Part shown: positions 1-55,288 of the stretch, in pieces
Layout of the letters: every line of letters begins with the position of its first letter
Numbering within the stretch: position 1 is the stretch's first letter
Source: Bacteroidota bacterium
Lineage (GTDB): Bacteria; Bacteroidota; Bacteroidia; Palsa-948
Assembly (NCBI GenBank): GCA_016213435.1
Contig: JACRAL010000016.1
Location: 1 to 55,288, forward strand
Length of the DNA stretch: 55,288 nt
Direction: 5' to 3'
The notes under the pieces: model-generated
What the model was told of the DNA's origin: nothing
What the model saw: only the letters and a program-made list of their open reading frames with translations
The model's database searches: none
Program-made: the position numbers and the translations under genes

Positions 1-30
1 CTGCTGTTTATCTTTGGGTTTTGCTAACAT
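1..30 (-). CDS. 5' end of an unidentified gene running off the left edge
   Basis: An ATG on the minus strand at 30-28 opens a frame of ten codons (MLAKPKDKQQ) that leaves the window. The reason to believe it is a promoter-like box, TAAATTTGC on the minus strand at 77-69, which fits the Bacteroidota -7 consensus TAnnTTTG and would give a leader of about 30 nt. Ten residues do not allow a product to be named. The 31-255 interval otherwise holds only AT-rich sequence between this start and the end of the radical SAM gene. Confidence 0.35.
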   Translation of the reverse strand, partial: MLAKPKDKQQ

Positions 31-68
31 TTATCTGCCGGATTTTTTACAAATCTCTCTACTTTCTG

Positions 69-77
69 GCAAATTTA
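69..77 (-). promoter_or_regulatory. Bacteroidota-type -7 box (TAAATTTGC)
   Basis: On the minus strand the sequence reads TAAATTTGC, matching the TAnnTTTGC -7 element used by the Bacteroidota primary sigma factor. A TTG lies about 22 nt upstream, roughly where the -33 element should be. It would drive the partial gene that starts at 30. Confidence 0.4.
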
Positions 78-255
78 TTCTCCTGTTTTCAATACTTTTC
101 AACTTACTTTATAGGAGAAGACGAGTTTTTGAGGGACGACTCATTAGATTTTTTTTAAATAACCCTTTACAAATATACGATTAACCCCTACTAATATGTA
201 GGGATTTGTATTTTTTATTTTCTAAAAATTAGAATGGATGCGAGTTTGTGAGTGG

Positions 256-1371
256 CTACTCTTCAAACAACGAATACTGATTTTTTGTCCACAAGGACTT
301 TTTGGGCAATTGCTGCAGGAGAAAAATATCTTTTCTGTTTTTATCAAATGATTCTATATCGAATTCAAACTTATTATCTTTTCCATGCATGTATTTTTTC
401 ATCGCCATTTTAAAAAGGCTGCGAATTGATTCCGCAATCTTTCCTTCCCCACTCGTTCTCTTTCCAAATCGGCTGTCGTTCACCTGTCCGCCATGGCAGG
501 ATTTGATATGATTCCAAACTTTATCCGCACGGTCAGGAAAATTTTTATGAAGCCAATCCTTAAACACATCGGCAATCGCTCCATTCAGGCGAACTATGGT
601 ATAACCGGCAGCGGTTGCACCATTTTCAGCAGCAGCTTTTATGACCTCAGGAATTTCATGACTGTTAAGTCCTGGAATAATGGGTGCGTTCATAATTCCG
701 ACAGCAACTCCAGCATCCGTAAGATGTTTTACAACCTTCAACCGATTTTTGTAAGTAACGGTTCTCGGTTCCATTTTCTGACGGAGTTCTTCGTTGAGAG
801 AAGTGATAGTAACCATCACATGAACAAGATTCAGCTTTGCGAGTTCGAAAATAATATCAAGGTCGCGTAGGATAAGAGCATTCTTGGTGATGAGCGATAC
901 AGGATGCTTATACTTCAGGCAGACTTCCAAAATCTTTCTGGTGATCCCTAACTTACGCTCTATAGGCTGGTAGCAATCCGTATTTCCTGAAAGCATGATA
1001 GGCGATGCCTCCCAATTCTTTTTTTGAAACGCTTTCTCTAATAATTCGGGGGCGTTTTTCTTCACTAAAATTTTTCGCTCAAAGTCAAGCCCGGAACTAT
1101 AACCCCAGTATTCATGCGTGGTGCGCGCATAACAATACAAACATCCATGCTCGCAGCCCTGATAAGGATTCATGGAATACATTCCTTGAATATCAGGGCT
1201 CTTTACTTTATTGACAATGGTTTTAGGAAAAACTTCTATGTATTGAGTTTGTTCTTCCTGAAGCATTTCCTCGTCTATCATTTCAGAAAATTCCTGCACA
1301 TAAGAATTCTTAATGAAACGATTGTGCGGATTTACCTGCGCGCCTCTTCCTGAGAAATATTTATCCATCAT
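256..1371 (-). CDS. PA0069-family radical SAM protein
   Basis: This is a 371-residue radical SAM protein of the PA0069/Rv2578c group, which is distantly related to spore photoproduct lyase. The N-terminus carries the family signature GRGAQVNPHNRF (residues 8-19). The 4Fe-4S cluster motif is CEHGCLYC, with Cys73, Cys77 and Cys80. The length is normal for the family. The substrate of these proteins has not been established, so only the radical chemistry (reductive cleavage of S-adenosylmethionine) can be asserted. Two adjacent ATGs are possible starts. A palindromic repeat lies directly upstream of the start, between this gene and the DUF559 gene, which is read in the same direction. Confidence 0.85.
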   Translation of the reverse strand: MMDKYFSGRGAQVNPHNRFIKNSYVQEFSEMIDEEMLQEEQTQYIEVFPKTIVNKVKSPDIQGMYSMNPYQGCEHGCLYCYARTTHEYWGYSSGLDFERKILVKKNAPELLEKAFQKKNWEASPIMLSGNTDCYQPIERKLGITRKILEVCLKYKHPVSLITKNALILRDLDIIFELAKLNLVHVMVTITSLNEELRQKMEPRTVTYKNRLKVVKHLTDAGVAVGIMNAPIIPGLNSHEIPEVIKAAAENGATAAGYTIVRLNGAIADVFKDWLHKNFPDRADKVWNHIKSCHGGQVNDSRFGKRTSGEGKIAESIRSLFKMAMKKYMHGKDNKFEFDIESFDKNRKDIFLLQQLPKKSLWTKNQYSLFEE

Positions 1372-1373
1372 AT

Positions 1374-1397
1374 ACCCCCAACCCCTAAAGGGGAGTT
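1374..1397. repeat. Palindromic repeat element on the 3' side of the DUF559 gene
   Basis: The core CCCCTAAAGGGG with a flanking CCCCCAA arm belongs to the short palindromic family scattered through this window (compare 1771-1799, 4172-4210 and 9691-9759). It sits between the start of the radical SAM gene and the stop of the DUF559 gene. Confidence 0.7.
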
Positions 1398-1398
1398 A

Positions 1399-1764
1399 TT
1401 ATTCATGAGTATTGTATTTTTTTTCAGAAAGTACGAATTCCAAATCAGTCAGCACTTGCTCACTTGAAAATCTTATGAAACATATTCCTAACGATTCGAG
1501 GTGAGATTGCCGGTTAACATCATTTCGTTTTACAGCGTCATTTGAGTGGATACTACCATCAATTTCTATTGCAGGTTTCAATTTATGAGCATAGAAATCC
1601 AAAACATACATTGATGCTGGATGCTGTCTTCTGAACTTTATACCGAGTTGTCCTTGCCCAATATAGCTCCAAAGTAACTCTTCAGCAGGAGTAGGTTTAC
1701 TCCTTAGTTCAGTAGCTATTTGAAAAACTAGAGGACTTGCTTTATAGAACATGTTATCATTCAT
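1399..1764 (-). CDS. DUF559 / Vsr-like endonuclease domain protein
   Basis: The 121 residues form a single DUF559 domain, a PD-(D/E)xK-type nuclease fold related to very-short-patch-repair endonucleases. The N-terminal helix contains the family motif TPAEELLW (residues 21-28), followed by FRRQHP. The likely metal site is the Asp of VLDFY plus AIEIDG, and the C-terminal strand ends in CFIRFSSEQV. The gene stands alone, not beside a methylase, so it does not look like part of a restriction or Vsr system. Palindromic repeats lie immediately on both sides (1374-1397 and 1771-1799), which invites the idea that nuclease and repeat are linked. That link is inference; the DUF559 assignment is firm. 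Confidence 0.85.
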   Translation of the reverse strand: MNDNMFYKASPLVFQIATELRSKPTPAEELLWSYIGQGQLGIKFRRQHPASMYVLDFYAHKLKPAIEIDGSIHSNDAVKRNDVNRQSHLESLGICFIRFSSEQVLTDLEFVLSEKKYNTHE

Positions 1765-1770
1765 ATTTTT

Positions 1771-1799
1771 TCAAAGTCCCTTTAGAGATTTAGGGTGTC
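1771..1799. repeat. Palindromic repeat element upstream of the DUF559 gene
   Basis: The sequence CAAAGTCCCTTTAGAGA followed by TTTAGGGTGTC matches the repeat family whose general form is AAGTCCCTnnnnAGGGATTTAGGGTGGG. It supplies the TAA stop codon and the last codons of the amidase gene at 1790, so the amidase C-terminus is partly repeat-derived. Confidence 0.7.
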
Positions 1800-3076
1800 T
1801 TTTTCTTCACATAATTTATTATCCCTTCATAATATGCTTTCGCCACCTCCTCTACTCGCTTGGAAGTTTTAATTCCGTTTGTCACGCTGAGCGGGGTCGA
1901 AGCGTCTTTTTTGCTCAGCGCTTTGCACTCCTTTATATTATCCTGATAAAGCGATTCGCCATAACACAAAGTTCCCTTCACCATTCTCGTAAGCGTAAGA
2001 TTGCGGCAGAACACTCCGTTCACACTGGTTGTTATGCAATTATCCCGAAGATAAATAGCGCATGAATCCAGCGCAACAGGAACATCCAGTTTTTCAGATA
2101 AACTGTTTACAATATATTTTGAAAACTCAATTGAATGTTCAATATCATCAGTAAGAAGTAAACGCAGAAAATCAATTCGCGCTTCGGGCTTATCTAACTC
2201 CTCCGCACTGAAACTGCCACCAACAAATGCCATCACAAAATCTTTCTTAGTCGGTTTGTTCCAGTTTTTATTTGTTTCATCCACATTGTAATGAATGACA
2301 AGTGTTAAATCAGGATGAAACTCATTTATTTTCCGTGCACGCTCATGCATCTCCTCCAGCAGAAAAAACCTTCTGAATATCTCCGTATCGTTTGCTTTTT
2401 TCAAAAGGAAGTTTCTTTCTTCAAAAGACACGTCACCTCTTGCGTAAGCCGAATCAAGAGATTTATGAAACAAACTATCTTTCCATTTTTTAAAATCAAT
2501 TCCGAAAGAAGAAATATTAGGCTTGTCGCGAGTAAGCATTACGGTGGCTCCTTCAGCTTCTAATTTCTTTTTTAGAATTAGTGCGGTAGCGAGGGCAAGT
2601 TCTCCTTCAATAAGTTGAATCTTAGCCTTTTTCATCTCCACCCATTTTTTTTCCATTTTGGCAGTTGCAAGATCGCCTGCGATGTGACCGGGGTCAAGAG
2701 CGATTTTATAATGCAACAATGGTTTTAAGGAATCTCTAATGGAATATTTTTCGGAAATTCCAACTGCCATATCACCGTAAACAAATGTTAGATTTATTTT
2801 TTCTTTCAATTGAATTTTCAATAAGTCATCAACTACATTCCAATTTATGATGCTTCCTAATTCAGATGTATCTGATTCAGGAGGATTAATGTCAACACCA
2901 GCTTTGCATAAACTTATAATTTTATAAATGGAGTTATCTTTAACCAAATATTTTTGCATTTTCTGAGTGTAAACAGCAATCAAGCTATCGGAATTAACTT
3001 GAGCAAAAGATGCTTCGACTCCGCTCAGCATGACAGCCAGCGACAAGCACCAAGTAGCAATTATAAATTTGTACAT
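1790..3076 (-). CDS. N-acetylmuramoyl-L-alanine amidase (Amidase_3 type), secreted
   Basis: A zinc amidase that would cleave the amide bond between N-acetylmuramic acid and the stem peptide in the periplasm. Zinc-binding signatures of the Amidase_3 fold are visible: the His of LDPGH, a Glu in LIEGELALA, and the His of LVIHYN. The start was placed at the ATG at 3076, because the protein then begins MYKFIIATW and has a signal peptide ending ASFAQ. The longer open frame to 3166 would overlap arfB. The catalytic core is interrupted by long helical inserts relative to compact amidases. Two copies of another repeat family lie in the gene: one builds part of the signal peptide (MLSGVEA, 3009-3034) and one adds KDASTPLSVT near the C-terminus (1881-1904). 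Confidence 0.8.
   Translation of the reverse strand: MYKFIIATWCLSLAVMLSGVEASFAQVNSDSLIAVYTQKMQKYLVKDNSIYKIISLCKAGVDINPPESDTSELGSIINWNVVDDLLKIQLKEKINLTFVYGDMAVGISEKYSIRDSLKPLLHYKIALDPGHIAGDLATAKMEKKWVEMKKAKIQLIEGELALATALILKKKLEAEGATVMLTRDKPNISSFGIDFKKWKDSLFHKSLDSAYARGDVSFEERNFLLKKANDTEIFRRFFLLEEMHERARKINEFHPDLTLVIHYNVDETNKNWNKPTKKDFVMAFVGGSFSAEELDKPEARIDFLRLLLTDDIEHSIEFSKYIVNSLSEKLDVPVALDSCAIYLRDNCITTSVNGVFCRNLTLTRMVKGTLCYGESLYQDNIKECKALSKKDASTPLSVTNGIKTSKRVEEVAKAYYEGIINYVKKKTP
1881..1904. repeat. TTCGACnnnGCTCAG-family repeat inside the amidase gene
   Basis: The sequence GTCACGCTGAGCGGGGTCGA followed by AGCG is a member of the Bacteroidota repeat with core TTCGAC-CCGCTCAGC. It lies in frame near the 3' end of the amidase gene. 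Related copies are at 3009-3034 and 31880-31903. Confidence 0.65.
3009..3034. repeat. TTCGACTCCGCTCAG repeat inside the amidase signal peptide
   Basis: GCTTCGACTCCGCTCAGCAT, in frame, encodes the MLSGVEAS portion of the signal peptide on the minus strand. It is the same family as 1881-1904 and 31880-31903. Confidence 0.65.
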
Positions 3077-3100
3077 TCGTAACTTATTCGTTATTCGTTG
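3072..3100. repeat. Heptanucleotide tandem repeat (TTATTCG) between amidase and arfB
   Basis: CATTCGTAACTTATTCG continues as TTATTCGTTG: the 7-nt unit TTATTCG recurs with a 7-base period across the 24-bp divergent gap and the first bases of both genes. Other heptanucleotide runs are at 7020-7060, 44065-44088, 44236-44260 and 44274-44306. Confidence 0.55.
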
Positions 3101-3496
3101 ATGATACCTCATCTTGATTCGGAAATATTTTTCACCGCCTCCCGCAGCAGCGGAAGCGGAGGACAAAATGTAAATAAGGTTTCTACAAAGGTAGAACTAC
3201 ATTTTGATGTAATGAATTCTAAGTTATTAACCAACGAGCAGAAGCAAGTCATCTTATCAAAACTAAAACGCCACATCAACAAAGAAGGTATCCTTAAAGT
3301 TACTGTTCAGGAAACACGTTCTCAGTTCGAGAATAAAGAGATCGCGCTCAAGAAATTCCATTCATTCATCACTTCCGCCTTTCAAAAAGCTAAAAAGAGA
3401 ATTCGCACCAAAGCTACAAGATCATCAAAAGAGAGAAGAATGCAAAGTAAGAAAATGAAAAGCGAGAAAAAGCAATGGAGACGCGAGAAATGGTAG
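3101..3496 (+). CDS. arfB: Alternative ribosome-rescue factor ArfB (peptidyl-tRNA hydrolase)
   Basis: ArfB enters ribosomes stalled at the end of truncated mRNAs and hydrolyses the peptidyl-tRNA. The N-terminal domain has the release-factor motif SGSGGQNVNKVSTKVEL, whose GGQ is at residues 20-22. The C-terminal tail (residues about 95-131) is the family's lysine/arginine-rich extension that lies in the mRNA entry channel. The 131-residue length is close to the E. coli protein (140). The ATG at 3101 was chosen over a TTG at 3098. The start is only 24 bp from the divergently read amidase start, so both promoters must overlap. Heptanucleotide repeats (TTATTCG) fill that gap. Confidence 0.92.
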   Translation: MIPHLDSEIFFTASRSSGSGGQNVNKVSTKVELHFDVMNSKLLTNEQKQVILSKLKRHINKEGILKVTVQETRSQFENKEIALKKFHSFITSAFQKAKKRIRTKATRSSKERRMQSKKMKSEKKQWRREKW

Positions 3497-3499
3497 TTT

Positions 3500-4225
3500 C
3501 TATCGCAGCATTTTTAGAAAATAATTCCACAACACTTCGTCAGGCGGATTTGCTTCAATTACAAGGGGTAATTTGCTTACAGGATGAATGAACTCCGCTT
3601 TTCTGGCGTGAAGATGAATAGAAGCATCTTCATTTCCTCTTTTAAAACCATATTTAAAATCTCCTTTTATCGGAGAGCCAATGGTTGATAATTGAACACG
3701 AATCTGATGATGTCTTCCGGTGAGCGGATTGATCTCCAGCAAATGATAATTATCCGAGCTGAAAAGGATTTTATAATCCAACTCCGCTTTTAATGCATCG
3801 CCTGTTTCTTTTTCATACGCACGCGACATGTTTTTCTGCTCGTTCTTTTTCAGGTAATGGATTAAGTGTCCGCTTTCAGGATTTGGCTTATTCTTAACCA
3901 CCGCCCAATAGGTTTTCTTCACTTCCTTATCGCGGAACATTTCATTTAGTCGTGAAAGCGCCTTGCTGGTCTTGGCAAAAAGTACAACCCCGCTCACGGG
4001 TCTGTCAATGCGATGCACAACACCGAGATACACTTCTCCCGGCTTGCTGTATTTTTCTTTGATGTACTGTTTAACTTTTTCGCTGAGAGGAGTATCGCCC
4101 GTTTTATCTCCCTGAACGATGTCGGAAGGTTTTTTATTTATCGCGATTAAGTGGTTGTCCTCAAAAAGAATAGTCCCACCTAAATCCTCCCCATTAGGGA
4201 GGACTTTCAAATGACTACTACTCAT
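3500..4225 (-). CDS. RluA-family 23S rRNA/tRNA pseudouridine synthase
   Basis: A 241-residue RluA-type pseudouridine synthase, which isomerises specific uridines in rRNA or tRNA. The catalytic Asp is Asp74 in HRIDRPVSGV. The second family motif is TGRHHQIRVQL in the C-terminal half. There is no N-terminal S4 domain, so it resembles the short RluA/RluC-like enzymes; the exact target base cannot be told. Residues 5-19 (HLKVLPNGEDLGGTI) are encoded by a palindromic repeat at 4172-4210. The true fold therefore begins around residue 19, and the native start may have been replaced by repeat sequence. It is the last gene of the minus-strand run from nrnA through panB. Confidence 0.88.
   Translation of the reverse strand: MSSSHLKVLPNGEDLGGTILFEDNHLIAINKKPSDIVQGDKTGDTPLSEKVKQYIKEKYSKPGEVYLGVVHRIDRPVSGVVLFAKTSKALSRLNEMFRDKEVKKTYWAVVKNKPNPESGHLIHYLKKNEQKNMSRAYEKETGDALKAELDYKILFSSDNYHLLEINPLTGRHHQIRVQLSTIGSPIKGDFKYGFKRGNEDASIHLHARKAEFIHPVSKLPLVIEANPPDEVLWNYFLKMLR
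4172..4210. repeat. Palindromic repeat forming the N-terminus of the pseudouridine synthase gene
   Basis: It reads AGTCCCACCTAAATCCTCCC, then CATTAGGGAGGACTTTCAA. The stem TCCTCCC/GGGAGGA has a short AT loop. On the minus strand the element is translated as residues 5-19 of the enzyme. Close relatives are 8032-8071, 8643-8675 and the one at 46010-46030 inside uvrA. Confidence 0.75.
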
Positions 4226-4239
4226 TGCTGTGTTGTTTT

Positions 4240-4275
4240 CTCCCTTCCTAATGGGAAGGGCGGGGATGGGCTTTT
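4240..4275. repeat. Palindromic repeat between panB and the pseudouridine synthase gene
   Basis: CTCCCTTCCTAATGGGAAGG is followed by GCGGGGATGGGCTTTT. The stem CCCTTCC/GGGAAGGG is followed by the GGGCTTTT end typical of this family. It lies directly at the 3' end of panB. Confidence 0.7.
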
Positions 4276-5083
4276 AATATTGTTCTTTGGCATTCGGAAA
4301 ATCCTGCGACTTCACGTCCTTAATATATTTCTGAACCGCTCCTTTGATGTCATCGTAGAGATTTAAATATCTGCGAAGAAAACGGGGGTTGAATTCATGG
4401 TTAAATCCAAGCATGTCGTGAAGAACAAGCACCTGCCCATCTACACCGCTTCCTGCTCCGATTCCAATTACAGGGATGCTGATATTTTTCGCTACTTGTG
4501 TGGCAAGTTTTGCAGGAATTTTTTCAAGAACAATAGCAAAACATCCAATTTTTTCGAGCAATTCCGAATCACTCAAAATTCTTTCGGCTTCTGCTTTTTC
4601 TCTTGCGCGTACTTCGTAAGTTCCAAATTTATAAATGGACTGAGGCGTTAACCCCAAATGTCCCATCACAGGAATTCCGGCAGATAAAATCCGCTCTACC
4701 GATTCTTTTATTTCTTTTCCACCTTCCAGTTTAACAGCATGCGCACCGGATTCTTTCATGATCCTGATAGCAGAATTCAGCGCCTCTTTAGAATTTCCCT
4801 GATAAGAACCAAAAGGAAGATCCACTACAATCAAGGCTCGATTTACTGCACGCACAACAGAGGATGCGTGATAGATCATCTGGTCGAGTGTAATGGGCAA
4901 AGTGGTTTCGTGCCCTGCCATCACATTGGAAGCAGAATCACCAACCAGCAAAACATCAATTCCGGCATGGTCAAGAATTTTGGCTGTGGTATAGTCATAC
5001 GCAGTGAGCATGGAGATTTTTTCTCCCTTTTGCTTCATCTTCAGAAGCACGTTCGTAGTGACTTTCTTTATTTCCTTTTTCAT
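4274..5083 (-). CDS. panB: 3-methyl-2-oxobutanoate hydroxymethyltransferase (pantothenate synthesis)
   Basis: PanB transfers a hydroxymethyl group from methylene-tetrahydrofolate to 3-methyl-2-oxobutanoate, giving ketopantoate, the first committed step of pantothenate and coenzyme A synthesis. The 269-residue length is normal. Metal-binding residues of the TIM-barrel are visible: Asp49 (LLVGDSAS), Asp88 (VVDLPFG) and Glu120 (AVKLEGG), with the catalytic Glu in AIVLEKIP. The GIGAG phosphate loop is near residue 205. No other pantothenate gene is in the window. It follows the immunophilin genes by about 45 bp in the same direction and is probably read with them. Confidence 0.95.
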
Positions 5084-5127
5084 TCACTTTCAGAATAAAG
5101 AAACTGCTTTGGAGTTAATTATTGATC

Positions 5128-6159
5128 TTAATTTATTTTAATTAATTCCACTTCAAATATTAACGTGCTGTTTGGAGGGATTGGTCCGCCACCTTGTACA
5201 CCGTATCCTAATGCTGGCGGAATTAGAAACTTTGTTCTTCCTCCTTCTTTCATTAACTGCACGCCTTCTGTCCAACCGGGAATAACCTGATTTAAACCAA
5301 AAGTAGCCGGCTGACCTCTTTGCACACTGCTATCGAATACTTTTCCATCAGTAAACATGCCTGTATAATGTACTGTTACATTACTTGTTGCTGTGGGTGA
5401 ATTTCCAGTACCTTCTTTTTCCACAACATATTTTAAACCCGATGCTGTTGTTATTGCATTTGCAAACATTTTATTTATGGCTTCCAATGCTTCCTTTTCT
5501 TTTATAGCATTTTTTTCACCTATCGTCTTTTTCTCCTTTTCAAAAACAGTTGCAGCTACAAATCCATCGGCATCCTTTCCTTTACGCATTATGATTACCT
5601 TTTTCATCGTATCATTTGCTGCTATTTTATTTACCACATCCTGTCCTTCTAGTACATGTCCGAAAATAGTATGCTTGCCATTCAGCCAAGGAGTAGCAAC
5701 ATGAGTAATAAAAAATTGCGAACCGTTAGTGCCCGGACCTGAATTAGCCATACTTAAAATACCGGGGCCAATATGCTTTAACGTTGTGTCAAATTCATCA
5801 GGAAATTTATAACCGGGATCACCCATGCCGTTTCCTAAAGGATCTCCCCCTTGAATCATAAAATTAGGAACCACACGATGGAATTTCAATCCATTGTAAA
5901 ACGGAACGCCTTCGGCTTTAGCATTGTTTTTTATTGTGCCTTCTGCCAAGCCAACAAAGTTTGCAACCGTCATAGGGGTTTTCTTGTACTCAAGCAAAGC
6001 ATAAATATTTCCTTTGTTTGTTTCAAATTTCACATACATGCCATCTGCCTGCTTGCTCAAGAACATTTTATCTTCAGCTCCCGGTTTTTGTTTTTCTTTT
6101 TGCGCAAACATGCAGCTTGCAAAAAAAGTTACTGAGAGAAATAAAAATATTTTTTTCAT
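5128..6159 (-). CDS. Cyclophilin-FKBP fusion peptidyl-prolyl isomerase, periplasmic
   Basis: A dual-family immunophilin. Residues 1-19 are a signal peptide ending SCMFAQ. Residues about 40-205 form a cyclophilin domain ([34 protein letters not shown]). After a charged linker, residues about 250-343 form a complete FKBP domain ([45 protein letters not shown]). Both domains keep their catalytic residues, so the protein should have two proline isomerase sites and act on folding envelope proteins. Cyclophilin-first fusions of this kind are known from a few bacteria, Bacteroidota included. It is followed by panB and preceded by three FKBP lipoprotein genes with very short gaps, so it is part of one operon. 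The SC in the signal peptide is probably not a lipobox. Confidence 0.93.
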
Positions 6160-6162
6160 AAT

Positions 6163-7098
6163 TTATTTTTTTGTTTTAATGTCTAAAAGCTGAATGTCGA
6201 ATTTCATAGGTGCATAAGGAGGAATAAAATATTTTCCGGTTTGGCGATTTATATATCCTGTTGAATCATACGCAAGCGAAGAAGGAAGAATAATGGTAGC
6301 TGCCGTTCCTTTTTTCATCAACTTGAGTGCTTCCTCCCATCCGGGGATTACCTGCTTTGCTCCTACTTTAAAGCCAAAGGGCTCGTTACGTCTCATGGAA
6401 GAATCAAAAATAGTTCCATCCAGAAAACTTCCTGTGTAATGCACAACAACAGAGTCTCCGTCTTTCGGACTGAGTCCTTTCCCTTTTTCTTTCTCGATGA
6501 GATACATACCGCTTGCTGTTGGTTTCACATCAATGTGATTATCCTCAATATAGCGGCTAAGTTCCCTCGGACCTTTTTCTTTTCTATCGTTAATATATTC
6601 CTGTCGTTTTTGATCTTCTTCCCTCTGCATTTCTTCCATGGTTTTGATCTGCATGAGTTTTATGTCAAAAGCCAGAAAAGCATTTGGTTTGAATTTTTTT
6701 GTGGAATCTTTTGAAGGAAAATATTTATTAATAGAATCCGTACTCATAAGGAAAGTAGCACTGTCGCCAACCGACATCATGGTAATTCCTTCCTCGATCG
6801 CTCCTTTAAACATGGGTTCACGAAGAGGTATCTCCATCCCATCAGGACTCATAAGATTGGTGCTTTCCAATGTAGAATCAGCCAGACGTTTTGCCATTTT
6901 TACCCTAACAACCTGGCCATAGTTAGGATGAATGGTGTCTTTCCCTTTCACATGGAATTTATAGAGTAACCCCGACTCTGTTTTTTCGAAATCAGAAAAC
7001 TTAGAATTAGAACAAGCCGATAACAGGCAACAGGCAACAGGCAACAGGCAATAGGCAAACAGCGTGAGACGTTTGATGATGGATGATTGGTTACTCAT
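6163..7098 (-). CDS. FKBP-type isomerase lipoprotein (two FKBP-like domains)
   Basis: A 311-residue lipoprotein with lipobox LLSAC (Cys29). Residues about 55-155 are a degenerate FKBP-like domain lacking the active-site aromatics. Residues about 215-305 are an intact FKBP domain (VHYTGSFLDGTIFDSS, VIPGWEEALKLMKKG) with an extra ten-residue loop around INRQTGKYFI. It would isomerise prolines or chaperone proteins in the periplasm while anchored in a membrane. The signal peptide region LLPVACCLLPVA-type sequence is encoded by a heptanucleotide repeat (AACAGGC on the plus strand). The gap to the downstream gene is 3 bp and to the upstream gene about 34 bp, consistent with one operon. Confidence 0.88.
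   Translation of the reverse strand: MSNQSSIIKRLTLFAYCLLPVACCLLSACSNSKFSDFEKTESGLLYKFHVKGKDTIHPNYGQVVRVKMAKRLADSTLESTNLMSPDGMEIPLREPMFKGAIEEGITMMSVGDSATFLMSTDSINKYFPSKDSTKKFKPNAFLAFDIKLMQIKTMEEMQREEDQKRQEYINDRKEKGPRELSRYIEDNHIDVKPTASGMYLIEKEKGKGLSPKDGDSVVVHYTGSFLDGTIFDSSMRRNEPFGFKVGAKQVIPGWEEALKLMKKGTAATIILPSSLAYDSTGYINRQTGKYFIPPYAPMKFDIQLLDIKTKK
7020..7060. repeat. Heptanucleotide tandem repeat (AACAGGC) in an FKBP signal peptide
   Basis: The unit AACAGGC recurs four times, followed by a variant AATAGGC. It lies in frame and encodes the hydrophobic core of the lipoprotein signal peptide of the FKBP gene at 6163-7098. Slippage by single units would shift the reading frame. Confidence 0.75.
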
Positions 7099-7132
7099 AA
7101 ATTTAAACTTTGAATTTTAATTTGTTAATTTT

Positions 7133-8074
7133 TTATTGCACTTTCAAAAGCTCCACTTCATAAATCACCGTGGTGAACGGTGGAATAATTCCGGTGGATG
7201 ATCCGCTGCTTCCAAAAGCGAGGTGCGAAGGTATAATAAATTTTGCTTTTTCACCTTCGCGCATTTTCTTTACTCCGATCTCCAGCCCCTTGATCAATTG
7301 TTCTTCTGCACCTATAATGTATTCAAATGGCTGCGACTCATAATTTGAATCAAAGCACCTGCCATTAAGAAAGCATCCTTTGTAATTTATGAGCGCTACC
7401 CTTCCTGAATCAGGAGAAAAACCCTTGCCTTCACGAAGTATAACATAATACATTCCATTGGCAACAGGAGAAGTACCAACCAGATGGGGAGTATCTGCTA
7501 TGTATTTTTCCAATATCTTCTTTTCATCAAACTCTCCCATTTCCAGTTTTTTTTGCTCAGCAAGCATTTCCTTTTCATGTTCTTCTTTTGTCTGAATCTT
7601 TAAAACCCTTGTCTCAACCTTCACGATGCTGCTGGGTGTCATTCCCGAGGGAACCTTGTCGTGTTTAATATAAACAGAATAAATATCCGTAACAAAAGTT
7701 GCACTATCTCCTTCAGATAAGAATTGAAACCCTTCCCTGTAATCTTTTTCATGTTCGGGAACAGGAAGAATAAATGTTACTGCACCATCCGGCCCCATGT
7801 TCCGTGTATCATACAAAACAGAATCCTTTTCAGTCTTAATAATGATCTGCGCAGTCACATAATCATCGGGCTTCGCTTTTCTTTCCCCATCTCCTATATC
7901 CTGAATTTTGTATAAAAGTTCGTTCTCTGTTTCGCTGTAACCTGGGAAGCGGGAATTGCCACAAGAAGAAAGTAAAAAGCAAAAAGCCCATCCCATCCTT
8001 CCCAAAGGGAAGGAGAAAAGGAACAACTTACTCAAAGTCCTTCCCTGCGGGAAGGATTTAGGGTGGGCTTTCAT
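7133..8074 (-). CDS. FKBP-type isomerase lipoprotein with repeat-derived signal peptide
   Basis: A 313-residue paralogue of the preceding protein: lipobox LLSSC (Cys38), an inactive FKBP-like domain (residues about 65-175), and a C-terminal FKBP domain (INYKGCFLNGRCFDSN, LIKGLEIGVKKMREG, LAFGSSG). The usual active-site Trp is replaced by Leu (LIKGLEIG), so isomerase activity may be reduced. The first 35 residues (MKAHPKSFPQGRTL... LGRMGWAF) are translated from two palindromic repeats at 7986-8015 and 8032-8071, so the signal peptide is largely repeat sequence. Its ATG overlaps the stop of the upstream FKBP gene as ATGA, indicating coupled translation. Confidence 0.85.
   Translation of the reverse strand: MKAHPKSFPQGRTLSKLFLFSFPLGRMGWAFCFLLSSCGNSRFPGYSETENELLYKIQDIGDGERKAKPDDYVTAQIIIKTEKDSVLYDTRNMGPDGAVTFILPVPEHEKDYREGFQFLSEGDSATFVTDIYSVYIKHDKVPSGMTPSSIVKVETRVLKIQTKEEHEKEMLAEQKKLEMGEFDEKKILEKYIADTPHLVGTSPVANGMYYVILREGKGFSPDSGRVALINYKGCFLNGRCFDSNYESQPFEYIIGAEEQLIKGLEIGVKKMREGEKAKFIIPSHLAFGSSGSSTGIIPPFTTVIYEVELLKVQ
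7986..8015. repeat. Palindromic repeat within an FKBP lipoprotein signal peptide (copy 1)
   Basis: GCCCATCCCATCCTTCCCAA continues AGGGAAGGAG; the stem is CCTTCCC/GGGAAGG. It encodes SFPLGRMGWAF on the minus strand. Confidence 0.75.
8032..8071. repeat. Palindromic repeat at the start of an FKBP lipoprotein gene (copy 2)
   Basis: TCAAAGTCCTTCCCTGCGGG continues AAGGATTTAGGGTGGGCTTT; the stem is TCCTTCCC/GGGAAGGA. It provides MKAHPKSFPQGRTL on the minus strand, including part of the stop of the upstream gene. Confidence 0.75.
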
Positions 8075-8631
8075 TTTACTTCTAATAACTCTAAATCCAC
8101 CACAATGGCAGAGAGCGCAGGAATTTTTGCGTCATCTCCATGCACGCCATGTGCCATGTAGGATGGAAGAATAAATTTCACTTTATCTCCTATATGCATC
8201 AGCAGAACCGCTTCGTGCAGTCCGCTTTCAATATCATCACCTTCCACTTTAAATTCCCTTGCGCCTTCTGTATCAGATGAGTAGCATTCTGTTCCATCCA
8301 GCAAAGATATTTTATAATTCACTTTCACAAAATCTCCCGAATGCGGCTGAACTCCTTTCCCTTTTGCAAGAAACAGGTAACGCAATCCTGTTCCTGTTTT
8401 TTCCATTTGCCAATTGTGGTGGGCAATGTATTGAGTGATCTCGTCCGATTCTTTCTCCACCTCATACTTATTCACTTTTTCAAGCGCCTGCTTGAATTGC
8501 GATGGGTCATTTTGTTTTTTGGGAGCAGATTCGTTTCCACAGGAGAGGAAATGAAAAAACAGAAGCCCCACCCCTGCCCTCCCCATAAAGGAGGGTGAAA
8601 TATTCATGTAATTTATTTTTTTTGAATGCAT
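8071..8631 (-). CDS. GldI-like FKBP-fold lipoprotein
   Basis: A 186-residue single-domain FKBP lipoprotein with lipobox FLSC (Cys31). It resembles GldI, the FKBP lipoprotein needed for gliding motility in flavobacteria, in size, in the linker helix (YIAHHNWQMEKTGTGLRY) and in position next to nrnA. The FKBP active site is degenerate: VNYKISLLDGTECYSSD replaces the usual YTG and FDS, and the Trp is missing (IESGLHEAV). A chaperone role is therefore more likely than catalysis. Part of the signal peptide (ISPSFMGRAGVGLLFF) is encoded by the palindromic repeat at 8562-8600. A second ATG at 8607 is an equally possible start. Its stop overlaps the next start as ATGA. Confidence 0.8.
   Translation of the reverse strand: MHSKKINYMNISPSFMGRAGVGLLFFHFLSCGNESAPKKQNDPSQFKQALEKVNKYEVEKESDEITQYIAHHNWQMEKTGTGLRYLFLAKGKGVQPHSGDFVKVNYKISLLDGTECYSSDTEGAREFKVEGDDIESGLHEAVLLMHIGDKVKFILPSYMAHGVHGDDAKIPALSAIVVDLELLEVK
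8562..8600. repeat. Palindromic repeat in the signal peptide of the GldI-like gene
   Basis: GAAGCCCCACCCCTGCCCTC continues CCCATAAAGGAGGGTGAAA. The stem is CCCTCC/GGAGGG. In frame on the minus strand it gives SPSFMGRAGVGLL. Confidence 0.7.
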
Positions 8632-8642
8632 ATCCTTAATAT

Positions 8643-8675
8643 GTCCTCCCCAATAGGGAAGATTTAGGTGGGGCG
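8643..8675. repeat. Palindromic repeat at the 3' end of nrnA
   Basis: GTCCTCCCCAATAGGGAAGA continues TTTAGGTGGGGCG. It encodes the last residues (RPT) and supplies the TAA stop of nrnA on the minus strand. Confidence 0.7.
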
Positions 8676-9680
8676 TAGTAGGTGTTCTTTATATTCAGGC
8701 AACAGGTTTACAAAACTCGTAACAACTTCATCCAGCATCGTGTGCGCTTCTCCTCCTGCAGCGTTCAGATGTCCGCCTCCGCTGAAATGCTTTCGTGCAA
8801 ATGTGTTTACATCAAAACTCCCCTTGGAGCGTAAAGAGATTTTTATTTCATCCTGCATTTCAATAAATAATACAGAAAAGCGAATACCCTCCACCGAAAG
8901 CGGATAATTCACCAACCCTTCTGTATCGCCTTTCTGAAAACCAAACTTCTTGAGCTCGGTTGCAGTAAGAGAAATGAAAGCAGTATTAAATTCCTTGAGC
9001 AAGGTCATCTTCTGCAGCGCGTAGCCAAGCAGACGCACACGATTTTCTGTATTGGTATCAAACACATTCACGTATGCCAGATTGTTTTGAGCCCCCGCTT
9101 CAATAAGTTCCGCAGTGATGTGATGCGTGTGGGCGGAAGTGGTGCCGATACGAAAGTTAAGCGTATCCGTCATAATACCTGTATAAAGGCAGTTGGCAAT
9201 CTTTTTATTGATAAGCTTTTTATCTCCCAATAGTGCAATGAAATCAAAAACAAGTTGAGAGGTGGAGCAGGATCTCTTATCACAGAGCATATAATCGGCA
9301 AACTTTTCGGGCTGAAGGTGATGGTCTATCAGAATCTTGGCTGCCTTTGCTTTCTTCACTAATTTCCCCACTTCACCTATTCTCCTGAGCGCATTAAAGT
9401 CAAGACAAAAAATAACATCTGCTTTCTTTATTGCCGCCTCTGCCCTATCCGGATGCTCCGAATGTTCTATTACTTTATCATCGCCCGGAAGCCATTGCAA
9501 AAAAGTGGGATACCCATTTGGAGTAACCACTTTCACGCTATGCTTTTTGCGGATCAGGTAATTATAAAGCCCCAGCGAAGATCCCATGGCATCGCCATCC
9601 GGATTTTTATGGGTTACTATCACAATGCGTTTGCGCGCGGAGAGCAGCTCCTGAACTTCTATGGTTTCCTGATGGGTCAT
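8664..9680 (-). CDS. nrnA: Bifunctional oligoribonuclease / PAP phosphatase NrnA
   Basis: A DHH/DHHA1 phosphoesterase of 338 residues that degrades short oligoribonucleotides and dephosphorylates 3'-phosphoadenosine 5'-phosphate in the cytoplasm. Motifs in order: THKNPDGDAMG (His24, Asp28, Asp30), FCLDFN (Asp94), the eponymous DHH at 119-121, and the DHHA1 loop GGGHLNAAGGEA near residue 305. It is first in the minus-strand run that continues into the FKBP genes, an arrangement also found around gldI in other Bacteroidota. The C-terminal residues and stop are supplied by a palindromic repeat, so the native end may have been a little different. Confidence 0.93.
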   Translation of the reverse strand: MTHQETIEVQELLSARKRIVIVTHKNPDGDAMGSSLGLYNYLIRKKHSVKVVTPNGYPTFLQWLPGDDKVIEHSEHPDRAEAAIKKADVIFCLDFNALRRIGEVGKLVKKAKAAKILIDHHLQPEKFADYMLCDKRSCSTSQLVFDFIALLGDKKLINKKIANCLYTGIMTDTLNFRIGTTSAHTHHITAELIEAGAQNNLAYVNVFDTNTENRVRLLGYALQKMTLLKEFNTAFISLTATELKKFGFQKGDTEGLVNYPLSVEGIRFSVLFIEMQDEIKISLRSKGSFDVNTFARKHFSGGGHLNAAGGEAHTMLDEVVTSFVNLLPEYKEHLLRPT

Positions 9681-9690
9681 TTTTGATGAT

Positions 9691-9759
9691 GCCCTATCCC
9701 GATAGATATCGGGTCCCTAAAGGGACTTCCTATTATGCTCCCCTTTAGGGGTTGGGAGC
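9691..9759. repeat. Two adjacent palindromic repeats upstream of nrnA
   Basis: First ATCCCGATAGATATCGGGT, a near-perfect inverted repeat, then CCCTAAAGGGA, then GCTCCCCTTTAGGGGTTGGG. This composite lies between nrnA and the RCC1 gene. The CCCGATnnnnATCGGG part recurs at 10041-10057, 12411-12418 and 45990-46002. Confidence 0.75.
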
Positions 9760-9862
9760 TTGCAAATATAATAAGATGATGAAAGGGATTTATAATATAT
9801 TTAAATAAAGAATCTAATGTTTCAGTTATTACTAAAACACAGTAAAAGTAACCATTTGAAAT

Positions 9863-11275
9863 TTACTTATTAATAATCAGTTTCCGACTTACCGCTCCCT
9901 GTTCGGTTTTTATAGTGAGGAAATAAATGCCATTGGGCTGAGAGCTCAAATCAAGAAGCCCATCCCCGCCCTTCCCAAAGGGAAGGAATACCATTCTTTT
10001 TCCCATAACTGAATACACTTCTACAGTTTCCTCTCCTTTGGTCCCGATAGCTATCGGGAGGGGTAGGGAGAGGCGGCATATCCCTGTTGTTGGATTTGGA
10101 TAAACCGATATTGCTAAGGGCTCTGTAATTTCATTTACTGCAGTTGCCATCTGACAAAGCCCTGTTACCTGAACAGGCACATTGCTATTGGTTGTGGTTC
10201 CATTGCCAAGTTCACCATCCGAATTAATTCCCCATGCCCACACAGTGCCATCCCCCTTTAGTGCTAGGGAATACTCATATCTTGCTGAAATAGCAACAAT
10301 GCCCGTGAGGGAACTAACCTGAACCGGAACATTGCTGTTGTTATTGGTTCCATCGCCAAGTTGTCCGCGACTATTCCATCCCCATGCCCACACCGTACCG
10401 TCACTCTTCAGTGCAAGAGAATGCAGTTGCCCTGCTGCAATGGCAGTAATACCGGTGAGTGAACTTACAGCAACCGGAACATTACTTTTGGTATTAGTTC
10501 CATTGCCAAGTTCTCCATCTAAATTAACTCCCCAAGCACTCAGCGTACTATCACTCTTCAGCGCAAGGGAATGAGCATATCCTCCTGCAATGGCAGTGAT
10601 GCCGGTAATAGCACTTACCTGCACAGGAACATTGCTGTTGACATACGTTCCATTGCCAAGCTGTCCATTAGAATTATACCCCCAAGTCCACACCGTTCCG
10701 TCACTCTTCAGTGCAAGAGAATGCGCATATCCTCCTCCCGCAATGGCGGTAATACCGGTAATATTACTCACCTGCACCGGAACGCTGCTGTTGGTAACAG
10801 TAGCATTACCAAGTTGACCAAATGCATTCCATCCCCAAGCCCAAACCCTGCCATCATTCTTCAACGCAAGAGAATGATTATTTCCTCCTGCAATGGCGGT
10901 AACACCTGTAATATTACTTACCTGCACCGGAACGCTGCTATTGGTGGTTGTTCCATTGCCAAGTTGACCCACCGCGTTATACCCGCAGGTCCAAACCCTG
11001 CCGTCATTTTTCAGCGCAAGGGTATGACTCCATCCTCCGGCAATGGAAGTGATGCCTGTGAGAGAACTTACAGAAACAGGAACAAAGCTGCTGGATGTAG
11101 ATCCATTGCCAAGTGCGCCATATTGATTGCCTCCCCACGATCGCACAGTGTTATCACTGCAAAGTGCAACAGCATGATATCCTCCTGCTGAAATAGTTTG
11201 AGCATTTGCTCCGAAGGAGCCCATCAGTATAATTCCGCAAACAGCAACAGACAAAACGAGTAGAAGTTTCTTCAT
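9863..11275 (-). CDS. RCC1-repeat beta-propeller protein with T9SS sorting domain
   Basis: A 470-residue exported protein. Residues 1-25 are a signal peptide ending ANAQ. Residues about 28-370 hold seven RCC1-type blades (VWAWGWNxxGQLGNGTxxNSxVPVQVS). Residues about 385-470 are a T9SS type A C-terminal domain (VYPNPTTGICRL, GIYFLTIKTEQGAVSRKLIINK). It should cross the outer membrane by the type IX system and remain on the surface or be released; ligand unknown. Two palindromic repeats interrupt the sorting domain in frame (9956-9990 and 10031-10077), adding [12 protein letters not shown] and LSLPLPIAIGTKGE. Its promoter, signal peptide and tail are nearly identical to those of the YCF48 protein at 13454. 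Confidence 0.88.
   Translation of the reverse strand: MKKLLLVLSVAVCGIILMGSFGANAQTISAGGYHAVALCSDNTVRSWGGNQYGALGNGSTSSSFVPVSVSSLTGITSIAGGWSHTLALKNDGRVWTCGYNAVGQLGNGTTTNSSVPVQVSNITGVTAIAGGNNHSLALKNDGRVWAWGWNAFGQLGNATVTNSSVPVQVSNITGITAIAGGGYAHSLALKSDGTVWTWGYNSNGQLGNGTYVNSNVPVQVSAITGITAIAGGYAHSLALKSDSTLSAWGVNLDGELGNGTNTKSNVPVAVSSLTGITAIAAGQLHSLALKSDGTVWAWGWNSRGQLGDGTNNNSNVPVQVSSLTGIVAISARYEYSLALKGDGTVWAWGINSDGELGNGTTTNSNVPVQVTGLCQMATAVNEITEPLAISVYPNPTTGICRLSLPLPIAIGTKGEETVEVYSVMGKRMVFLPFGKGGDGLLDLSSQPNGIYFLTIKTEQGAVSRKLIINK
9956..9990. repeat. Palindromic repeat inside the RCC1 protein's sorting domain
   Basis: GAAGCCCATCCCCGCCCTTC continues CCAAAGGGAAGGAATA; the stem is CCCTTCCC/GGGAAGG. It is translated in frame on the minus strand. 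Confidence 0.75.
10031..10077. repeat. Second palindromic repeat inside the RCC1 protein's sorting domain
   Basis: CTCTCCTTTGGTCCCGATAG continues CTATCGGGAGGGGTAGGGAG. The perfect inverted repeat CCCGATAGCTATCGGG is the core. It is translated in frame on the minus strand. Confidence 0.75.
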
Positions 11276-11318
11276 AAAGATTGATTTAATATTAACGTTT
11301 CTATATTAAGAGATCGGG

Positions 11319-11327
11319 GCAAATGTA
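11319..11327 (-). promoter_or_regulatory. -7 promoter box (TACATTTGC) of the RCC1 T9SS gene
   Basis: On the minus strand TACATTTGC fits TAnnTTTGC and lies about 44 nt before the ATG at 11275. The whole leader is conserved at the YCF48 gene (15653-15711), which supports a real promoter and 5' UTR. Confidence 0.55.
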
Positions 11328-11379
11328 AAAACATTATGCAACACTCTTCGCCTATACAACACCCGAGTGATGAAATCTT

Positions 11380-11640
11380 TCAGGGCTTCTTCACCTCCAG
11401 CCTTTCCACCTTCCAGCCGCTGCCATCGGCAACTTCTCCGAATCTGTATTTTACATCAGGGAAACGCTTCATAATAGTGCGGCATATTCTCGCTGGTGAG
11501 CGCGAAAGCGTGAATTCTTTTTTGCTGATGAACAACACTTCGCCAATATGCAAACTAATGATTGCTTTGTAAAACTGTGAGGAATTACCTGTGCCTTTTA
11601 TCGGCATTTGTGCCGATTCTTCAGGGGTTATTTTTTTCAT
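11380..11640 (-). CDS. Small hypothetical protein (86 residues)
   Basis: Not recognised. The protein, starting at the ATG at 11640, is basic with a mixed alpha/beta appearance (MKKITPEESAQMPIKGTG... HIGEVLFISKKEF... SPARICRTIMKRF). It has no signal peptide or membrane segment, so it is probably cytoplasmic. The sequence is compositionally normal coding sequence and ends cleanly 104 bp before the RCC1 gene start. Its 5' end abuts a 21-bp minisatellite (11654-11840), which therefore occupies the place where its promoter should be. A nucleic-acid-binding role is possible from the charge but is only a guess. Confidence 0.55.
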   Translation of the reverse strand: MKKITPEESAQMPIKGTGNSSQFYKAIISLHIGEVLFISKKEFTLSRSPARICRTIMKRFPDVKYRFGEVADGSGWKVERLEVKKP

Positions 11641-11653
11641 GATGCGCAAATAT

Positions 11654-11840
11654 ATGCACGTTTGAGCACATTGGATGTACGTTTGAGCATATTATATGTA
11701 CGTTTAAGTACATTAGATGTATGTTTAAGCATCTTGAATACTTGTTTGAGCACATCAGATGTACGTTCGAGCATGTTAAATGTACGTTCAAGCATGTTCA
11801 ATGTATGTTTGAGCATGTTGGATGTACGTTTGAGTAGCAT
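11654..11840. repeat. 21-bp minisatellite, about 9 degenerate copies (locus 1)
   Basis: The unit ATTGGATGTACGTTTGAGCA plus C repeats with exactly 21-base spacing and scattered substitutions. It lies between the start of the 86-residue gene and the 3' end of the 161-residue gene. Because 21 is divisible by three, several frames remain open and give spurious heptad proteins. Aligned in register, the unit matches locus 3 (37900-38130) at 15 of 21 positions. It is not CRISPR: there are no unique spacers. Confidence 0.85.
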
Positions 11841-11884
11841 TTTTGAACAAAAAAATAGCATTTCTGATATTCTGATGTTAATTA

Positions 11885-12370
11885 TTAATTATCAGGAGGC
11901 GTATCGCTATTGTTTGCTATCTGAAACATGCTTGCCAAATCATCCACCACCGCATCTGCTCCGGGCACCTGATTAACGGCTGCACTCTTTGCTGTGTTGT
12001 AAAAGGCGCGTGTCCATGTATATGCTTCGCTGCCTGCCACCTGCTGAGTGTCCTCATAAATTTCTACTATTTGTTTCAACTGCCCGATGAAGTTACCCAC
12101 CTGATCATAAAAAGTTAAATCGTTGGTTGCTTCTGCCACTGTGCCTGCAAAGCCGCTTACAAAGTTGGGGTTGACGGGAGCATGATTTTTTATGGCGCGC
12201 TGCACATAGGGGTAACGCTCGTTGCTGATGTTGGGCAAGGTTCTGCGTTCGGCTTTTGTGAGGTTGAACTGCGCAGGCATGTTAGCCGTGCTTTTAAGCG
12301 CATTAATGGCGGTTTGAATAGCCGTCATCTGCGCGGGGCTGAGGGTGAGGTTGATTTTTGAAAATGGCAT
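11885..12370 (-). CDS. Hypothetical helical protein (161 residues)
   Basis: No known domain recognised. The sequence looks mostly helical. It begins MPFSKINLTLSPAQ, has an Asn/Ser/Thr-rich middle (FNLTKAERRTLPNISNERYPYVQRAI) and ends in an acidic tail (NNSDTPPDN). No signal peptide is visible. It lies between a 21-bp minisatellite on its 3' side and a double palindromic repeat (12389-12487) on its 5' side. The 402-residue protein at 36641 is of similar helical character and also adjoins a 21-bp minisatellite, but clear homology between the two cannot be shown by eye. Confidence 0.6.
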   Translation of the reverse strand: MPFSKINLTLSPAQMTAIQTAINALKSTANMPAQFNLTKAERRTLPNISNERYPYVQRAIKNHAPVNPNFVSGFAGTVAEATNDLTFYDQVGNFIGQLKQIVEIYEDTQQVAGSEAYTWTRAFYNTAKSAAVNQVPGADAVVDDLASMFQIANNSDTPPDN

Positions 12371-12388
12371 AGGGTTTAGGGTTTAGAA

Positions 12389-12487
12389 GAAGCCCCTCCT
12401 ATCCCGATCGCTATCGGGACCTCCCCATTGGGGAGGACTTTCACGCCCTGAAATTCCCTCCATTTGGGAGGGTTGGGGTGGGCTTTT
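12389..12487. repeat. Cluster of palindromic repeats upstream of the 161-residue gene
   Basis: In order: CCTATCCCGATCGCTATCGG, CCTCCCCATTGGGGAGGACT and CCCTCCATTTGGGAGGGTTG, ending GGGTGGGCTTTT. The same CCCGATCGCTATCGG plus CCTCCCC...GGGGAGGACTTTCA pairing recurs inside uvrA at 45979-46070, showing that the elements travel as a composite. Confidence 0.8.
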
Positions 12488-12514
12488 GAGAGGGCTTTTT
12501 TTTTGAATGCTGAG

Positions 12515-13447
12515 TTAATTCTTCTGCAAATATGTTTTACTTAATATCCTTTTCCCTATTTTACAACAAGCCCAAGGATAATAAATGCCAAGTGTAATAA
12601 TGGTTAAAAGCATTTGTCCCCACAGGAGCAGAAAATCATTTAACGGGTCTATATCATAACCAAATCTTTGCTTGCTCTCATTTGATACAGCTATAGTTCG
12701 GTCGGCAAAATATTTGTATAAGCGAAGCATGGCTAAAGGCATATAAATTCCTAGGGTGATAATTGTTAATGCAATTTCAATGACAATTTTCCCGCATGAG
12801 TTCCAGAAATTAGTTTCCCATGATATGTTATACTCTTTATAGTTGACATTTACCATCCATTTATATACAAAATACATATATGGTATCATAATTACCATCA
12901 TAACCAATTGCTGAATAACAATAAAAGAGGGAGCAAGGTGCGTATTGCCGGCAATAAGAAATTTAACCATTACAATTGATAGTATGATTACAGGAAGAAA
13001 GATGGTCAATAATAAAATCACGAACAACTTTCCTCCCTTTCCCTGAAATTTAAAATTCTGTGAATCATAGGATGAATTATCTATAAAAAACCTGTGTATA
13101 TTTCTTGTAAACCAAGCCATATATATACCTAATGTTATTATGCTGAGAAAAAATCCGAGCAACACGGTTCCAATATATTTTCCAAAAGAACCATTAAACA
13201 CAATTGCTTTGTCTTTATAGGCAATGTTTTCGATCATTAATTTTGCTGCGTAAAATGTAAAAACAAATGCTACAATACACAACAGGATCATAAGTGGGAA
13301 AAACAAGGCGGATGGGCTGTTCCCCGGTTGAATATTTCTCATTGTAAAAATCATAAACACATAGGGCACTAAGAAAAGTATTAAAAATAATATCCATAAG
13401 GGTAAAAGTTTCTTCCCTGTTAAATTGAAGTTGAAATAGTTTTTCAT
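12515..13447 (-). CDS. YjgN-family (DUF898) membrane protein
   Basis: An inner-membrane protein of 310 residues with about six or seven transmembrane helices. The DUF898 signature occurs twice: ITLGIYMAWFTRNIHRFF (about residue 100) and ITLGIYMPLAMLRLYKYF (about residue 230), with a third ITLGIYYPWACCKIGK at the C-terminus. Function of the family is unknown. It lies 6 bp after the end of the YCF48 gene, so the two are probably cotranscribed, although no functional tie is evident. Confidence 0.85.
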   Translation of the reverse strand: MKNYFNFNLTGKKLLPLWILFLILFLVPYVFMIFTMRNIQPGNSPSALFFPLMILLCIVAFVFTFYAAKLMIENIAYKDKAIVFNGSFGKYIGTVLLGFFLSIITLGIYMAWFTRNIHRFFIDNSSYDSQNFKFQGKGGKLFVILLLTIFLPVIILSIVMVKFLIAGNTHLAPSFIVIQQLVMMVIMIPYMYFVYKWMVNVNYKEYNISWETNFWNSCGKIVIEIALTIITLGIYMPLAMLRLYKYFADRTIAVSNESKQRFGYDIDPLNDFLLLWGQMLLTIITLGIYYPWACCKIGKRILSKTYLQKN

Positions 13448-13453
13448 GGTGTT

Positions 13454-15652
13454 TTATTTATTAATGATTATTTTTTTGTTTGCTGTGCCTTGTGGGTCTC
13501 CATCCCTTCGGGAATCGGTTTTTATAGTGAGGAAATAAATGCCATTGGGCTGAGAACTTAAATCGATTTCAGATTTATCAGAATTAATTGTGGAGGAATA
13601 CACCATTTCTCCCAACACATTCGCTATTTTAATCTGAGACTTTTCATTATGTATGTTCTTTAATACAAGCGTAAAAGTGCCATTGCTTGGATTTGGAAAT
13701 AATGTAACTGCGTTGTTTTCAAATTCTGATTTTTGACCGGTTACAATTGTTGTATCATACATCATTATTCGCTGGTAATCTCCTACCGCATACACTCTAT
13801 TAGCAGCAGGAACACTCACTGCATGAAATTTTAATTGTTCAGAGTTATAAACTATATCGTTATAATTAGAAAAATTGAAAACACTGCTTATTGCATAAGA
13901 GTCAAGATTTCCACTCGCATCATTTCGATATCCTACGGCATATGCAGCTTTGCCGAGAGCAGCTATTCCCACAAAGTAAGTTGAGTTGGTGTAACCTACG
14001 TAGACAGAACTCCATGTATTACCTCCATTTGTTGTGTAAAAAATCTTGGTATTGCTGGTGCCTTCCACCAAATAACCGGTATCTGCCGAAGTGAAAATAA
14101 TATCCATACAAGATGTGCCGATTTTATTGATGTTTTTCCATGTGGTTCCGCCATCGGTAGTTTTTTCAATAATTCCTTTATCTCCGGCAGCATAGCCTGC
14201 ATTTGCTGTAGGGAAATTAATGGAATAAAGCTTAAATAGAGTGTCGCAAGTTTGTTGAATCCATGTATTGCCGCCATCTGTGGTTTTTAGAATAACACAT
14301 GTATCATTGTTGTTATAGCTCATATCCTTTTTCCCTCCTGAAATATAACCGATTTGTGAATTTACAAAATACACATCTGATAATTCTGTTGTTATTCCGG
14401 ACGATGTTGCCACCCATGTATTTCCTCCATCAATAGTTTTCAAAATTGCACCATTCTTGCCAACTGCAAAACCGGTGGTAATACTTGTAAAATAAACTGC
14501 GTTAAGCAGTGACTTGGAGACATTGGTTTTAATATTCCATATTGTACCGCCATTGGTTGTATGCCATAAAGTGTTATATGTGCCGTACCCATCATAAGCG
14601 TCACTACCATCATTTGAAATAACAAAACCATTATCAGCATCAAAAAAATAGACGGATTTAAAAGTAGCTGCTCCGGACAAAACTCTGTTCCATGTTTTTC
14701 CTGTATCTGCTGTTTTCATCATAAGGTTATATGTAAGATAGTTTGATAAATTTTGTCCATCTCCTACAATGAGCGCTTTCCCTGAGTCTAACATAGCTAC
14801 TCCATATAAATCAACAGTGGTGGTACTGCTCTTTTTGCTAACCCATGTAGTTCCCCCATTTGATGTGGAATAGATTACTCCACCCATTCCAACTACAAAT
14901 CCGTTGTTAGTATCACGAAAAAATACATTATTAAGATCACCCATAGATGGTGTTGCTGTCTCTATCCATGTTGTACCACCATCAGTAGTTTTTTTTATTA
15001 TCGTTTTGCTTAAAGGGTTATACCCTGCCAAATACCCGGTATTTTTGTCAACGAAATAGAATTTTTTTCCACCGACAGTCAAACCCATATTTGTCCATGT
15101 TGCGCCTCCATCCGTTGTTTTAAGAAACTCCGAACCTGCAATAAAACCGGTGCTGGCATCTGTAAAATACACATTGGTATAATTAGCATTGGTTCCGGTT
15201 GATGATGCACTCCACGTATTACCTCCATCCGTTGTTTTTATAATTACTCCGTACCAACCAACAGCCACACCTGTAGTTGCACTGGTAAAAAAAATAGAAG
15301 TTATAGGTTGCACTGTATTATAGTTACATGAAGTCCATGTAGCACCTCCATCCACTGTTTTAGAAATCCTTCCATTGTCTCCACCAACATATCCTACACT
15401 TGAATTGTAAAAATACACTGTATTGAGTGTTCTGTCCGTAACATCCGTTTGAATAGTCCATGTATTGCCACCATCTGTGGTTTTCAGTACAAATCCTTTC
15501 TGTTTGTTGTCGTCTCCTCCGACAGCATATCCGGTAGTGGAGTTAATAAAAGTAACATCTCTAAGATAGTCTCTCATAGGAGATATTTCTTTCCACTGTG
15601 CATGTGCAATACCAAATGTTGCAACAGACAAAATGAGTAGAAGTTTCTTCAT
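13454..15652 (-). CDS. YCF48/BNR-type beta-propeller protein with T9SS sorting domain
   Basis: A 732-residue exported protein. The start at 15652 gives MKKLLLILSVATFGIAHAQ, a clear signal peptide; the longer frame to 15724 lacks one. About twelve repeats of the type TTDGGNTW followed by VYFTxxxTGFAVG form one or two photosystem-assembly-factor-like (YCF48/BNR) propellers. Residues from about 640 are a T9SS tail (LFPNPSNGTFTLVL, GIYFLTIKT). Close to the C-terminus a repeat fragment adds SRRDGDPQGTAN before KKIIINK (13493-13518). The upstream 60 bp, the signal peptide and the tail match those of the RCC1 protein although the propellers are unrelated. Confidence 0.88.
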   Translation of the reverse strand: MKKLLLILSVATFGIAHAQWKEISPMRDYLRDVTFINSTTGYAVGGDDNKQKGFVLKTTDGGNTWTIQTDVTDRTLNTVYFYNSSVGYVGGDNGRISKTVDGGATWTSCNYNTVQPITSIFFTSATTGVAVGWYGVIIKTTDGGNTWSASSTGTNANYTNVYFTDASTGFIAGSEFLKTTDGGATWTNMGLTVGGKKFYFVDKNTGYLAGYNPLSKTIIKKTTDGGTTWIETATPSMGDLNNVFFRDTNNGFVVGMGGVIYSTSNGGTTWVSKKSSTTTVDLYGVAMLDSGKALIVGDGQNLSNYLTYNLMMKTADTGKTWNRVLSGAATFKSVYFFDADNGFVISNDGSDAYDGYGTYNTLWHTTNGGTIWNIKTNVSKSLLNAVYFTSITTGFAVGKNGAILKTIDGGNTWVATSSGITTELSDVYFVNSQIGYISGGKKDMSYNNNDTCVILKTTDGGNTWIQQTCDTLFKLYSINFPTANAGYAAGDKGIIEKTTDGGTTWKNINKIGTSCMDIIFTSADTGYLVEGTSNTKIFYTTNGGNTWSSVYVGYTNSTYFVGIAALGKAAYAVGYRNDASGNLDSYAISSVFNFSNYNDIVYNSEQLKFHAVSVPAANRVYAVGDYQRIMMYDTTIVTGQKSEFENNAVTLFPNPSNGTFTLVLKNIHNEKSQIKIANVLGEMVYSSTINSDKSEIDLSSQPNGIYFLTIKTDSRRDGDPQGTANKKIIINK
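13493..13518. repeat. Palindromic repeat fragment near the C-terminus of the YCF48 protein
   Basis: GGGTCTCCATCCCTTCGGGA carries the stem TCCC/GGGA with a TTC loop; it is translated in frame and splits the otherwise conserved T9SS tail. Confidence 0.55.
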
Positions 15653-15696
15653 AAAGATTGACTTAATATTAACGTTTCTATCATTAAGAAATCGGG

Positions 15697-15705
15697 GCAA
15701 ATGTA
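15697..15705 (-). promoter_or_regulatory. -7 promoter box (TACATTTGC) of the YCF48 T9SS gene
   Basis: It is identical to the box at 11319-11327 and has the same spacing to the ATG. The 60-bp leader between box and start codon differs from the RCC1 leader at only a few positions. Confidence 0.55.
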
Positions 15706-15737
15706 AAAACATTTGACAAGACATGAAGTGCTTTTTT

Positions 15738-15745
15738 TATCTTTG
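15738..15745 (+). promoter_or_regulatory. -7 promoter box (TATCTTTG) of the toxin-antitoxin operon
   Basis: TATCTTTG matches TAnnTTTG and lies about 42 nt before the antitoxin ATG. A hairpin CGAAGGGATTCCTTCGG follows in the leader (15750-15766). It diverges from the YCF48 promoter only about 35 bp away. Confidence 0.5.
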
Positions 15746-15786
15746 TCCCCGAAGGGATTCCTTCGGAATAAATAATTTATAAAACT

Positions 15787-15984
15787 ATGGAAACTCTCGT
15801 TATTAATCTTAAATCAGAAAAAGACAAATCTCTTTTTTATGCGCTGGCTGAACGGCTGCACCTGAAAGCATCCCTACTTACCGAAGAAGATAAAGAGGAC
15901 TACGGCTTGCTCAAAGCAATGCTCAAAGGGAGGACAGGTGAATATGTTGATAAAGAAACTGTTTTGAAAGCGCTTCGCAAATGA
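15787..15984 (+). CDS. Putative type II antitoxin
   Basis: A 65-residue protein beginning METLVINLKSEKDKSLFYALAERLHL, with a beta strand then helices and an acidic middle (LTEEDKEDYG). This is a pattern seen in small antitoxins that accompany RelE/ParE toxins. Its stop overlaps the toxin start as ATGA (15981-15984), the usual translational coupling. It would neutralise the toxin and probably repress its own promoter at 15738. The antitoxin family is not recognised with certainty; the call rests mainly on the partner gene. Confidence 0.7.
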   Translation: METLVINLKSEKDKSLFYALAERLHLKASLLTEEDKEDYGLLKAMLKGRTGEYVDKETVLKALRK

Positions 15985-16247
15985 ATGCTCTTTACGACAA
16001 ACGTTTTTTAAAGGACATCGAAGCGGTGAATGATAAGCATTTGAAACAGCAGGTTGAAAAGATTATTTCGGAAATTGAAAAAACAGAGCAGTTGAACCTG
16101 CTGCATAACCTGAAAAAGATGAAAGGGCATAAATCCGCTTACCGCATACGCATAGGAAATCACCGCCTTGGATTTTTCTTTGAAAATCAGAAGATTATTT
16201 TAACCCGCCTTTTAAACCGAAAAGATATTTACAAATATTTTCCATAA
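15981..16247 (+). CDS. RelE/ParE-superfamily toxin
   Basis: An 88-residue basic protein typical of the RelE/ParE superfamily. The features are KRFLKDIEAVNDKHLKQQVEKII (helical N-terminus), LKKMKGHKSAYRIRIGNHRLGFF (core strands with the conserved YRIRxGxxR pattern) and a C-terminal strand with RLLNRKDIYKYF. RelE members cut mRNA in the ribosome and ParE members poison gyrase; the sequence alone does not decide between them. The conserved Tyr/Arg residues and the length match the mRNA interferase side somewhat better. Confidence 0.82.
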   Translation: MNALYDKRFLKDIEAVNDKHLKQQVEKIISEIEKTEQLNLLHNLKKMKGHKSAYRIRIGNHRLGFFFENQKIILTRLLNRKDIYKYFP

Positions 16248-16303
16248 AGAAAAACATATCCTTGTTTTTATATTCTTTTTCACATAACCATTAACCTAAA
16301 TTT

Positions 16304-16720
16304 ATGACCAACAGAACCTTTACCATGATCAAGCCCGATGGAGTGGCTAACAAAAACACAGGAGCAATTCTGGATGCAATTATTAAAGGCGGCTTTAAGA
16401 TAATCGCCATGAAACTGCTGCATCTTACTCCCGAAAAAGCAGGCGCATTTTACGAAGTGCATAAAGCGCGTCCTTTCTATAATGACCTTGTAAAATACAT
16501 GAGCTCAGGTCCCATCGTTGCTATTATTCTTGAAAAAGAAAATGCCATTGAAGATTTCCGCAAACTGATTGGAGCTACCGACCCTGCAAAAGCTGCACCC
16601 GGCACCATACGCGCCATGTTTGCAAAATCCATTGAGGCAAATGCGGTTCACGGCTCCGACAGCGATGAGAACGCAAAGATTGAAGGGGATTTTTTCTTTT
16701 CGATGATGGAAAGGGTATAA
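16304..16720 (+). CDS. ndk: Nucleoside diphosphate kinase
   Basis: Ndk transfers the gamma phosphate of ATP to nucleoside diphosphates through a phosphohistidine. All landmarks are present in 138 residues: [11 protein letters not shown] at the N-terminus, the Arg/Thr-containing nucleotide-binding region ([17 protein letters not shown]) and the catalytic His116 in NAVHGSDS. Length and sequence are fully typical for Bacteroidota. It stands alone on the plus strand, followed by a 21-bp minisatellite. Confidence 0.97.
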
Positions 16721-16756
16721 ATCAGCAGCCCACATACAAGTTTCTATTCAAAGACT

Positions 16757-17149
16757 ATGGTTTTTGATACCGGGAGCAGGATTTCTGATACCGGGAGTAG
16801 GATTTCTGATGCAGGGAGTAGGATTTCTGATACCGGGAGTAGGATTTCTGATGCAGGGAGTAGGATTTCTGATACCGGGAGTAGGATTTCTGATGCAGGG
16901 AGTAGGATTGTTGATGCAGGGAGTAGGATTTCTGATACAGGGAGTAGAATTTCTGATACAGGGAGTAGGATTTCTGATACAGGGAGTAGGATTCTAGAGA
17001 CAAGAAATAGAACTCCTGATAGCAGGAATAGGATTCTAGAGACAAGAAATAGAACTCCTGATAGCAGGAATAGGATTCTAGAGACAAGAAATAGAACTCC
17101 TGATAGCAGGAATAGGATTGCAGAGACAAACAATAGAAGATTATGCTAA
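16757..17149. repeat. 21-bp minisatellite, about 18 copies in two subfamilies (locus 2)
   Basis: The first eleven units are GATACCGGGAGTAGGATTTC plus T, alternating with a GATGCAGGG variant. The remaining units alternate GAGACAAGAAATAGAACTCC plus T with GATAGCAGGAATAGGATTCT plus A, three times, so a 42-bp dimer has itself been amplified. Several frames stay open (a plus-strand frame of 130 codons and minus-strand frames of over 120), but this follows from the 21-base period. The array lies between ndk and the secreted protein gene at 17250. Confidence 0.9.
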
Positions 17150-17249
17150 AAACAAAGCATTCATTCGCTCAATAATTCAATTCTATCGCAAAAAATAACA
17201 ACCCGGTTGCCCTTTAATTGCAACATAACAACAAGGAAGCCCCTCCATC

Positions 17250-17780
17250 ATGAAAAACATACTGCTCTCGCTTAGCTTTATTGCCCTCGCCTTTCCGGCA
17301 TTCTCTCAAACACTATCTTCCGACACCCTGCATTGGTCTTCAAACCGCAAGCTTGAGTGGAAGGATTTTTCGGGGAAATCTCTTGGAGTGCCGGGCATGA
17401 CGGGGCAGGAAACCATGGTAATGAACGCGAAGTTTTACAAAACTCTGCGTGCAAAGGCTACCGTTGAAACTGTCTTCGACAGAAAAAAATCATGGGCGCC
17501 CAAAGAAGAACAAACCGAACAGGAATTAAAATACTACCGAACAATGTTCGACCTCTATGAAGTAGAGAGCCGAAAACTCCGCAAGCTGTTTAAAGAAACC
17601 AAGTTCGGACTGGATCCCGACAAAGTGTTTCAGGAAAAATACAACGAGGCATTAGAAGCATTGGATGAGCGCAGTAAATTATATATGGAAGAAACCGGCT
17701 TAGGTGCCGATGCAGCCGCAATGGAAAAATGGAATGCAACATTGCAGCTTGAACTTAAAGAACTGGAGGCATATCAATAG
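17250..17780 (+). CDS. Small secreted hypothetical protein
   Basis: A 176-residue protein with a signal peptide (MKNILLSLSFIALAFPAFSQ). The following segment SDTLHWSSNRKLEWKDFSGKS matches the N-terminal pattern (LxWxDFxG) seen in secreted Bacteroidota proteins with DUF922-like domains. The rest is a charged helical region (residues about 70-176) with many Glu and Lys and likely coiled coil. It is probably periplasmic. No catalytic motif is visible. The 21-bp minisatellite ends about 100 bp upstream. Confidence 0.7.
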   Translation: MKNILLSLSFIALAFPAFSQTLSSDTLHWSSNRKLEWKDFSGKSLGVPGMTGQETMVMNAKFYKTLRAKATVETVFDRKKSWAPKEEQTEQELKYYRTMFDLYEVESRKLRKLFKETKFGLDPDKVFQEKYNEALEALDERSKLYMEETGLGADAAAMEKWNATLQLELKELEAYQ

Positions 17781-17785
17781 GAAAG

Positions 17786-17850
17786 GATCGCCCATTTCCC
17801 CTGCCCTAAAGGGAGTTATTGTTCTTACTTTCACCCTTTAGGATCGGGGC
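17786..17850. repeat. Palindromic repeat fragment after the secreted protein gene
   Basis: CCCATTTCCCCTGCCCTAAA with GGGAGTT, then CCCTTTAGGATCGGGGC. It resembles the palindromic family but is less symmetrical, and it overlaps the end of the DMT transporter gene. Confidence 0.45.
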
Positions 17851-18728
17851 AAAGTTTTTTCCATACTCACCAAATACACCCCGATAAAGATCATGAGCGC
17901 TGAGGTGGATTTTTCCCAAGTGAGCGCATCGCTTTTAAAAATAAAAATAGTGATAAGCGCAGTAAGCAGGGGCTGCAGATAAATGTAAGCGCTCACCACA
18001 GCAGGGCTCAGCTCTTTCAGCGCAAGCGTGTTGAGCAGGTAAGCAACAAAGGTAACGAACACAACTACAAACCCGATAAACAGAATCAGCTTCATTGATA
18101 AACCACTCCAGTCAACATGCATGGCATCGTTTATTCCGAATGGCAGAACCATGGGAAACCCGAAAAGAAAAGTCCATTTCAAAATTGTAATGGTGTGATA
18201 TTTTTTCATCAGTGGTTTTCCCAGCACCAAAAAAGTCCCCCACGAAACTGCATTGATGAAAACAAACACATCTCCGAGGAAAGAAGAGTCTTTATGCACA
18301 CCGCTAAGATTCTGATAAACTAAAAAAGCAGCGCCAGAAAATCCGATAATGATTCCGGAAAACTTCAGAGAAGTTATTCTTTCTTTTATAAGCAGACTCG
18401 CGATGACGAGAACAAGGATTGGAGTGGTAATCATCATAATGGCGGCATCTATGGGCGATGTGAGATGAAGCCCTTTCAGGAAGAGCGACTGATTTATTGC
18501 TACACCGCACATTCCAAGAATAAACAGACGAAAGAAATCCTTGCGCTCTACTCTTTCGTTTACAATAAGAGAAGATGTCCAGAACAAAATAACCGCTCCC
18601 ACAACACGAAGCAGCACCAGTGCCACAGAGGGAATGGTTTCCATCACGATCTTTGCTATAGGAAAACTTACCGCATACAAAACCTGCGCAAAGAAAAGGG
18701 CAAGGTGGGCTTTTAATGTTTTGTTCAT
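17838..18728 (-). CDS. EamA/DMT-family transporter
   Basis: A ten-helix drug/metabolite transporter made of two EamA repeats (residues about 5-135 and 150-290). Motifs such as VALVLLRVVGAVILFW in the first half and ELSPAVVSAYIYLQPLLTALI in the second are typical. The start at 18728 (MNKTLKAHLALF) was preferred to the upstream in-frame codon because it fits the first membrane helix. Substrates of DMT exporters range from amino acids to purines and cannot be assigned here. It is divergent from the cystathionine enzyme gene; the link between the two is unknown. Confidence 0.88.
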   Translation of the reverse strand: MNKTLKAHLALFFAQVLYAVSFPIAKIVMETIPSVALVLLRVVGAVILFWTSSLIVNERVERKDFFRLFILGMCGVAINQSLFLKGLHLTSPIDAAIMMITTPILVLVIASLLIKERITSLKFSGIIIGFSGAAFLVYQNLSGVHKDSSFLGDVFVFINAVSWGTFLVLGKPLMKKYHTITILKWTFLFGFPMVLPFGINDAMHVDWSGLSMKLILFIGFVVVFVTFVAYLLNTLALKELSPAVVSAYIYLQPLLTALITIFIFKSDALTWEKSTSALMIFIGVYLVSMEKTLPRS

Positions 18729-18793
18729 TGTTCGAATAGCGAAAGGGGACGAATATGCGAATAAAAAATAAATCACAAGTATTCAGGAAAATT

Positions 18794-18801
18794 TATCTTT
18801 G
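18794..18801 (+). promoter_or_regulatory. -7 promoter box (TATCTTTG) of the cystathionine enzyme gene
   Basis: TATCTTTG fits TAnnTTTG and lies about 44 nt before the ATG at 18846. The leader contains several short ATTCG-rich direct repeats. Confidence 0.5.
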
Positions 18802-18845
18802 TTTCCTCATTCGTTAATTCGTATTCATTCGATATTCGCACCACT

Positions 18846-20021
18846 ATGAAGTTTGCAACTAAAGCCATCCATGCGGGACAGGAACCTGACCCGACTACGG
18901 GCGCCATCATGACTCCCATTTACCAAACCTCCACCTATGTGCAGGAATCGCCCGGCAAACACAAAGGCTATGCGTATGCACGCGGGAAAAACCCTACACG
19001 TGTGGCGCTTGAGAGTTGCATTGCTTCTATAGAGAACGCCAAACACGGTTTATGTTTTTCAAGCGGCATGGGCGCCTGCGATGCAATCATCAAACTGATG
19101 AAGCCCGGGGATGAAGTGATCGCCACCGATGACCTGTATGGCGGAAGTTACCGCATGTTTGAAAAGATATATTCTCCTTTCGGAATAAAATTCCATTATG
19201 CGAACATGATGGATGCGAATACTATTTTAAAGTTCGTAAACGCAAAAACAAAAATGATCTGGGTAGAAACTCCCACCAACCCGATGATGAAGATCATCGA
19301 TATTGCAGCTTGCGCGAAGATTGCGAAAGACCTCTCCCTTTCTCCCTCTCCCGCGGGAGAGGGACGGGGTGAGGTGATTCTTGTGGTGGACAACACATTC
19401 GCTTCGCCTTATCTGCAAAACCCGCTTGATCTGGGAGCAGATATCGTGATGCACTCTGCTACGAAATATCTTGGCGGTCATTCGGATGTGGTGATGGGTG
19501 CTGCCTGCACCAACGATGATAAACTTTATGAGCAACTGGCTTTCATTCTAAACTCCAGCGGTGCAAACCCGGGACCTATGGACAGCTTTTTAGTTCTTCG
19601 CGGAATAAAAACATTGCATGTGAGAATGGATCGTCACTGCGAGAACGGAAGAAAAGTGGCGGAGTTCCTGAAATCTCATCCCAAGGTTGATAAAGTAAAC
19701 TGGCCCGGATTTCCTGATTCCCCCAATCACGCCATTGCAAAAAAACAAATGAAAGATTTCGGAGGAATGATTTCTTTCACGCTGAAAGGAAATTCCATGG
19801 AAGAAGCCTTTCGAGTTGCATCCGCTGTAAAAGTATTTTCACTGGCTGAATCTCTCGGAGGCGTGGAATCTCTGCTCGGTCATCCTGCGAGCATGACACA
19901 TGCATCCATTCCCAAAGCAGAGCGCGAAAGATCAGGCGTAGTGGATTCACTTCTGCGCTTAAGCGTGGGCATTGAAGATGCAGAAGATCTGATTGGAGAT
20001 CTAAAGCAGGCATTGGGATAA
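18846..20021 (+). CDS. Cystathionine gamma-synthase / gamma-lyase family enzyme
   Basis: A PLP enzyme of the Cys/Met metabolism family (391 residues). It could join O-acylhomoserine with cysteine or cleave cystathionine; these activities are hard to separate by sequence. PLP is held by Lys207 in SATKYLGGHSD. Other landmarks are YxYARGKNPTR (residues 44-52), FSSGMGA, and Asp182 in VVDNTFASPYLQ. Residues about 163-177 (SLSPSPAGEGRGEV) are an in-frame palindromic repeat inserted between the helix AKIAKDL and the strand ILVVDNTF, a surface loop in the family. Without it the length would be the usual 375-380. Confidence 0.9.
   Translation: MKFATKAIHAGQEPDPTTGAIMTPIYQTSTYVQESPGKHKGYAYARGKNPTRVALESCIASIENAKHGLCFSSGMGACDAIIKLMKPGDEVIATDDLYGGSYRMFEKIYSPFGIKFHYANMMDANTILKFVNAKTKMIWVETPTNPMMKIIDIAACAKIAKDLSLSPSPAGEGRGEVILVVDNTFASPYLQNPLDLGADIVMHSATKYLGGHSDVVMGAACTNDDKLYEQLAFILNSSGANPGPMDSFLVLRGIKTLHVRMDRHCENGRKVAEFLKSHPKVDKVNWPGFPDSPNHAIAKKQMKDFGGMISFTLKGNSMEEAFRVASAVKVFSLAESLGGVESLLGHPASMTHASIPKAERERSGVVDSLLRLSVGIEDAEDLIGDLKQALG
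19331..19376. repeat. Palindromic repeat inserted in frame in the cystathionine enzyme gene
   Basis: CTCTCCCTTTCTCCCTCTCC continues CGCGGGAGAGGGACGGGGTG. The perfect inverted repeat CCCTCTCCCGCGGGAGAGGG is the core. It is translated as LSPSPAGEGRGEV. Confidence 0.85.
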
Positions 20022-20284
20022 TTTATTGAAACTTTCTTTTGCTGATTATAATTATTTAGTGTACCTTTATTGTGCTTTCAAACTAATAAACTAAATCGCT
20101 TGCCACTTACTAAAAATATACAACCACTTACTAAACATTATTTGTTTTATTAGACTTAGCAGTATACCTTTATCCACAAAGTGTTTCGCACATAACACAG
20201 TAATTAATACCATTTATGATCTGCCAAAAGCGGAAGGTAATTTAAAAATGCAATAAAAAATCATCCTTATTAATAATTAGCTAT
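20022..20284. promoter_or_regulatory. Intergenic region before the metalloprotease pair, with direct repeats
   Basis: The 263-bp AT-rich gap holds no gene. It contains two pairs of direct repeats: AGTGTACCTTTAT (20058-20070) with AGTATACCTTTAT (20161-20173), and CCACTTACTAAA at 20103-20114 and 20124-20135, spaced 21 bp. They could be regulator sites for the M43 protease genes. No TAnnTTTG box is clear. Confidence 0.3.
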
Positions 20285-22378
20285 ATGAAAAAAGTCTCTG
20301 TTTTAATGCTTGCCATCTTTTCGTTGACATCAGCAACCCTTTTTGCACAAACAAATAACAAGGGGTGGTGCTTAGCACATGAGGAACACTTAAGACTCAT
20401 GGCTACCGATCCTCAATATGTCAAAAATCAGCAGGCATTAGAATCCTATACAAGAACTTTTGAAGCTAACTACAAACAACAAAAAAATTCTCAAAACCCA
20501 ATGGCCTCCGCGGTAAAAATAATACCCGTTGTGTTTCACGTAATACATGCCGGAGGCAGCGAAAATATTTCAGATGCGCAGATAAAAGATCAGATCAGAA
20601 TTCTGAATTTAGATTTCAGGCGCCTCAACACGGATACAGGAAACACACCGGCTCCATTTCAATCACTTGCTGCCGATTGCCAGATTGAATTCCGGCTGGC
20701 ACAACTAGACCCTAACGGAAATTGCACTTCAGGAATTGAACGGATTAATTCGGCTCTTACCTTTAATGCACGCAATAACGTAAAACCATTAAGCGTTTGG
20801 CCGCCCAATCAATATTTAAATATATGGGTGGTTGCTTCTATTGATCCTCAAGGCATATCCGGTACTGTATTGGGGTACGCTCAATTTCCAGGAGCACAAG
20901 CAGACCCCAGTACAGACGGAGTTGTATTGCGAAGTAATTATACAGGATCAATTGGAACAGCAGCAGTTGGTGGCGACAAAGGCAGAGCCGCCACTCACGA
21001 AGTGGGGCATTGGTTTAATTTGATCCATATATGGGGAGATGATATCTGCGGAGACGATCAGGTAACCGACACACCTACTCAGAATATACATCAATCCGTT
21101 TGTCCCACCTTTCCTTCCGTTGATGCAGCATGCGGTAATGCTCCTAATGGCGGAATGTTTTCCGATTATATGGATTATACCAATGGCAATTGCATGAATA
21201 TGTTTTCTATAGGACAAAGCGCCCGAATGAATGCCACTCTAACTTCTCCCATCAGCGGAAGAAATAATTTATGGACAGCCTCCAACCTGGCAGCTACGGG
21301 TGTTAACAATACCCCCCAACTATGCACCGCTGATTTTTCTGTGGATCAAAAAGTTGTTTGCTTGGGAACAGCTGTTACATTTACCGATCTGTCGTGGAAT
21401 GCAGCTCCCACTTCATGGCAGTGGGATTTTGATAATGATGGAACAACAGATGATATTACACAGAACCCTGCCTATACTTATACGGCTGCCGGAACATACA
21501 GCGTAAAACTAACGGTGAGCGATGGTGTATCCACAAAATCTGCAACCAAAACATCTTATATTTCAGTTTTAGCTAATACGGCTTCTCTTTCACCGTCCTA
21601 TTACGCAGACTTTGAAAATGCAAGTTTCCCTTACAACGATTGCTATGTTTCAAGCGGAACCGGAGCTCAGTGGACGAGAACCACATCGGCATCTTACTCA
21701 GGCGCTGCTTCTCTGAAACTCAGCAGCTTTTCTTCAACATCTGAATGTGATGTTGATGCGTTTATCACTCCTGCCATTAACATGAGTGCTCTTACAAGCC
21801 CTTATATGTCATTTAAACTCTCCTACGCTCAACGCAGTTCCACTGATAATAATCAATTGGAGGTACTCACCTCTACCAATTGCGGAGTTACCTGGAATCA
21901 GCGCTATTCAATGTCAGGCGCGTTACTTTCCACAGCCGGAATTAAATCTACTCCGTTCACGCCTTCTTCATTAAGCCAGTGGAGGCAGGAAACTGTAAGT
22001 TTTACAAAAGGTTCCAGCATCAGGTTTAAATTTCAATTTACATCAGGCGGTACAGGGAACAATGTCTATATTGACGACATTAACATAGGAAACACAGGCA
22101 TTGCAGAAGAATTTGCAAACGGATTTGATCTTACTGTTTTTCCTAATCCATTCAACGACAATGCAACCATCTCTTTCAACATCCTTGAAAAATACAATAT
22201 ATCCGTTGGTGTGTATGATATTGTTGGCAGAGAGGTTATGCCTGTTTCGGCAAAAGCAGAATTGCATGCCGGCACTTATTCGCTTCCCTTAAACAGAAAC
22301 GCTCTTAGCCCGGGGGTTTATTTTGTTAAACTGAATGCGGATGGCTACTCCGTGATAAAAAAAGTAATTGTTCAATAA
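20285..22378 (+). CDS. M43-type metalloprotease with PKD domain and T9SS sorting domain (copy 1)
   Basis: A 697-residue secreted zinc protease of the pappalysin/cytophagalysin (M43) type. Order: signal peptide (ATLFAQ), propeptide, catalytic domain (about 75-335), PKD domain (about 345-430, WQWDFDNDGTTDD), a beta-sandwich adhesive module (about 435-605, ending NNVYIDDINIG), and a T9SS tail from VFPNPFNDNATISF. The zinc motif is HEVGHWFNLIH near residue 238, with Asn where many M43 enzymes have Gly. The Met-turn is in DYMDYTN. It would be exported by the type IX system and digest proteins outside the cell. The neighbour at 22424 is a tandem paralogue. Confidence 0.9.
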   Translation: MKKVSVLMLAIFSLTSATLFAQTNNKGWCLAHEEHLRLMATDPQYVKNQQALESYTRTFEANYKQQKNSQNPMASAVKIIPVVFHVIHAGGSENISDAQIKDQIRILNLDFRRLNTDTGNTPAPFQSLAADCQIEFRLAQLDPNGNCTSGIERINSALTFNARNNVKPLSVWPPNQYLNIWVVASIDPQGISGTVLGYAQFPGAQADPSTDGVVLRSNYTGSIGTAAVGGDKGRAATHEVGHWFNLIHIWGDDICGDDQVTDTPTQNIHQSVCPTFPSVDAACGNAPNGGMFSDYMDYTNGNCMNMFSIGQSARMNATLTSPISGRNNLWTASNLAATGVNNTPQLCTADFSVDQKVVCLGTAVTFTDLSWNAAPTSWQWDFDNDGTTDDITQNPAYTYTAAGTYSVKLTVSDGVSTKSATKTSYISVLANTASLSPSYYADFENASFPYNDCYVSSGTGAQWTRTTSASYSGAASLKLSSFSSTSECDVDAFITPAINMSALTSPYMSFKLSYAQRSSTDNNQLEVLTSTNCGVTWNQRYSMSGALLSTAGIKSTPFTPSSLSQWRQETVSFTKGSSIRFKFQFTSGGTGNNVYIDDINIGNTGIAEEFANGFDLTVFPNPFNDNATISFNILEKYNISVGVYDIVGREVMPVSAKAELHAGTYSLPLNRNALSPGVYFVKLNADGYSVIKKVIVQ

Positions 22379-22423
22379 ATTCCATTTCATAAGAGAGAAA
22401 AAAATAAGCCATACCGTTTCTAT

Positions 22424-24532
22424 ATGAAAAAAAAAATCCTTTATCTTATTGCCACTATCTTATTTCATATTTCTTTTTCAATGCTATATGCCCAGCAGGT
22501 TCCTGTTCCTGAAGAACCGCGCAAGTACTGCGGAACAGACGAAGCAACGCAGAAACTTTTTGATAAATATCCGGGGCTCCATGCAACCTTTGAACGGCTG
22601 CGGATGGAAAGTCAAAACAATGCCAAGCTAAACTCGGCTTTACAAACACAATCCATTATTTACACCATTCCGGTAGTGGTGCATGTATTGCACAATTACG
22701 GATCTGAAAACATTTCAGATGCACAGATAAAAGATGCCATTGCTATTTTAAACAGAGATTTTCAGAAACAAAATGCCGATACGGCAACTGTGATGCCTGC
22801 GTTTAAAAACAATATCGCAAATATTGGAATTCAGTTCACGCTGGCACAAATAGACCCCAATGGAAATTGCACCAATGGGATTGACCGAATTGCCACCACT
22901 CTTACCTATAAGGCAAATGATACTTCCAAACTAAACGACTGGTCGTCAAACCAATACCTGAATATCTGGACATGTGCGAGTATGGCTAACGTATTATCTG
23001 CAGGATATTCATATTATCCCGGATCTGTTCCTCCTCAATATGATGGCATAATGGTTCTTCACAATTATGTGGGCAGTATAGGAACCAGCAACAGTTCCAA
23101 TTCCCGAACGCTGACACATGAAGTAGGACATTGGCTTGATCTCTGCCACACATGGGCTTGTGTTGGTTCCGCATCCAAAACACCGGGGGTCACCTGCGGT
23201 GATGACGGGGTTACTGATACTCCTGAAACAAAAGGGTGGACTTCCTGTGATACTATTTCTGCAACGGCTGGCGTATGCAACCCGGGTACAGCAGAAAATA
23301 TTGAGAATTACATGGAATATTCGTACTGCACAAAAATGTTTACTGCCGGGCAAAAAAGCAGAATGCTGGGTGCCATAACTTCATCAGTTGCCGGAAGAAA
23401 TAATTTATGGAAAACATCCAACCTAACAGCTACCGGTGTCAATAATCCGGCTCAACTCTGCATCGCTGATTTTTCTGTAAGCCAAAAAGTTGTTTGTGTA
23501 GGAACACCCGTTAAATTTACCGATCTATCTTGGGGTGCAACAAATCCCACTTCATGGCAGTGGGATTTTGACAACAATGGCACTGTGGATTCTACAACGC
23601 AGAATCCCACCTATACCTATACTAATGCCGGAACTTACAGCGTAACATTAACGGCAAGCGCTGGCGTATCCACAAAATCTGCAACCAAAGCATCTTATAT
23701 CTCAGTTTTAGCAAACACAGCTTCTATTCAATCCTTTTATTACGAAGACTTTGAAAACACAGTGTTTCCTTACAGCGATTTTTACCTTACAAGCACGAAC
23801 GAAAACGGAACTCAATGGGCAAGAACTACATCTGCATCATACACAGGCGCTGCTTCCATGAAACTCAATAATTTTTCTCAAACAAGCGCAGATGTTGATG
23901 TGTTTATCACTCCTGCTATTGACTTGAGCTCATTGGCAGGATCCCCTTCCATGACATTCAAACTTGCGCATGCTCAACGCAATTCTGCTGACGCAGATAA
24001 ACTGGTGGTATATACCTCTACCGATTGCGGAGTCACATGGATCTCGCGTTATTCAAAACCAGGCACAGCACTTGCCAATGCCGGAATCAACTCTACTGCT
24101 TTCACGCCTTCTTCATCCAGCCAATGGAGACAGGAAACTGTAAATATCCTGAACGTAGGCGGGCAAGCCGATGTTCGGTTTAAATTCCAGTTCACATCAA
24201 GCGGAGCAGGAAACAACATATACATTGATGACATTAACATAGGAACCACCGGAATTGCTGAAGAATTTGCAGGTGGATTTGACCTTAGCGTTTTTCCCAA
24301 CCCATTCAACGACAATGCAACGATCTCTTTCTATATCCTTAACAAATACAATGTGTCGATTGGCGTATATGATATTGTTGGCAGAGAGGTTATGCCTGTT
24401 TCGGCAAAAGCAGAATTGCATGCCGGCACTTATTCGCTGCCCTTAAACAGAAACGCTCTTAGCCCGGGTGTGTACTTTGTTACATTGAATGTGGATGGCT
24501 ATTCCGTGACTAAGAAAGTGATTGTGCAATAA
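22424..24532 (+). CDS. M43-type metalloprotease with PKD domain and T9SS sorting domain (copy 2)
   Basis: A 702-residue tandem paralogue with the same domain order. The zinc motif is HEVGHWLDLCH near residue 231 (Asp at the position usually Gly), and the Met-turn is NYMEYSY. PKD, beta-sandwich (NNIYIDDINIG) and T9SS tail follow. The two proteases differ considerably in the propeptide and catalytic domain, but the last hundred bases of the sorting domain are almost identical in DNA (22220-22320 against 24370-24475). This suggests gene conversion or strong constraint on the tail. The 45-bp gap between the genes makes cotranscription likely. Confidence 0.9.
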   Translation: MKKKILYLIATILFHISFSMLYAQQVPVPEEPRKYCGTDEATQKLFDKYPGLHATFERLRMESQNNAKLNSALQTQSIIYTIPVVVHVLHNYGSENISDAQIKDAIAILNRDFQKQNADTATVMPAFKNNIANIGIQFTLAQIDPNGNCTNGIDRIATTLTYKANDTSKLNDWSSNQYLNIWTCASMANVLSAGYSYYPGSVPPQYDGIMVLHNYVGSIGTSNSSNSRTLTHEVGHWLDLCHTWACVGSASKTPGVTCGDDGVTDTPETKGWTSCDTISATAGVCNPGTAENIENYMEYSYCTKMFTAGQKSRMLGAITSSVAGRNNLWKTSNLTATGVNNPAQLCIADFSVSQKVVCVGTPVKFTDLSWGATNPTSWQWDFDNNGTVDSTTQNPTYTYTNAGTYSVTLTASAGVSTKSATKASYISVLANTASIQSFYYEDFENTVFPYSDFYLTSTNENGTQWARTTSASYTGAASMKLNNFSQTSADVDVFITPAIDLSSLAGSPSMTFKLAHAQRNSADADKLVVYTSTDCGVTWISRYSKPGTALANAGINSTAFTPSSSSQWRQETVNILNVGGQADVRFKFQFTSSGAGNNIYIDDINIGTTGIAEEFAGGFDLSVFPNPFNDNATISFYILNKYNVSIGVYDIVGREVMPVSAKAELHAGTYSLPLNRNALSPGVYFVTLNVDGYSVTKKVIVQ

Positions 24533-24583
24533 TCCCCAATCTTCGTTTCCACAAAAGCATTGTTGCTACCGTCTGGGCTTTTG

Positions 24584-24591
24584 TATTTTTG
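24584..24591 (+). promoter_or_regulatory. -7 promoter box (TATTTTTG) directly before rnpA
   Basis: TATTTTTG fits TAnnTTTG but ends only five bases before the rnpA ATG. If used, the message would be leaderless or nearly so. Confidence 0.4.
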
Positions 24592-24595
24592 ACAG

Positions 24596-25012
24596 ATGAT
24601 ACGCAACACTTTTAAGAAAGCGGAACGCCTTACAAACAAAAGAATATTTGAATCCATCTTTGAGTCAGGTAAGAGTATTTCTGTATTCCCCTTTAAATTG
24701 ATCTGGATAGAAACGAACACAACCTCCCCTACTCCCCTCTCCTTGAGGAGCGGGGTTGTGGGTGAGGCGCAACTGGGAATTTCAGTTCCTAAAAAATCTT
24801 TCGCAAAAGCAGTGGACAGAAACACTATTAAAAGAAGAATCCGCGAGTCTTACAGAAAAAACAAGCACTCACTTTATGAAATGCTAAAAGAAAAGAATCT
24901 ATCTATTGCATTAATGATTATTTATATCTCAAAAGAAGAACTTCCTTATCAGGAAATTGAAAAGAAAATGATTGTATCTTTACAGAAGGTTCAAGAAATT
25001 ATCAATGTTTAA
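24596..25012 (+). CDS. rnpA: Ribonuclease P protein component
   Basis: RnpA is the basic protein that helps the RNase P RNA bind and trim precursor tRNAs. The RNR signature is KKSFAKAVDRNTIKRRIRES (residues about 66-85), followed by the normal C-terminal helix. N-terminal FKKAERLTNKRIF is typical. Residues about 42-59 (TTSPTPLSLRSGVVGEAQ) come from an in-frame palindromic repeat, inserted in the loop before the strand LGISVPKKS; this explains 138 residues instead of about 120. The gene sits before yidD as in many bacteria, but rpmH and dnaA are not nearby. Confidence 0.92.
   Translation: MIRNTFKKAERLTNKRIFESIFESGKSISVFPFKLIWIETNTTSPTPLSLRSGVVGEAQLGISVPKKSFAKAVDRNTIKRRIRESYRKNKHSLYEMLKEKNLSIALMIIYISKEELPYQEIEKKMIVSLQKVQEIINV
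24722..24771. repeat. Palindromic repeat inserted in frame in rnpA
   Basis: ACCTCCCCTACTCCCCTCTC continues CTTGAGGAGCGGGGTTGTGG and GTGAGGCGC. The stem CCCCTCTCC/GGAGCGGGG is imperfect. It belongs to the same family as 19331-19376 and 44841-44877. Confidence 0.8.
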
Positions 25013-25083
25013 TTATGAATGATGCTTCACTAATGTATAATTTGTAATTTATAACTCCTTTGCCATTAACATAATTTAACATC

Positions 25084-25305
25084 GTGAATAAATTTGCCGG
25101 AATAATTTTAATTAGCTTTATCAAACTTTATAAAATAACATTGTCGCCTTTTATTGGAAACTCATGCAGATACCAGCCAACCTGTTCGCATTACGGAATA
25201 GAAGCAATAGAAAAGCATGGGGCATTGAAAGGCAGTTGGCTCACAATGAAGCGAGTGTGTTCATGCCATCCCTGGGGCGGGCAAGGATACGATCCGGTTC
25301 CATAA
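25084..25305 (+). CDS. yidD: Membrane protein insertion efficiency factor YidD
   Basis: YidD is a small membrane-associated protein that helps insertion of inner-membrane proteins, usually encoded between rnpA and yidC. The 73 residues contain the signature [22 protein letters not shown] and [13 protein letters not shown] with its three conserved cysteines. The start is a GTG at 25084; no better ATG exists and the N-terminal helix is complete from there. YidC itself is not downstream; a repeat cluster and a protease gene follow. Confidence 0.95.
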
Positions 25306-25318
25306 AATAAAAAACAAA

Positions 25319-25408
25319 AGCCCATCCCGCCCTTCCCGAAGGGAAGGAGGTGGAAAACTAAAAGAAAAAAAAATTGCTCCTCCCCTTCGGGGAGGCTGGG
25401 AGGGGCTG
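25319..25408. repeat. Pair of palindromic repeats before the CtpA-type protease gene
   Basis: AGCCCATCCCGCCCTTCCCG with AAGGGAAGGAGG (25319-25353), then CTCCTCCCCTTCGGGGAGGC with TGGGAGGGGCTG (25376-25408). Both have perfect stems. They fill the 110-bp gap between yidD and the protease gene. Confidence 0.8.
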
Positions 25409-25421
25409 ATAAATAACATAT

Positions 25422-27248
25422 ATGAAAATTTCATCATCACTTCTTAAGCGGGCAAAGAAATGGATCCTCATCGGATCAATTCCTCTCGTTACTATTTTTT
25501 CTTTTGGCTTTGTTGACAATTATTTTGAACTGTCGAAGAACCTCGACATCTTCGCCACGCTGCTGCGCGAACTGAACACCTATTATGTGGACGACATCAA
25601 GCCGGGTGAACTCATCAAACACGGAATTGATGAAATGCTCAACACGCTTGATCCTTACACGGAATTTTATGCCGAGTCCGATATCGAAGATTATAAAATG
25701 ATGGTAACGGGTCAGTATGGCGGGATCGGTTCGCTCATACGCCAGAAAGGAGATTACGTGATGATTGGCGAACCCTACGAAGGGTTTCCGGCTCAGAAAT
25801 CCGGATTGATGGCGGGAGATAAGATCACAGAAATTGACGGTAAGTCCATTAAAGGAAAATCTACGTCAGATGTGAGCAAGCTTTTGAAAGGACAGGCAAA
25901 CACGTCTGTAAAAGTGCTGGTTGAGCGCGACAATGAAAAGAAACCTTTTGAAATAACTCTTGTTCGCGAAGAAATAAAAATTAAAAATGTTCCTTACTAT
26001 GGAGTGGTTGCAGATGGCATTGGCTATATCAAACTTACCGGCTTCACGGAAAATGCAGCCAAAGAAGTAAAAACTGCTTTTCAGGAATTAAAAGAAAAAA
26101 ATAAGATAAGGGCATTAATTTTTGATGTGCGCGATAACGGTGGCGGGTTACTGAAAGAATCGGTTGACATTGTAAACACGTTTGTAGGCAAGGATCAAAC
26201 CATTGTTGAGCAAAAAGGAAAAGTAAAGGAAATGAATCGTATTCACAAAGCAATGTACACTCCTCTTGACACCACCATGCCTATCGTAGTGCTGGCCAAC
26301 AAGAATTCCGCATCTGCCTCTGAAATCGTTACCGGTTCACTGCAGGATTTGGACAGAGCAGTCGTATTGGGTCAGCGCACCTTTGGAAAAGGACTTGTGC
26401 AGCAAACCGTTCCGCTTTCCTACGGAACACAAATGAAAGTTACCATTGCGAAGTATTATACTCCCAGTGGAAGATGCATACAAGAACTGGACTACCTGCA
26501 CAAAAACACGCAAGGAAAAGCTGAACACATCCCCGATTCTCTTATCCGCGAATTCAAAACCAAAAACGGAAGAAGTGTTTATGATGGAAGCGGAATTTTT
26601 CCGGACATCAAACTTGAACCCAAAACATATGCATTAATTACCGGAACACTGGCTCAAAAAAATTATTTCTTTGACTATGCTACCAAATATCGTCTCTCTC
26701 ACAATGCAATTACTACTTCAAAAGAATTTTCGATGACGGAAGATGAGTACAAAGATTTTCTTCAATACATTGCAGATAAAGATTATAAATACACAACCAA
26801 AAGCGAGAAATCCCTTGAAGAATTAAAAAAGAACACAGAAAGCGAAAAGTATTTTGAAAACATTAAAAAAGACTATGATGATCTAAAATCAAAAATTGAA
26901 GAAAATAAAAAAGAAGATATCACCAACTATAAAACTGAGATTAAGAATATTCTGGAAGAAGAAATTGCTTCGAGGTATTACTTTCAGCGCGGGCGGCTCG
27001 AATCAGTGTTGAGAGCTGACAATGAGCTCAAAGAAGCCATCAAAGTATTGAACGACAAACAGCTTTACGAATCCATTCTTGCCGGAAAAGGCCCATATAA
27101 ATTGATTGGAAAACATGGAGAAACAACAGCGAAAGCCAATACTGCTGAAGAGGATGAAGATGAAGTTATTCCGGCTGATATTAAAAAAGATTCAAAAGAC
27201 ATGAAAAAACCGGAAGACAATAAAACTCCAAAGAAAAAAGGAGGATAA
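25422..27248 (+). CDS. C-terminal processing protease (S41, CtpA type)
   Basis: A 608-residue periplasmic serine protease. Residues about 15-32 are an uncleaved signal anchor. A PDZ domain (about 100-185, GGIGSLIRQKGDYVMIGEP) precedes the S41 domain (about 190-380). The Ser/Lys dyad is in the segment KNSASASEIVTG (near residue 298) and GQRTFGKGLVQ (Lys near 325). A charged helical C-terminal part follows, ending in a Lys/Asp-rich tail. Such enzymes trim envelope proteins from their C-termini and act on peptidoglycan hydrolases or secretion components. It ends at a strong terminator. Confidence 0.92.
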   Translation: MKISSSLLKRAKKWILIGSIPLVTIFSFGFVDNYFELSKNLDIFATLLRELNTYYVDDIKPGELIKHGIDEMLNTLDPYTEFYAESDIEDYKMMVTGQYGGIGSLIRQKGDYVMIGEPYEGFPAQKSGLMAGDKITEIDGKSIKGKSTSDVSKLLKGQANTSVKVLVERDNEKKPFEITLVREEIKIKNVPYYGVVADGIGYIKLTGFTENAAKEVKTAFQELKEKNKIRALIFDVRDNGGGLLKESVDIVNTFVGKDQTIVEQKGKVKEMNRIHKAMYTPLDTTMPIVVLANKNSASASEIVTGSLQDLDRAVVLGQRTFGKGLVQQTVPLSYGTQMKVTIAKYYTPSGRCIQELDYLHKNTQGKAEHIPDSLIREFKTKNGRSVYDGSGIFPDIKLEPKTYALITGTLAQKNYFFDYATKYRLSHNAITTSKEFSMTEDEYKDFLQYIADKDYKYTTKSEKSLEELKKNTESEKYFENIKKDYDDLKSKIEENKKEDITNYKTEIKNILEEEIASRYYFQRGRLESVLRADNELKEAIKVLNDKQLYESILAGKGPYKLIGKHGETTAKANTAEEDEDEVIPADIKKDSKDMKKPEDNKTPKKKGG

Positions 27249-27266
27249 TTTATCTTAACTATTTTT

Positions 27267-27303
27267 TAAAAATCCCTTCCAGACAAACCGGAGGGGATTT
27301 TTA
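27267..27303 (+). terminator. Rho-independent terminator after the CtpA-type protease gene
   Basis: Stem AAAAATCCCTTCC (27268-27280) pairs with GGAGGGGATTTTT with one G-T pair, across a nine-base loop, and runs into a T-rich tract. The T-tract also contains a TATTTTTG promoter box for the next gene. Confidence 0.8.
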
Positions 27304-27309
27304 TTTTTG
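27302..27309 (+). promoter_or_regulatory. -7 promoter box (TATTTTTG) of the O-antigen ligase gene
   Basis: It overlaps the T-tract of the preceding terminator and is followed by a 45-nt leader. The leader contains a five-codon ORF, ATGAAAATAAAATGA (27352-27366), whose stop overlaps the ligase ATG. Confidence 0.5.
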
Positions 27310-27362
27310 CAGGAATAATATTCTAACATATCTTTCGTTCCAATTGCAGTCATGAAAATAAA

Positions 27363-28958
27363 ATGATACGCTCCTCTCAAAAAAACTTTTTTTCATATTC
27401 CTACCTGTTTGGAATATTTCTTCTTGCCGCATCCCTGCCTTGGTCTAATTTACTGATGAGCATTTCAGAGATCATTCTACTCTTTTCATGGCTCTTGGAA
27501 GGTAATTTAAAAGAAAAAATAAAACTTTTTACAAAAAACAAAACCGCTGTTGTAATCAGTTCTGTTTTCGTCCTTCATTTGATTGGACTTACCTATACCT
27601 CTGATTTCTCGTATGGACTGGAAGATATAAGAAAGAAAATTCCACTTTTGCTGTTGCCATTGATTTTCTCCTCTTCTCCTCCCCTGCGAAAAGAAATATT
27701 TGAGAAGATTTTATATCTATTTTCTTTTTCAGTGATCGCTGCATCTCTGGCATGCTTTTATGTGCTGCTTGGATTTACCCGCAAACAAATCCTTCAACCC
27801 TATGAAGCATCTGTTTTTATTTCGCATATTCGTTTCGGATTGCTCATCAGCTTAACCCTATTTATTCTCGGATACTTTTTCATTACAAAAAAATCTTCTG
27901 TTCTAAAAGTTGCTGTCCCGCTGCTGATCATTTGGCTGCTACTGTTTCTCATCATGATGGAATCTGCCACGGGGTTGATCTGCACTGCAATAGTATCTGT
28001 TGTTTTAATAATAAGATTGTTTTTGCATACTCGAAAAGTTTCATTAAAGATCGTACTGCTTTCAATTATTCTCCTTGGAGGAATTGTTGCCACAAAAACC
28101 TTCTCGTCCCTCTCCTATGAATTAAACAACAAACCGATCGGTGATAAAAAAAGCCTACCTCTGCTGACAAAAAATGGAAATCCCTACGCACAAGACACTG
28201 CTATCCTTGAAACAGAAAACGGAAACTATGTATGGCTCAATGTCTGCGAAAAAGAACTTTCTGAAGAATGGAACAAAAAAAGCAAGTTGGATTATAATGG
28301 AAAAGATCTCCGAGGAAATGAGATAAAATACACACTCATCAGATTCCTTACTTCAAAAGGATTAACAAAAGATGCAGAAGGCATAAGTGCCCTATCCGAA
28401 AAAGAAGTGAAAGCGATTGAAAAAGGAATTCCCAATATAAATTTTATGAGTCTTTTTAATCCCACAGCCAGGATTCAAAAAATAGTATGGGAATTCAATA
28501 ATTATTCCAAAGGAGGAAATCCAAGCGGACATTCCGTTACCCAGCGCTTAGAATACTGGAAAACCGCAGTTGGAATTATTAGAGAGAATTTACTGTTGGG
28601 AGTTGGAACAGGAGATGTAGAAAAAGCATTTGATACGCAATATGAAAAAACAAATTCACCACTCACAAAAAAATGGAGACTGCGATCACACAATCAGTTT
28701 CTTTCTATCGGAGCAGCATTCGGAATTATTGGCATGTTTTGGTTTCTTTTTACTTTATTCTATCCTATGTTTGCAGAAAGGAAACTCAGCGATTACCTTT
28801 ATATGATATTTTTCATCATTGCATTCTTATCCATGTTTACGGAGGATACGCTTGAAACACAGGCGGGAGTAACGTTCTTTGCCTTCTTCAATTCATTCTA
28901 TCTTTTCTGCAGAGAAAAATCCGTTACTGATTCAGGCGATATAGTTTCAAATACTTGA
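27363..28958 (+). CDS. O-antigen ligase / polymerase (WaaL-Wzy family)
   Basis: A 531-residue membrane protein with about ten or eleven transmembrane helices and a large periplasmic loop (residues about 255-430). The loop precedes the Wzy_C-type signature LLGVGTGD and RSHNQFLSIGAAFGIIGMFWFL. Proteins of this family join lipid-linked polysaccharide to lipid A core or polymerise repeats at the outer face of the inner membrane. Ligase and polymerase cannot be told apart here. Its 3' end overlaps the convergent glycosyltransferase gene by 35 bp. The glycosyltransferase and the capsule export genes at 48-51 kb point to a cell-surface glycan role. Confidence 0.82.
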   Translation: MIRSSQKNFFSYSYLFGIFLLAASLPWSNLLMSISEIILLFSWLLEGNLKEKIKLFTKNKTAVVISSVFVLHLIGLTYTSDFSYGLEDIRKKIPLLLLPLIFSSSPPLRKEIFEKILYLFSFSVIAASLACFYVLLGFTRKQILQPYEASVFISHIRFGLLISLTLFILGYFFITKKSSVLKVAVPLLIIWLLLFLIMMESATGLICTAIVSVVLIIRLFLHTRKVSLKIVLLSIILLGGIVATKTFSSLSYELNNKPIGDKKSLPLLTKNGNPYAQDTAILETENGNYVWLNVCEKELSEEWNKKSKLDYNGKDLRGNEIKYTLIRFLTSKGLTKDAEGISALSEKEVKAIEKGIPNINFMSLFNPTARIQKIVWEFNNYSKGGNPSGHSVTQRLEYWKTAVGIIRENLLLGVGTGDVEKAFDTQYEKTNSPLTKKWRLRSHNQFLSIGAAFGIIGMFWFLFTLFYPMFAERKLSDYLYMIFFIIAFLSMFTEDTLETQAGVTFFAFFNSFYLFCREKSVTDSGDIVSNT

Positions 28959-29676
28959 GATATGTTTCGCGCGCAGAAATTTTGCAGACAATAAATCCGT
29001 ATTTCCCATCCAGAAATCCAAGCTTCAGAAAATAATTACGAAAGAATTTAAATCCTGCCTTCAGAAAGATCATCGGATAAGAAACGTTTCTATTTTGCAC
29101 ATGCAATACATCAGAAGAAATGGCAGAAAACTTCTCCACCTGCTTATAATGATCTTCAACAGAGTAATAACTGTAATGTAAAATATCTCCCTTCAAAAAC
29201 CCGGTTGCTTTATCGCCTTCAAACATCTCAAACTTATCGTGAGGATTAATACCAGCCCATTTCCCTTTTTGCGAATCCCAGAGGCGAAGTTTTTTATCCG
29301 GATACCAGCCACTGTGACGGATCCATTGACCGCAATAGTTAGTGAGTCGGTTCATGTAATAACCGTCCTTTTCCCAATTGTTTTTAATTGCAAGAATAGA
29401 TTGTTTCAATTCATCCGAAAGCGCTTCATCCGCATCAAGGGATAGTACGCAGGGACCTTTCGCCTGTGTGATCGCCCAGTTCTTCTGCTCGATGTGTCCG
29501 TCAAATTTATGCTGAACAAAACGCACTCCTTTTGCTTTGCAAATATCTTCCGTCTTATCGGCAGAAAAGGAATCCACCACAACAATGTCATCGGCAATAT
29601 CTTTTACAGAATCCAAACACCGTTCGATGTTTTTCTCTTCATTAAACGTAATAATTACAACTGATATTTGAGGCAT
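28924..29676 (-). CDS. Glycosyltransferase family 2 (WaaE/KdtX-like)
   Basis: A 250-residue GT-A-fold transferase. Residues 1-100 show the nucleotide-sugar half: ISVVIITFNEEKNIERCLDSV, VVVDSFSADKTEDICK, and the metal-binding region LSLDADEAL (DxD-like Asp77-Asp79). The short C-terminal half (GWYPDKKLRLWD, HYSYYSVEDHYKQVEKFS) matches LPS core beta-glucosyltransferases of the WaaE/KdtX group. It probably adds a sugar to lipopolysaccharide in the cytoplasm. It converges on the O-antigen ligase gene with a 35-bp overlap of the two 3' ends. Confidence 0.85.
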   Translation of the reverse strand: MPQISVVIITFNEEKNIERCLDSVKDIADDIVVVDSFSADKTEDICKAKGVRFVQHKFDGHIEQKNWAITQAKGPCVLSLDADEALSDELKQSILAIKNNWEKDGYYMNRLTNYCGQWIRHSGWYPDKKLRLWDSQKGKWAGINPHDKFEMFEGDKATGFLKGDILHYSYYSVEDHYKQVEKFSAISSDVLHVQNRNVSYPMIFLKAGFKFFRNYFLKLGFLDGKYGFIVCKISARETYLKYLKLYRLNQ

Positions 29677-29718
29677 GATACAAAATTAATATTTGCTTTA
29701 TTGAACAGAATTCTCCTA

Positions 29719-31518
29719 TCAGTAAATCACAATATCATAAGGAAGCCGCGCCTGCACTCCTTTGTATTTTAAAACGCTCTGCAGATTTTTGTAGTTCTGG
29801 TAGGTATCGCCAAATTCAGCTCTGAGTTTTTTCTCCATCATTACCTCTCCATCAAAAGCATTTTTCATTATTTCCTCAAAAGCATCTTTCTGTTTTGGCA
29901 GTTCAAGTATCTTGTATTGTTTCAGTTTTGCTTTTTCTGCAGCAAGTGCAATGGCATCTTTTATTCCTCCGAACTTATCTACCAACCCGATTCTTTTCCC
30001 ATCCACACCGCTCCACACCCTGCCCTGCCCTATACTGTCGATTTCATCTTTTGTCATATGTCGCCCATCGGCAACTTTTCCTATAAAATCCTGATAAACA
30101 TCTTCTATCCATTTCTGAACCACTGCTCCTTCGTCTTTTCCAAGAGCACGATACGGGTTTCCAAAATCAGAATGTTGATTTGTCTTTGCGGTGTCCACCG
30201 TTATACCAAACTTATTTGCAAAAAGACCCTGCACATTCGGAAACACGCCAAACACTCCAATAGATCCTGTGATTGTGTTCGGATGCGCAACAATGGCATC
30301 TGCATCACAGGCAATATAATATCCGCCCGAAGCGGCAACATCTCCCATAGAAACCACCACAGGTTTTTCTTTCTTCGCGAGCTTCATCTCTCTCCATATC
30401 ACATCTGAGGGAACCACACCACCTCCCGGTGAATTCACGCGCAACACAATGGCTTTTACATTTTCATCCAGTCGGGCTTCGCGTATGGCTTTCGATATTC
30501 CTTCGGAACCAATGGTTTTATCATCGCCATCGCCACCGTTAATTTCTCCTGTAGCATAAATAACAGCAATCTTGTTTTTTGTGTACGGTTCTTTTTTCAA
30601 CTGAGGAGCATGTGTGTATTTGTGCATATCCACATAGTTGATCTTATCGGATTTCTGGCCGGTGAGTTGTGCAAGAACCTCCAGCATTTCATCTTTGTAA
30701 ACAAGCCGGTCAACTAATTTATAACGAAGCGATGATTCACTGTTATTGATGAGCATATTGTCGGCATAACGGTTCAGTTCCTCAATAGAAATATTCCGTT
30801 GTTTGGCAATGCCTTCCAATGTATAATTCCAGATAGAATGTAAATACGTAAGCACCTGCTCCCTGCTTGCAGGACTCATTTTGTCGAGGAAGTAGGGTTC
30901 TGTAGCGCTCTTAAATTTTCCATGCCTGAATATCTGCACATCCACTTCTAATTTATCCAGCAACTTTTTGAAGAACATCATTTGCGTGCTCAACCCTTTA
31001 AAGTCCACCATGCCTTCCGGATTGAGATAAATAGTATCCGCCACCGTGGCGAGGTAATAAGCGCCCTGTGCGTAACCTTCGCTGTACGCAACAACAAACT
31101 TCTTCGCCTGCCCATTCGGGGACTCTTTGAAATCAAGAAGTGCATTGCGAATCTCTTCCAGCGTGGCTATTCCGGCAGGAATGGAAGAAATGTCGAGATA
31201 AATTCCGCTGATATTCGGGTCATCTTTGGCTTTTTCAATGTTGGAAAGAATATCGTTCAGTCCCAAACTCAAAGGCTGATATTCAAAGTTTCCAAACGAG
31301 AAATTCTCAAAAGGATTTTTAGACGATCGTTCAGGTATCGGACCATCGAAGGTGATATGCAAAACAGATTTCTGTTTCACCTTGATTACATTATCGCTTT
31401 GCGCAGAAAATTTAGATATGGACGCAACTACTATTCCTATTACAACAAAGAAAATAAAAAGGAATGTTACAAAAACTCCAACCAGCGTTCCCAGAAATGA
31501 GCCCCAGAATGATTTCAT
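29719..31518 (-). CDS. sppA: Signal peptide peptidase SppA, 67-kDa type
   Basis: SppA is a membrane-anchored serine protease that degrades cleaved signal peptides on the outer face of the inner membrane. The 599-residue length is that of the double-domain form. One N-terminal membrane helix (residues about 7-33) is followed by two tandem S49 domains. The general-base Lys lies in the first domain (GKFKSATEPYF) and the nucleophile Ser in the second (MGDVAASGGYYIAC, then TGSIGVFG). The frame is intact and all motifs are conserved. Confidence 0.95.
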   Translation of the reverse strand: MKSFWGSFLGTLVGVFVTFLFIFFVVIGIVVASISKFSAQSDNVIKVKQKSVLHITFDGPIPERSSKNPFENFSFGNFEYQPLSLGLNDILSNIEKAKDDPNISGIYLDISSIPAGIATLEEIRNALLDFKESPNGQAKKFVVAYSEGYAQGAYYLATVADTIYLNPEGMVDFKGLSTQMMFFKKLLDKLEVDVQIFRHGKFKSATEPYFLDKMSPASREQVLTYLHSIWNYTLEGIAKQRNISIEELNRYADNMLINNSESSLRYKLVDRLVYKDEMLEVLAQLTGQKSDKINYVDMHKYTHAPQLKKEPYTKNKIAVIYATGEINGGDGDDKTIGSEGISKAIREARLDENVKAIVLRVNSPGGGVVPSDVIWREMKLAKKEKPVVVSMGDVAASGGYYIACDADAIVAHPNTITGSIGVFGVFPNVQGLFANKFGITVDTAKTNQHSDFGNPYRALGKDEGAVVQKWIEDVYQDFIGKVADGRHMTKDEIDSIGQGRVWSGVDGKRIGLVDKFGGIKDAIALAAEKAKLKQYKILELPKQKDAFEEIMKNAFDGEVMMEKKLRAEFGDTYQNYKNLQSVLKYKGVQARLPYDIVIY

Positions 31519-31627
31519 GAATTAAAGATTAAATATTTGTGCAAACTTAAGAAAAGATAAGGCATTCAATGTAAATGATTAAATATATACGCAACCATTC
31601 CATACACCTTTCTATCTTTATGCCCTT

Positions 31628-32134
31628 ATGAACACCGTGTATTTACTCCTTGGAAGCAACATGGGCAAAAGGGAAGGTTTTTTGTCGCAAGCTATTGAAC
31701 TGATTAAAAAAAACACCGGAAAGATTATTTCAAAATCCTCGTTATATGAAACGGCTCCGTGGGGAAATACAAACCAAAATAATTTTATAAATCAAGTTGT
31801 TTGCATAGAGACAACCCTCTCTCCCGAAGCTCTTTTATCCGAAATCCTTTCGATTGAAAAAAAATTAGGAAGAACAAGACCCTTCGACTCTGCTCAGGGT
31901 GAAAAAAGCACAAAGTGGGGAGCCAGAATAATTGATATAGATATTTTGTTTTACAATCAGCAAATCCTCAAATCTCCCAACCTCCAAATCCCTCATCCGC
32001 ATCTCCACGAAAGAAGGTTTGCTCTTGTTCCACTCGCAGAAATTGCCGAAGAATTTATACATCCTGTTTTAAAAAAAACGATTGCACAACTGCTTACGGA
32101 TTGCAAAGATGGGTTAAAAGTTTTTCTGCGTTAA
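31628..32134 (+). CDS. folK: HPPK, folate pyrophosphokinase
   Basis: FolK transfers pyrophosphate from ATP to 6-hydroxymethyl-7,8-dihydropterin in folate synthesis. The 168 residues contain LLGSNMGKREGFL, YETAPWG, NQVVCIETTLSPEALL, and the signature WGARIIDIDILFYNQ, followed by PHPHLHERRFALVPLAEIA. Residues about 84-94 (RPFDSAQGEKS) are an in-frame copy of the TTCGAC-GCTCAG repeat, inserted between LGRT and KWGARIIDID where homologues have a two- or three-residue linker. A TATCTTTA box 8 bp upstream suggests a very short leader. Confidence 0.95.
   Translation: MNTVYLLLGSNMGKREGFLSQAIELIKKNTGKIISKSSLYETAPWGNTNQNNFINQVVCIETTLSPEALLSEILSIEKKLGRTRPFDSAQGEKSTKWGARIIDIDILFYNQQILKSPNLQIPHPHLHERRFALVPLAEIAEEFIHPVLKKTIAQLLTDCKDGLKVFLR
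31880..31903. repeat. TTCGACTCTGCTCAGGG repeat inserted in frame in folK
   Basis: CCCTTCGACTCTGCTCAGGG followed by TGAA; the arms CCCT and AGGG are inverted. It is translated as RPFDSAQGE. Confidence 0.8.
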
Positions 32135-32170
32135 CTTGTTCTTTTCTATTCATTATTACTCCTAAATCAT

Positions 32171-32178
32171 TATTTTTG
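32171..32178 (+). promoter_or_regulatory. -7 promoter box (TATTTTTG) of the first PD40/OmpA gene
   Basis: TATTTTTG fits TAnnTTTG and lies 18 bp before the ATG at 32196. It overlaps a GTG at 32178 that would otherwise be the first possible start; this favours the ATG. Confidence 0.45.
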
Positions 32179-32195
32179 TGACTTATTCAAATGCC

Positions 32196-34817
32196 ATGAA
32201 CCGTAATAGACCCCATCTTCCTTTTTTATTTTCTTTTTTCTTCGTTTTATTGTCGTGTTATGTATTTTCTCAGGATTCCATTACCATTGCTAAGCCCAAA
32301 CTTAACAAAGCACAATTCCGCCAGCTCTTCACGCAGGCAAACCTGATGATGATGGAAAGTTTCAATGATACTGCCCTTGGTACTTTATTAACTCTTCATC
32401 AGTATGATCCAAATAACGCGAATGTAAATTATAAAATCGGCCAGCTTTATTTACTTTCATCTTCAGAGAAACCGAAATCCGTAGAATACCTCGAATCCGC
32501 AGCTCTAAAAGCCACACGAAAATATATTCCGGATGAACCGGACGAAAAACGATGCCCTGAACTCGTCTATAATCTCCTTGGGCAGGCCTACCACCTTACC
32601 TATCGCTTTGATGAAGCCCTTGCCATGTTTGATAAATTTAAAGGGTGCATCAATATGGGAGATATTACCGCTGCAAAAGATTTGAATCGCAGAATAGAAA
32701 TATGCAAAACAGCAAAAACATTTGTAGCCTCTCCTATAAAATGCACGATTACTAATCTTGGAGACAGTATAAATTCCCTCTATCCAGACTACGGAGCAGT
32801 CATTACAGCTGACGAATCGCAATTGTATTTTACTTCACGAAGGTTCAATGCGGAAACAGGGGGCAACGACAACAGAGATGTTCGCGATAAATTCTACGAG
32901 GACATTTGGGTATCTAATAAAAAAGATGATGACACATGGGGCGAAGCAAAACCCCTCAGCACGCATATTAACAGCTGGTACAATGAAGCAATTACAGGAA
33001 TCTCAGCTGACGGACAGCAATTACTGTATTATAAAGATGATAAAAGCGGAAGCATTTATTACAGTCGATTAGATGGAGATCAATGGTCTTACGGATATAT
33101 GATTGGAACTGATCCGGGAGACATTACAGACATCAACACACAATATCATGAACCAAGCGCCTGCCTTTCACCGGATGGGAGCACACTTTATTTTGTAAGC
33201 GATCGCCCGGGTGGTTTTGGAGGTGAAGACATTTACAAATGCGTGAAACTCCCCACAGGGAGATGGAGCAAAGCAACGAACCTTGGTCCCACAATTAATA
33301 CGCCTTATAATGAAGATGCGCCATACATGCATCCGGATGGAACAACCTTATTCTTCAGCTCTAACGGACACAACACCATGGGAGGGTTTGATATTTTCTT
33401 TTCCATGCGGGAGGATTCCGGATGGACCCCTCCGCAAAACATGGGCTATCCCATCAACACAACAGATGATGATGTTTTTTACGTTATGTCTGCAGATGGT
33501 AAACGCGCTTACTTTTCTTCCGTGAGAACTGAAGGGAAAGGAGAGCAGGATATTTACCTAGTTACTATTCCTCAGCGTGTTGTAATTCCGGTTACGCTTC
33601 TTAAAGGACGCATCTCTTTTGCAGGGACACAAGACACTTTGTCTCCTTTTGTAACAATCACAGCAACAGATATAGAAACCGGAGATATTGCACAAGAGGT
33701 TCATCCTAATTCCAGAACTATGCGATACGTTCTCCCTCTGAATCCTGGCAGATCAGGAAGAACCTACGCTGTTCGTTATGAATCTGATGGCTTCAGACCT
33801 TTTAATGAGACTATCTCAGCCTCTCCTCTTGGCGAATACAGAGAGATTGACAAAAATTTCATCTTCAAGCCGATAGGAACTATTACGGTATATGGAAAAA
33901 TAACTACACGAACCGGAGAACTGATTTCAGGAGTAAAAATTTCCGCACAGATCTCTGCCCCTACAACAAAAGACAATGCAGCAAAAAAATTAGTGGGCGT
34001 ATATGCACCAAAATCCGATGGTTCTTATTCCTTCGATCTTCCCGGAATAGGAGGAGAAAGTTATTCGTTCAGCTATGAAGCGGAAGGTTTTTTGCCCATG
34101 AACGAAACAATAGATGTACCAAAAACTATTACAGAATTTGATTTCAAAAAGAATATCATCATGGAAACTGCAAAAATGCTGGGAACCATTTCGATGAGCG
34201 GAACAGTTACCGATAAAGAAAAAAATCCAATAACGAATTCAAAAGTTATAGTTACAGATAATAAAACAGGAAAAATTACCGGCACTTACATTCCCAATAC
34301 AAAGGGAGAATATTATTTTAACCTTCAGCGCGGGAACGATTACAATGTTTCATTTGAAGCCGAGGATTATCTGTTTCAGTCCGAAAACATAAATGCACCC
34401 AAAGAAAAAACATATTCCGAAATTAAAAAAGAGGTCATGCTTGAAAAGATAAAGAAAGGCGCTAAGATTGTGCTCAACAACATCTTCTTCGACAGCGGAA
34501 AATCCACACTGAGAAAAGAATCAAATGTGGAACTCGATAAACTTCTAAAACTTCTGAATACTCAGGAAAAACTCAAAGTTGAAATTGGCGGACATTCTGA
34601 TAACAAAGGAAAAAAGGATGTAAACCTGAAATTATCCAAATCAAGAGCAGATGCTGTAGTAAAATATCTCATCTCTAAAGGAGTAAACAGCGAACAACTT
34701 GTTTCGCAGGGCTATGGTGACACGCAGCCCATTGCGCCTAACACTATCAGCGGAAAAGCAAACCCTAAAGGAATGCAGATTAACAGGCGTGTTGAGTTTA
34801 AAATTCTGGAGAACTGA
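32196..34817 (+). CDS. PD40/WD40-like and OmpA-domain envelope protein (PorE-like architecture)
   Basis: An 873-residue exported protein. Order: signal peptide (FVLLSCYVFSQ, possibly a lipobox at LLSC), a TPR-like helical part (residues about 25-165), PD40 beta-propeller repeats (about 185-470; SADGQQLLYY, SPDGSTLYFVSDRPGGFGGEDIY, FFSSNGHNTMGGFDIFF), three carboxypeptidase-regulatory-like modules (about 475-735), and a C-terminal OmpA peptidoglycan-binding domain (HSDNKGKKDVNLKLSKSRADAVV). This TPR-PD40-CRD-OmpA order is that of PorE, a component tying the T9SS to peptidoglycan, but Bacteroidota carry many paralogues, so the exact role is open. The gene at 38848 is a paralogue. Confidence 0.85.
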   Translation: MNRNRPHLPFLFSFFFVLLSCYVFSQDSITIAKPKLNKAQFRQLFTQANLMMMESFNDTALGTLLTLHQYDPNNANVNYKIGQLYLLSSSEKPKSVEYLESAALKATRKYIPDEPDEKRCPELVYNLLGQAYHLTYRFDEALAMFDKFKGCINMGDITAAKDLNRRIEICKTAKTFVASPIKCTITNLGDSINSLYPDYGAVITADESQLYFTSRRFNAETGGNDNRDVRDKFYEDIWVSNKKDDDTWGEAKPLSTHINSWYNEAITGISADGQQLLYYKDDKSGSIYYSRLDGDQWSYGYMIGTDPGDITDINTQYHEPSACLSPDGSTLYFVSDRPGGFGGEDIYKCVKLPTGRWSKATNLGPTINTPYNEDAPYMHPDGTTLFFSSNGHNTMGGFDIFFSMREDSGWTPPQNMGYPINTTDDDVFYVMSADGKRAYFSSVRTEGKGEQDIYLVTIPQRVVIPVTLLKGRISFAGTQDTLSPFVTITATDIETGDIAQEVHPNSRTMRYVLPLNPGRSGRTYAVRYESDGFRPFNETISASPLGEYREIDKNFIFKPIGTITVYGKITTRTGELISGVKISAQISAPTTKDNAAKKLVGVYAPKSDGSYSFDLPGIGGESYSFSYEAEGFLPMNETIDVPKTITEFDFKKNIIMETAKMLGTISMSGTVTDKEKNPITNSKVIVTDNKTGKITGTYIPNTKGEYYFNLQRGNDYNVSFEAEDYLFQSENINAPKEKTYSEIKKEVMLEKIKKGAKIVLNNIFFDSGKSTLRKESNVELDKLLKLLNTQEKLKVEIGGHSDNKGKKDVNLKLSKSRADAVVKYLISKGVNSEQLVSQGYGDTQPIAPNTISGKANPKGMQINRRVEFKILEN

Positions 34818-35028
34818 ATTAGCACTAAATCCTTCCAATAGATATCGAGAGCATTTTACTTCTGATTACGTTATGCATTTGTAAACTCTGCTTATACTTT
34901 TCTTCTGAAAGACTACATTCGGGTATCGTAAGCGCAGCTTACATGCTATAGCCCGCCCCGATGCACATCGGGGCGGGTACAACAACAAATATCTTAGCGC
35001 CTACGTGGGGAGACTCGGCTTGGAAGAA
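34818..35028. repeat. Intergenic hairpins between the PD40/OmpA and Kelch genes
   Basis: Two perfect inverted repeats: GTAAGCGCAGCTTAC (34928-34942) and CCCGCCCCGATG with CATCGGGGCGGG across a CA loop (34952-34977, 12-bp stem). The second could terminate transcription from both sides, although no T-tract follows. GAGACTCGGCTTGG at 35008 resembles the arm of the palindrome at 38471-38509. No gene is seen here. Confidence 0.6.
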
Positions 35029-36444
35029 TTATTTGTCAGTGATTACTAACTTGTCTACCGCGATGGTTTTTTTTTCTTCTGTCAGCCGAATGAAATACAG
35101 TCCGCTTGGTAAGTTGTCACGGTACAAAGTAACTATCTGCCCCGAAATATTTCTTATTTGTTTTACTGTCTGTCCGTAATAATTGTAAACTGTCAAAGTT
35201 GCTCCTGTGAAAAACTTATCTGTATGCAAAGTTGCCGAAGAAGAAAAAGGATTGGGAGAAATAATAATACCATCATTATCTACTAAATCAGAAATGCCCG
35301 TACAAGTTTGAACAGTTACAGTTACAGGAGATGAAGTTGCAGTTCCACAGGAATCAGTTACAATTACTGCATATACTCCACTTGTTGAAGCCATAATGCT
35401 TTGTGTGGTTACACCGCCATTCCACCAAACATAACTGGTTCCTGTATTTGCTGTTAATGTTACACTTTCTCCATTACATAATGTGGTTGATCCGCTTGCC
35501 GTAATTGTAGCCGTTGTGAACGAAGAACAAGGTGTGTATTTCCAGAAATCTTTTTTTCTTCCACTTTGATTGCCTGTGCCAATATATCCACTGTTGCCAA
35601 TAGAAAATCCAACTGCTTCAGCTCTTGACTGAGTCAGATTAGCAACCAATGTCCATTTATTTGTTACCGGGTCATATTTTGCAAAATTGCTTCCAGCGCC
35701 AGAATTATTAGTTAATACATATCCAAATGCACCTATGGAAAACCCAGTAGCATAATAATCTGCACCATATGCAATAATAGCGGCTTTCTGTATCCATGAA
35801 TCATTGGCAGGATTGTATTCCCAAAAATCATTGTAACTCCCTCCGCCTCCTCCACCCCCTATGTAACCTTTATTGCCGATAGAAAACCCTACAGCACCGC
35901 TTCTTTCGAGTCCCGGGAAAAAAGCTTTCTGTGTCCATGAATCTAATGTTGTATCATATTCCCAGAAATCATTTTCGCTGACTCCATCATTTCCTGTTCC
36001 TATATATCCTTTAGCTCCGATGGAAAAGCCTACAGCTAAGTAGCGTGCAGTACCTCCAAAATCTGCTTTCTTGGTCCATGTATTTGCAGAGGAATTATAT
36101 TCCCAAAAATCTTTAGTATGAGCCGCACAAACGGTGCAAGTATCCAGTCCTGTTCCAATATATCCCTTTGTGCCAATTGAAAAACCTACTGCCCATTGTC
36201 TTGGAGATCCTTCAAAATCTGCTTTCTGGCTCCATGCATTTGTCAGTGTGTCGTATTCCCAAAAATCTTTTGTCAAAGCAGTGTTGCTCCAACCAGTTCC
36301 GATATATCCTTTAGAAGCAATGGAAAAACCAACAGCATCGCTTCTGAATCCTCCTCCAAAAAAAGATTTTTGCACCCATGTATTTTGTGCATTTGTAATT
36401 TCGCAAAACGCGATTAACGAGATGATGAGTAATTTTGTTTTCAT
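35029..36444 (-). CDS. Kelch-type beta-propeller protein with Ig-like and T9SS sorting domains
   Basis: A 471-residue secreted protein with signal peptide MKTKLLIISLIAFCEITNAQ. Residues about 25-305 hold six Kelch-like blades, each with the pattern FWEYxxxxNxWTKKAxF and AVGFSIGxKGYIGTG. Residues about 310-385 are a PKD/Ig-like module (LCNGESVTLTANTGTSYVWWNGG). Residues from about 390 are a T9SS tail (ISPNPFSSSATL, GLYFIRLTEEKKTIAVDKLVIT). It would be surface-exposed or released; binding partner unknown. It lies opposite the two PD40/OmpA genes on the other strand. Confidence 0.87.
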   Translation of the reverse strand: MKTKLLIISLIAFCEITNAQNTWVQKSFFGGGFRSDAVGFSIASKGYIGTGWSNTALTKDFWEYDTLTNAWSQKADFEGSPRQWAVGFSIGTKGYIGTGLDTCTVCAAHTKDFWEYNSSANTWTKKADFGGTARYLAVGFSIGAKGYIGTGNDGVSENDFWEYDTTLDSWTQKAFFPGLERSGAVGFSIGNKGYIGGGGGGGSYNDFWEYNPANDSWIQKAAIIAYGADYYATGFSIGAFGYVLTNNSGAGSNFAKYDPVTNKWTLVANLTQSRAEAVGFSIGNSGYIGTGNQSGRKKDFWKYTPCSSFTTATITASGSTTLCNGESVTLTANTGTSYVWWNGGVTTQSIMASTSGVYAVIVTDSCGTATSSPVTVTVQTCTGISDLVDNDGIIISPNPFSSSATLHTDKFFTGATLTVYNYYGQTVKQIRNISGQIVTLYRDNLPSGLYFIRLTEEKKTIAVDKLVITDK

Positions 36445-36640
36445 TGTGATTAGTTTTTATTGTTAATCCGTGATTAATTTATCTATAGAAGAAATTATGA
36501 GCTATGTATTTTTACTTTGCAGTTAACTCTTTACTTTATATGTCTAACTCCTTCGAAGCATTAACAAATATACTGCTTATCCCACTATTTATATGGACAG
36601 AAGTAACTATTATTTCTTTTTATCGAACTGCTTGTTCATT

Positions 36641-37849
36641 TTAATTAGTTGTTACCATCCATCCTCTGCTTCTTAATGCTATGAGTGCGGGGAATGCTGG
36701 ATCGGGAACTGGCATGGTGCCGCCTGAGATGTTAAGCTGCCCTCCGCTTGTGCCGTAATCGTTTATCTGGGTGATGAGCGCATACACACTGGTTAAGGGC
36801 AAATCGTTGCCATAGAAGTTAAAGGTTGTTGTTGTGCTGAAATCACCATCAATTGTAATGACTGTTGCTTTGATATTTGGCAGCTGCAGGGCTGAAACAT
36901 CGGCAAAGACTCGGGATGTTACTTCGGTAACTGTTATTGTTTTTATTCCGGTGGCGGTGTACACATGCTGAAAAACAATGGTGCCTCCGGCTGTGAGATC
37001 GGCTGAGTTGGTGATGCCACTTTCCCAGGTGGCAAGTATTCCGCCTCCGCTGGCGGAGAGATTGCCGGAGATGATAATTTCCAGAGGCATGCCGCCAATT
37101 ACGTTTTGGTTGGAGATAATGGTGAGGATGCCTGCTGCAGGCGGGGGTGTGCTTCCTCCGCTTATGAGTGAGAGCACTTTGCTGAAGGTGAAGCGTTCGC
37201 GTTTGGCGGGGTTGTTACGATAGATTTTTTGCCCGTCTTCGAACATGGAAGAGAGGGTTTGGAAGATGGTGTTGTTTGCATTTATTTTTGTGTCGCGCTG
37301 TTCTTCTGAATCTTGTTCGGCATCTTTGAATTGGGTGTGGAGGGTTTCGAAGTTGGTTCTTTCGGAAGAAAAAGAAGCGGGAAATGCGGGTGGCATTCCG
37401 CCTGCGATGAGGGCCGGGGTGTTGTGGGTGATGAATGTGTTTGCGGATTCCATGAGGGCTGAGAGGGATGCCCAGTTGTTGTTTCCTGCTTGCTGGTAAT
37501 AGTCGGTTCCTGCGGATTCTAATTTTGGTTTTTGAAGGTTTTTTGGAAAGGATTTTTTGATATGGGTTTCGAGGAGGTTCCAGAGGATGAGGCATTGGTC
37601 GGCAGAGGCTTTCATGAGGATGAGGAGGGTTTCGGATGCTTCATCGCGGGCTTGAAAATCGGGCATTGCTTTGGCAGTGATGACGGCTGCGCGGCTGGCT
37701 TGTCCGAAGGGAACAGTGTAGAGCGTGTTTGTGTTTGTGAAGTCAAGTACGTTTTCTAAGTATGAATCCCAACCGAGGAGGCATACTTGGTAGAGTTCTT
37801 CTTGTGTGCAGTGATAATCCTGCTTTGGGCGTGGTGTGGTGATTGGCAT
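36641..37849 (-). CDS. Hypothetical protein, helical N-terminal part with beta-rich C-terminal part
   Basis: Not recognised as a known enzyme. The first about 235 of 402 residues look helical (ASETLLILMKASADQCLILWNLLETHIKKSF), without signal peptide. Residues about 240-340 look like a PKD/Ig-type sandwich (GMPLEIIISGNLSASGGGILATWESG, TGIKTITVTEVTS). The end, ITQINDYGTSGGQLNISGGTM through LRSRGWMVTTN, resembles short motifs found at the end of leucine-rich or tail-fibre-like Bacteroidota proteins. Like the 161-residue gene at 11885, it is beside a 21-bp minisatellite, here located within 50 bp of the start codon. Base composition of the gene is richer in G on the plus strand than that of its neighbours. 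Confidence 0.6.
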   Translation of the reverse strand: MPITTPRPKQDYHCTQEELYQVCLLGWDSYLENVLDFTNTNTLYTVPFGQASRAAVITAKAMPDFQARDEASETLLILMKASADQCLILWNLLETHIKKSFPKNLQKPKLESAGTDYYQQAGNNNWASLSALMESANTFITHNTPALIAGGMPPAFPASFSSERTNFETLHTQFKDAEQDSEEQRDTKINANNTIFQTLSSMFEDGQKIYRNNPAKRERFTFSKVLSLISGGSTPPPAAGILTIISNQNVIGGMPLEIIISGNLSASGGGILATWESGITNSADLTAGGTIVFQHVYTATGIKTITVTEVTSRVFADVSALQLPNIKATVITIDGDFSTTTTFNFYGNDLPLTSVYALITQINDYGTSGGQLNISGGTMPVPDPAFPALIALRSRGWMVTTN

Positions 37850-37899
37850 GGGATTGAGAGTTTAAGGTTTAAGGTTTAAAGTTTAAGATTGTTGATTTA

Positions 37900-38130
37900 C
37901 GATGAATGGTATTGGCTTTACGATATACACTATGAGAGTTCTGATGGGGGATGTTGGATTTACGATGGAGAATATTGGCTTTACGATAGAGAATATTGGC
38001 TTTACGATAGAGGGTATTGGCTTTACGATAGAGGATATTAGGTTTACGATAGACAATATGGCATTTACGATAGAGGGTATTGGATTTACGATAGACAATA
38101 TGACATTTACGATGGAGAATATGGTGTTTT
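37900..38130. repeat. 21-bp minisatellite, about 11 copies (locus 3)
   Basis: The unit TTTACGATAGAGAATATTGG plus C repeats with exact 21-base period from about 37914 to 38125; one segment near 37930-37950 is diverged. It lies upstream of the 402-residue gene (minus strand). In register, it agrees with locus 1 at 15 of 21 positions and with locus 2 at about 11. Read in the same register, the three units would encode TIENIGF, TFEHIGC and LIPGVGF. Translation is not claimed. Confidence 0.9.
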
Positions 38131-38298
38131 TCATTTTTGATGGGGAGAGGGTTTTAGTGAAGAAGAAAATTCGTTCTCGCAGAGACGCCAAGACGCTATG
38201 GGAAGAAACTACACAAGTCTTAAAGACTTGTGTAGTTTTTAAGGGAGGAAGCAGGGGTGTTTGAGGTGTTTTCATTTATCAATCGTAGAAAGGAAGCG

Positions 38299-38385
38299 AT
38301 AAATTATAAAATGATAAGACAAATCTAAATGAAATTTTCTTTTTTCAAAAACATTTAAATACCAATGGCACTGGTATTTATACCG
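38299..38385. repeat. Duplicated intergenic element, copy 1
   Basis: It begins ATAAATTATAAAATGATAAG and contains CAAATCTAAATGAAATTTTC. It ends with a 9-bp stem TAAATACCA/TGGTATTTA and a 7-base loop (38356-38380). Copy 2 is at 38553. Confidence 0.7.
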
Positions 38386-38470
38386 AGTTTAGCTATGAAA
38401 AAAAGGGGCAAAAATGGGGTGTATTTTTTTGTTCTGAGCAGCGTCTCTGTTTCAGAACTCTGCACATAGG

Positions 38471-38509
38471 CATCCGAGTCCTCCGATATCCATCGGAGAG
38501 ACTCGGATG
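38471..38509. repeat. Palindrome CATCCGAGTC...GACTCGGATG
   Basis: Outer stem CATCCGAGTC (38471-38480) pairs with GACTCGGATG (38500-38509). Inner stem CTCCGAT pairs with ATCGGAG. Related TCCGAT/GAGTC words occur at 38871-38913 (inside the second PD40 gene) and 42160-42200. Confidence 0.75.
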
Positions 38510-38552
38510 GGAAGAAAAAATGTTTTTCATTCATAAGATATGGTGTGTGTAT

Positions 38553-38639
38553 ATAAATTTTAAAATGATGAAGCAAATCTAAATGAAATTTTCCTTTATT
38601 CCTTTGTCTTTAAATACCTATAGGTTTAGTATTTATACT
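38553..38639. repeat. Duplicated intergenic element, copy 2
   Basis: It begins ATAAATTTTAAAATGATGAA and contains the same CAAATCTAAATGAAATTTTC. The 7-bp stem TAAATAC/GTATTTA (38611-38635) encloses the self-complementary CCTATAGG. Copy 1 is at 38299. Confidence 0.7.
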
Positions 38640-38690
38640 AAATGTATTTATGTGAATTATTGGAGGGTTGTAAGAAAAGCAATGAAACCG

Positions 38691-38750
38691 CTCCCAACCC
38701 CTCTTGCCTCATCCGCCCTTCGGGCACCTTCTCCAAAGGAGAAGGGAAGC
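38691..38750. repeat. Palindromic repeat upstream of the second PD40/OmpA gene
   Basis: CTCCCAACCCCTCTTGCCTC continues ATCCGCCCTTCGGGCACCTT and CTCCAAAGGAGAAGGG. Stems are GCCC/GGGC and CCTTCTCC/GGAGAAGG. Confidence 0.75.
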
Positions 38751-38847
38751 GGAAGTAATTTATTGGAGAGGGGAGCAGAGTTTTAAAATACACCCTGATC
38801 TTATTACCCTTTTGCCATTTCATTATTTAATGTAATCTTTGCAAACC

Positions 38848-41800
38848 ATGAAGAAATTATTTACCCCAACCTCTGACGGAGTCCGATACTCGTCAGAATC
38901 ATCGGACCTAAAGGGAGAAAAAAAAGTTCGTCCATGTCATGAAGGAGAACATACAATAACACCCTTCAGTATTGGGATAAATCTCTTTAGAGCTTCAGCG
39001 CTTCTTCTTCTCTTTTTTCTTCCTTTAGGGAAGGAGCTTCATGCCCAGCCCATTTCAAAAGGGGAATTCAGGCAGATGTTCACTCAGGGCAACCTGATGA
39101 TGCTCGATAATTTTTACGATACCGCCTGCGGCACTTTTCTGGCCCTTAATAAAGCGGATCCTTCGAATGCAAATGTGAACTATAAAATAGGCGTTTGCTA
39201 TTTGCACCTTCCGGGTCAAAAAGCAAAAGCTATTCCGTATTTTGAAAACGCGATCAAGCAAACTTCAGGCAATTACCTTGAAGATGATCCTTCAGAAAAA
39301 AATGCTCCTGAGGATGCCGCTTATTATCTGGGACAGGCGTTTCACTATGCCTACCGATTTGATGAATCGATGGAACAGTTCAAAAAATTCCGCGACATAA
39401 TAGGAAAGTGGAATCTGAATCTGGTAAAAGAAATTGATCGTTGGACTGAAATGAGCAAGAATGCAAAAGAACTGGCAGCACACCCCGTGGAATGCACGAT
39501 TACGAATCTGGGCGACAGTGTGAATTGCCTGTTTGCAGATTACTCTCCTGCAATTACGGCTGATGAAGCATTTCTTGTTTTCACCTCCCGCAGGCAGGGA
39601 GCCGGAGGAATGGACAACAAAACAATTAATGATGATTTTTTTGAAGACATTTGGATTTGCACGCAAGGAAAATACGGAACATGGAGCAAAGCAAAAAGCA
39701 TAAGCAGGGCAATTAATACTGACGGAAATGAAGCAGCCATAGGCATTTCAGCAGACGGCCAGCAATTGTATGTGTATCGCGATGACAACGGTGACGGGAA
39801 TATTTATGTAAGCAAATTAGATGGTGATTTTTGGAATACTCCTTATAAATTAGACGCAAGCAACATAAACAGCAAGAGTTGGGAACCAAGCGCCTGCATC
39901 AGCGCTGACGGAAACACGATGTATTTTGTAAGCAATCGCCCGGGAGGTTTAGGCGGAAGGGATATTTATCAATGTCACCGCCAGCCAAACCGCAGCTGGA
40001 GCGAGCCGGAAAATCTGGGTCCATCCATCAATACGCCTTATGATGAAGATGCCCCCTTCATCCATCCTGACGGGGTAACATTTTTTTTCAGTTCAACAGG
40101 TCATAATTCCATGGGAGGGTTTGATGTTTTTTATTCTACAAAAGTATCCAATACCGTCTGGACGAATCCTCTTAATATGGGCTACCCCATCAACACCACG
40201 GATGACGATATTTATTTTGTTACTTCTTCTGACGGAAGGCGCGCGTATTATGCATCTTTTCGTCCGGAAGGAAAAGGCGAAAAAGATATTTACATGGTGA
40301 GCATGCCTAAGCCATTTGTAAAATCAGTTGCCATTCTTGTAGGATATCTGAAAAACAAAGACGGATCCCCAATTCCTAAAAACGCATTAGTTACTGAGAA
40401 ATCCTCAAACGGAGAAATCATTACGAGCAAACCGAACGAAGCCAGCGGAAAATTTATCCTATCGCAATTGCCAGGACGGGAATACGAGATCACCATCGAG
40501 GCAAATGCTCAAAAGATTTTTATGGACAAATTTTTTCTTCCAGAAGACAGTTCCTATCAAAACCTATCCAGAGGTTTTTTTCAGCGCACCATTTTTATTG
40601 GAGATACCTCGCATTTGTTCTCCATAAATAAAGTGACTGACACTGCAGCAAAAATTCAAATGGTTCCATTGGACGGAAAAATTCTTTTCAGCCAAAATTC
40701 ATCTGATGTTGCTGCACATATTTCTGTTGAGATACTTAACTCACAAGGAAATATTCTTGCCTCTGCTGTGACAGACAGTAAAGGAAAGTTTAAATTTGAG
40801 AATATCTCTTCAGGACAGAATTACATTCTCAAAATCAATGAAAGCGATACTGTTCTGAAATCCCACAACCAGTTTTACCTGGCGGATAAAAATGACAAAA
40901 TAATCATGCCCTCTACGCAGGAAGGAAGATTCTTTCTTTTCAAGCGTGTTTCGCCTACCACAAATCAGGTCAGCGCTATTTCAGCAAAAGACTCTACCCC
41001 TTTGCTTGCAACCATGTCCGGAAAGTTAGTGAATAAGGATATGAAAAAAATATCGAACGTAAAGATGAATCTTGTAGATGCAACCGGAAAAATCCTGCAA
41101 ACAAAAACAAGCGACAAGTTAGGGCAATTTACTTTTGAAAATATTCCCATCGATAACAACTACAGTATTTCTATAGATGAAAATGATCCCTCTCTCTTAA
41201 ATGGTCAAAAGCTATGTCTGCTGAATTTGAAAAATCAATTAATTAAGATAGTTTCAAAAAACGGAAAATATTTTATATTTGAAAATCTTCCGGCAAACCT
41301 TGAAAAAATGAGTGTCCTCGATGCAACAGACACCACCACTCCTGTTGCAATGAAAGGAAAGCTTTTATCCGGAACGAATCCGGATTTAAATGGACTTCAT
41401 AATATCGAGGTGACATTGTTGAATCAAAAAGGTGTTGTAATACAAAGAACAAAAACAGATGCTTCGGGTTTCTTCCGATTCGAACATCTGTCTGCAAACG
41501 AAAATTATTCTATTAAACTAAATGAAAATGATCTTTCACTATCTGCTTTTAAAAGGATCTTGCTTGCGAATGAAAAGGGTAAAATTGTGAAGGAGATAAG
41601 CATAGGTAAAAACGCCACTTTCAACAACCTTCCTCCCGATCTGATGCAGCTTGTAGAACTTAAAGATTCTCATCTACCTTCCTCACGGGATAGTATTACT
41701 GCCATTCTTCACAAAGAAGCAATGTACCCAGAAGATAAAAATTTTGATTTTGTTGTTTATTTTTCTTACAATAAAAAAGAAATAGACATATCGGTTGGCT

Positions 41801-42108
41801 CATTCCTGTCCCTCATGGAAAAAGTGGCTGCAACAATTAATGAGAAAGGAAGTGCAACAATAATGATTGTGGCAAGCTCTTCCAATGTGCCAACAAAATC
41901 CTATACCGGAAACGAAGAGCTTGCTAAAGCACGGGCAGATGAGATAAAAGACAGAGTGCATGCTTCCATGAGTCTAAAAAATCTTGATTCAGGAAAAATA
42001 ACATACGAGGTGAGTACCAAAGTTCAAGGTCCCGAATACAAAGAGGATGCGATACAAAACAAAAAAGAGTACGAGAAGTGGCAATTCGTGAAGGTAATCG
42101 TTAAATAA
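38848..42108 (+). CDS. Large PD40 envelope protein with degenerate OmpA-like end
   Basis: A 1086-residue paralogue of the protein at 32196. The ATG at 38848 gives an unusually long leader: residues about 5-30 (TPTSDGVRYSSESSDLKG) derive from a palindromic repeat, and the true hydrophobic segment (ALLLLFFLPLGKELHAQ) comes at about 53-70. Then follow a TPR-like part (to about 215), PD40 propeller (about 230-500), and four carboxypeptidase-regulatory-like modules (about 505-950) rather than three. The C-terminal 110 residues resemble an OmpA domain (FVVYFSYNKKEIDIS, NEELAKARADEIKDRV), but the peptidoglycan-binding Asp/Arg pattern is weakened. It may work with the type IX system or surface adhesion; the role is inferred. 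Confidence 0.82.
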   Translation: MKKLFTPTSDGVRYSSESSDLKGEKKVRPCHEGEHTITPFSIGINLFRASALLLLFFLPLGKELHAQPISKGEFRQMFTQGNLMMLDNFYDTACGTFLALNKADPSNANVNYKIGVCYLHLPGQKAKAIPYFENAIKQTSGNYLEDDPSEKNAPEDAAYYLGQAFHYAYRFDESMEQFKKFRDIIGKWNLNLVKEIDRWTEMSKNAKELAAHPVECTITNLGDSVNCLFADYSPAITADEAFLVFTSRRQGAGGMDNKTINDDFFEDIWICTQGKYGTWSKAKSISRAINTDGNEAAIGISADGQQLYVYRDDNGDGNIYVSKLDGDFWNTPYKLDASNINSKSWEPSACISADGNTMYFVSNRPGGLGGRDIYQCHRQPNRSWSEPENLGPSINTPYDEDAPFIHPDGVTFFFSSTGHNSMGGFDVFYSTKVSNTVWTNPLNMGYPINTTDDDIYFVTSSDGRRAYYASFRPEGKGEKDIYMVSMPKPFVKSVAILVGYLKNKDGSPIPKNALVTEKSSNGEIITSKPNEASGKFILSQLPGREYEITIEANAQKIFMDKFFLPEDSSYQNLSRGFFQRTIFIGDTSHLFSINKVTDTAAKIQMVPLDGKILFSQNSSDVAAHISVEILNSQGNILASAVTDSKGKFKFENISSGQNYILKINESDTVLKSHNQFYLADKNDKIIMPSTQEGRFFLFKRVSPTTNQVSAISAKDSTPLLATMSGKLVNKDMKKISNVKMNLVDATGKILQTKTSDKLGQFTFENIPIDNNYSISIDENDPSLLNGQKLCLLNLKNQLIKIVSKNGKYFIFENLPANLEKMSVLDATDTTTPVAMKGKLLSGTNPDLNGLHNIEVTLLNQKGVVIQRTKTDASGFFRFEHLSANENYSIKLNENDLSLSAFKRILLANEKGKIVKEISIGKNATFNNLPPDLMQLVELKDSHLPSSRDSITAILHKEAMYPEDKNFDFVVYFSYNKKEIDISVGSFLSLMEKVAATINEKGSATIMIVASSSNVPTKSYTGNEELAKARADEIKDRVHASMSLKNLDSGKITYEVSTKVQGPEYKEDAIQNKKEYEKWQFVKVIVK
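38864..38916. repeat. Palindromic repeat in frame at the start of the second PD40/OmpA gene
   Basis: CCCCAACCTCTGACGGAGTC continues CGATACTCGTCAGAATCATC and GGACCTAAAGGGA. Inverted arms GACGGAGTCCGA and TCGGA are present. It shares TCCGATACTCG words with 42160-42200. Confidence 0.7.
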
Positions 42109-42210
42109 ACAATCACCCCTTCCCCTAGAGGGGTGTAAACTCTAAGTTCCTTTAGGTCGGATGACTCCGAAGAGGACGAGTATCGGACTCCATCGGAGAA
42201 TTTAGGGCAA
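42109..42210. repeat. Palindromic repeat cluster before ispH
   Basis: CACCCCTTCCCCTAGAGGGG with TGTAAACTCTAAGTTCCTTT and AGGTCGGATGACTCCGAAGA, ending GGACTCCATCGGAGAATTTA. It fills the gap between the PD40/OmpA gene and ispH. The same TCGGACTCC words occur at 38871-38913. Confidence 0.7.
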
Positions 42211-42216
42211 GACTTT

Positions 42217-43434
42217 ATGAAATCTTTCAACATACCCGGCTTTTACAAGAGCAGTATCATTTCCAAAATAAAAGAATTAAGAAGAGATACCGATCCAAGA
42301 AAAAAAGATTACTCTCCTACCCTGCTTGATTTTGGACCTGTGAAATTTCATGTCGCCCGCCATTTCGGATTCTGCTACGGAGTGGAAAATGCCATTGAGA
42401 TCTCTTTCAAAGCGGTGGAAGAAAACCCGGATAAAAAGATTTTCCTACTTAGCCAGATGATCCACAATCCTGAAGTGAACAAAGATCTGCTTGACAGAGG
42501 CGTAAAATTCCTCATGGATACATCCGGCAAACAAATTATCCCGTTTGCAGAATTAACAAAAGAGGATATTGTAGTCATTCCTGCTTTTGGGACAACACTC
42601 GCCATTGAAGAGCAACTTCAGAAAATCGGCATTGCAGTTCATAAATACGACACCACCTGCCCTTTTGTGGAACGCGTATGGACGAAAGCAGAGAAATTAG
42701 GAGAAGAGGGATATACTGTTATCATTCATGGAAAACACAATCACGAAGAAACAAGAGCTACCTTTTCGCGCAGCGAAATTCATTCTCCTGCTATTATCAT
42801 TAAAAACATGCAAGAAGCAGAAAAACTTGGCGCGTTTATAAAGGGACAGAGCAGCAGAAGTGAGTACGACAATTTATTTTTCGAAAGAACTTCTTCCGGA
42901 TTTAATCCGAAGAAAGATCTTGAACGGATTGGTGTCATCAACCAAACCACAATGCTCGCCTCAGAAACTCAGGAGATTTCCGATTATTTCCGCTCGGTAA
43001 TGCAGAAGAAGTATGGAAGTGAAAAATTAAAAAATCATTTTGCCGATACACGCGACACGCTCTGCTATGCCACCAATGAAAATCAGCAGGCAACGATTGC
43101 CCTACTTCATCATCAAGCAGATTTCGCCATTGTGGTGGGAGGATACAACAGCTCAAACACTTCTCACATTGTGGAGTTATGCGAACAGAAATTCCCCACC
43201 TATTTTATTTCATCAGAATCTGAAATTATCTCAAAAACAAAAATCAATCATTTTGATTTCCATAATCAAACACACCGCACGACCGGAAACTACCTTTCAT
43301 CAGGGAATGAAACGAACATTATCCTGACCAGCGGTGCCTCTTGCCCTGATGCAGTTGTAGAAAGAGTAATGATGAAAATCGTATCTTTCTTCGAAAAAAC
43401 GAAGTCATTGGAAGAAGTTCTTACTGCAATATAA
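42217..43434 (+). CDS. ispH: 4-hydroxy-3-methylbut-2-enyl diphosphate reductase
   Basis: IspH (LytB) is the last enzyme of the methylerythritol phosphate pathway, making IPP and DMAPP with a [Fe-S] cluster. Three conserved cysteines are visible: Cys53 in HFGFCYGVENA, the Cys in DTTCPFVERVW, and the one in TSGASCPDAVVERVM. The HGKHNHEETRAT segment carries active-site His and Glu. At 405 residues it is the long type found in cyanobacteria, plants and some Bacteroidota rather than the 316-residue enterobacterial type. The start codon lies just after a repeat cluster. Confidence 0.93.
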   Translation: MKSFNIPGFYKSSIISKIKELRRDTDPRKKDYSPTLLDFGPVKFHVARHFGFCYGVENAIEISFKAVEENPDKKIFLLSQMIHNPEVNKDLLDRGVKFLMDTSGKQIIPFAELTKEDIVVIPAFGTTLAIEEQLQKIGIAVHKYDTTCPFVERVWTKAEKLGEEGYTVIIHGKHNHEETRATFSRSEIHSPAIIIKNMQEAEKLGAFIKGQSSRSEYDNLFFERTSSGFNPKKDLERIGVINQTTMLASETQEISDYFRSVMQKKYGSEKLKNHFADTRDTLCYATNENQQATIALLHHQADFAIVVGGYNSSNTSHIVELCEQKFPTYFISSESEIISKTKINHFDFHNQTHRTTGNYLSSGNETNIILTSGASCPDAVVERVMMKIVSFFEKTKSLEEVLTAI

Positions 43435-43462
43435 ACTTAATTTTCCGCTTTGTAAACGCCAC

Positions 43463-46400
43463 ATGACAACCACTACTGTGAATCAATCTGCAAGAAAAAT
43501 AATTTCCATCAAAGGCGCACGCGTTCACAACCTTAAGAATATTAGTGTAGATATTCCTCACAACAAATTGGTTGTAATCACAGGGGTTTCAGGATCAGGA
43601 AAATCTTCGCTTGCATTCGACACAATATATGCAGAAGGACAAAGGCGTTATGTAGAAAGTTTATCCTCTTACGCACGGCAATTTCTCGGAAAGATGCACA
43701 AGCCAGATGTGGATTTCATTCACGGAATTGCTCCTGCAGTTGCCATTGAGCAAAAAGTTATTTCACGAAGTTCTCGCTCAACAGTGGGCACATCCACAGA
43801 AATCTACGACTACCTCAAACTTCTCTTCTCGAGAATAGGAAAAACATTTTCACCTGTTTCAGGAAATTTAGTGAAAAGAAATTCTGTTTCAGATGTAGTG
43901 AATTACATAAACGGATTGGAAGATGAAACGCAAGTCACACTTTTAGCTCCAATCAAAGCGACAAAAAACCCTCATGAACAATTAGACCTTTTACGCAAAC
44001 AAGGATTTTCAAGAGTGGAAATTGAAGGAGAGATCAAAAAGATAGATGAGGTGCTTAAAGAAGTGGGCAATCGGCAGTCGGCAGTCGGAAAAAAAAATAA
44101 AAATAAAATCTCCGGTATTTTTCTTGTTATTGACAGATTTACAATTCAAAAAGGGAATGATGAAAACGACAGCCGCATAGCAGATTCCATACAAACTGCT
44201 TTTTACGAAGGACAAGGAGAATGCATTGTTAAGAAGGCAGAGGTAAGAGGGCAGATGGCAGATGGAAAAGAAAATAACAAACAACAAACGCCAAACGATA
44301 AACGAATTTTTTCCAATCGTTTTGAACTGGACGGATTAACTTTTGAAGAACCGAGCGTGCATCTTTTCAGTTTCAACAACCCTATTGGCGCATGCAGAAC
44401 CTGCGAAGGTTTCGGGAGCATCATTGGCTTAGATGAAAATCTCATTGTTCCGAATCAAAACCTATCCATTTTTGATGAAGCCATCGCTTGCTGGAAAGGA
44501 GAAAAGATGGGAAAATGGAGAGAAGCGCTGGTAACCAACGCAAACAAGTTTGATTTTCCTATTCACAGACCCTTTAATGAATTATCACAGAAAGAAAAAA
44601 AACTTTTGTGGACAGGCAATGAACATTTCTTCGGGCTGACCGAATTCTTTCGTTTTATTGAAAGCGAAAGTTACAAGATTCAATACCGCGTGATGCTCTC
44701 ACGCTATCGAGGGAAAACCGTTTGTCCGGAATGTTATGGCTCGCGTTTAAGAAAAGAATCTAACTATGTAAAGGTTGCGGAAAAATCCATCGGAGAAATT
44801 GTTTCGATGCAGATAAAGGATTCGCTGGTATTTTTCAGAGGCCTCACCCCCAGCCCCTCTCCAAAGGAAAAGGGAGGAAACCCACTTAACGAAAATGATT
44901 TCCATGTAGCTAAGCGTCTTTTAATAGAAATTACATCACGCCTGCAATTTCTGAATAATGTAGGACTTGGCTATCTTACCCTGAACCGTTTATCAAATAC
45001 ACTTTCAGGAGGAGAATCGCAGCGCATCAATCTTGCCACTTCGCTTGGAAGTTCTTTGGTTGGCTCCATGTACATACTGGATGAGCCAAGCATAGGGCTT
45101 CATCCACGCGACACACAACGCCTGATAAAAGTTTTAAAATCATTACGAGACATTGGGAATTCCGTAATGGTGGTTGAACACGATGAAGAGATCATGCAGG
45201 CGGCAGATCAAATTATTGACCTTGGTCCGGGAGCTGGAGTTAATGGAGGAGAAGTTGTTTTTCAGGGAACAATCGCCCTGACCCTAAAAGGAGAAAAAAT
45301 CCAAAGTCCCCTTAGAGATTTAGGAGAAGGAAATACTTCTCTTACTCTTGATTATCTCACCGGAAAAGAACAGATTGAACTTCCTAAAAAAAGAAGGAAG
45401 TGGAAAAATTATATTGAAGTGCTTGGCGCGAAAGAAAACAATCTTAAAAACATCAATGTAAGATTTCCGCTGAATGTTTTCACGGTTGTTACCGGAGTGA
45501 GCGGCTCCGGAAAGTCTTCGCTGGTAAAAAAAATCCTATACGAAGAACTAAAAAAAATTAAAGAAGGATATATCGATCACACAGGAAAAAAAGATGTCAT
45601 AAAAGGCGATACCCACAAAATAACTTCGGTAGAAATTGTTGACCAAAACCCGATTGGAAAAAGTTCGCGGTCGAATCCTATTACCTATATAAAAGCATAC
45701 GATGATATAAGGAATTTATTTGCATCTCAATCACTTGCGAAATCAAGAAACTACAAACCTTCTTCCTTTTCTTTCAATGTGGATGGAGGACGATGCGAGA
45801 CCTGCGAAGGCGAGGGCGAAGTAACCATTGAAATGCAATTTATGGCGGATGTGCATTTGGAATGCGAAGCATGTAAAGGAAAACGCTTCAAGGATGATGT
45901 ATTGGAAATCAGATATAAGGATAAAAATATTGCGGATGTTTTGGATATGACGGTGGATGAGGCGTTGGAGTATTTCATACCCCGCCTATCCCGATCGCTA
46001 TCGGAACCTCCCCAAAGGGGAGGACTTTCACATGCAACTCTCTCCCCTTTGGGGAGAGTTGGAGAGGGGTTTGAAGAAAAAATTTCCTCCAAACTTAAAC
46101 TCTTGCAAGATGTAGGAATGGGATATATCAAGCTCGGACAGTCATCAAGTACACTAAGCGGTGGCGAAGCGCAGAGGGTAAAGCTGGCAACATTTTTAAG
46201 TATGGCAGACAACCCTGCCATCACCCCCCCCCCTTCAGGGAGAGAACATCCCCCTCTGAATGAGAGTATTGGAGGGAAGCGGGGGGCTTTCTTCATTTTT
46301 GATGAACCGACCACCGGCTTGCACTTTCACGACATAAAAAAACTTTTGTATGCGTTGAACAGATTAGTTGACGAAGGAAATACACTACTTGTAATAGAAC

Positions 46401-46558
46401 ACAACCCCGATGTAATCAAATGCGCTGATTACGTGATCGATCTTGGTCCAGAAGGAGGAGATGCGGGAGGTAATGTGATTTTTGAAGGCTCTCCCGATGA
46501 ATTAATTAAGTGCGAGGGAAGTATTACAGGATCGTATTTAAAGAAAAAATTTCAATGA
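43463..46558 (+). CDS. uvrA: Excinuclease ABC subunit A with repeat-derived insertions
   Basis: UvrA is the damage-recognising ATPase of nucleotide excision repair. Both ABC domains are complete: Walker A GVSGSGKSSLAF (about 40) and GVSGSGKSSLVKK (about 680), signatures LSGGESQR and LSGGEAQR, Walker B ILDEPSIGL and FIFDEPTTGL. Zinc modules are at CRTCEGFG...CPECYG and CETCEGEG...CEACKG. The protein has 1031 residues against about 940 usually. The excess comes from in-frame insertions at about residues 201-210, 258-282, 459-473, 604-622, 839-870 and 920-943. These are palindromic or heptanucleotide repeats placed in loops. A run of ten C at 46224-46233 lies in the last one. The frame is open throughout. 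Confidence 0.95.
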   Translation: MTTTTVNQSARKIISIKGARVHNLKNISVDIPHNKLVVITGVSGSGKSSLAFDTIYAEGQRRYVESLSSYARQFLGKMHKPDVDFIHGIAPAVAIEQKVISRSSRSTVGTSTEIYDYLKLLFSRIGKTFSPVSGNLVKRNSVSDVVNYINGLEDETQVTLLAPIKATKNPHEQLDLLRKQGFSRVEIEGEIKKIDEVLKEVGNRQSAVGKKNKNKISGIFLVIDRFTIQKGNDENDSRIADSIQTAFYEGQGECIVKKAEVRGQMADGKENNKQQTPNDKRIFSNRFELDGLTFEEPSVHLFSFNNPIGACRTCEGFGSIIGLDENLIVPNQNLSIFDEAIACWKGEKMGKWREALVTNANKFDFPIHRPFNELSQKEKKLLWTGNEHFFGLTEFFRFIESESYKIQYRVMLSRYRGKTVCPECYGSRLRKESNYVKVAEKSIGEIVSMQIKDSLVFFRGLTPSPSPKEKGGNPLNENDFHVAKRLLIEITSRLQFLNNVGLGYLTLNRLSNTLSGGESQRINLATSLGSSLVGSMYILDEPSIGLHPRDTQRLIKVLKSLRDIGNSVMVVEHDEEIMQAADQIIDLGPGAGVNGGEVVFQGTIALTLKGEKIQSPLRDLGEGNTSLTLDYLTGKEQIELPKKRRKWKNYIEVLGAKENNLKNINVRFPLNVFTVVTGVSGSGKSSLVKKILYEELKKIKEGYIDHTGKKDVIKGDTHKITSVEIVDQNPIGKSSRSNPITYIKAYDDIRNLFASQSLAKSRNYKPSSFSFNVDGGRCETCEGEGEVTIEMQFMADVHLECEACKGKRFKDDVLEIRYKDKNIADVLDMTVDEALEYFIPRLSRSLSEPPQRGGLSHATLSPLGRVGEGFEEKISSKLKLLQDVGMGYIKLGQSSSTLSGGEAQRVKLATFLSMADNPAITPPPSGREHPPLNESIGGKRGAFFIFDEPTTGLHFHDIKKLLYALNRLVDEGNTLLVIEHNPDVIKCADYVIDLGPEGGDAGGNVIFEGSPDELIKCEGSITGSYLKKKFQ
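44065..44088. repeat. Heptanucleotide repeat (CGGCAGT) in uvrA
   Basis: GGGCAATCGGCAGTCGGCAG continues TCGG: the 7-nt unit CGGCAGT is repeated, in frame, encoding GNRQSAVG. Confidence 0.7.
44236..44306. repeat. Two heptanucleotide runs (GGCAGAT and AAACGAT types) in uvrA
   Basis: GGGCAGATGGCAGATGG (44249-44265), then AAACAACAAACGCCAAACGA followed by TAAACGAA (about 44279-44306) with 7-base period. Both are translated, as EVRGQMADG and NKQQTPNDKR. Confidence 0.6.
44841..44877. repeat. Palindromic repeat inserted in frame in uvrA (site 3)
   Basis: GCCTCACCCCCAGCCCCTCT continues CCAAAGGAAAAGGGAGG. It is translated as LTPSPSPKEKGG, which follows IKDSLVFFRG. Confidence 0.8.
45274..45326. repeat. 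Palindromic repeat inserted in frame in uvrA (site 4)
   Basis: CGCCCTGACCCTAAAAGGAG, then CAAAGTCCCCTTAGAGATTT with AGGAG. The second half matches 1771-1799. It is translated as ALTLKGEKIQSPLRDLGEG. Confidence 0.75.
45979..46070. repeat. Composite palindromic repeats inserted in frame in uvrA (site 5)
   Basis: CCCCGCCTATCCCGATCGCT, ATCGGAACCTCCCCAAAGGG, GAGGACTTTCACATG, then TCTCTCCCCTTTGGGGAGAG with TTGGAGAGGGGT. The first parts match the cluster at 12389-12487 in order and spacing. It is translated as about 31 residues (PRLSRSLSEPPQRGGLSHAT to SPLGRVGEGF). Confidence 0.85.
46221..46290. repeat. Repeat insertion with a C10 tract in uvrA (site 6)
   Basis: TCACCCCCCCCCCTTCAGGG, AGAGAACATCCCCCTCTGAA, then GGAGGGAAGCGGGGGGCTTT. 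It lies between the signature LSGGEAQRVKLATFLS and the Walker B strand FIFDEP. Homologues have a short loop here. Confidence 0.8.
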
Positions 46559-46606
46559 TCACTATTTTGTCTGTAATGTCGATCACAAAAAAATATTTAT
46601 CGAAAT

Positions 46607-48100
46607 TCATTTTACTTCCTGCATAAGTTTGCGAACGAGTGGCGAAATAACAATCATTAACACGCCTGCAATAAGAGCATAGATGGCAAGCTGCCTGTAT
46701 CCATCGGTGTAAGCAATCAACTTTTCTGTTAAAGTTGCGTTTTCATTTGCGGTGGCCATACCTGCTCCTAATATACCTGCAAAGTATTGTCCGTATGCAC
46801 TTGCTAAAAACCACATTCCCATAATCACCGCTTGCGTCTTTTGCGGAGATAATTTAGTCATAACCGACATGCCGATGGGAGATAAACACAATTCGCCAAA
46901 TGTTATTATGAACCATGCAAAGGTGAATACATTCAAAGAGGTTACTCCATTTTCATCGGCAAAAAATCTGGTGTAATAAAAAATATAAAAACCGATTGCC
47001 AGGAATAAAAAACCTAAACCAAATTTTACCACTGTGTTGGGTTCCATTTTCCTTTTGTTCATCCACAACCAAACCATTCCGACCAAAGCAGCGAATATAA
47101 TTACGAAAAAAGAATTGGATGAATTGTTCACTCCGTTGGGATCTAACTTGATTCCGCACACAGTGTTATGCAGATTGTTTGCTGCAAACAAACTTAACGA
47201 TCCTCCACTCTGCTCAAAAAAAGCCCAAAAGAAAATAGAGAAAACAATAAACACTAAAGCGGCTATAAGTTTTTTATTCTCAACCAATGAAAAATGACGC
47301 ATCTCGTAAAATAAATAAATCAAAGAACAGGGCCCAATGATGTACATAAAAATATCAGTGTATTCTGTTTTTGAAACCATGAGCATAATTAATGGGATGA
47401 CGCATAATGAACCAACATAAACAACATATTCGTACCATGTTTTTGATCTGCCGTCTTCGCTTTTAATCAGAGGCGATAATCCTATGGGGCCTAAGGATCG
47501 TTGGGTGAAAAGAAAAGTAAGCAAACTAATGCTCATAACAATGGCAGCCAAACCAAATGCCATATTCCATGAATAGTTTTTACCGAGAGTAACACACACA
47601 TATCCGCCTATCAGAGCGCCAAGGTTAATGCCCGCATAAAACAAAGAAAATCCCGCATCGGTTCTAGCATCACCCTTTTTATAAAGGTGCCCAACCATGG
47701 TAGAAATGTTTGGTTTGAAAAATCCGGTTCCGATAATAGTAAATGCAATTCCTATAAAAAAATAATCATGAGGATTTATTGCCAAGATGCAGCTGCCTGC
47801 AATCATCAAGAAACCTCCCCAGAAAAGTGACTTACGCAGCCCTAATATTTTGTCGGCAAATAATCCGCCAATAAAAGTAAATGCATACACAAATGCTTGT
47901 GTGGCGCCATATTGAAGGTTAGCAACATCATCTTTCATATGCAAGCCAACCGTTTTATCCACCATAAAAATAACAAGCATGCCGCGCATGCCATAGAAAC
48001 AAAAACGCTCCCACATCTCGGAAAAAAACAAATACCAAAGCTGTCTAGGATATTTCCCCTTGAAAGCCTGAATTTCGTCTAAAGTTAATTGTTTGTGCAC
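46607..48100 (-). CDS. POT/PTR2-family proton-dependent peptide transporter
   Basis: A 497-residue major facilitator of the proton-oligopeptide family, with about twelve to fourteen transmembrane helices. The ExxER-type motif is MWERFCFYGMRGMLVIFM (residues about 29-46), which couples protons to peptide transport. PTR2 signature GTGFFKPNISTMVGHLY (about residue 123-139) and a second one, FFWAFFEQSGGSL (about 290), are intact. It would import di- and tripeptides, fitting an organism that secretes M43 proteases, though the genes are far apart. The N-terminus MHKQLTLDEIQAFKGKYPRQLWYL is typical for Bacteroidota members. Confidence 0.93.
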   Translation of the reverse strand: MHKQLTLDEIQAFKGKYPRQLWYLFFSEMWERFCFYGMRGMLVIFMVDKTVGLHMKDDVANLQYGATQAFVYAFTFIGGLFADKILGLRKSLFWGGFLMIAGSCILAINPHDYFFIGIAFTIIGTGFFKPNISTMVGHLYKKGDARTDAGFSLFYAGINLGALIGGYVCVTLGKNYSWNMAFGLAAIVMSISLLTFLFTQRSLGPIGLSPLIKSEDGRSKTWYEYVVYVGSLCVIPLIMLMVSKTEYTDIFMYIIGPCSLIYLFYEMRHFSLVENKKLIAALVFIVFSIFFWAFFEQSGGSLSLFAANNLHNTVCGIKLDPNGVNNSSNSFFVIIFAALVGMVWLWMNKRKMEPNTVVKFGLGFLFLAIGFYIFYYTRFFADENGVTSLNVFTFAWFIITFGELCLSPIGMSVMTKLSPQKTQAVIMGMWFLASAYGQYFAGILGAGMATANENATLTEKLIAYTDGYRQLAIYALIAGVLMIVISPLVRKLMQEVK

Positions 48101-48169
48101 GGATGATTTAATGAATAGAATTTTTTTTGAACAATACAGGAAGGAGATACTGCCTATGGCGCATCCCTT

Positions 48170-48712
48170 TTAAAACTTACTTTTAAACTCTTTGAAGGCT
48201 TGCGCTACTCTGTCTTTTTCAGAAAGAAGAGGATTCTGAATCCCCCACTCTATATTCAAATCAGCATCGCACCATAATATCCCATCTTCCGATTCTTTAT
48301 TGTATGTGCGGGAGCATTTGTAAGAGAAGATGGTATTATCTTCCAATACCAAAAAACCATGAGCAAACCCTTCAGGAATATAAAGCATGGTTTTATTGGC
48401 TGATGAAAGAACAATGGAGAAATATTTCCCGTAGGTAGAAGATTTTTTCCGAATATCTACCACCACATCAAGCACCGAACCTTGAATTACACGTACTAAT
48501 TTCACCTGCGCATGAGGCATGTTCTGGAAATGCAATCCTCTTAATACTCCTTTCTGTGAAAGCGACTCATTATCCTGAATAAATTCGTCTGTAATACCGT
48601 TCTTAAAGAACACTGCTTTGCTGTACGATTCAAAAAAATATCCTCTTGCATCTGAAAAAACTTTTGGCTGAATAACAACCGCCCCGCTGAGGTTAGTAGG
48701 AGTAATCTGCAT
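48170..48712 (-). CDS. rfbC: dTDP-4-dehydrorhamnose 3,5-epimerase
   Basis: RfbC (RmlC) epimerises C3 and C5 of dTDP-4-keto-6-deoxyglucose in dTDP-L-rhamnose synthesis. The 180-residue cupin shows RGYFFESYSK, GVLRGLHFQN with the catalytic His, VLDVVVDIRKKSSTYGKY, and YIPEGFAHGFLVLED. The rest of the rhamnose pathway (rfbA, rfbB, rfbD) is not in the window. It lies 17 bp after the autokinase gene in the same direction, so rhamnose supply is probably co-expressed with polysaccharide export. Confidence 0.95.
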   Translation of the reverse strand: MQITPTNLSGAVVIQPKVFSDARGYFFESYSKAVFFKNGITDEFIQDNESLSQKGVLRGLHFQNMPHAQVKLVRVIQGSVLDVVVDIRKKSSTYGKYFSIVLSSANKTMLYIPEGFAHGFLVLEDNTIFSYKCSRTYNKESEDGILWCDADLNIEWGIQNPLLSEKDRVAQAFKEFKSKF

Positions 48713-48729
48713 GGTGAACGGGTGGTTAC

Positions 48730-51186
48730 CTAAAGGAAAGTAATTTTTTTAAAAAAAGATTTTTTCTTTGGAATGGTGGCCCTGTCATCATAGTATCCAT
48801 ATCCACGACCATACCCGTACCCATACCCGTATCCATAACCATAATTATATCCATACGATTTCCTATCTACATCCACTCCGTTAAGAACCATGGCTATTTT
48901 TTTGATTTTATTTTCATTAAATAATCTATCCACGTTTTGAACATAAGTGCGTTTGGAGTACTCGGCACGGAAAATATAAATAGGATAATCCACATTCTGA
49001 ATAACAGCAAGACCATCTGTCACAAGTCCTATTGGAGGAGTATCAAGCATGATAAAATCATATTTTGTTTTCAAATACTCAATCATTTCCTCCATCTTTT
49101 TGCTGATAATTAATTCTGAAGGGTTCGGAGGAATAGGACCCGCAGTAACAAAATCCAGATTCTCGAATGTGCTGTGCTGAATACAGTCTTCCAAAGAATC
49201 TTTCCCTATAAGCAATGTGCTCACTCCTTTAATATTCTCCACGCCAAATCCAAGGTGGATCTTTGGCTTACGCATATCAAGATCAATAACAATTACTTTT
49301 TTGCCAGAGTAGGCAATAATACCCGCAAGATTAATTGCCACAAAAGTTTTTCCTTCACCGGAAATGGTGGAAGTTACTGCGCCCGTTTTCGTACCAGGCT
49401 CATTGGATATAAATTGCAGATTGGTGCGTATGGAACGGAACGCCTCTGCAATGAGCGACTTAGGATTTTTATCCACCAGCAGCTGCGAAACAGGAATGTC
49501 CTTTTTATACCGCGGAATAATTCCAAGCACAGAAAGAGATGCCCGTGTAAGTTTGTTGAGCTCATTAACAGAATTAATTTCATTATAAGACACATAACGT
49601 GCAAACGCCAATAACATAGATAAAAGAAGTGCAATTAAGAAACAACTGACAAATACCATTGTTTTCTGCGGATAAACAGGAATGTTATTCAACATTGCTT
49701 TATCCAAGACCTCATGCTGAGATACATTACCTGCTTGCGATATAGAATACTCTGTTCTCTTATCCAGTAAAAGATTATAAAATTTTTCATTAATCGAGAA
49801 CAATCGCTGAAGACGGGAATATTCTATTTCCTCAGTGGGCATACTATAAAACTGACCTTCAAGTACTTTTATTGCTTTTGCAAGATTCTCTTTCCTTGTC
49901 ATCAACTGATCTTTAATAGAGTGTATGCTTTCCATCAATAATTTTTTCTGCACACCAATCTGATAATCTATGGATTTTATTTTTTCACTTGTAGGAGTAA
50001 CTTCATAGAGCAGATTTTCTTTATTCCTGAGCAAATCCTGGAGCGAACTGATTTGTCTCCCAAGCGCATTTTGAAATTCAACGCCTGTTAAGAGAGAAAT
50101 AAGCTGATACGTGTCTATGTCTTTTTTTTCCAGCACGCTTCTCTCCACCTCGGTGAGAACATTTTCTTTTACCTCAAGAGTAATTAATTCATCCTCGAGG
50201 GAATTCAATCGCAATGCTGTGGCATCGCCAAAACCTTTTGAATCGGATACCTTATTATCTTTTTTAAAACTATAAATCGATATTTCAGCATTCTTCAACC
50301 GTTCTGAAACAACGCTAAGCTGATCATCCAGAAAGGAAAGTATTTTCTCTGCTCTTTCTCCTTTTTTATTGCGGTCGTATTCCTTAAACTGATTTGCCAT
50401 TGCAGCAACCACATCGGCAGTTTTTGCCGCGTTATTATCCTGAAAGGAAATTTCGATTGTCTTAGCTGCATCATTTAGCAAGCGCACATGCAGTCTCGGA
50501 TAATATTCACTGGCAAGCACATCAAAATCATTTATAATAAAATAAAAATCATTGGCTTTAACCGCACTCTGTTGCCCCTGCAACTCCGCAAAATTAGAAA
50601 TCATGATTTTAAGACTCATTTCGGATGTTTTCAGCCACTCTCCAGACCTGAATTTATACATATGAGGTGTTTCTCCAATAACATAATTTATTTCACCTTC
50701 CGCTTGATTTTTAAAATAAATATTAATTCTAACACCGTACGCTTTCGATGAGATTATATCCGCATCCACAGTATAAGCATTCAGCTTATAGTGTTCGTTA
50801 CTTCGGAAAGTTCCTTCAGCAAAATAGGTTATTTTTAACGGGAGGGATGCAAGTGTTCTTGCAAAGAAAACTTTCGAATGCAGCAATTCAATTGACTTAG
50901 CAATATCGTCCTGGTTCTCATAAACATTCTGAACATTCAAAATTTTACTTGCGTCATTCTCTACATTTATCTGCAATATTGTTTTAGATTCAAAAACCTC
51001 CGGGGTATACCTTAGATACGAATATGCTACAACAAATGCCATCAAGAAAAAAAACACAATCCAGATCATAATTTTACGCAACAAGAAGATAAACAATCCA
51101 AGCTCAAAATCGCTACTCAGCCTGGAAACGCGATCTTTATACTGAGAAAGAGTATCTGAAGAATTTCCAAATTGATCTGTAAGCAT
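48730..51186 (-). CDS. Wzc-like polysaccharide chain-length regulator / tyrosine autokinase
   Basis: An 818-residue inner-membrane protein that controls export of capsule or exopolysaccharide. Order: first membrane helix (about 35-55), Wzz domain, a long periplasmic coiled-coil part (about 270-490), second membrane helix (about 505-525), then a cytoplasmic BY-kinase domain. Its Walker A is TISGEGKTFVAIN, Walker A' VIVIDLDMRKP and Walker B FIMLDTPPIG. The C-terminus (about 780-805) is a Tyr-Gly cluster of the type that is autophosphorylated, encoded by a 12-bp tandem repeat. The Wza-like gene precedes it by 18 bp and rfbC follows. Confidence 0.93.
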   Translation of the reverse strand: MLTDQFGNSSDTLSQYKDRVSRLSSDFELGLFIFLLRKIMIWIVFFFLMAFVVAYSYLRYTPEVFESKTILQINVENDASKILNVQNVYENQDDIAKSIELLHSKVFFARTLASLPLKITYFAEGTFRSNEHYKLNAYTVDADIISSKAYGVRINIYFKNQAEGEINYVIGETPHMYKFRSGEWLKTSEMSLKIMISNFAELQGQQSAVKANDFYFIINDFDVLASEYYPRLHVRLLNDAAKTIEISFQDNNAAKTADVVAAMANQFKEYDRNKKGERAEKILSFLDDQLSVVSERLKNAEISIYSFKKDNKVSDSKGFGDATALRLNSLEDELITLEVKENVLTEVERSVLEKKDIDTYQLISLLTGVEFQNALGRQISSLQDLLRNKENLLYEVTPTSEKIKSIDYQIGVQKKLLMESIHSIKDQLMTRKENLAKAIKVLEGQFYSMPTEEIEYSRLQRLFSINEKFYNLLLDKRTEYSISQAGNVSQHEVLDKAMLNNIPVYPQKTMVFVSCFLIALLLSMLLAFARYVSYNEINSVNELNKLTRASLSVLGIIPRYKKDIPVSQLLVDKNPKSLIAEAFRSIRTNLQFISNEPGTKTGAVTSTISGEGKTFVAINLAGIIAYSGKKVIVIDLDMRKPKIHLGFGVENIKGVSTLLIGKDSLEDCIQHSTFENLDFVTAGPIPPNPSELIISKKMEEMIEYLKTKYDFIMLDTPPIGLVTDGLAVIQNVDYPIYIFRAEYSKRTYVQNVDRLFNENKIKKIAMVLNGVDVDRKSYGYNYGYGYGYGYGYGRGYGYYDDRATIPKKKSFFKKITFL
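48803..48850. repeat. 12-bp repeat encoding the Tyr-Gly tail of the autokinase
   Basis: CCATACCCGTAC-type units (ACCCGTACCCAT, ACCCGTATCCAT) repeat in the 3' part of the wzc-like gene and encode alternating Tyr and Gly. Copy number could vary by slippage without losing the frame. Confidence 0.65.
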
Positions 51187-51204
51187 AAAATTGATTTACT
51201 GAGA

Positions 51205-51990
51205 TTATGGAACTCTTTTAAAGAATTCAACAAACAGGATTATTGTTGTAACAAATGACAGATAAGGAAGCACCTGCGCCATAACATCATTGCCAATTCT
51301 CAACTTCGGCTCAACATAAATAATATCGTTTGCTTGAAGAATAAGATCTGCTTTCTTTACCCCCTCAATGGTTGAGAGATCGATCAAGTATACTTGAGGG
51401 TTTTTCAGATCACCGCGAATGAGTTTTACTTTATAGGCTTTTCCATTTAATGCAATTCCACCGGCAGTAGCTAATCCTTCAAGCAGAGTAGTGTTTTCAT
51501 TTGCAAGAGGTACCACTTTTGCCGAACCAGCACTTCCAGGAAAAACAATTACTCTTCGGTTAGTTATCTCAATAAGAACGTATGGCTTATTGTAAAATGC
51601 AGAATATTTTTCCTCAAGAAATATTTCAGCTTCGCGTATTGTCATTCCCTTCAATGCAACATGGCCAAGAAGAGGGAGTTTAACTGTACCATCAAATTCA
51701 ACTTTGTACTTCAATGCTCCTGTCATATTTGAAGTACGTATAGCATTATTTGATCCTTCCGAGGATAGAGTGGTTACATCCACTAATTTGAATCCATCAT
51801 TTGAAAAAATATTGAAACTCACCTCATCATTCAGAGCAATCTTATATACAGGAGAAGATTCTGCCGGAAAAATTGAATACTGAAACCCTCTACCTGTTTT
51901 CAGCATAACGCTTGGATTCAACGACCTACATCCTTGCAAGATAATTGTGACGGAAGCAATAAGAAATAATATATGATTTTGTCTTTTCAT
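51205..51990 (-). CDS. Wza-like polysaccharide export lipoprotein
   Basis: A 261-residue outer-membrane polysaccharide export protein. The lipobox is LQGC (Cys21). Poly_export domain: YKIALNDEVSFNIFSNDGFKLVDV; the later GTVKLPLLGHVALKGMTIREAE and an SLBB-like domain (residues about 150-215, VVPLANENTTLLEGLATAGG) follow. The end is a hydrophobic helix (YLSFVTTIILFVEFF) that could form the pore segment. It is the first of three genes (export, autokinase, rfbC) read together. Confidence 0.92.
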   Translation of the reverse strand: MKRQNHILFLIASVTIILQGCRSLNPSVMLKTGRGFQYSIFPAESSPVYKIALNDEVSFNIFSNDGFKLVDVTTLSSEGSNNAIRTSNMTGALKYKVEFDGTVKLPLLGHVALKGMTIREAEIFLEEKYSAFYNKPYVLIEITNRRVIVFPGSAGSAKVVPLANENTTLLEGLATAGGIALNGKAYKVKLIRGDLKNPQVYLIDLSTIEGVKKADLILQANDIIYVEPKLRIGNDVMAQVLPYLSFVTTIILFVEFFKRVP

Positions 51991-52041
51991 TAATATGCAT
52001 TTTATAAGACTGTAAATGTATGAAATTCTTACACGCAGGCT

Positions 52042-52062
52042 GCTGCTTTTTCTGTAAGCAGC
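52042..52062 (-). terminator. Hairpin after mscL
   Basis: GCTGCTT (52042-52048) pairs with AAGCAGC (52056-52062) with a seven-base loop. It lies about 40 bp beyond the mscL stop, between mscL and the polysaccharide export gene. No clear T-tract follows, so termination is likely but not certain. Confidence 0.5.
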
Positions 52063-52104
52063 ACTCCGTAGTCCTGCGGTATTTACTGCTGTTTCCGCAA
52101 AGTT

Positions 52105-52515
52105 TTACTTGTGTTTCAATAAGTCGCGTATCTCGGCAAGCAGTTTTTCTTCATTGGTCATAGAAGCGATTTTTCCTGCTTGCTTTTTATTAAACCGGTT
52201 TACTGCCTTGATGGCAACAAACACCGCAAAAGCAATGATTAGAAAATCAAAAACAGTTTGAACGAACAATCCGGCATTCAGCGTTACTGCTTCAGAAATT
52301 ACTTTGCCGCTTGCATCGGTAACCGCATGTTTAAGCGATAGCTTTATCTCCCTGAAGTTTACTCCGCCCACGAATATTCCCAGCGGAGGCATGATCACAT
52401 CCGACACCAAAGATGAAATAATCTTCTGAAAGGCACCGCCAATCACAACGCCAATAGCAAGATCCATTACTTTGCCTCGCGAAACAAACTCTTTAAATTC
52501 TGTAATAAATCCCAT
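52105..52515 (-). CDS. mscL: Large-conductance mechanosensitive channel
   Basis: MscL opens under membrane tension to release solutes during hypo-osmotic shock. The start at 52515 gives 136 residues beginning MGFITEFKEFVSRGKVMDLAIGVVIGGAF, the family signature and first helix. The second helix is FLIIAFAVFVAIKAVNRF, and the C-terminal cytoplasmic helix (MTNEEKLLAEIRDLLKHK) is complete. The longer frame to 52605 overlaps the PAP2 gene and is not real. The start lies one base after the PAP2 stop, so the two are translationally linked. Confidence 0.97.
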   Translation of the reverse strand: MGFITEFKEFVSRGKVMDLAIGVVIGGAFQKIISSLVSDVIMPPLGIFVGGVNFREIKLSLKHAVTDASGKVISEAVTLNAGLFVQTVFDFLIIAFAVFVAIKAVNRFNKKQAGKIASMTNEEKLLAEIRDLLKHK

Positions 52516-52516
52516 G

Positions 52517-53161
52517 TTATTTATAGTTAAGAATTGATTTTTCCATCCAATGAATATGCCCCATCCTTTCCATGAAGTAATAAACACAAAAAGAAACAGA
52601 AACACCTATGACAGATCCCGCATATACATCATTAAGAAAATGCTGGGAAAGATATACGCGTGAAAATCCGATCATGAGCGCAAATAAAAGCATTAAAAAT
52701 TTTAACGGCTTGCTTTTCACTATCAGAGAAAAACAAAAAAAAGTTGTGAATGCTGCCGTAGTATGCCCGCTCGGAAAACTATTATAGATATAATTATCCA
52801 CCCATGGAACAAGTTTTAAGTGAGCGCCTCCTTCAAAAAACTTGATAGGACGGTCAATATTGTCAAATAAGGTACGCTTCAAAGTTTGTGTAATTAGGGC
52901 GGAAACAATGTTGCTCATTGCAGTAAAAACGGCATAGCGAAATTTAACCAAGCATAATAAAAATATTATCAACATCACTGCTATACCATCGCCAATATAA
53001 GTTATATAGTAAAAAAAATAATCGCAGAATTCAAAGCTGAATTGATTAACAATTAAATGAGCTTCTCCTTTAGAATAAATTGCAAGAAAAATTCCTGCGA
53101 CTAAAAGAAATAAAAAATATGGAATAAGAAAAAAAAGGTTTTGCTGAAGTATTTTCTTCAT
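52517..53161 (-). CDS. PAP2-family membrane phosphatase
   Basis: A 214-residue membrane protein with about six transmembrane helices and the three PAP2 motifs: KRTLFDNIDRP (Lys-x6-Arg-Pro), NSFPSGHTTAAF (PSGH), and SRVYLSQHFLNDV (SR-x5-H-x3-D). These enzymes dephosphorylate lipid phosphates such as undecaprenyl pyrophosphate or phosphatidic acid at the periplasmic face. The exact lipid is not given by sequence; undecaprenyl recycling would fit the nearby polysaccharide genes. Confidence 0.9.
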   Translation of the reverse strand: MKKILQQNLFFLIPYFLFLLVAGIFLAIYSKGEAHLIVNQFSFEFCDYFFYYITYIGDGIAVMLIIFLLCLVKFRYAVFTAMSNIVSALITQTLKRTLFDNIDRPIKFFEGGAHLKLVPWVDNYIYNSFPSGHTTAAFTTFFCFSLIVKSKPLKFLMLLFALMIGFSRVYLSQHFLNDVYAGSVIGVSVSFCVYYFMERMGHIHWMEKSILNYK

Positions 53162-53180
53162 AATGCCTTTAGAAGATTCT

Positions 53181-53732
53181 CTACGCTTTCGACCCGATTA
53201 CTTTCATCAGTCGCTGTACCTGTCCCTGCCAAAGTACCTCAAGGGAGTTTTTATCATCTTCACTTTCTGCGAAATCTGTAATTATCAAAGACAGTTCTTC
53301 TGTGAGTTCATTCTGTTCTATTCTGAATTCAAAATAGGTATCGACAGGTCTGTCTGTCCAACGAAGACGGATGGATTTCCCTTCCTTGATGTCTAAAAGA
53401 TTTGCTTCCTGCTTTGCCCCATCCCAATAAAACGTAAAAATATTTCCATTAATATTCACATCATCGGCAAACCATTCGGAAAGCCCACTAGGAGTAGTAA
53501 GAAATTCGAAAAGAAGCTTGGAAGAAGAATGGATAATGTATTCAAGCACTAATTTGTTTTTAGGCTCTGGCTTGCCTGCAGGCTGTGGTGCTACAAGGTT
53601 CTTTACAAAAACTTTTTTAGAACTTTTATGCTTTGCTTTTGCATGCACAAACTTCTTCTTAGCCTTAACAGACTTCTTCGGAGCAGATTTTTTCTTTCCT
53701 TTTTTCACCTTGACAACTTTCTTTTTAGACAT
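53181..53732 (-). CDS. START/SRPBCC-domain protein with lysine-rich N-terminal tail
   Basis: Residues about 62-183 form an AHSA1/START-like helix-grip domain (LVLEYIIHSSSKLLFEFLTTPSGLSEWFADDV, IRLRWTD, FEFRIEQNELTEEL). Such domains bind hydrophobic ligands or Hsp90-like partners. Residues 1-60 are a Lys/Ala/Val tail of histone H1 character (KKGKKKSAPKK, AKAKHKSSKK). Single-domain START proteins of about 130 residues are common in Bacteroidota; the basic tail is an addition and could bind DNA, RNA or membranes. It is followed by the PAP2 gene with a 19-bp gap. Confidence 0.85.
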   Translation of the reverse strand: MSKKKVVKVKKGKKKSAPKKSVKAKKKFVHAKAKHKSSKKVFVKNLVAPQPAGKPEPKNKLVLEYIIHSSSKLLFEFLTTPSGLSEWFADDVNINGNIFTFYWDGAKQEANLLDIKEGKSIRLRWTDRPVDTYFEFRIEQNELTEELSLIITDFAESEDDKNSLEVLWQGQVQRLMKVIGSKA

Positions 53733-53915
53733 GACGCTGAAAAATATGCGGGCAATGTATAAAAAAAACTTTTACTGACAACAAAAACAACTTTTTACTT
53801 TTTTGAGCACACGGCATTTAAAATAAGTTGCCACTTTCACCACATCCTATACAGAATTGCCTTAATTTTCAATCTTTTAACGAACAAGTGTACGTTTTTT
53901 TTAAGTGCAGTGCAC
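53733..53915. other. Intergenic region with no recognised feature
   Basis: About 180 bp of AT-rich sequence between the glycosyltransferase stop and the START gene start. A TTAAGTGCAGTGCACTCAG stretch (53900-53918) holds the small palindrome GTGCAGTGCAC next to the glycosyltransferase stop and may help terminate. Nothing else stands out. Confidence 0.3.
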
Positions 53916-55067
53916 TCAGAGAAGAGAATAATATAGCGCACTCATATTCTTCACCAAGGAAGAATAACTGAACTTTTCTCTGACATAATTCCATCCTTCT
54001 TGCGACATTTCTTTTCTCTTCAAATCATTCTCAACAAGCTGAAGAAGGTTTTCATAAAATCTATTTCTATCTGACACCTCCGAAAGCAACGCTGTTGTAC
54101 CAGGAATAACAACATTCTCAATGCCTCCTACATTAGTAGAAACAATTGGTTTATTTGCCGCCTGTGCTTCAATTAAACTTACGGGAGTGCCTTCGTTAAA
54201 GGATGTGAGGCACACAATATCCAATCCCGGATAAACCTTATCCACTTCTTTTTCCCAAGAAGTAAAAATCACTACATCCCCTAAATCTAATTCTTCTACT
54301 TGTGCTTCAAGGACGAGTCTTTCTTCTCCATCGCCAACAATAAATGCACGAATCTTTTTTTGCGAATTTTCTTTCACAAACATAATTGCCTCAAGAAACA
54401 ATAAATGATTCTTTACCGGAGTTAATCTTCCAATAATTCCAATCGCTATTTCATCACCCTGTAAATTATATTTAGAACGAAAAGTTTTTCTTTTTTCATC
54501 AAGGTTTTCATGAAACCTGTTAAGATCAAACCCAAGAGGAATTACATGAACTTTGTCCACAGAAGCTATATTATGTTCTTCCACCAATTCCTGCTTTTGT
54601 TTCGCACTGATGGCAATGATTGCGGAAGTTCGCTTGGCAAGATTCCGTTCGATGGCTTTATAAATGGACGTTTTGAAGTTTCCGAAATAAGAATGAAACA
54701 CATGTCCGTGATAGGTATGCAATGTTACAGCAACATCGCAAGCAAACGCGGCTTTTCTTCCAAGGGCTCCGGCTTTTGCAGCGTGCGTATGGACTATATC
54801 CGGCTTGAATTCATGAATGATTTTTTTAATTTCATTATAAGCGGATAAATCATTAAAAGGATTTATAGAGCGCTTCATGTGAGGCAGAATTCTGTACTCT
54901 ACTCCCAGATTCTTGAGAATAAACTCTGAACTTTCTTCTAAATCATCCTTTATTCCGCCAATAAGGAGCGTTTCAAATTCAGGGGAAAGGTATTTAGTAA
55001 GATATGCTGCATTGTAGGTAGGACCTCCTAAATTGAAGCGGTTTATGATGCGTAATACTTTGGGCAT
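53916..55067 (-). CDS. Glycosyltransferase family 4
   Basis: A 383-residue GT-B transferase. The N-terminal Rossmann half contains RINRFNLGGPTYNAAYL, DIVHTHAAKAGALGRKAAF and HTYHGHVFHSYFG. The C-terminal half contains IGIIGRLTPVKNHLLFLEA, FIVGDGEERLVLEA, and the family's E-x7-E element in LTSFNEGTPVSLIEAQAANKPIVSTNVGG. It likely adds a sugar to a lipid-linked glycan in the cytoplasm. The acceptor is unknown; the neighbourhood (rfbC, export genes) suggests capsule or exopolysaccharide. Confidence 0.92.
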   Translation of the reverse strand: MPKVLRIINRFNLGGPTYNAAYLTKYLSPEFETLLIGGIKDDLEESSEFILKNLGVEYRILPHMKRSINPFNDLSAYNEIKKIIHEFKPDIVHTHAAKAGALGRKAAFACDVAVTLHTYHGHVFHSYFGNFKTSIYKAIERNLAKRTSAIIAISAKQKQELVEEHNIASVDKVHVIPLGFDLNRFHENLDEKRKTFRSKYNLQGDEIAIGIIGRLTPVKNHLLFLEAIMFVKENSQKKIRAFIVGDGEERLVLEAQVEELDLGDVVIFTSWEKEVDKVYPGLDIVCLTSFNEGTPVSLIEAQAANKPIVSTNVGGIENVVIPGTTALLSEVSDRNRFYENLLQLVENDLKRKEMSQEGWNYVREKFSYSSLVKNMSALYYSLL

Positions 55068-55155
55068 GTTCTATTCAGAATATTTAAAGTTAATCGTTAT
55101 TCAGTATCTACTAAATTACTAATTGATACGAATCTACTAACCAAATACACAGGTT

Positions 55156-55288
55156 TTACGCATTATAATTTAATAGTGTTTTCAAGTATGCAGTATCGTA
55201 GTTGGCTCTTAGTTTTTTATGGGTCATTGAGAGTTTGGATTCTATTTCTTGGTTTAACAGATTGATTGCAATTTTATTTGTGAGTGCA
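55156..55288 (-). CDS. 3' end of an unidentified gene running off the right edge
   Basis: On the minus strand a frame enters at the edge and stays open for 43 codons, ending AYLKTLLNYNA before a TAA at 55156. The sequence (IAINLLNQEIESKLSMTHKKL) looks like a helical C-terminus. An open frame of this length at the edge could occur by chance, but its codon usage looks normal. It would be the gene before the glycosyltransferase, with an 88-bp gap (55068-55155) that shows no clear promoter box. Confidence 0.35.
   Translation of the reverse strand, partial: ALTNKIAINLLNQEIESKLSMTHKKLRANYDTAYLKTLLNYNA

Follow-up and report, generated by a model that had tools for sequence, protein, structure and literature searches.

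Two neighbouring genes for unrelated beta-propeller proteins, one built of RCC1 repeats and the other of YCF48 repeats, carry nearly the same DNA at both ends, and we consider it probable (roughly 0.6) that these ends became alike because short tracts were copied between the two neighbours, as part of a genus-wide copying of export ends. The genes are same-strand neighbours about 2.2 kb apart in a stretch of 55,288 nucleotides from a Bacteroidota bacterium, here called the window, and their features are collected in Table 1. As judged from their translations, both would encode ordinary cargo of the type IX secretion system (T9SS), comprising a Sec signal peptide (read by eye as MKKLLLVLSVAVCGIILMGSFGANA and MKKLLLILSVATFGIAHA, one per gene and each followed by Q), a beta-propeller as passenger and, at the C terminus, a sorting tail. 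The PF18962 profile matches the extreme C terminus of both proteins with 41.4 and 53.0 bits (curated cut-off 27), the tails end in LIINK and IIINK, and the genome encodes both components of the T9SS machinery searched for (SprA_N, 541.6 bits; PorV, 250 bits). A first-pass annotation had noted a common leader box, signal-peptide DNA and tail DNA around unrelated propellers, and had proposed that T9SS genes are assembled by swapping the passenger between conserved ends. Its three quoted strings are exact and occur in the window at these two genes alone: GAGTAGAAGTTTCTTCAT at 11258-11275 and 15635-15652, ATAGTGAGGAAATAAATGCC at 9912-9931 and 13524-13543 (chance expectation 0.00 for each) and, on the minus strand, TACATTTGCCCCGAT at 11313-11327 and 15691-15705 (0.02). 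The end position it gave, 15711, falls in the leader, the ATG of the YCF48 gene being at 15652. The passengers are indeed unrelated: the best BLASTP match between them has E 2.8, and their Pfam families differ.

Table 1. Features of the RCC1 and YCF48 genes, in window positions.
Feature	Position	Strand	Basis or note
RCC1-propeller gene, signal peptide and PF18962 sorting tail, 470 aa	9863..11275	-	Pfam RCC1 1.3e-88, Por_Secre_tail 1.8e-10; translation
YCF48 (PSII_BNR) propeller gene, signal peptide and PF18962 sorting tail, 732 aa	13454..15652	-	Pfam PSII_BNR 1.4e-39, Por_Secre_tail 4.4e-14; translation
PF18962 sorting tail, RCC1 gene	9872..10105	-	profile match
PF18962 sorting tail, YCF48 gene, up to profile position 67	13508..13702	-	profile match
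Shared leader tract, RCC1 copy (promoter-like box, 5' UTR, first 11 codons)	11244..11335	-	96% to YCF48 leader
Shared leader tract, YCF48 copy	15621..15713	-	repeat finder, blastn
TAnnTTTG box (TACATTTG), RCC1 leader, at -52	11320..11327	-	motif search
TAnnTTTG box (TACATTTG), YCF48 leader, at -53	15698..15705	-	motif search
Shared tail tract, RCC1 copy (DLSSQPNGIYFLTIKT codons)	9903..9952	-	48/50 to YCF48 copy
Shared tail tract, YCF48 copy, flanks like C163_16487 tail	13515..13564	-	repeat finder, alignment
GC-rich palindrome just 5' (gene sense) of RCC1 tail tract	9970..9986		coordinates read off sequence
Palindrome TCCCGATAGCTATCGGGA within RCC1 tail reading frame	10042..10059		repeat finder
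In-frame insert of 21 nt adjoining the YCF48 tail tract on its 3' side (gene sense)	13494..13514		alignment; coordinates read off sequence

At the 5' end the two genes share the DNA from -61 to +32 relative to the ATG (blastn, 95.7% over 93 nt), which a repeat finder resolves into 11244-11304/15621-15681 (97% over 61 nt) and 11305-11344/15683-15722 (88% over 40 nt). The limits are abrupt, with likeness from about -67 up to +32 and none past these points, and the earlier statement that the signal-peptide DNA is nearly the same holds for the first 11 codons (MKKLLL[V/I]LSVA) and fails for the rest of the signal peptide. In the 3.7 Mb genome only these two leaders match strongly (E 9e-69 and 2.9e-36; next 0.24), and the other six genomes of the genus gave no clear match to the leader. 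A weak match in one of them, G005 (E 6e-4), was dismissed because it covers just the first part of a protein of 289 aa that opens with MKKLLL and has no obvious relation. Scans for sigma-70 promoters and terminators gave nothing above shuffles, and an Rfam scan of 9500-16300 returned no match.

At the 3' end the likeness has abrupt edges and is confined to 50 nt (repeat finder, 9903-9952/13515-13564, 96%), so that the same tail DNA, as first described, amounts to a core with 48 of 50 bases identical and does not include the remainder of the tail of about 230 nt. This tract encodes 16 residues identical in both tails, and codon usage alone would produce at least 46 identical bases out of 48 with a probability of about 2e-5. 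The YCF48 tail is a mosaic, in which both sides resemble the tail of another gene, C163_16487 (34/48 before the tract and 34/40 after it, vs 15/48 and 26/40 to RCC1), and the middle resembles RCC1 (48/50, vs 38/50 to C163_16487). The switch takes place at 12 consecutive informative sites, with a permutation p of 5e-5 for parents picked post hoc; the same test gave p 0.033 with RCC1 as the recipient and, for YCF48 against C163 and C177, a non-significant 0.21. The last 40 nt of the RCC1 tail are in turn nearer to its own paralog C177 (30/40) than to YCF48 (26/40). Two hallmarks of gene conversion are seen: the genes, elsewhere dissimilar, share a tract of high identity with sharp ends, and at the tail the flanks keep their own lineage (C163-like around the YCF48 tract, C177-like 3' of the RCC1 tract).

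In order to account for these patterns, we propose that DNA stretches of about 50-100 nt were copied between the RCC1 and YCF48 genes by non-reciprocal homologous recombination, that is, gene conversion. One transferred tract would have comprised the promoter box, the 5' UTR and the first 11 codons, and another the conserved core of the sorting tail, for which the RCC1 gene was probably the donor and the YCF48 gene the recipient. Retaining a tag matched to the local secretion apparatus might be a benefit. The breakpoints of this pair do not coincide with module borders, where the first-pass annotation had expected them, but lie inside, at +32 in the signal-peptide DNA and, in the tail, 40 nt ahead of the stop codon of RCC1. 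As the tracts end inside modules and the last 40 nt of RCC1 still resemble its own paralog more than YCF48, the ends seem to have been copied onto genes already in place, and not a passenger to have been dropped in between them; together with the mosaic YCF48 tail, this favours short-tract gene conversion over a passenger swap, and the swap proposal is for this pair only partly supported.

An unlikely alternative, though one with several observations in its favour, is that a single sorting-tail gene was duplicated in tandem and that the passenger of one copy was then replaced by recombination in the signal peptide and the tail, as in the passenger swap of the first-pass annotation. The two genes are adjacent on the same strand with both ends diverged about equally (about 4%), unrelated passengers sharing a whole tail exist elsewhere in the genome, and the RCC1-YCF48 block is missing from G004 between the orthologs of the flanking genes, which points to a recent or unstable insertion. 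Such a history is however difficult to reconcile with shared DNA that stops 40 coding nt short of the RCC1 stop codon and is followed there by C177-like sequence, with the unshared tail ahead of the tract (15/48), and with the lack of any further residual similarity between the two genes. More doubtful still is the possibility that the leader alone was copied recently, the likeness of the tails going back to an older common tail type combined with a DLSSQPNGIYFLTIKT core strongly conserved in codons and protein. Closely related cores do occur in several genes (C177, 43/50; C150_3333, 94% over 35 nt) and many alike tails arise under a codon null, but against it stand the run of 41 nt without mismatch, the P of about 2e-5 conditional on the protein, and a YCF48 tract that deviates from its own tail type.

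Selection that keeps both ends alike through shared regulation and a shared secretion route, with no recombination involved, appears very improbable. The TAnnTTTG box, a promoter-like motif, does lie at most 120 nt upstream of 25 of 103 sorting-tail genes, vs 6.9 in shuffles, and the essential signal is described as lying in the final residues of the sorting domain (PMC4404884, in the Discussion); yet the leader as such is present in only two genes genome-wide, the identity covers untranslated and synonymous sites and stops abruptly, and the predicted RNA fold of the leader is ordinary (z 0.22). We give next to no weight to an artefact of the metagenome assembly, for although the genome is in 216 contigs, belongs to an uncultured lineage whose nearest named records are metagenome-assembled genomes, and could be broken at repeats, the copies differ at several sites, their longest exact runs (41 nt in the tail, 27 nt in the leader) are short for read-based joining, and the pattern recurs in an independent assembly, that of the sister species G001.

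Conversion between the two neighbours would be one case of a wider process in the genus, in which genes with unrelated passengers obtain copied tails and, more rarely, copied signal peptides from one another, the tail arriving either whole or as an inner patch. The alignment of leaders and tails that had been suggested for all T9SS genes was run on the parsable sorting-tail genes of this genome (G000) and of the one sister species, taking tail matches above the profile cut-off. In G000, 129 listed tails yielded 119 genes with start and stop, of which 118 entered the null comparison and 103 had a usable leader; in G001, 110 of 112 tails were taken, 109 parsed and 108 used, 93 of them with a leader. 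Against a null of codon-resampled tails (20 resamplings), pairs with alike tails and unrelated passengers at the strong threshold of at least 100 bits numbered 16 vs 3.85 in G000 (maximum 7) and 30 vs 4.2 in G001 (maximum 6), many of the strong pairs being non-independent (C116_13004, for instance, pairs with 7 members of one cluster). Weaker matches (59 vs 34 in G000, 253 vs 141.5 in G001) prove nothing, since the codon null itself yields many of them, a warning that protein conservation alone predicts much weak tail similarity. Alike tails join Peptidase_C10+BACON to a protein without a Pfam passenger domain (89% over 227 nt), SBBP to RCC1 passengers (85% over 256 nt) and Gly_rich_2 to SPRY passengers (79%). 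Leaders are likewise alike in front of unrelated passengers more often than expected (7 vs 0.9 in G000; 30 vs 3.1 in G001), and in G001 signal-peptide DNA is common to unrelated passengers, with some matches ending at the signal-peptide border (+60).

Beyond the window pair, several results speak for the first-pass proposal, which overall is partly supported: unrelated passengers share tail and signal DNA genome-wide beyond the codon null, and breakpoints at module borders are found on the tail side, where 10 of 16 strong in-register matches cover the exact tail from domain start to stop codon. Gradual divergence across whole genes, named as the finding that would speak against exchange, fits neither these whole-tail pairs nor the signal-peptide pairs of the sister species. 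Both ends are shared by 8 pairs in G001 and in G000 by RCC1/YCF48 only, where the co-occurrence of leader and tail sharing is weak (permutation p 0.04; stricter form 0.20). A G001 leader pair, C12_219489/C12_220884 (-75 to +32), was considered as a second case of the window type and dropped because its upstream part looks like tail-coding sequence of the sorting-tail gene before it. In a PHI-like recombination test, none of four tail groups reached significance (0.14 and 0.38 for the window group, 0.69 and 0.66 for G001) apart from a single nominal value, 0.032 in G000 cluster 2 at window 6.

Comparison of the two species provided 20 reciprocal-best passenger pairs, and the examination covered the 11 whose identity was 52% or more. 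For five of these 11 the tail of at least one gene is more like that of some gene with an unrelated passenger in the same genome than like the ortholog's, and for six the best tail match stays the ortholog, in two cases marginally. In the sister species, g1_C59_59394 has a passenger 73% identical to its ortholog and a last stretch of 69 nt in the tail that is still 80% like it, whereas nt 1-102 and 81-172 of that tail are 85% like genes of the same genome to which it is unrelated; its tail carries an inner patch resembling the YCF48 case. It is conceivable, with the odds somewhat against it, that one pool of DNA under exchange in the genus comprises the sorting tails and, less markedly, the signal peptides and leaders. 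Conversion tracts would then go on copying working export ends between the genes of a genome, with the result that tails would evolve in concert by species and passengers would evolve and turn over independently; the GC-rich palindromic inserts at tract edges may mark or promote break sites.

The route by which unrelated proteins gain the same T9SS sorting domain is usually stated rather than traced, and here the DNA tracts are visible with their limits and are open to testing against a codon null in one genome after another. Should tails be converted within genomes, sorting-domain trees would not follow the history of the cargo, and the tail type would reveal the genome in which a cargo has lived; an exchanging pool, if real, would be a standing route for new proteins to become surface cargo. 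Taken together, the findings suggest that bacteria copy working delivery tags between genes. Among publications on type IX secretion with domain shuffling, gene conversion or concerted evolution, mostly judged by their titles, no title describes exchange of sorting-tail DNA between unrelated cargo.

Related arrangements are described, in the sections consulted of each source, for three systems. The KLIKK proteases of Tannerella forsythia are T9SS cargo in which the catalytic domains differ and the C-terminal domains are virtually identical; an A/T-rich tract of 50 bp precedes each gene, and the authors suggest that the proteases were fused to common signal-peptide and C-terminal parts (PMC4404884). 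That set consists of six genes of one domain type in two clusters, the text consulted containing no gene-by-gene analysis of DNA tracts, whereas in the present genus many unrelated passengers appear to exchange tails, inner patches included, and have signal-peptide DNA in common as well. The RCC1 and YCF48 genes are not a set of this type, having propeller passengers and the ends LIINK and IIINK instead of a protease and -KLIKK; if tails are indeed converted within genomes, the six proteases would be a visible example of something general. The bab adhesin genes of Helicobacter pylori combine near-identical ends with a divergent middle and undergo conversion between loci, including a 5' region 60-240 bp from the start codon (PMC4552749), but their middles are variants of one family exported by another route, unlike the different families of RCC1 and YCF48. 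The gingipain and haemagglutinin proteins of Porphyromonas gingivalis, another T9SS organism, are modular surface proteins with domain rearrangement and recombination (PMC5266723), where adhesin modules and alleles vary between strains, in contrast to leader and sorting ends shared inside one genome. The KLIKK proteases and the bab genes are the closest known systems; the cargo described here is ordinary, and what is unusual is the trade among many unrelated passengers.

The RCC1 and YCF48 genes of the window had been described in the first-pass annotation as carrying alike ends around unlike propellers, and this observation stands. The strings it quoted are exact and, within the window, occur at these two genes only. 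The two passengers (the protein part between signal peptide and sorting tail) are unrelated by sequence and belong to different Pfam families, both of which we take from their descriptions to be beta-propellers. The leader likeness spans about -67 to +32 (blastn 95.7% over 93 nt) and holds a TAnnTTTG box at -52/-53, the 5' UTR and the first 11 codons, past which the signal peptides differ. Chance is not in question here (E 2.9e-36). No third copy of this leader was found in the genome carrying the window, and six further genomes from the same genus gave no clear one. That genome is a 3.70 Mb draft in 216 contigs from an uncultured Bacteroidia lineage, and the closest named records to a gene flanking the pair are metagenome-assembled Bacteroidia. 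Both SprA and PorV were found in it, and the type IX route is therefore present; as cargo, the two proteins are ordinary secreted propellers.

Coordinates of the two propeller genes and of other features in the window
Feature	Position	Strand	Remark
RCC1-propeller gene	9863-11275	-	C-terminal PF18962 sorting tail above cut-off
YCF48-propeller gene	13454-15652	-	C-terminal PF18962 sorting tail above cut-off; start 15724 in ORF list, signal-peptide start at ATG 15652
GC-rich palindrome	10042-10059
GC-rich palindrome	9970-9986		in RCC1 gene
GC-rich palindrome	13494-13514		in YCF48 gene
21-nt tandem repeat array	11639-11869		between the two propeller genes
21-nt tandem repeat array	16711-17133		beyond both; heptad-like repeat when read in open frame
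Two tandem sorting-tail genes	20285-24532

The tails of the pair agree at 48/50 nt in an internal segment of the sorting domain, flanked on both sides by sequence unlike between the two genes. Codon usage alone would give at least 46/48 identical bases with P ~2e-5, the same 16 residues standing in both tails. Outside this tract the YCF48 tail can be compared with that of C163_16487, another sorting-tail gene of the genome, which it matches at 34/48 before and 34/40 after; inside, it matches RCC1 at 48/50 and C163_16487 at 38/50. The RCC1 tail after the tract is closest to its paralog C177 (30/40). Because 12 successive informative sites switch to RCC1 (permutation p 5e-5, with the parents chosen post hoc), the comparison suggests that the YCF48 patch was copied from RCC1. 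Palindromic inserts lie at both tract edges, one in each gene, perhaps by coincidence. PHI-like recombination tests were not significant; this, the post hoc parents and the non-independence of the tail pairs given below weaken the case for recombination.

Passenger exchange between conserved ends, with breakpoints at the module borders, had been proposed for such genes. In this pair the limits fall inside both modules: the leader tract stops at codon 11, and the signal peptides run to about 25 and 18 residues. Gene conversion in short tracts, acting on genes already in place, is a better account here than a passenger swap. The wider part of the proposal, that ends are common to unrelated passengers, holds beyond protein conservation in this genome and in a relative. 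The genome yielded 129 sorting tails and from these 119 usable genes. In all, 59 pairs combined alike tail DNA (E under 1e-3) with unrelated passengers (BLASTP E over 0.01). Weak tail likeness is mostly protein conservation, since codon-resampled tails average 34 such pairs and reach 40, whereas at 100 bits or more there are 16 pairs against 3.85 (maximum 7 in 20 resamplings), and protein conservation is not the main source. Alike tails sit behind passengers of different families. Of 16 strong in-register matches, 13 start no more than 15 nt from where the tail domain begins, 12 end no more than 15 nt from the stop and 10 satisfy both; several contain one same gene, so events are fewer than pairs. 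Leaders are alike with unrelated passengers in 7 pairs (0.9 expected). Both ends are shared by the window pair alone, with a permutation p of 0.04, or 0.20 if the shuffling of labels is restricted to genes having a tail partner.

In the sister species (G001, 108 genes), 253 alike-tail pairs have unrelated passengers where the null gives 141.5 (30 versus 4.2 at 100 bits), as do 30 leader pairs against 3.1. Eight pairs share both ends, and leader and tail sharing co-occur above permutation (p 0.0006; 0.012 in a stricter form). One gene group has signal-peptide DNA in common between the ATG and about +60, where the signal peptide ends; most of its members have passengers without a Pfam family, "unrelated" there being BLASTP-based. 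At L263 (C12:219489-221099), two adjacent sorting-tail genes each apparently directly follow another tail, so that a tail, the short spacer after it and the following signal peptide are alike as a single unit spanning the gene boundary.

Sorting-tail genes turn over fast: only 20 reciprocal-best passenger pairs link the two species although one flanking gene is 94% identical. In this comparison the best case of conversion is g1_C59_59394 of the sister species: against its ortholog the passenger matches at 73% and the last 69 tail nt at 80%, while tail positions 1-102 and 81-172 match unrelated genes from the same sister-species genome at 85%. Of the 11 ortholog pairs examined, 5 have one tail or more lying closer to a same-genome gene with an unrelated passenger than to its ortholog, and 6 do not; the less similar pairs (52-59%) may be paralogs.

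The RCC1-YCF48 site is itself variable. In the sister genome G004, two other ORFs, and neither of the two propeller genes, lie between the orthologs of the 8667-9680 and 16304-16717 genes; in the sister species and in G003, another sister genome, other, differing sorting-tail genes adjoin the 8667-9680 ortholog. Either the insertion of both genes or recurrent gain and loss would account for this. Set against loci L235, L237 and L239, the interval 9680-16304, upstream of the gene at 8667-9680, differs in content in each sister genome and is likely a hotspot for cargo gain and loss. Elsewhere in the window, the tandem sorting-tail genes have 89% alike tail DNA and only 53% alike passenger protein, pointing to duplication, perhaps with later tail homogenisation.

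The tabulated GC-rich palindromes, and others at L094, L138 and L173, stand in frame within signal peptides and sorting tails. Signal-peptide stretches hold 4 such palindromes, tails 10 and leaders 13, where one shuffle gave 0, 1 and 2; in passengers there is no excess (22 against 26 in the shuffle). At L083:4275-4604 (contig C1 of the genome carrying the window), a 109-aa RCC1 remnant has an N-terminal propeller part fused in frame to the last 40 sorting-tail residues; the palindrome CAATCCGATAGCTATCGGATTG at its propeller/tail junction could mark a deletion between palindromes.

These in-frame elements resemble the in-frame palindromic elements of Rickettsia, as cited in PMC3733652. Fusion of different enzymes to shared T9SS ends has already been proposed for the KLIKK proteases (PMC4404884), and the H. 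pylori bab genes are a known case of conversion at gene ends (PMC4552749), so the present finding is a variant of a known phenomenon.
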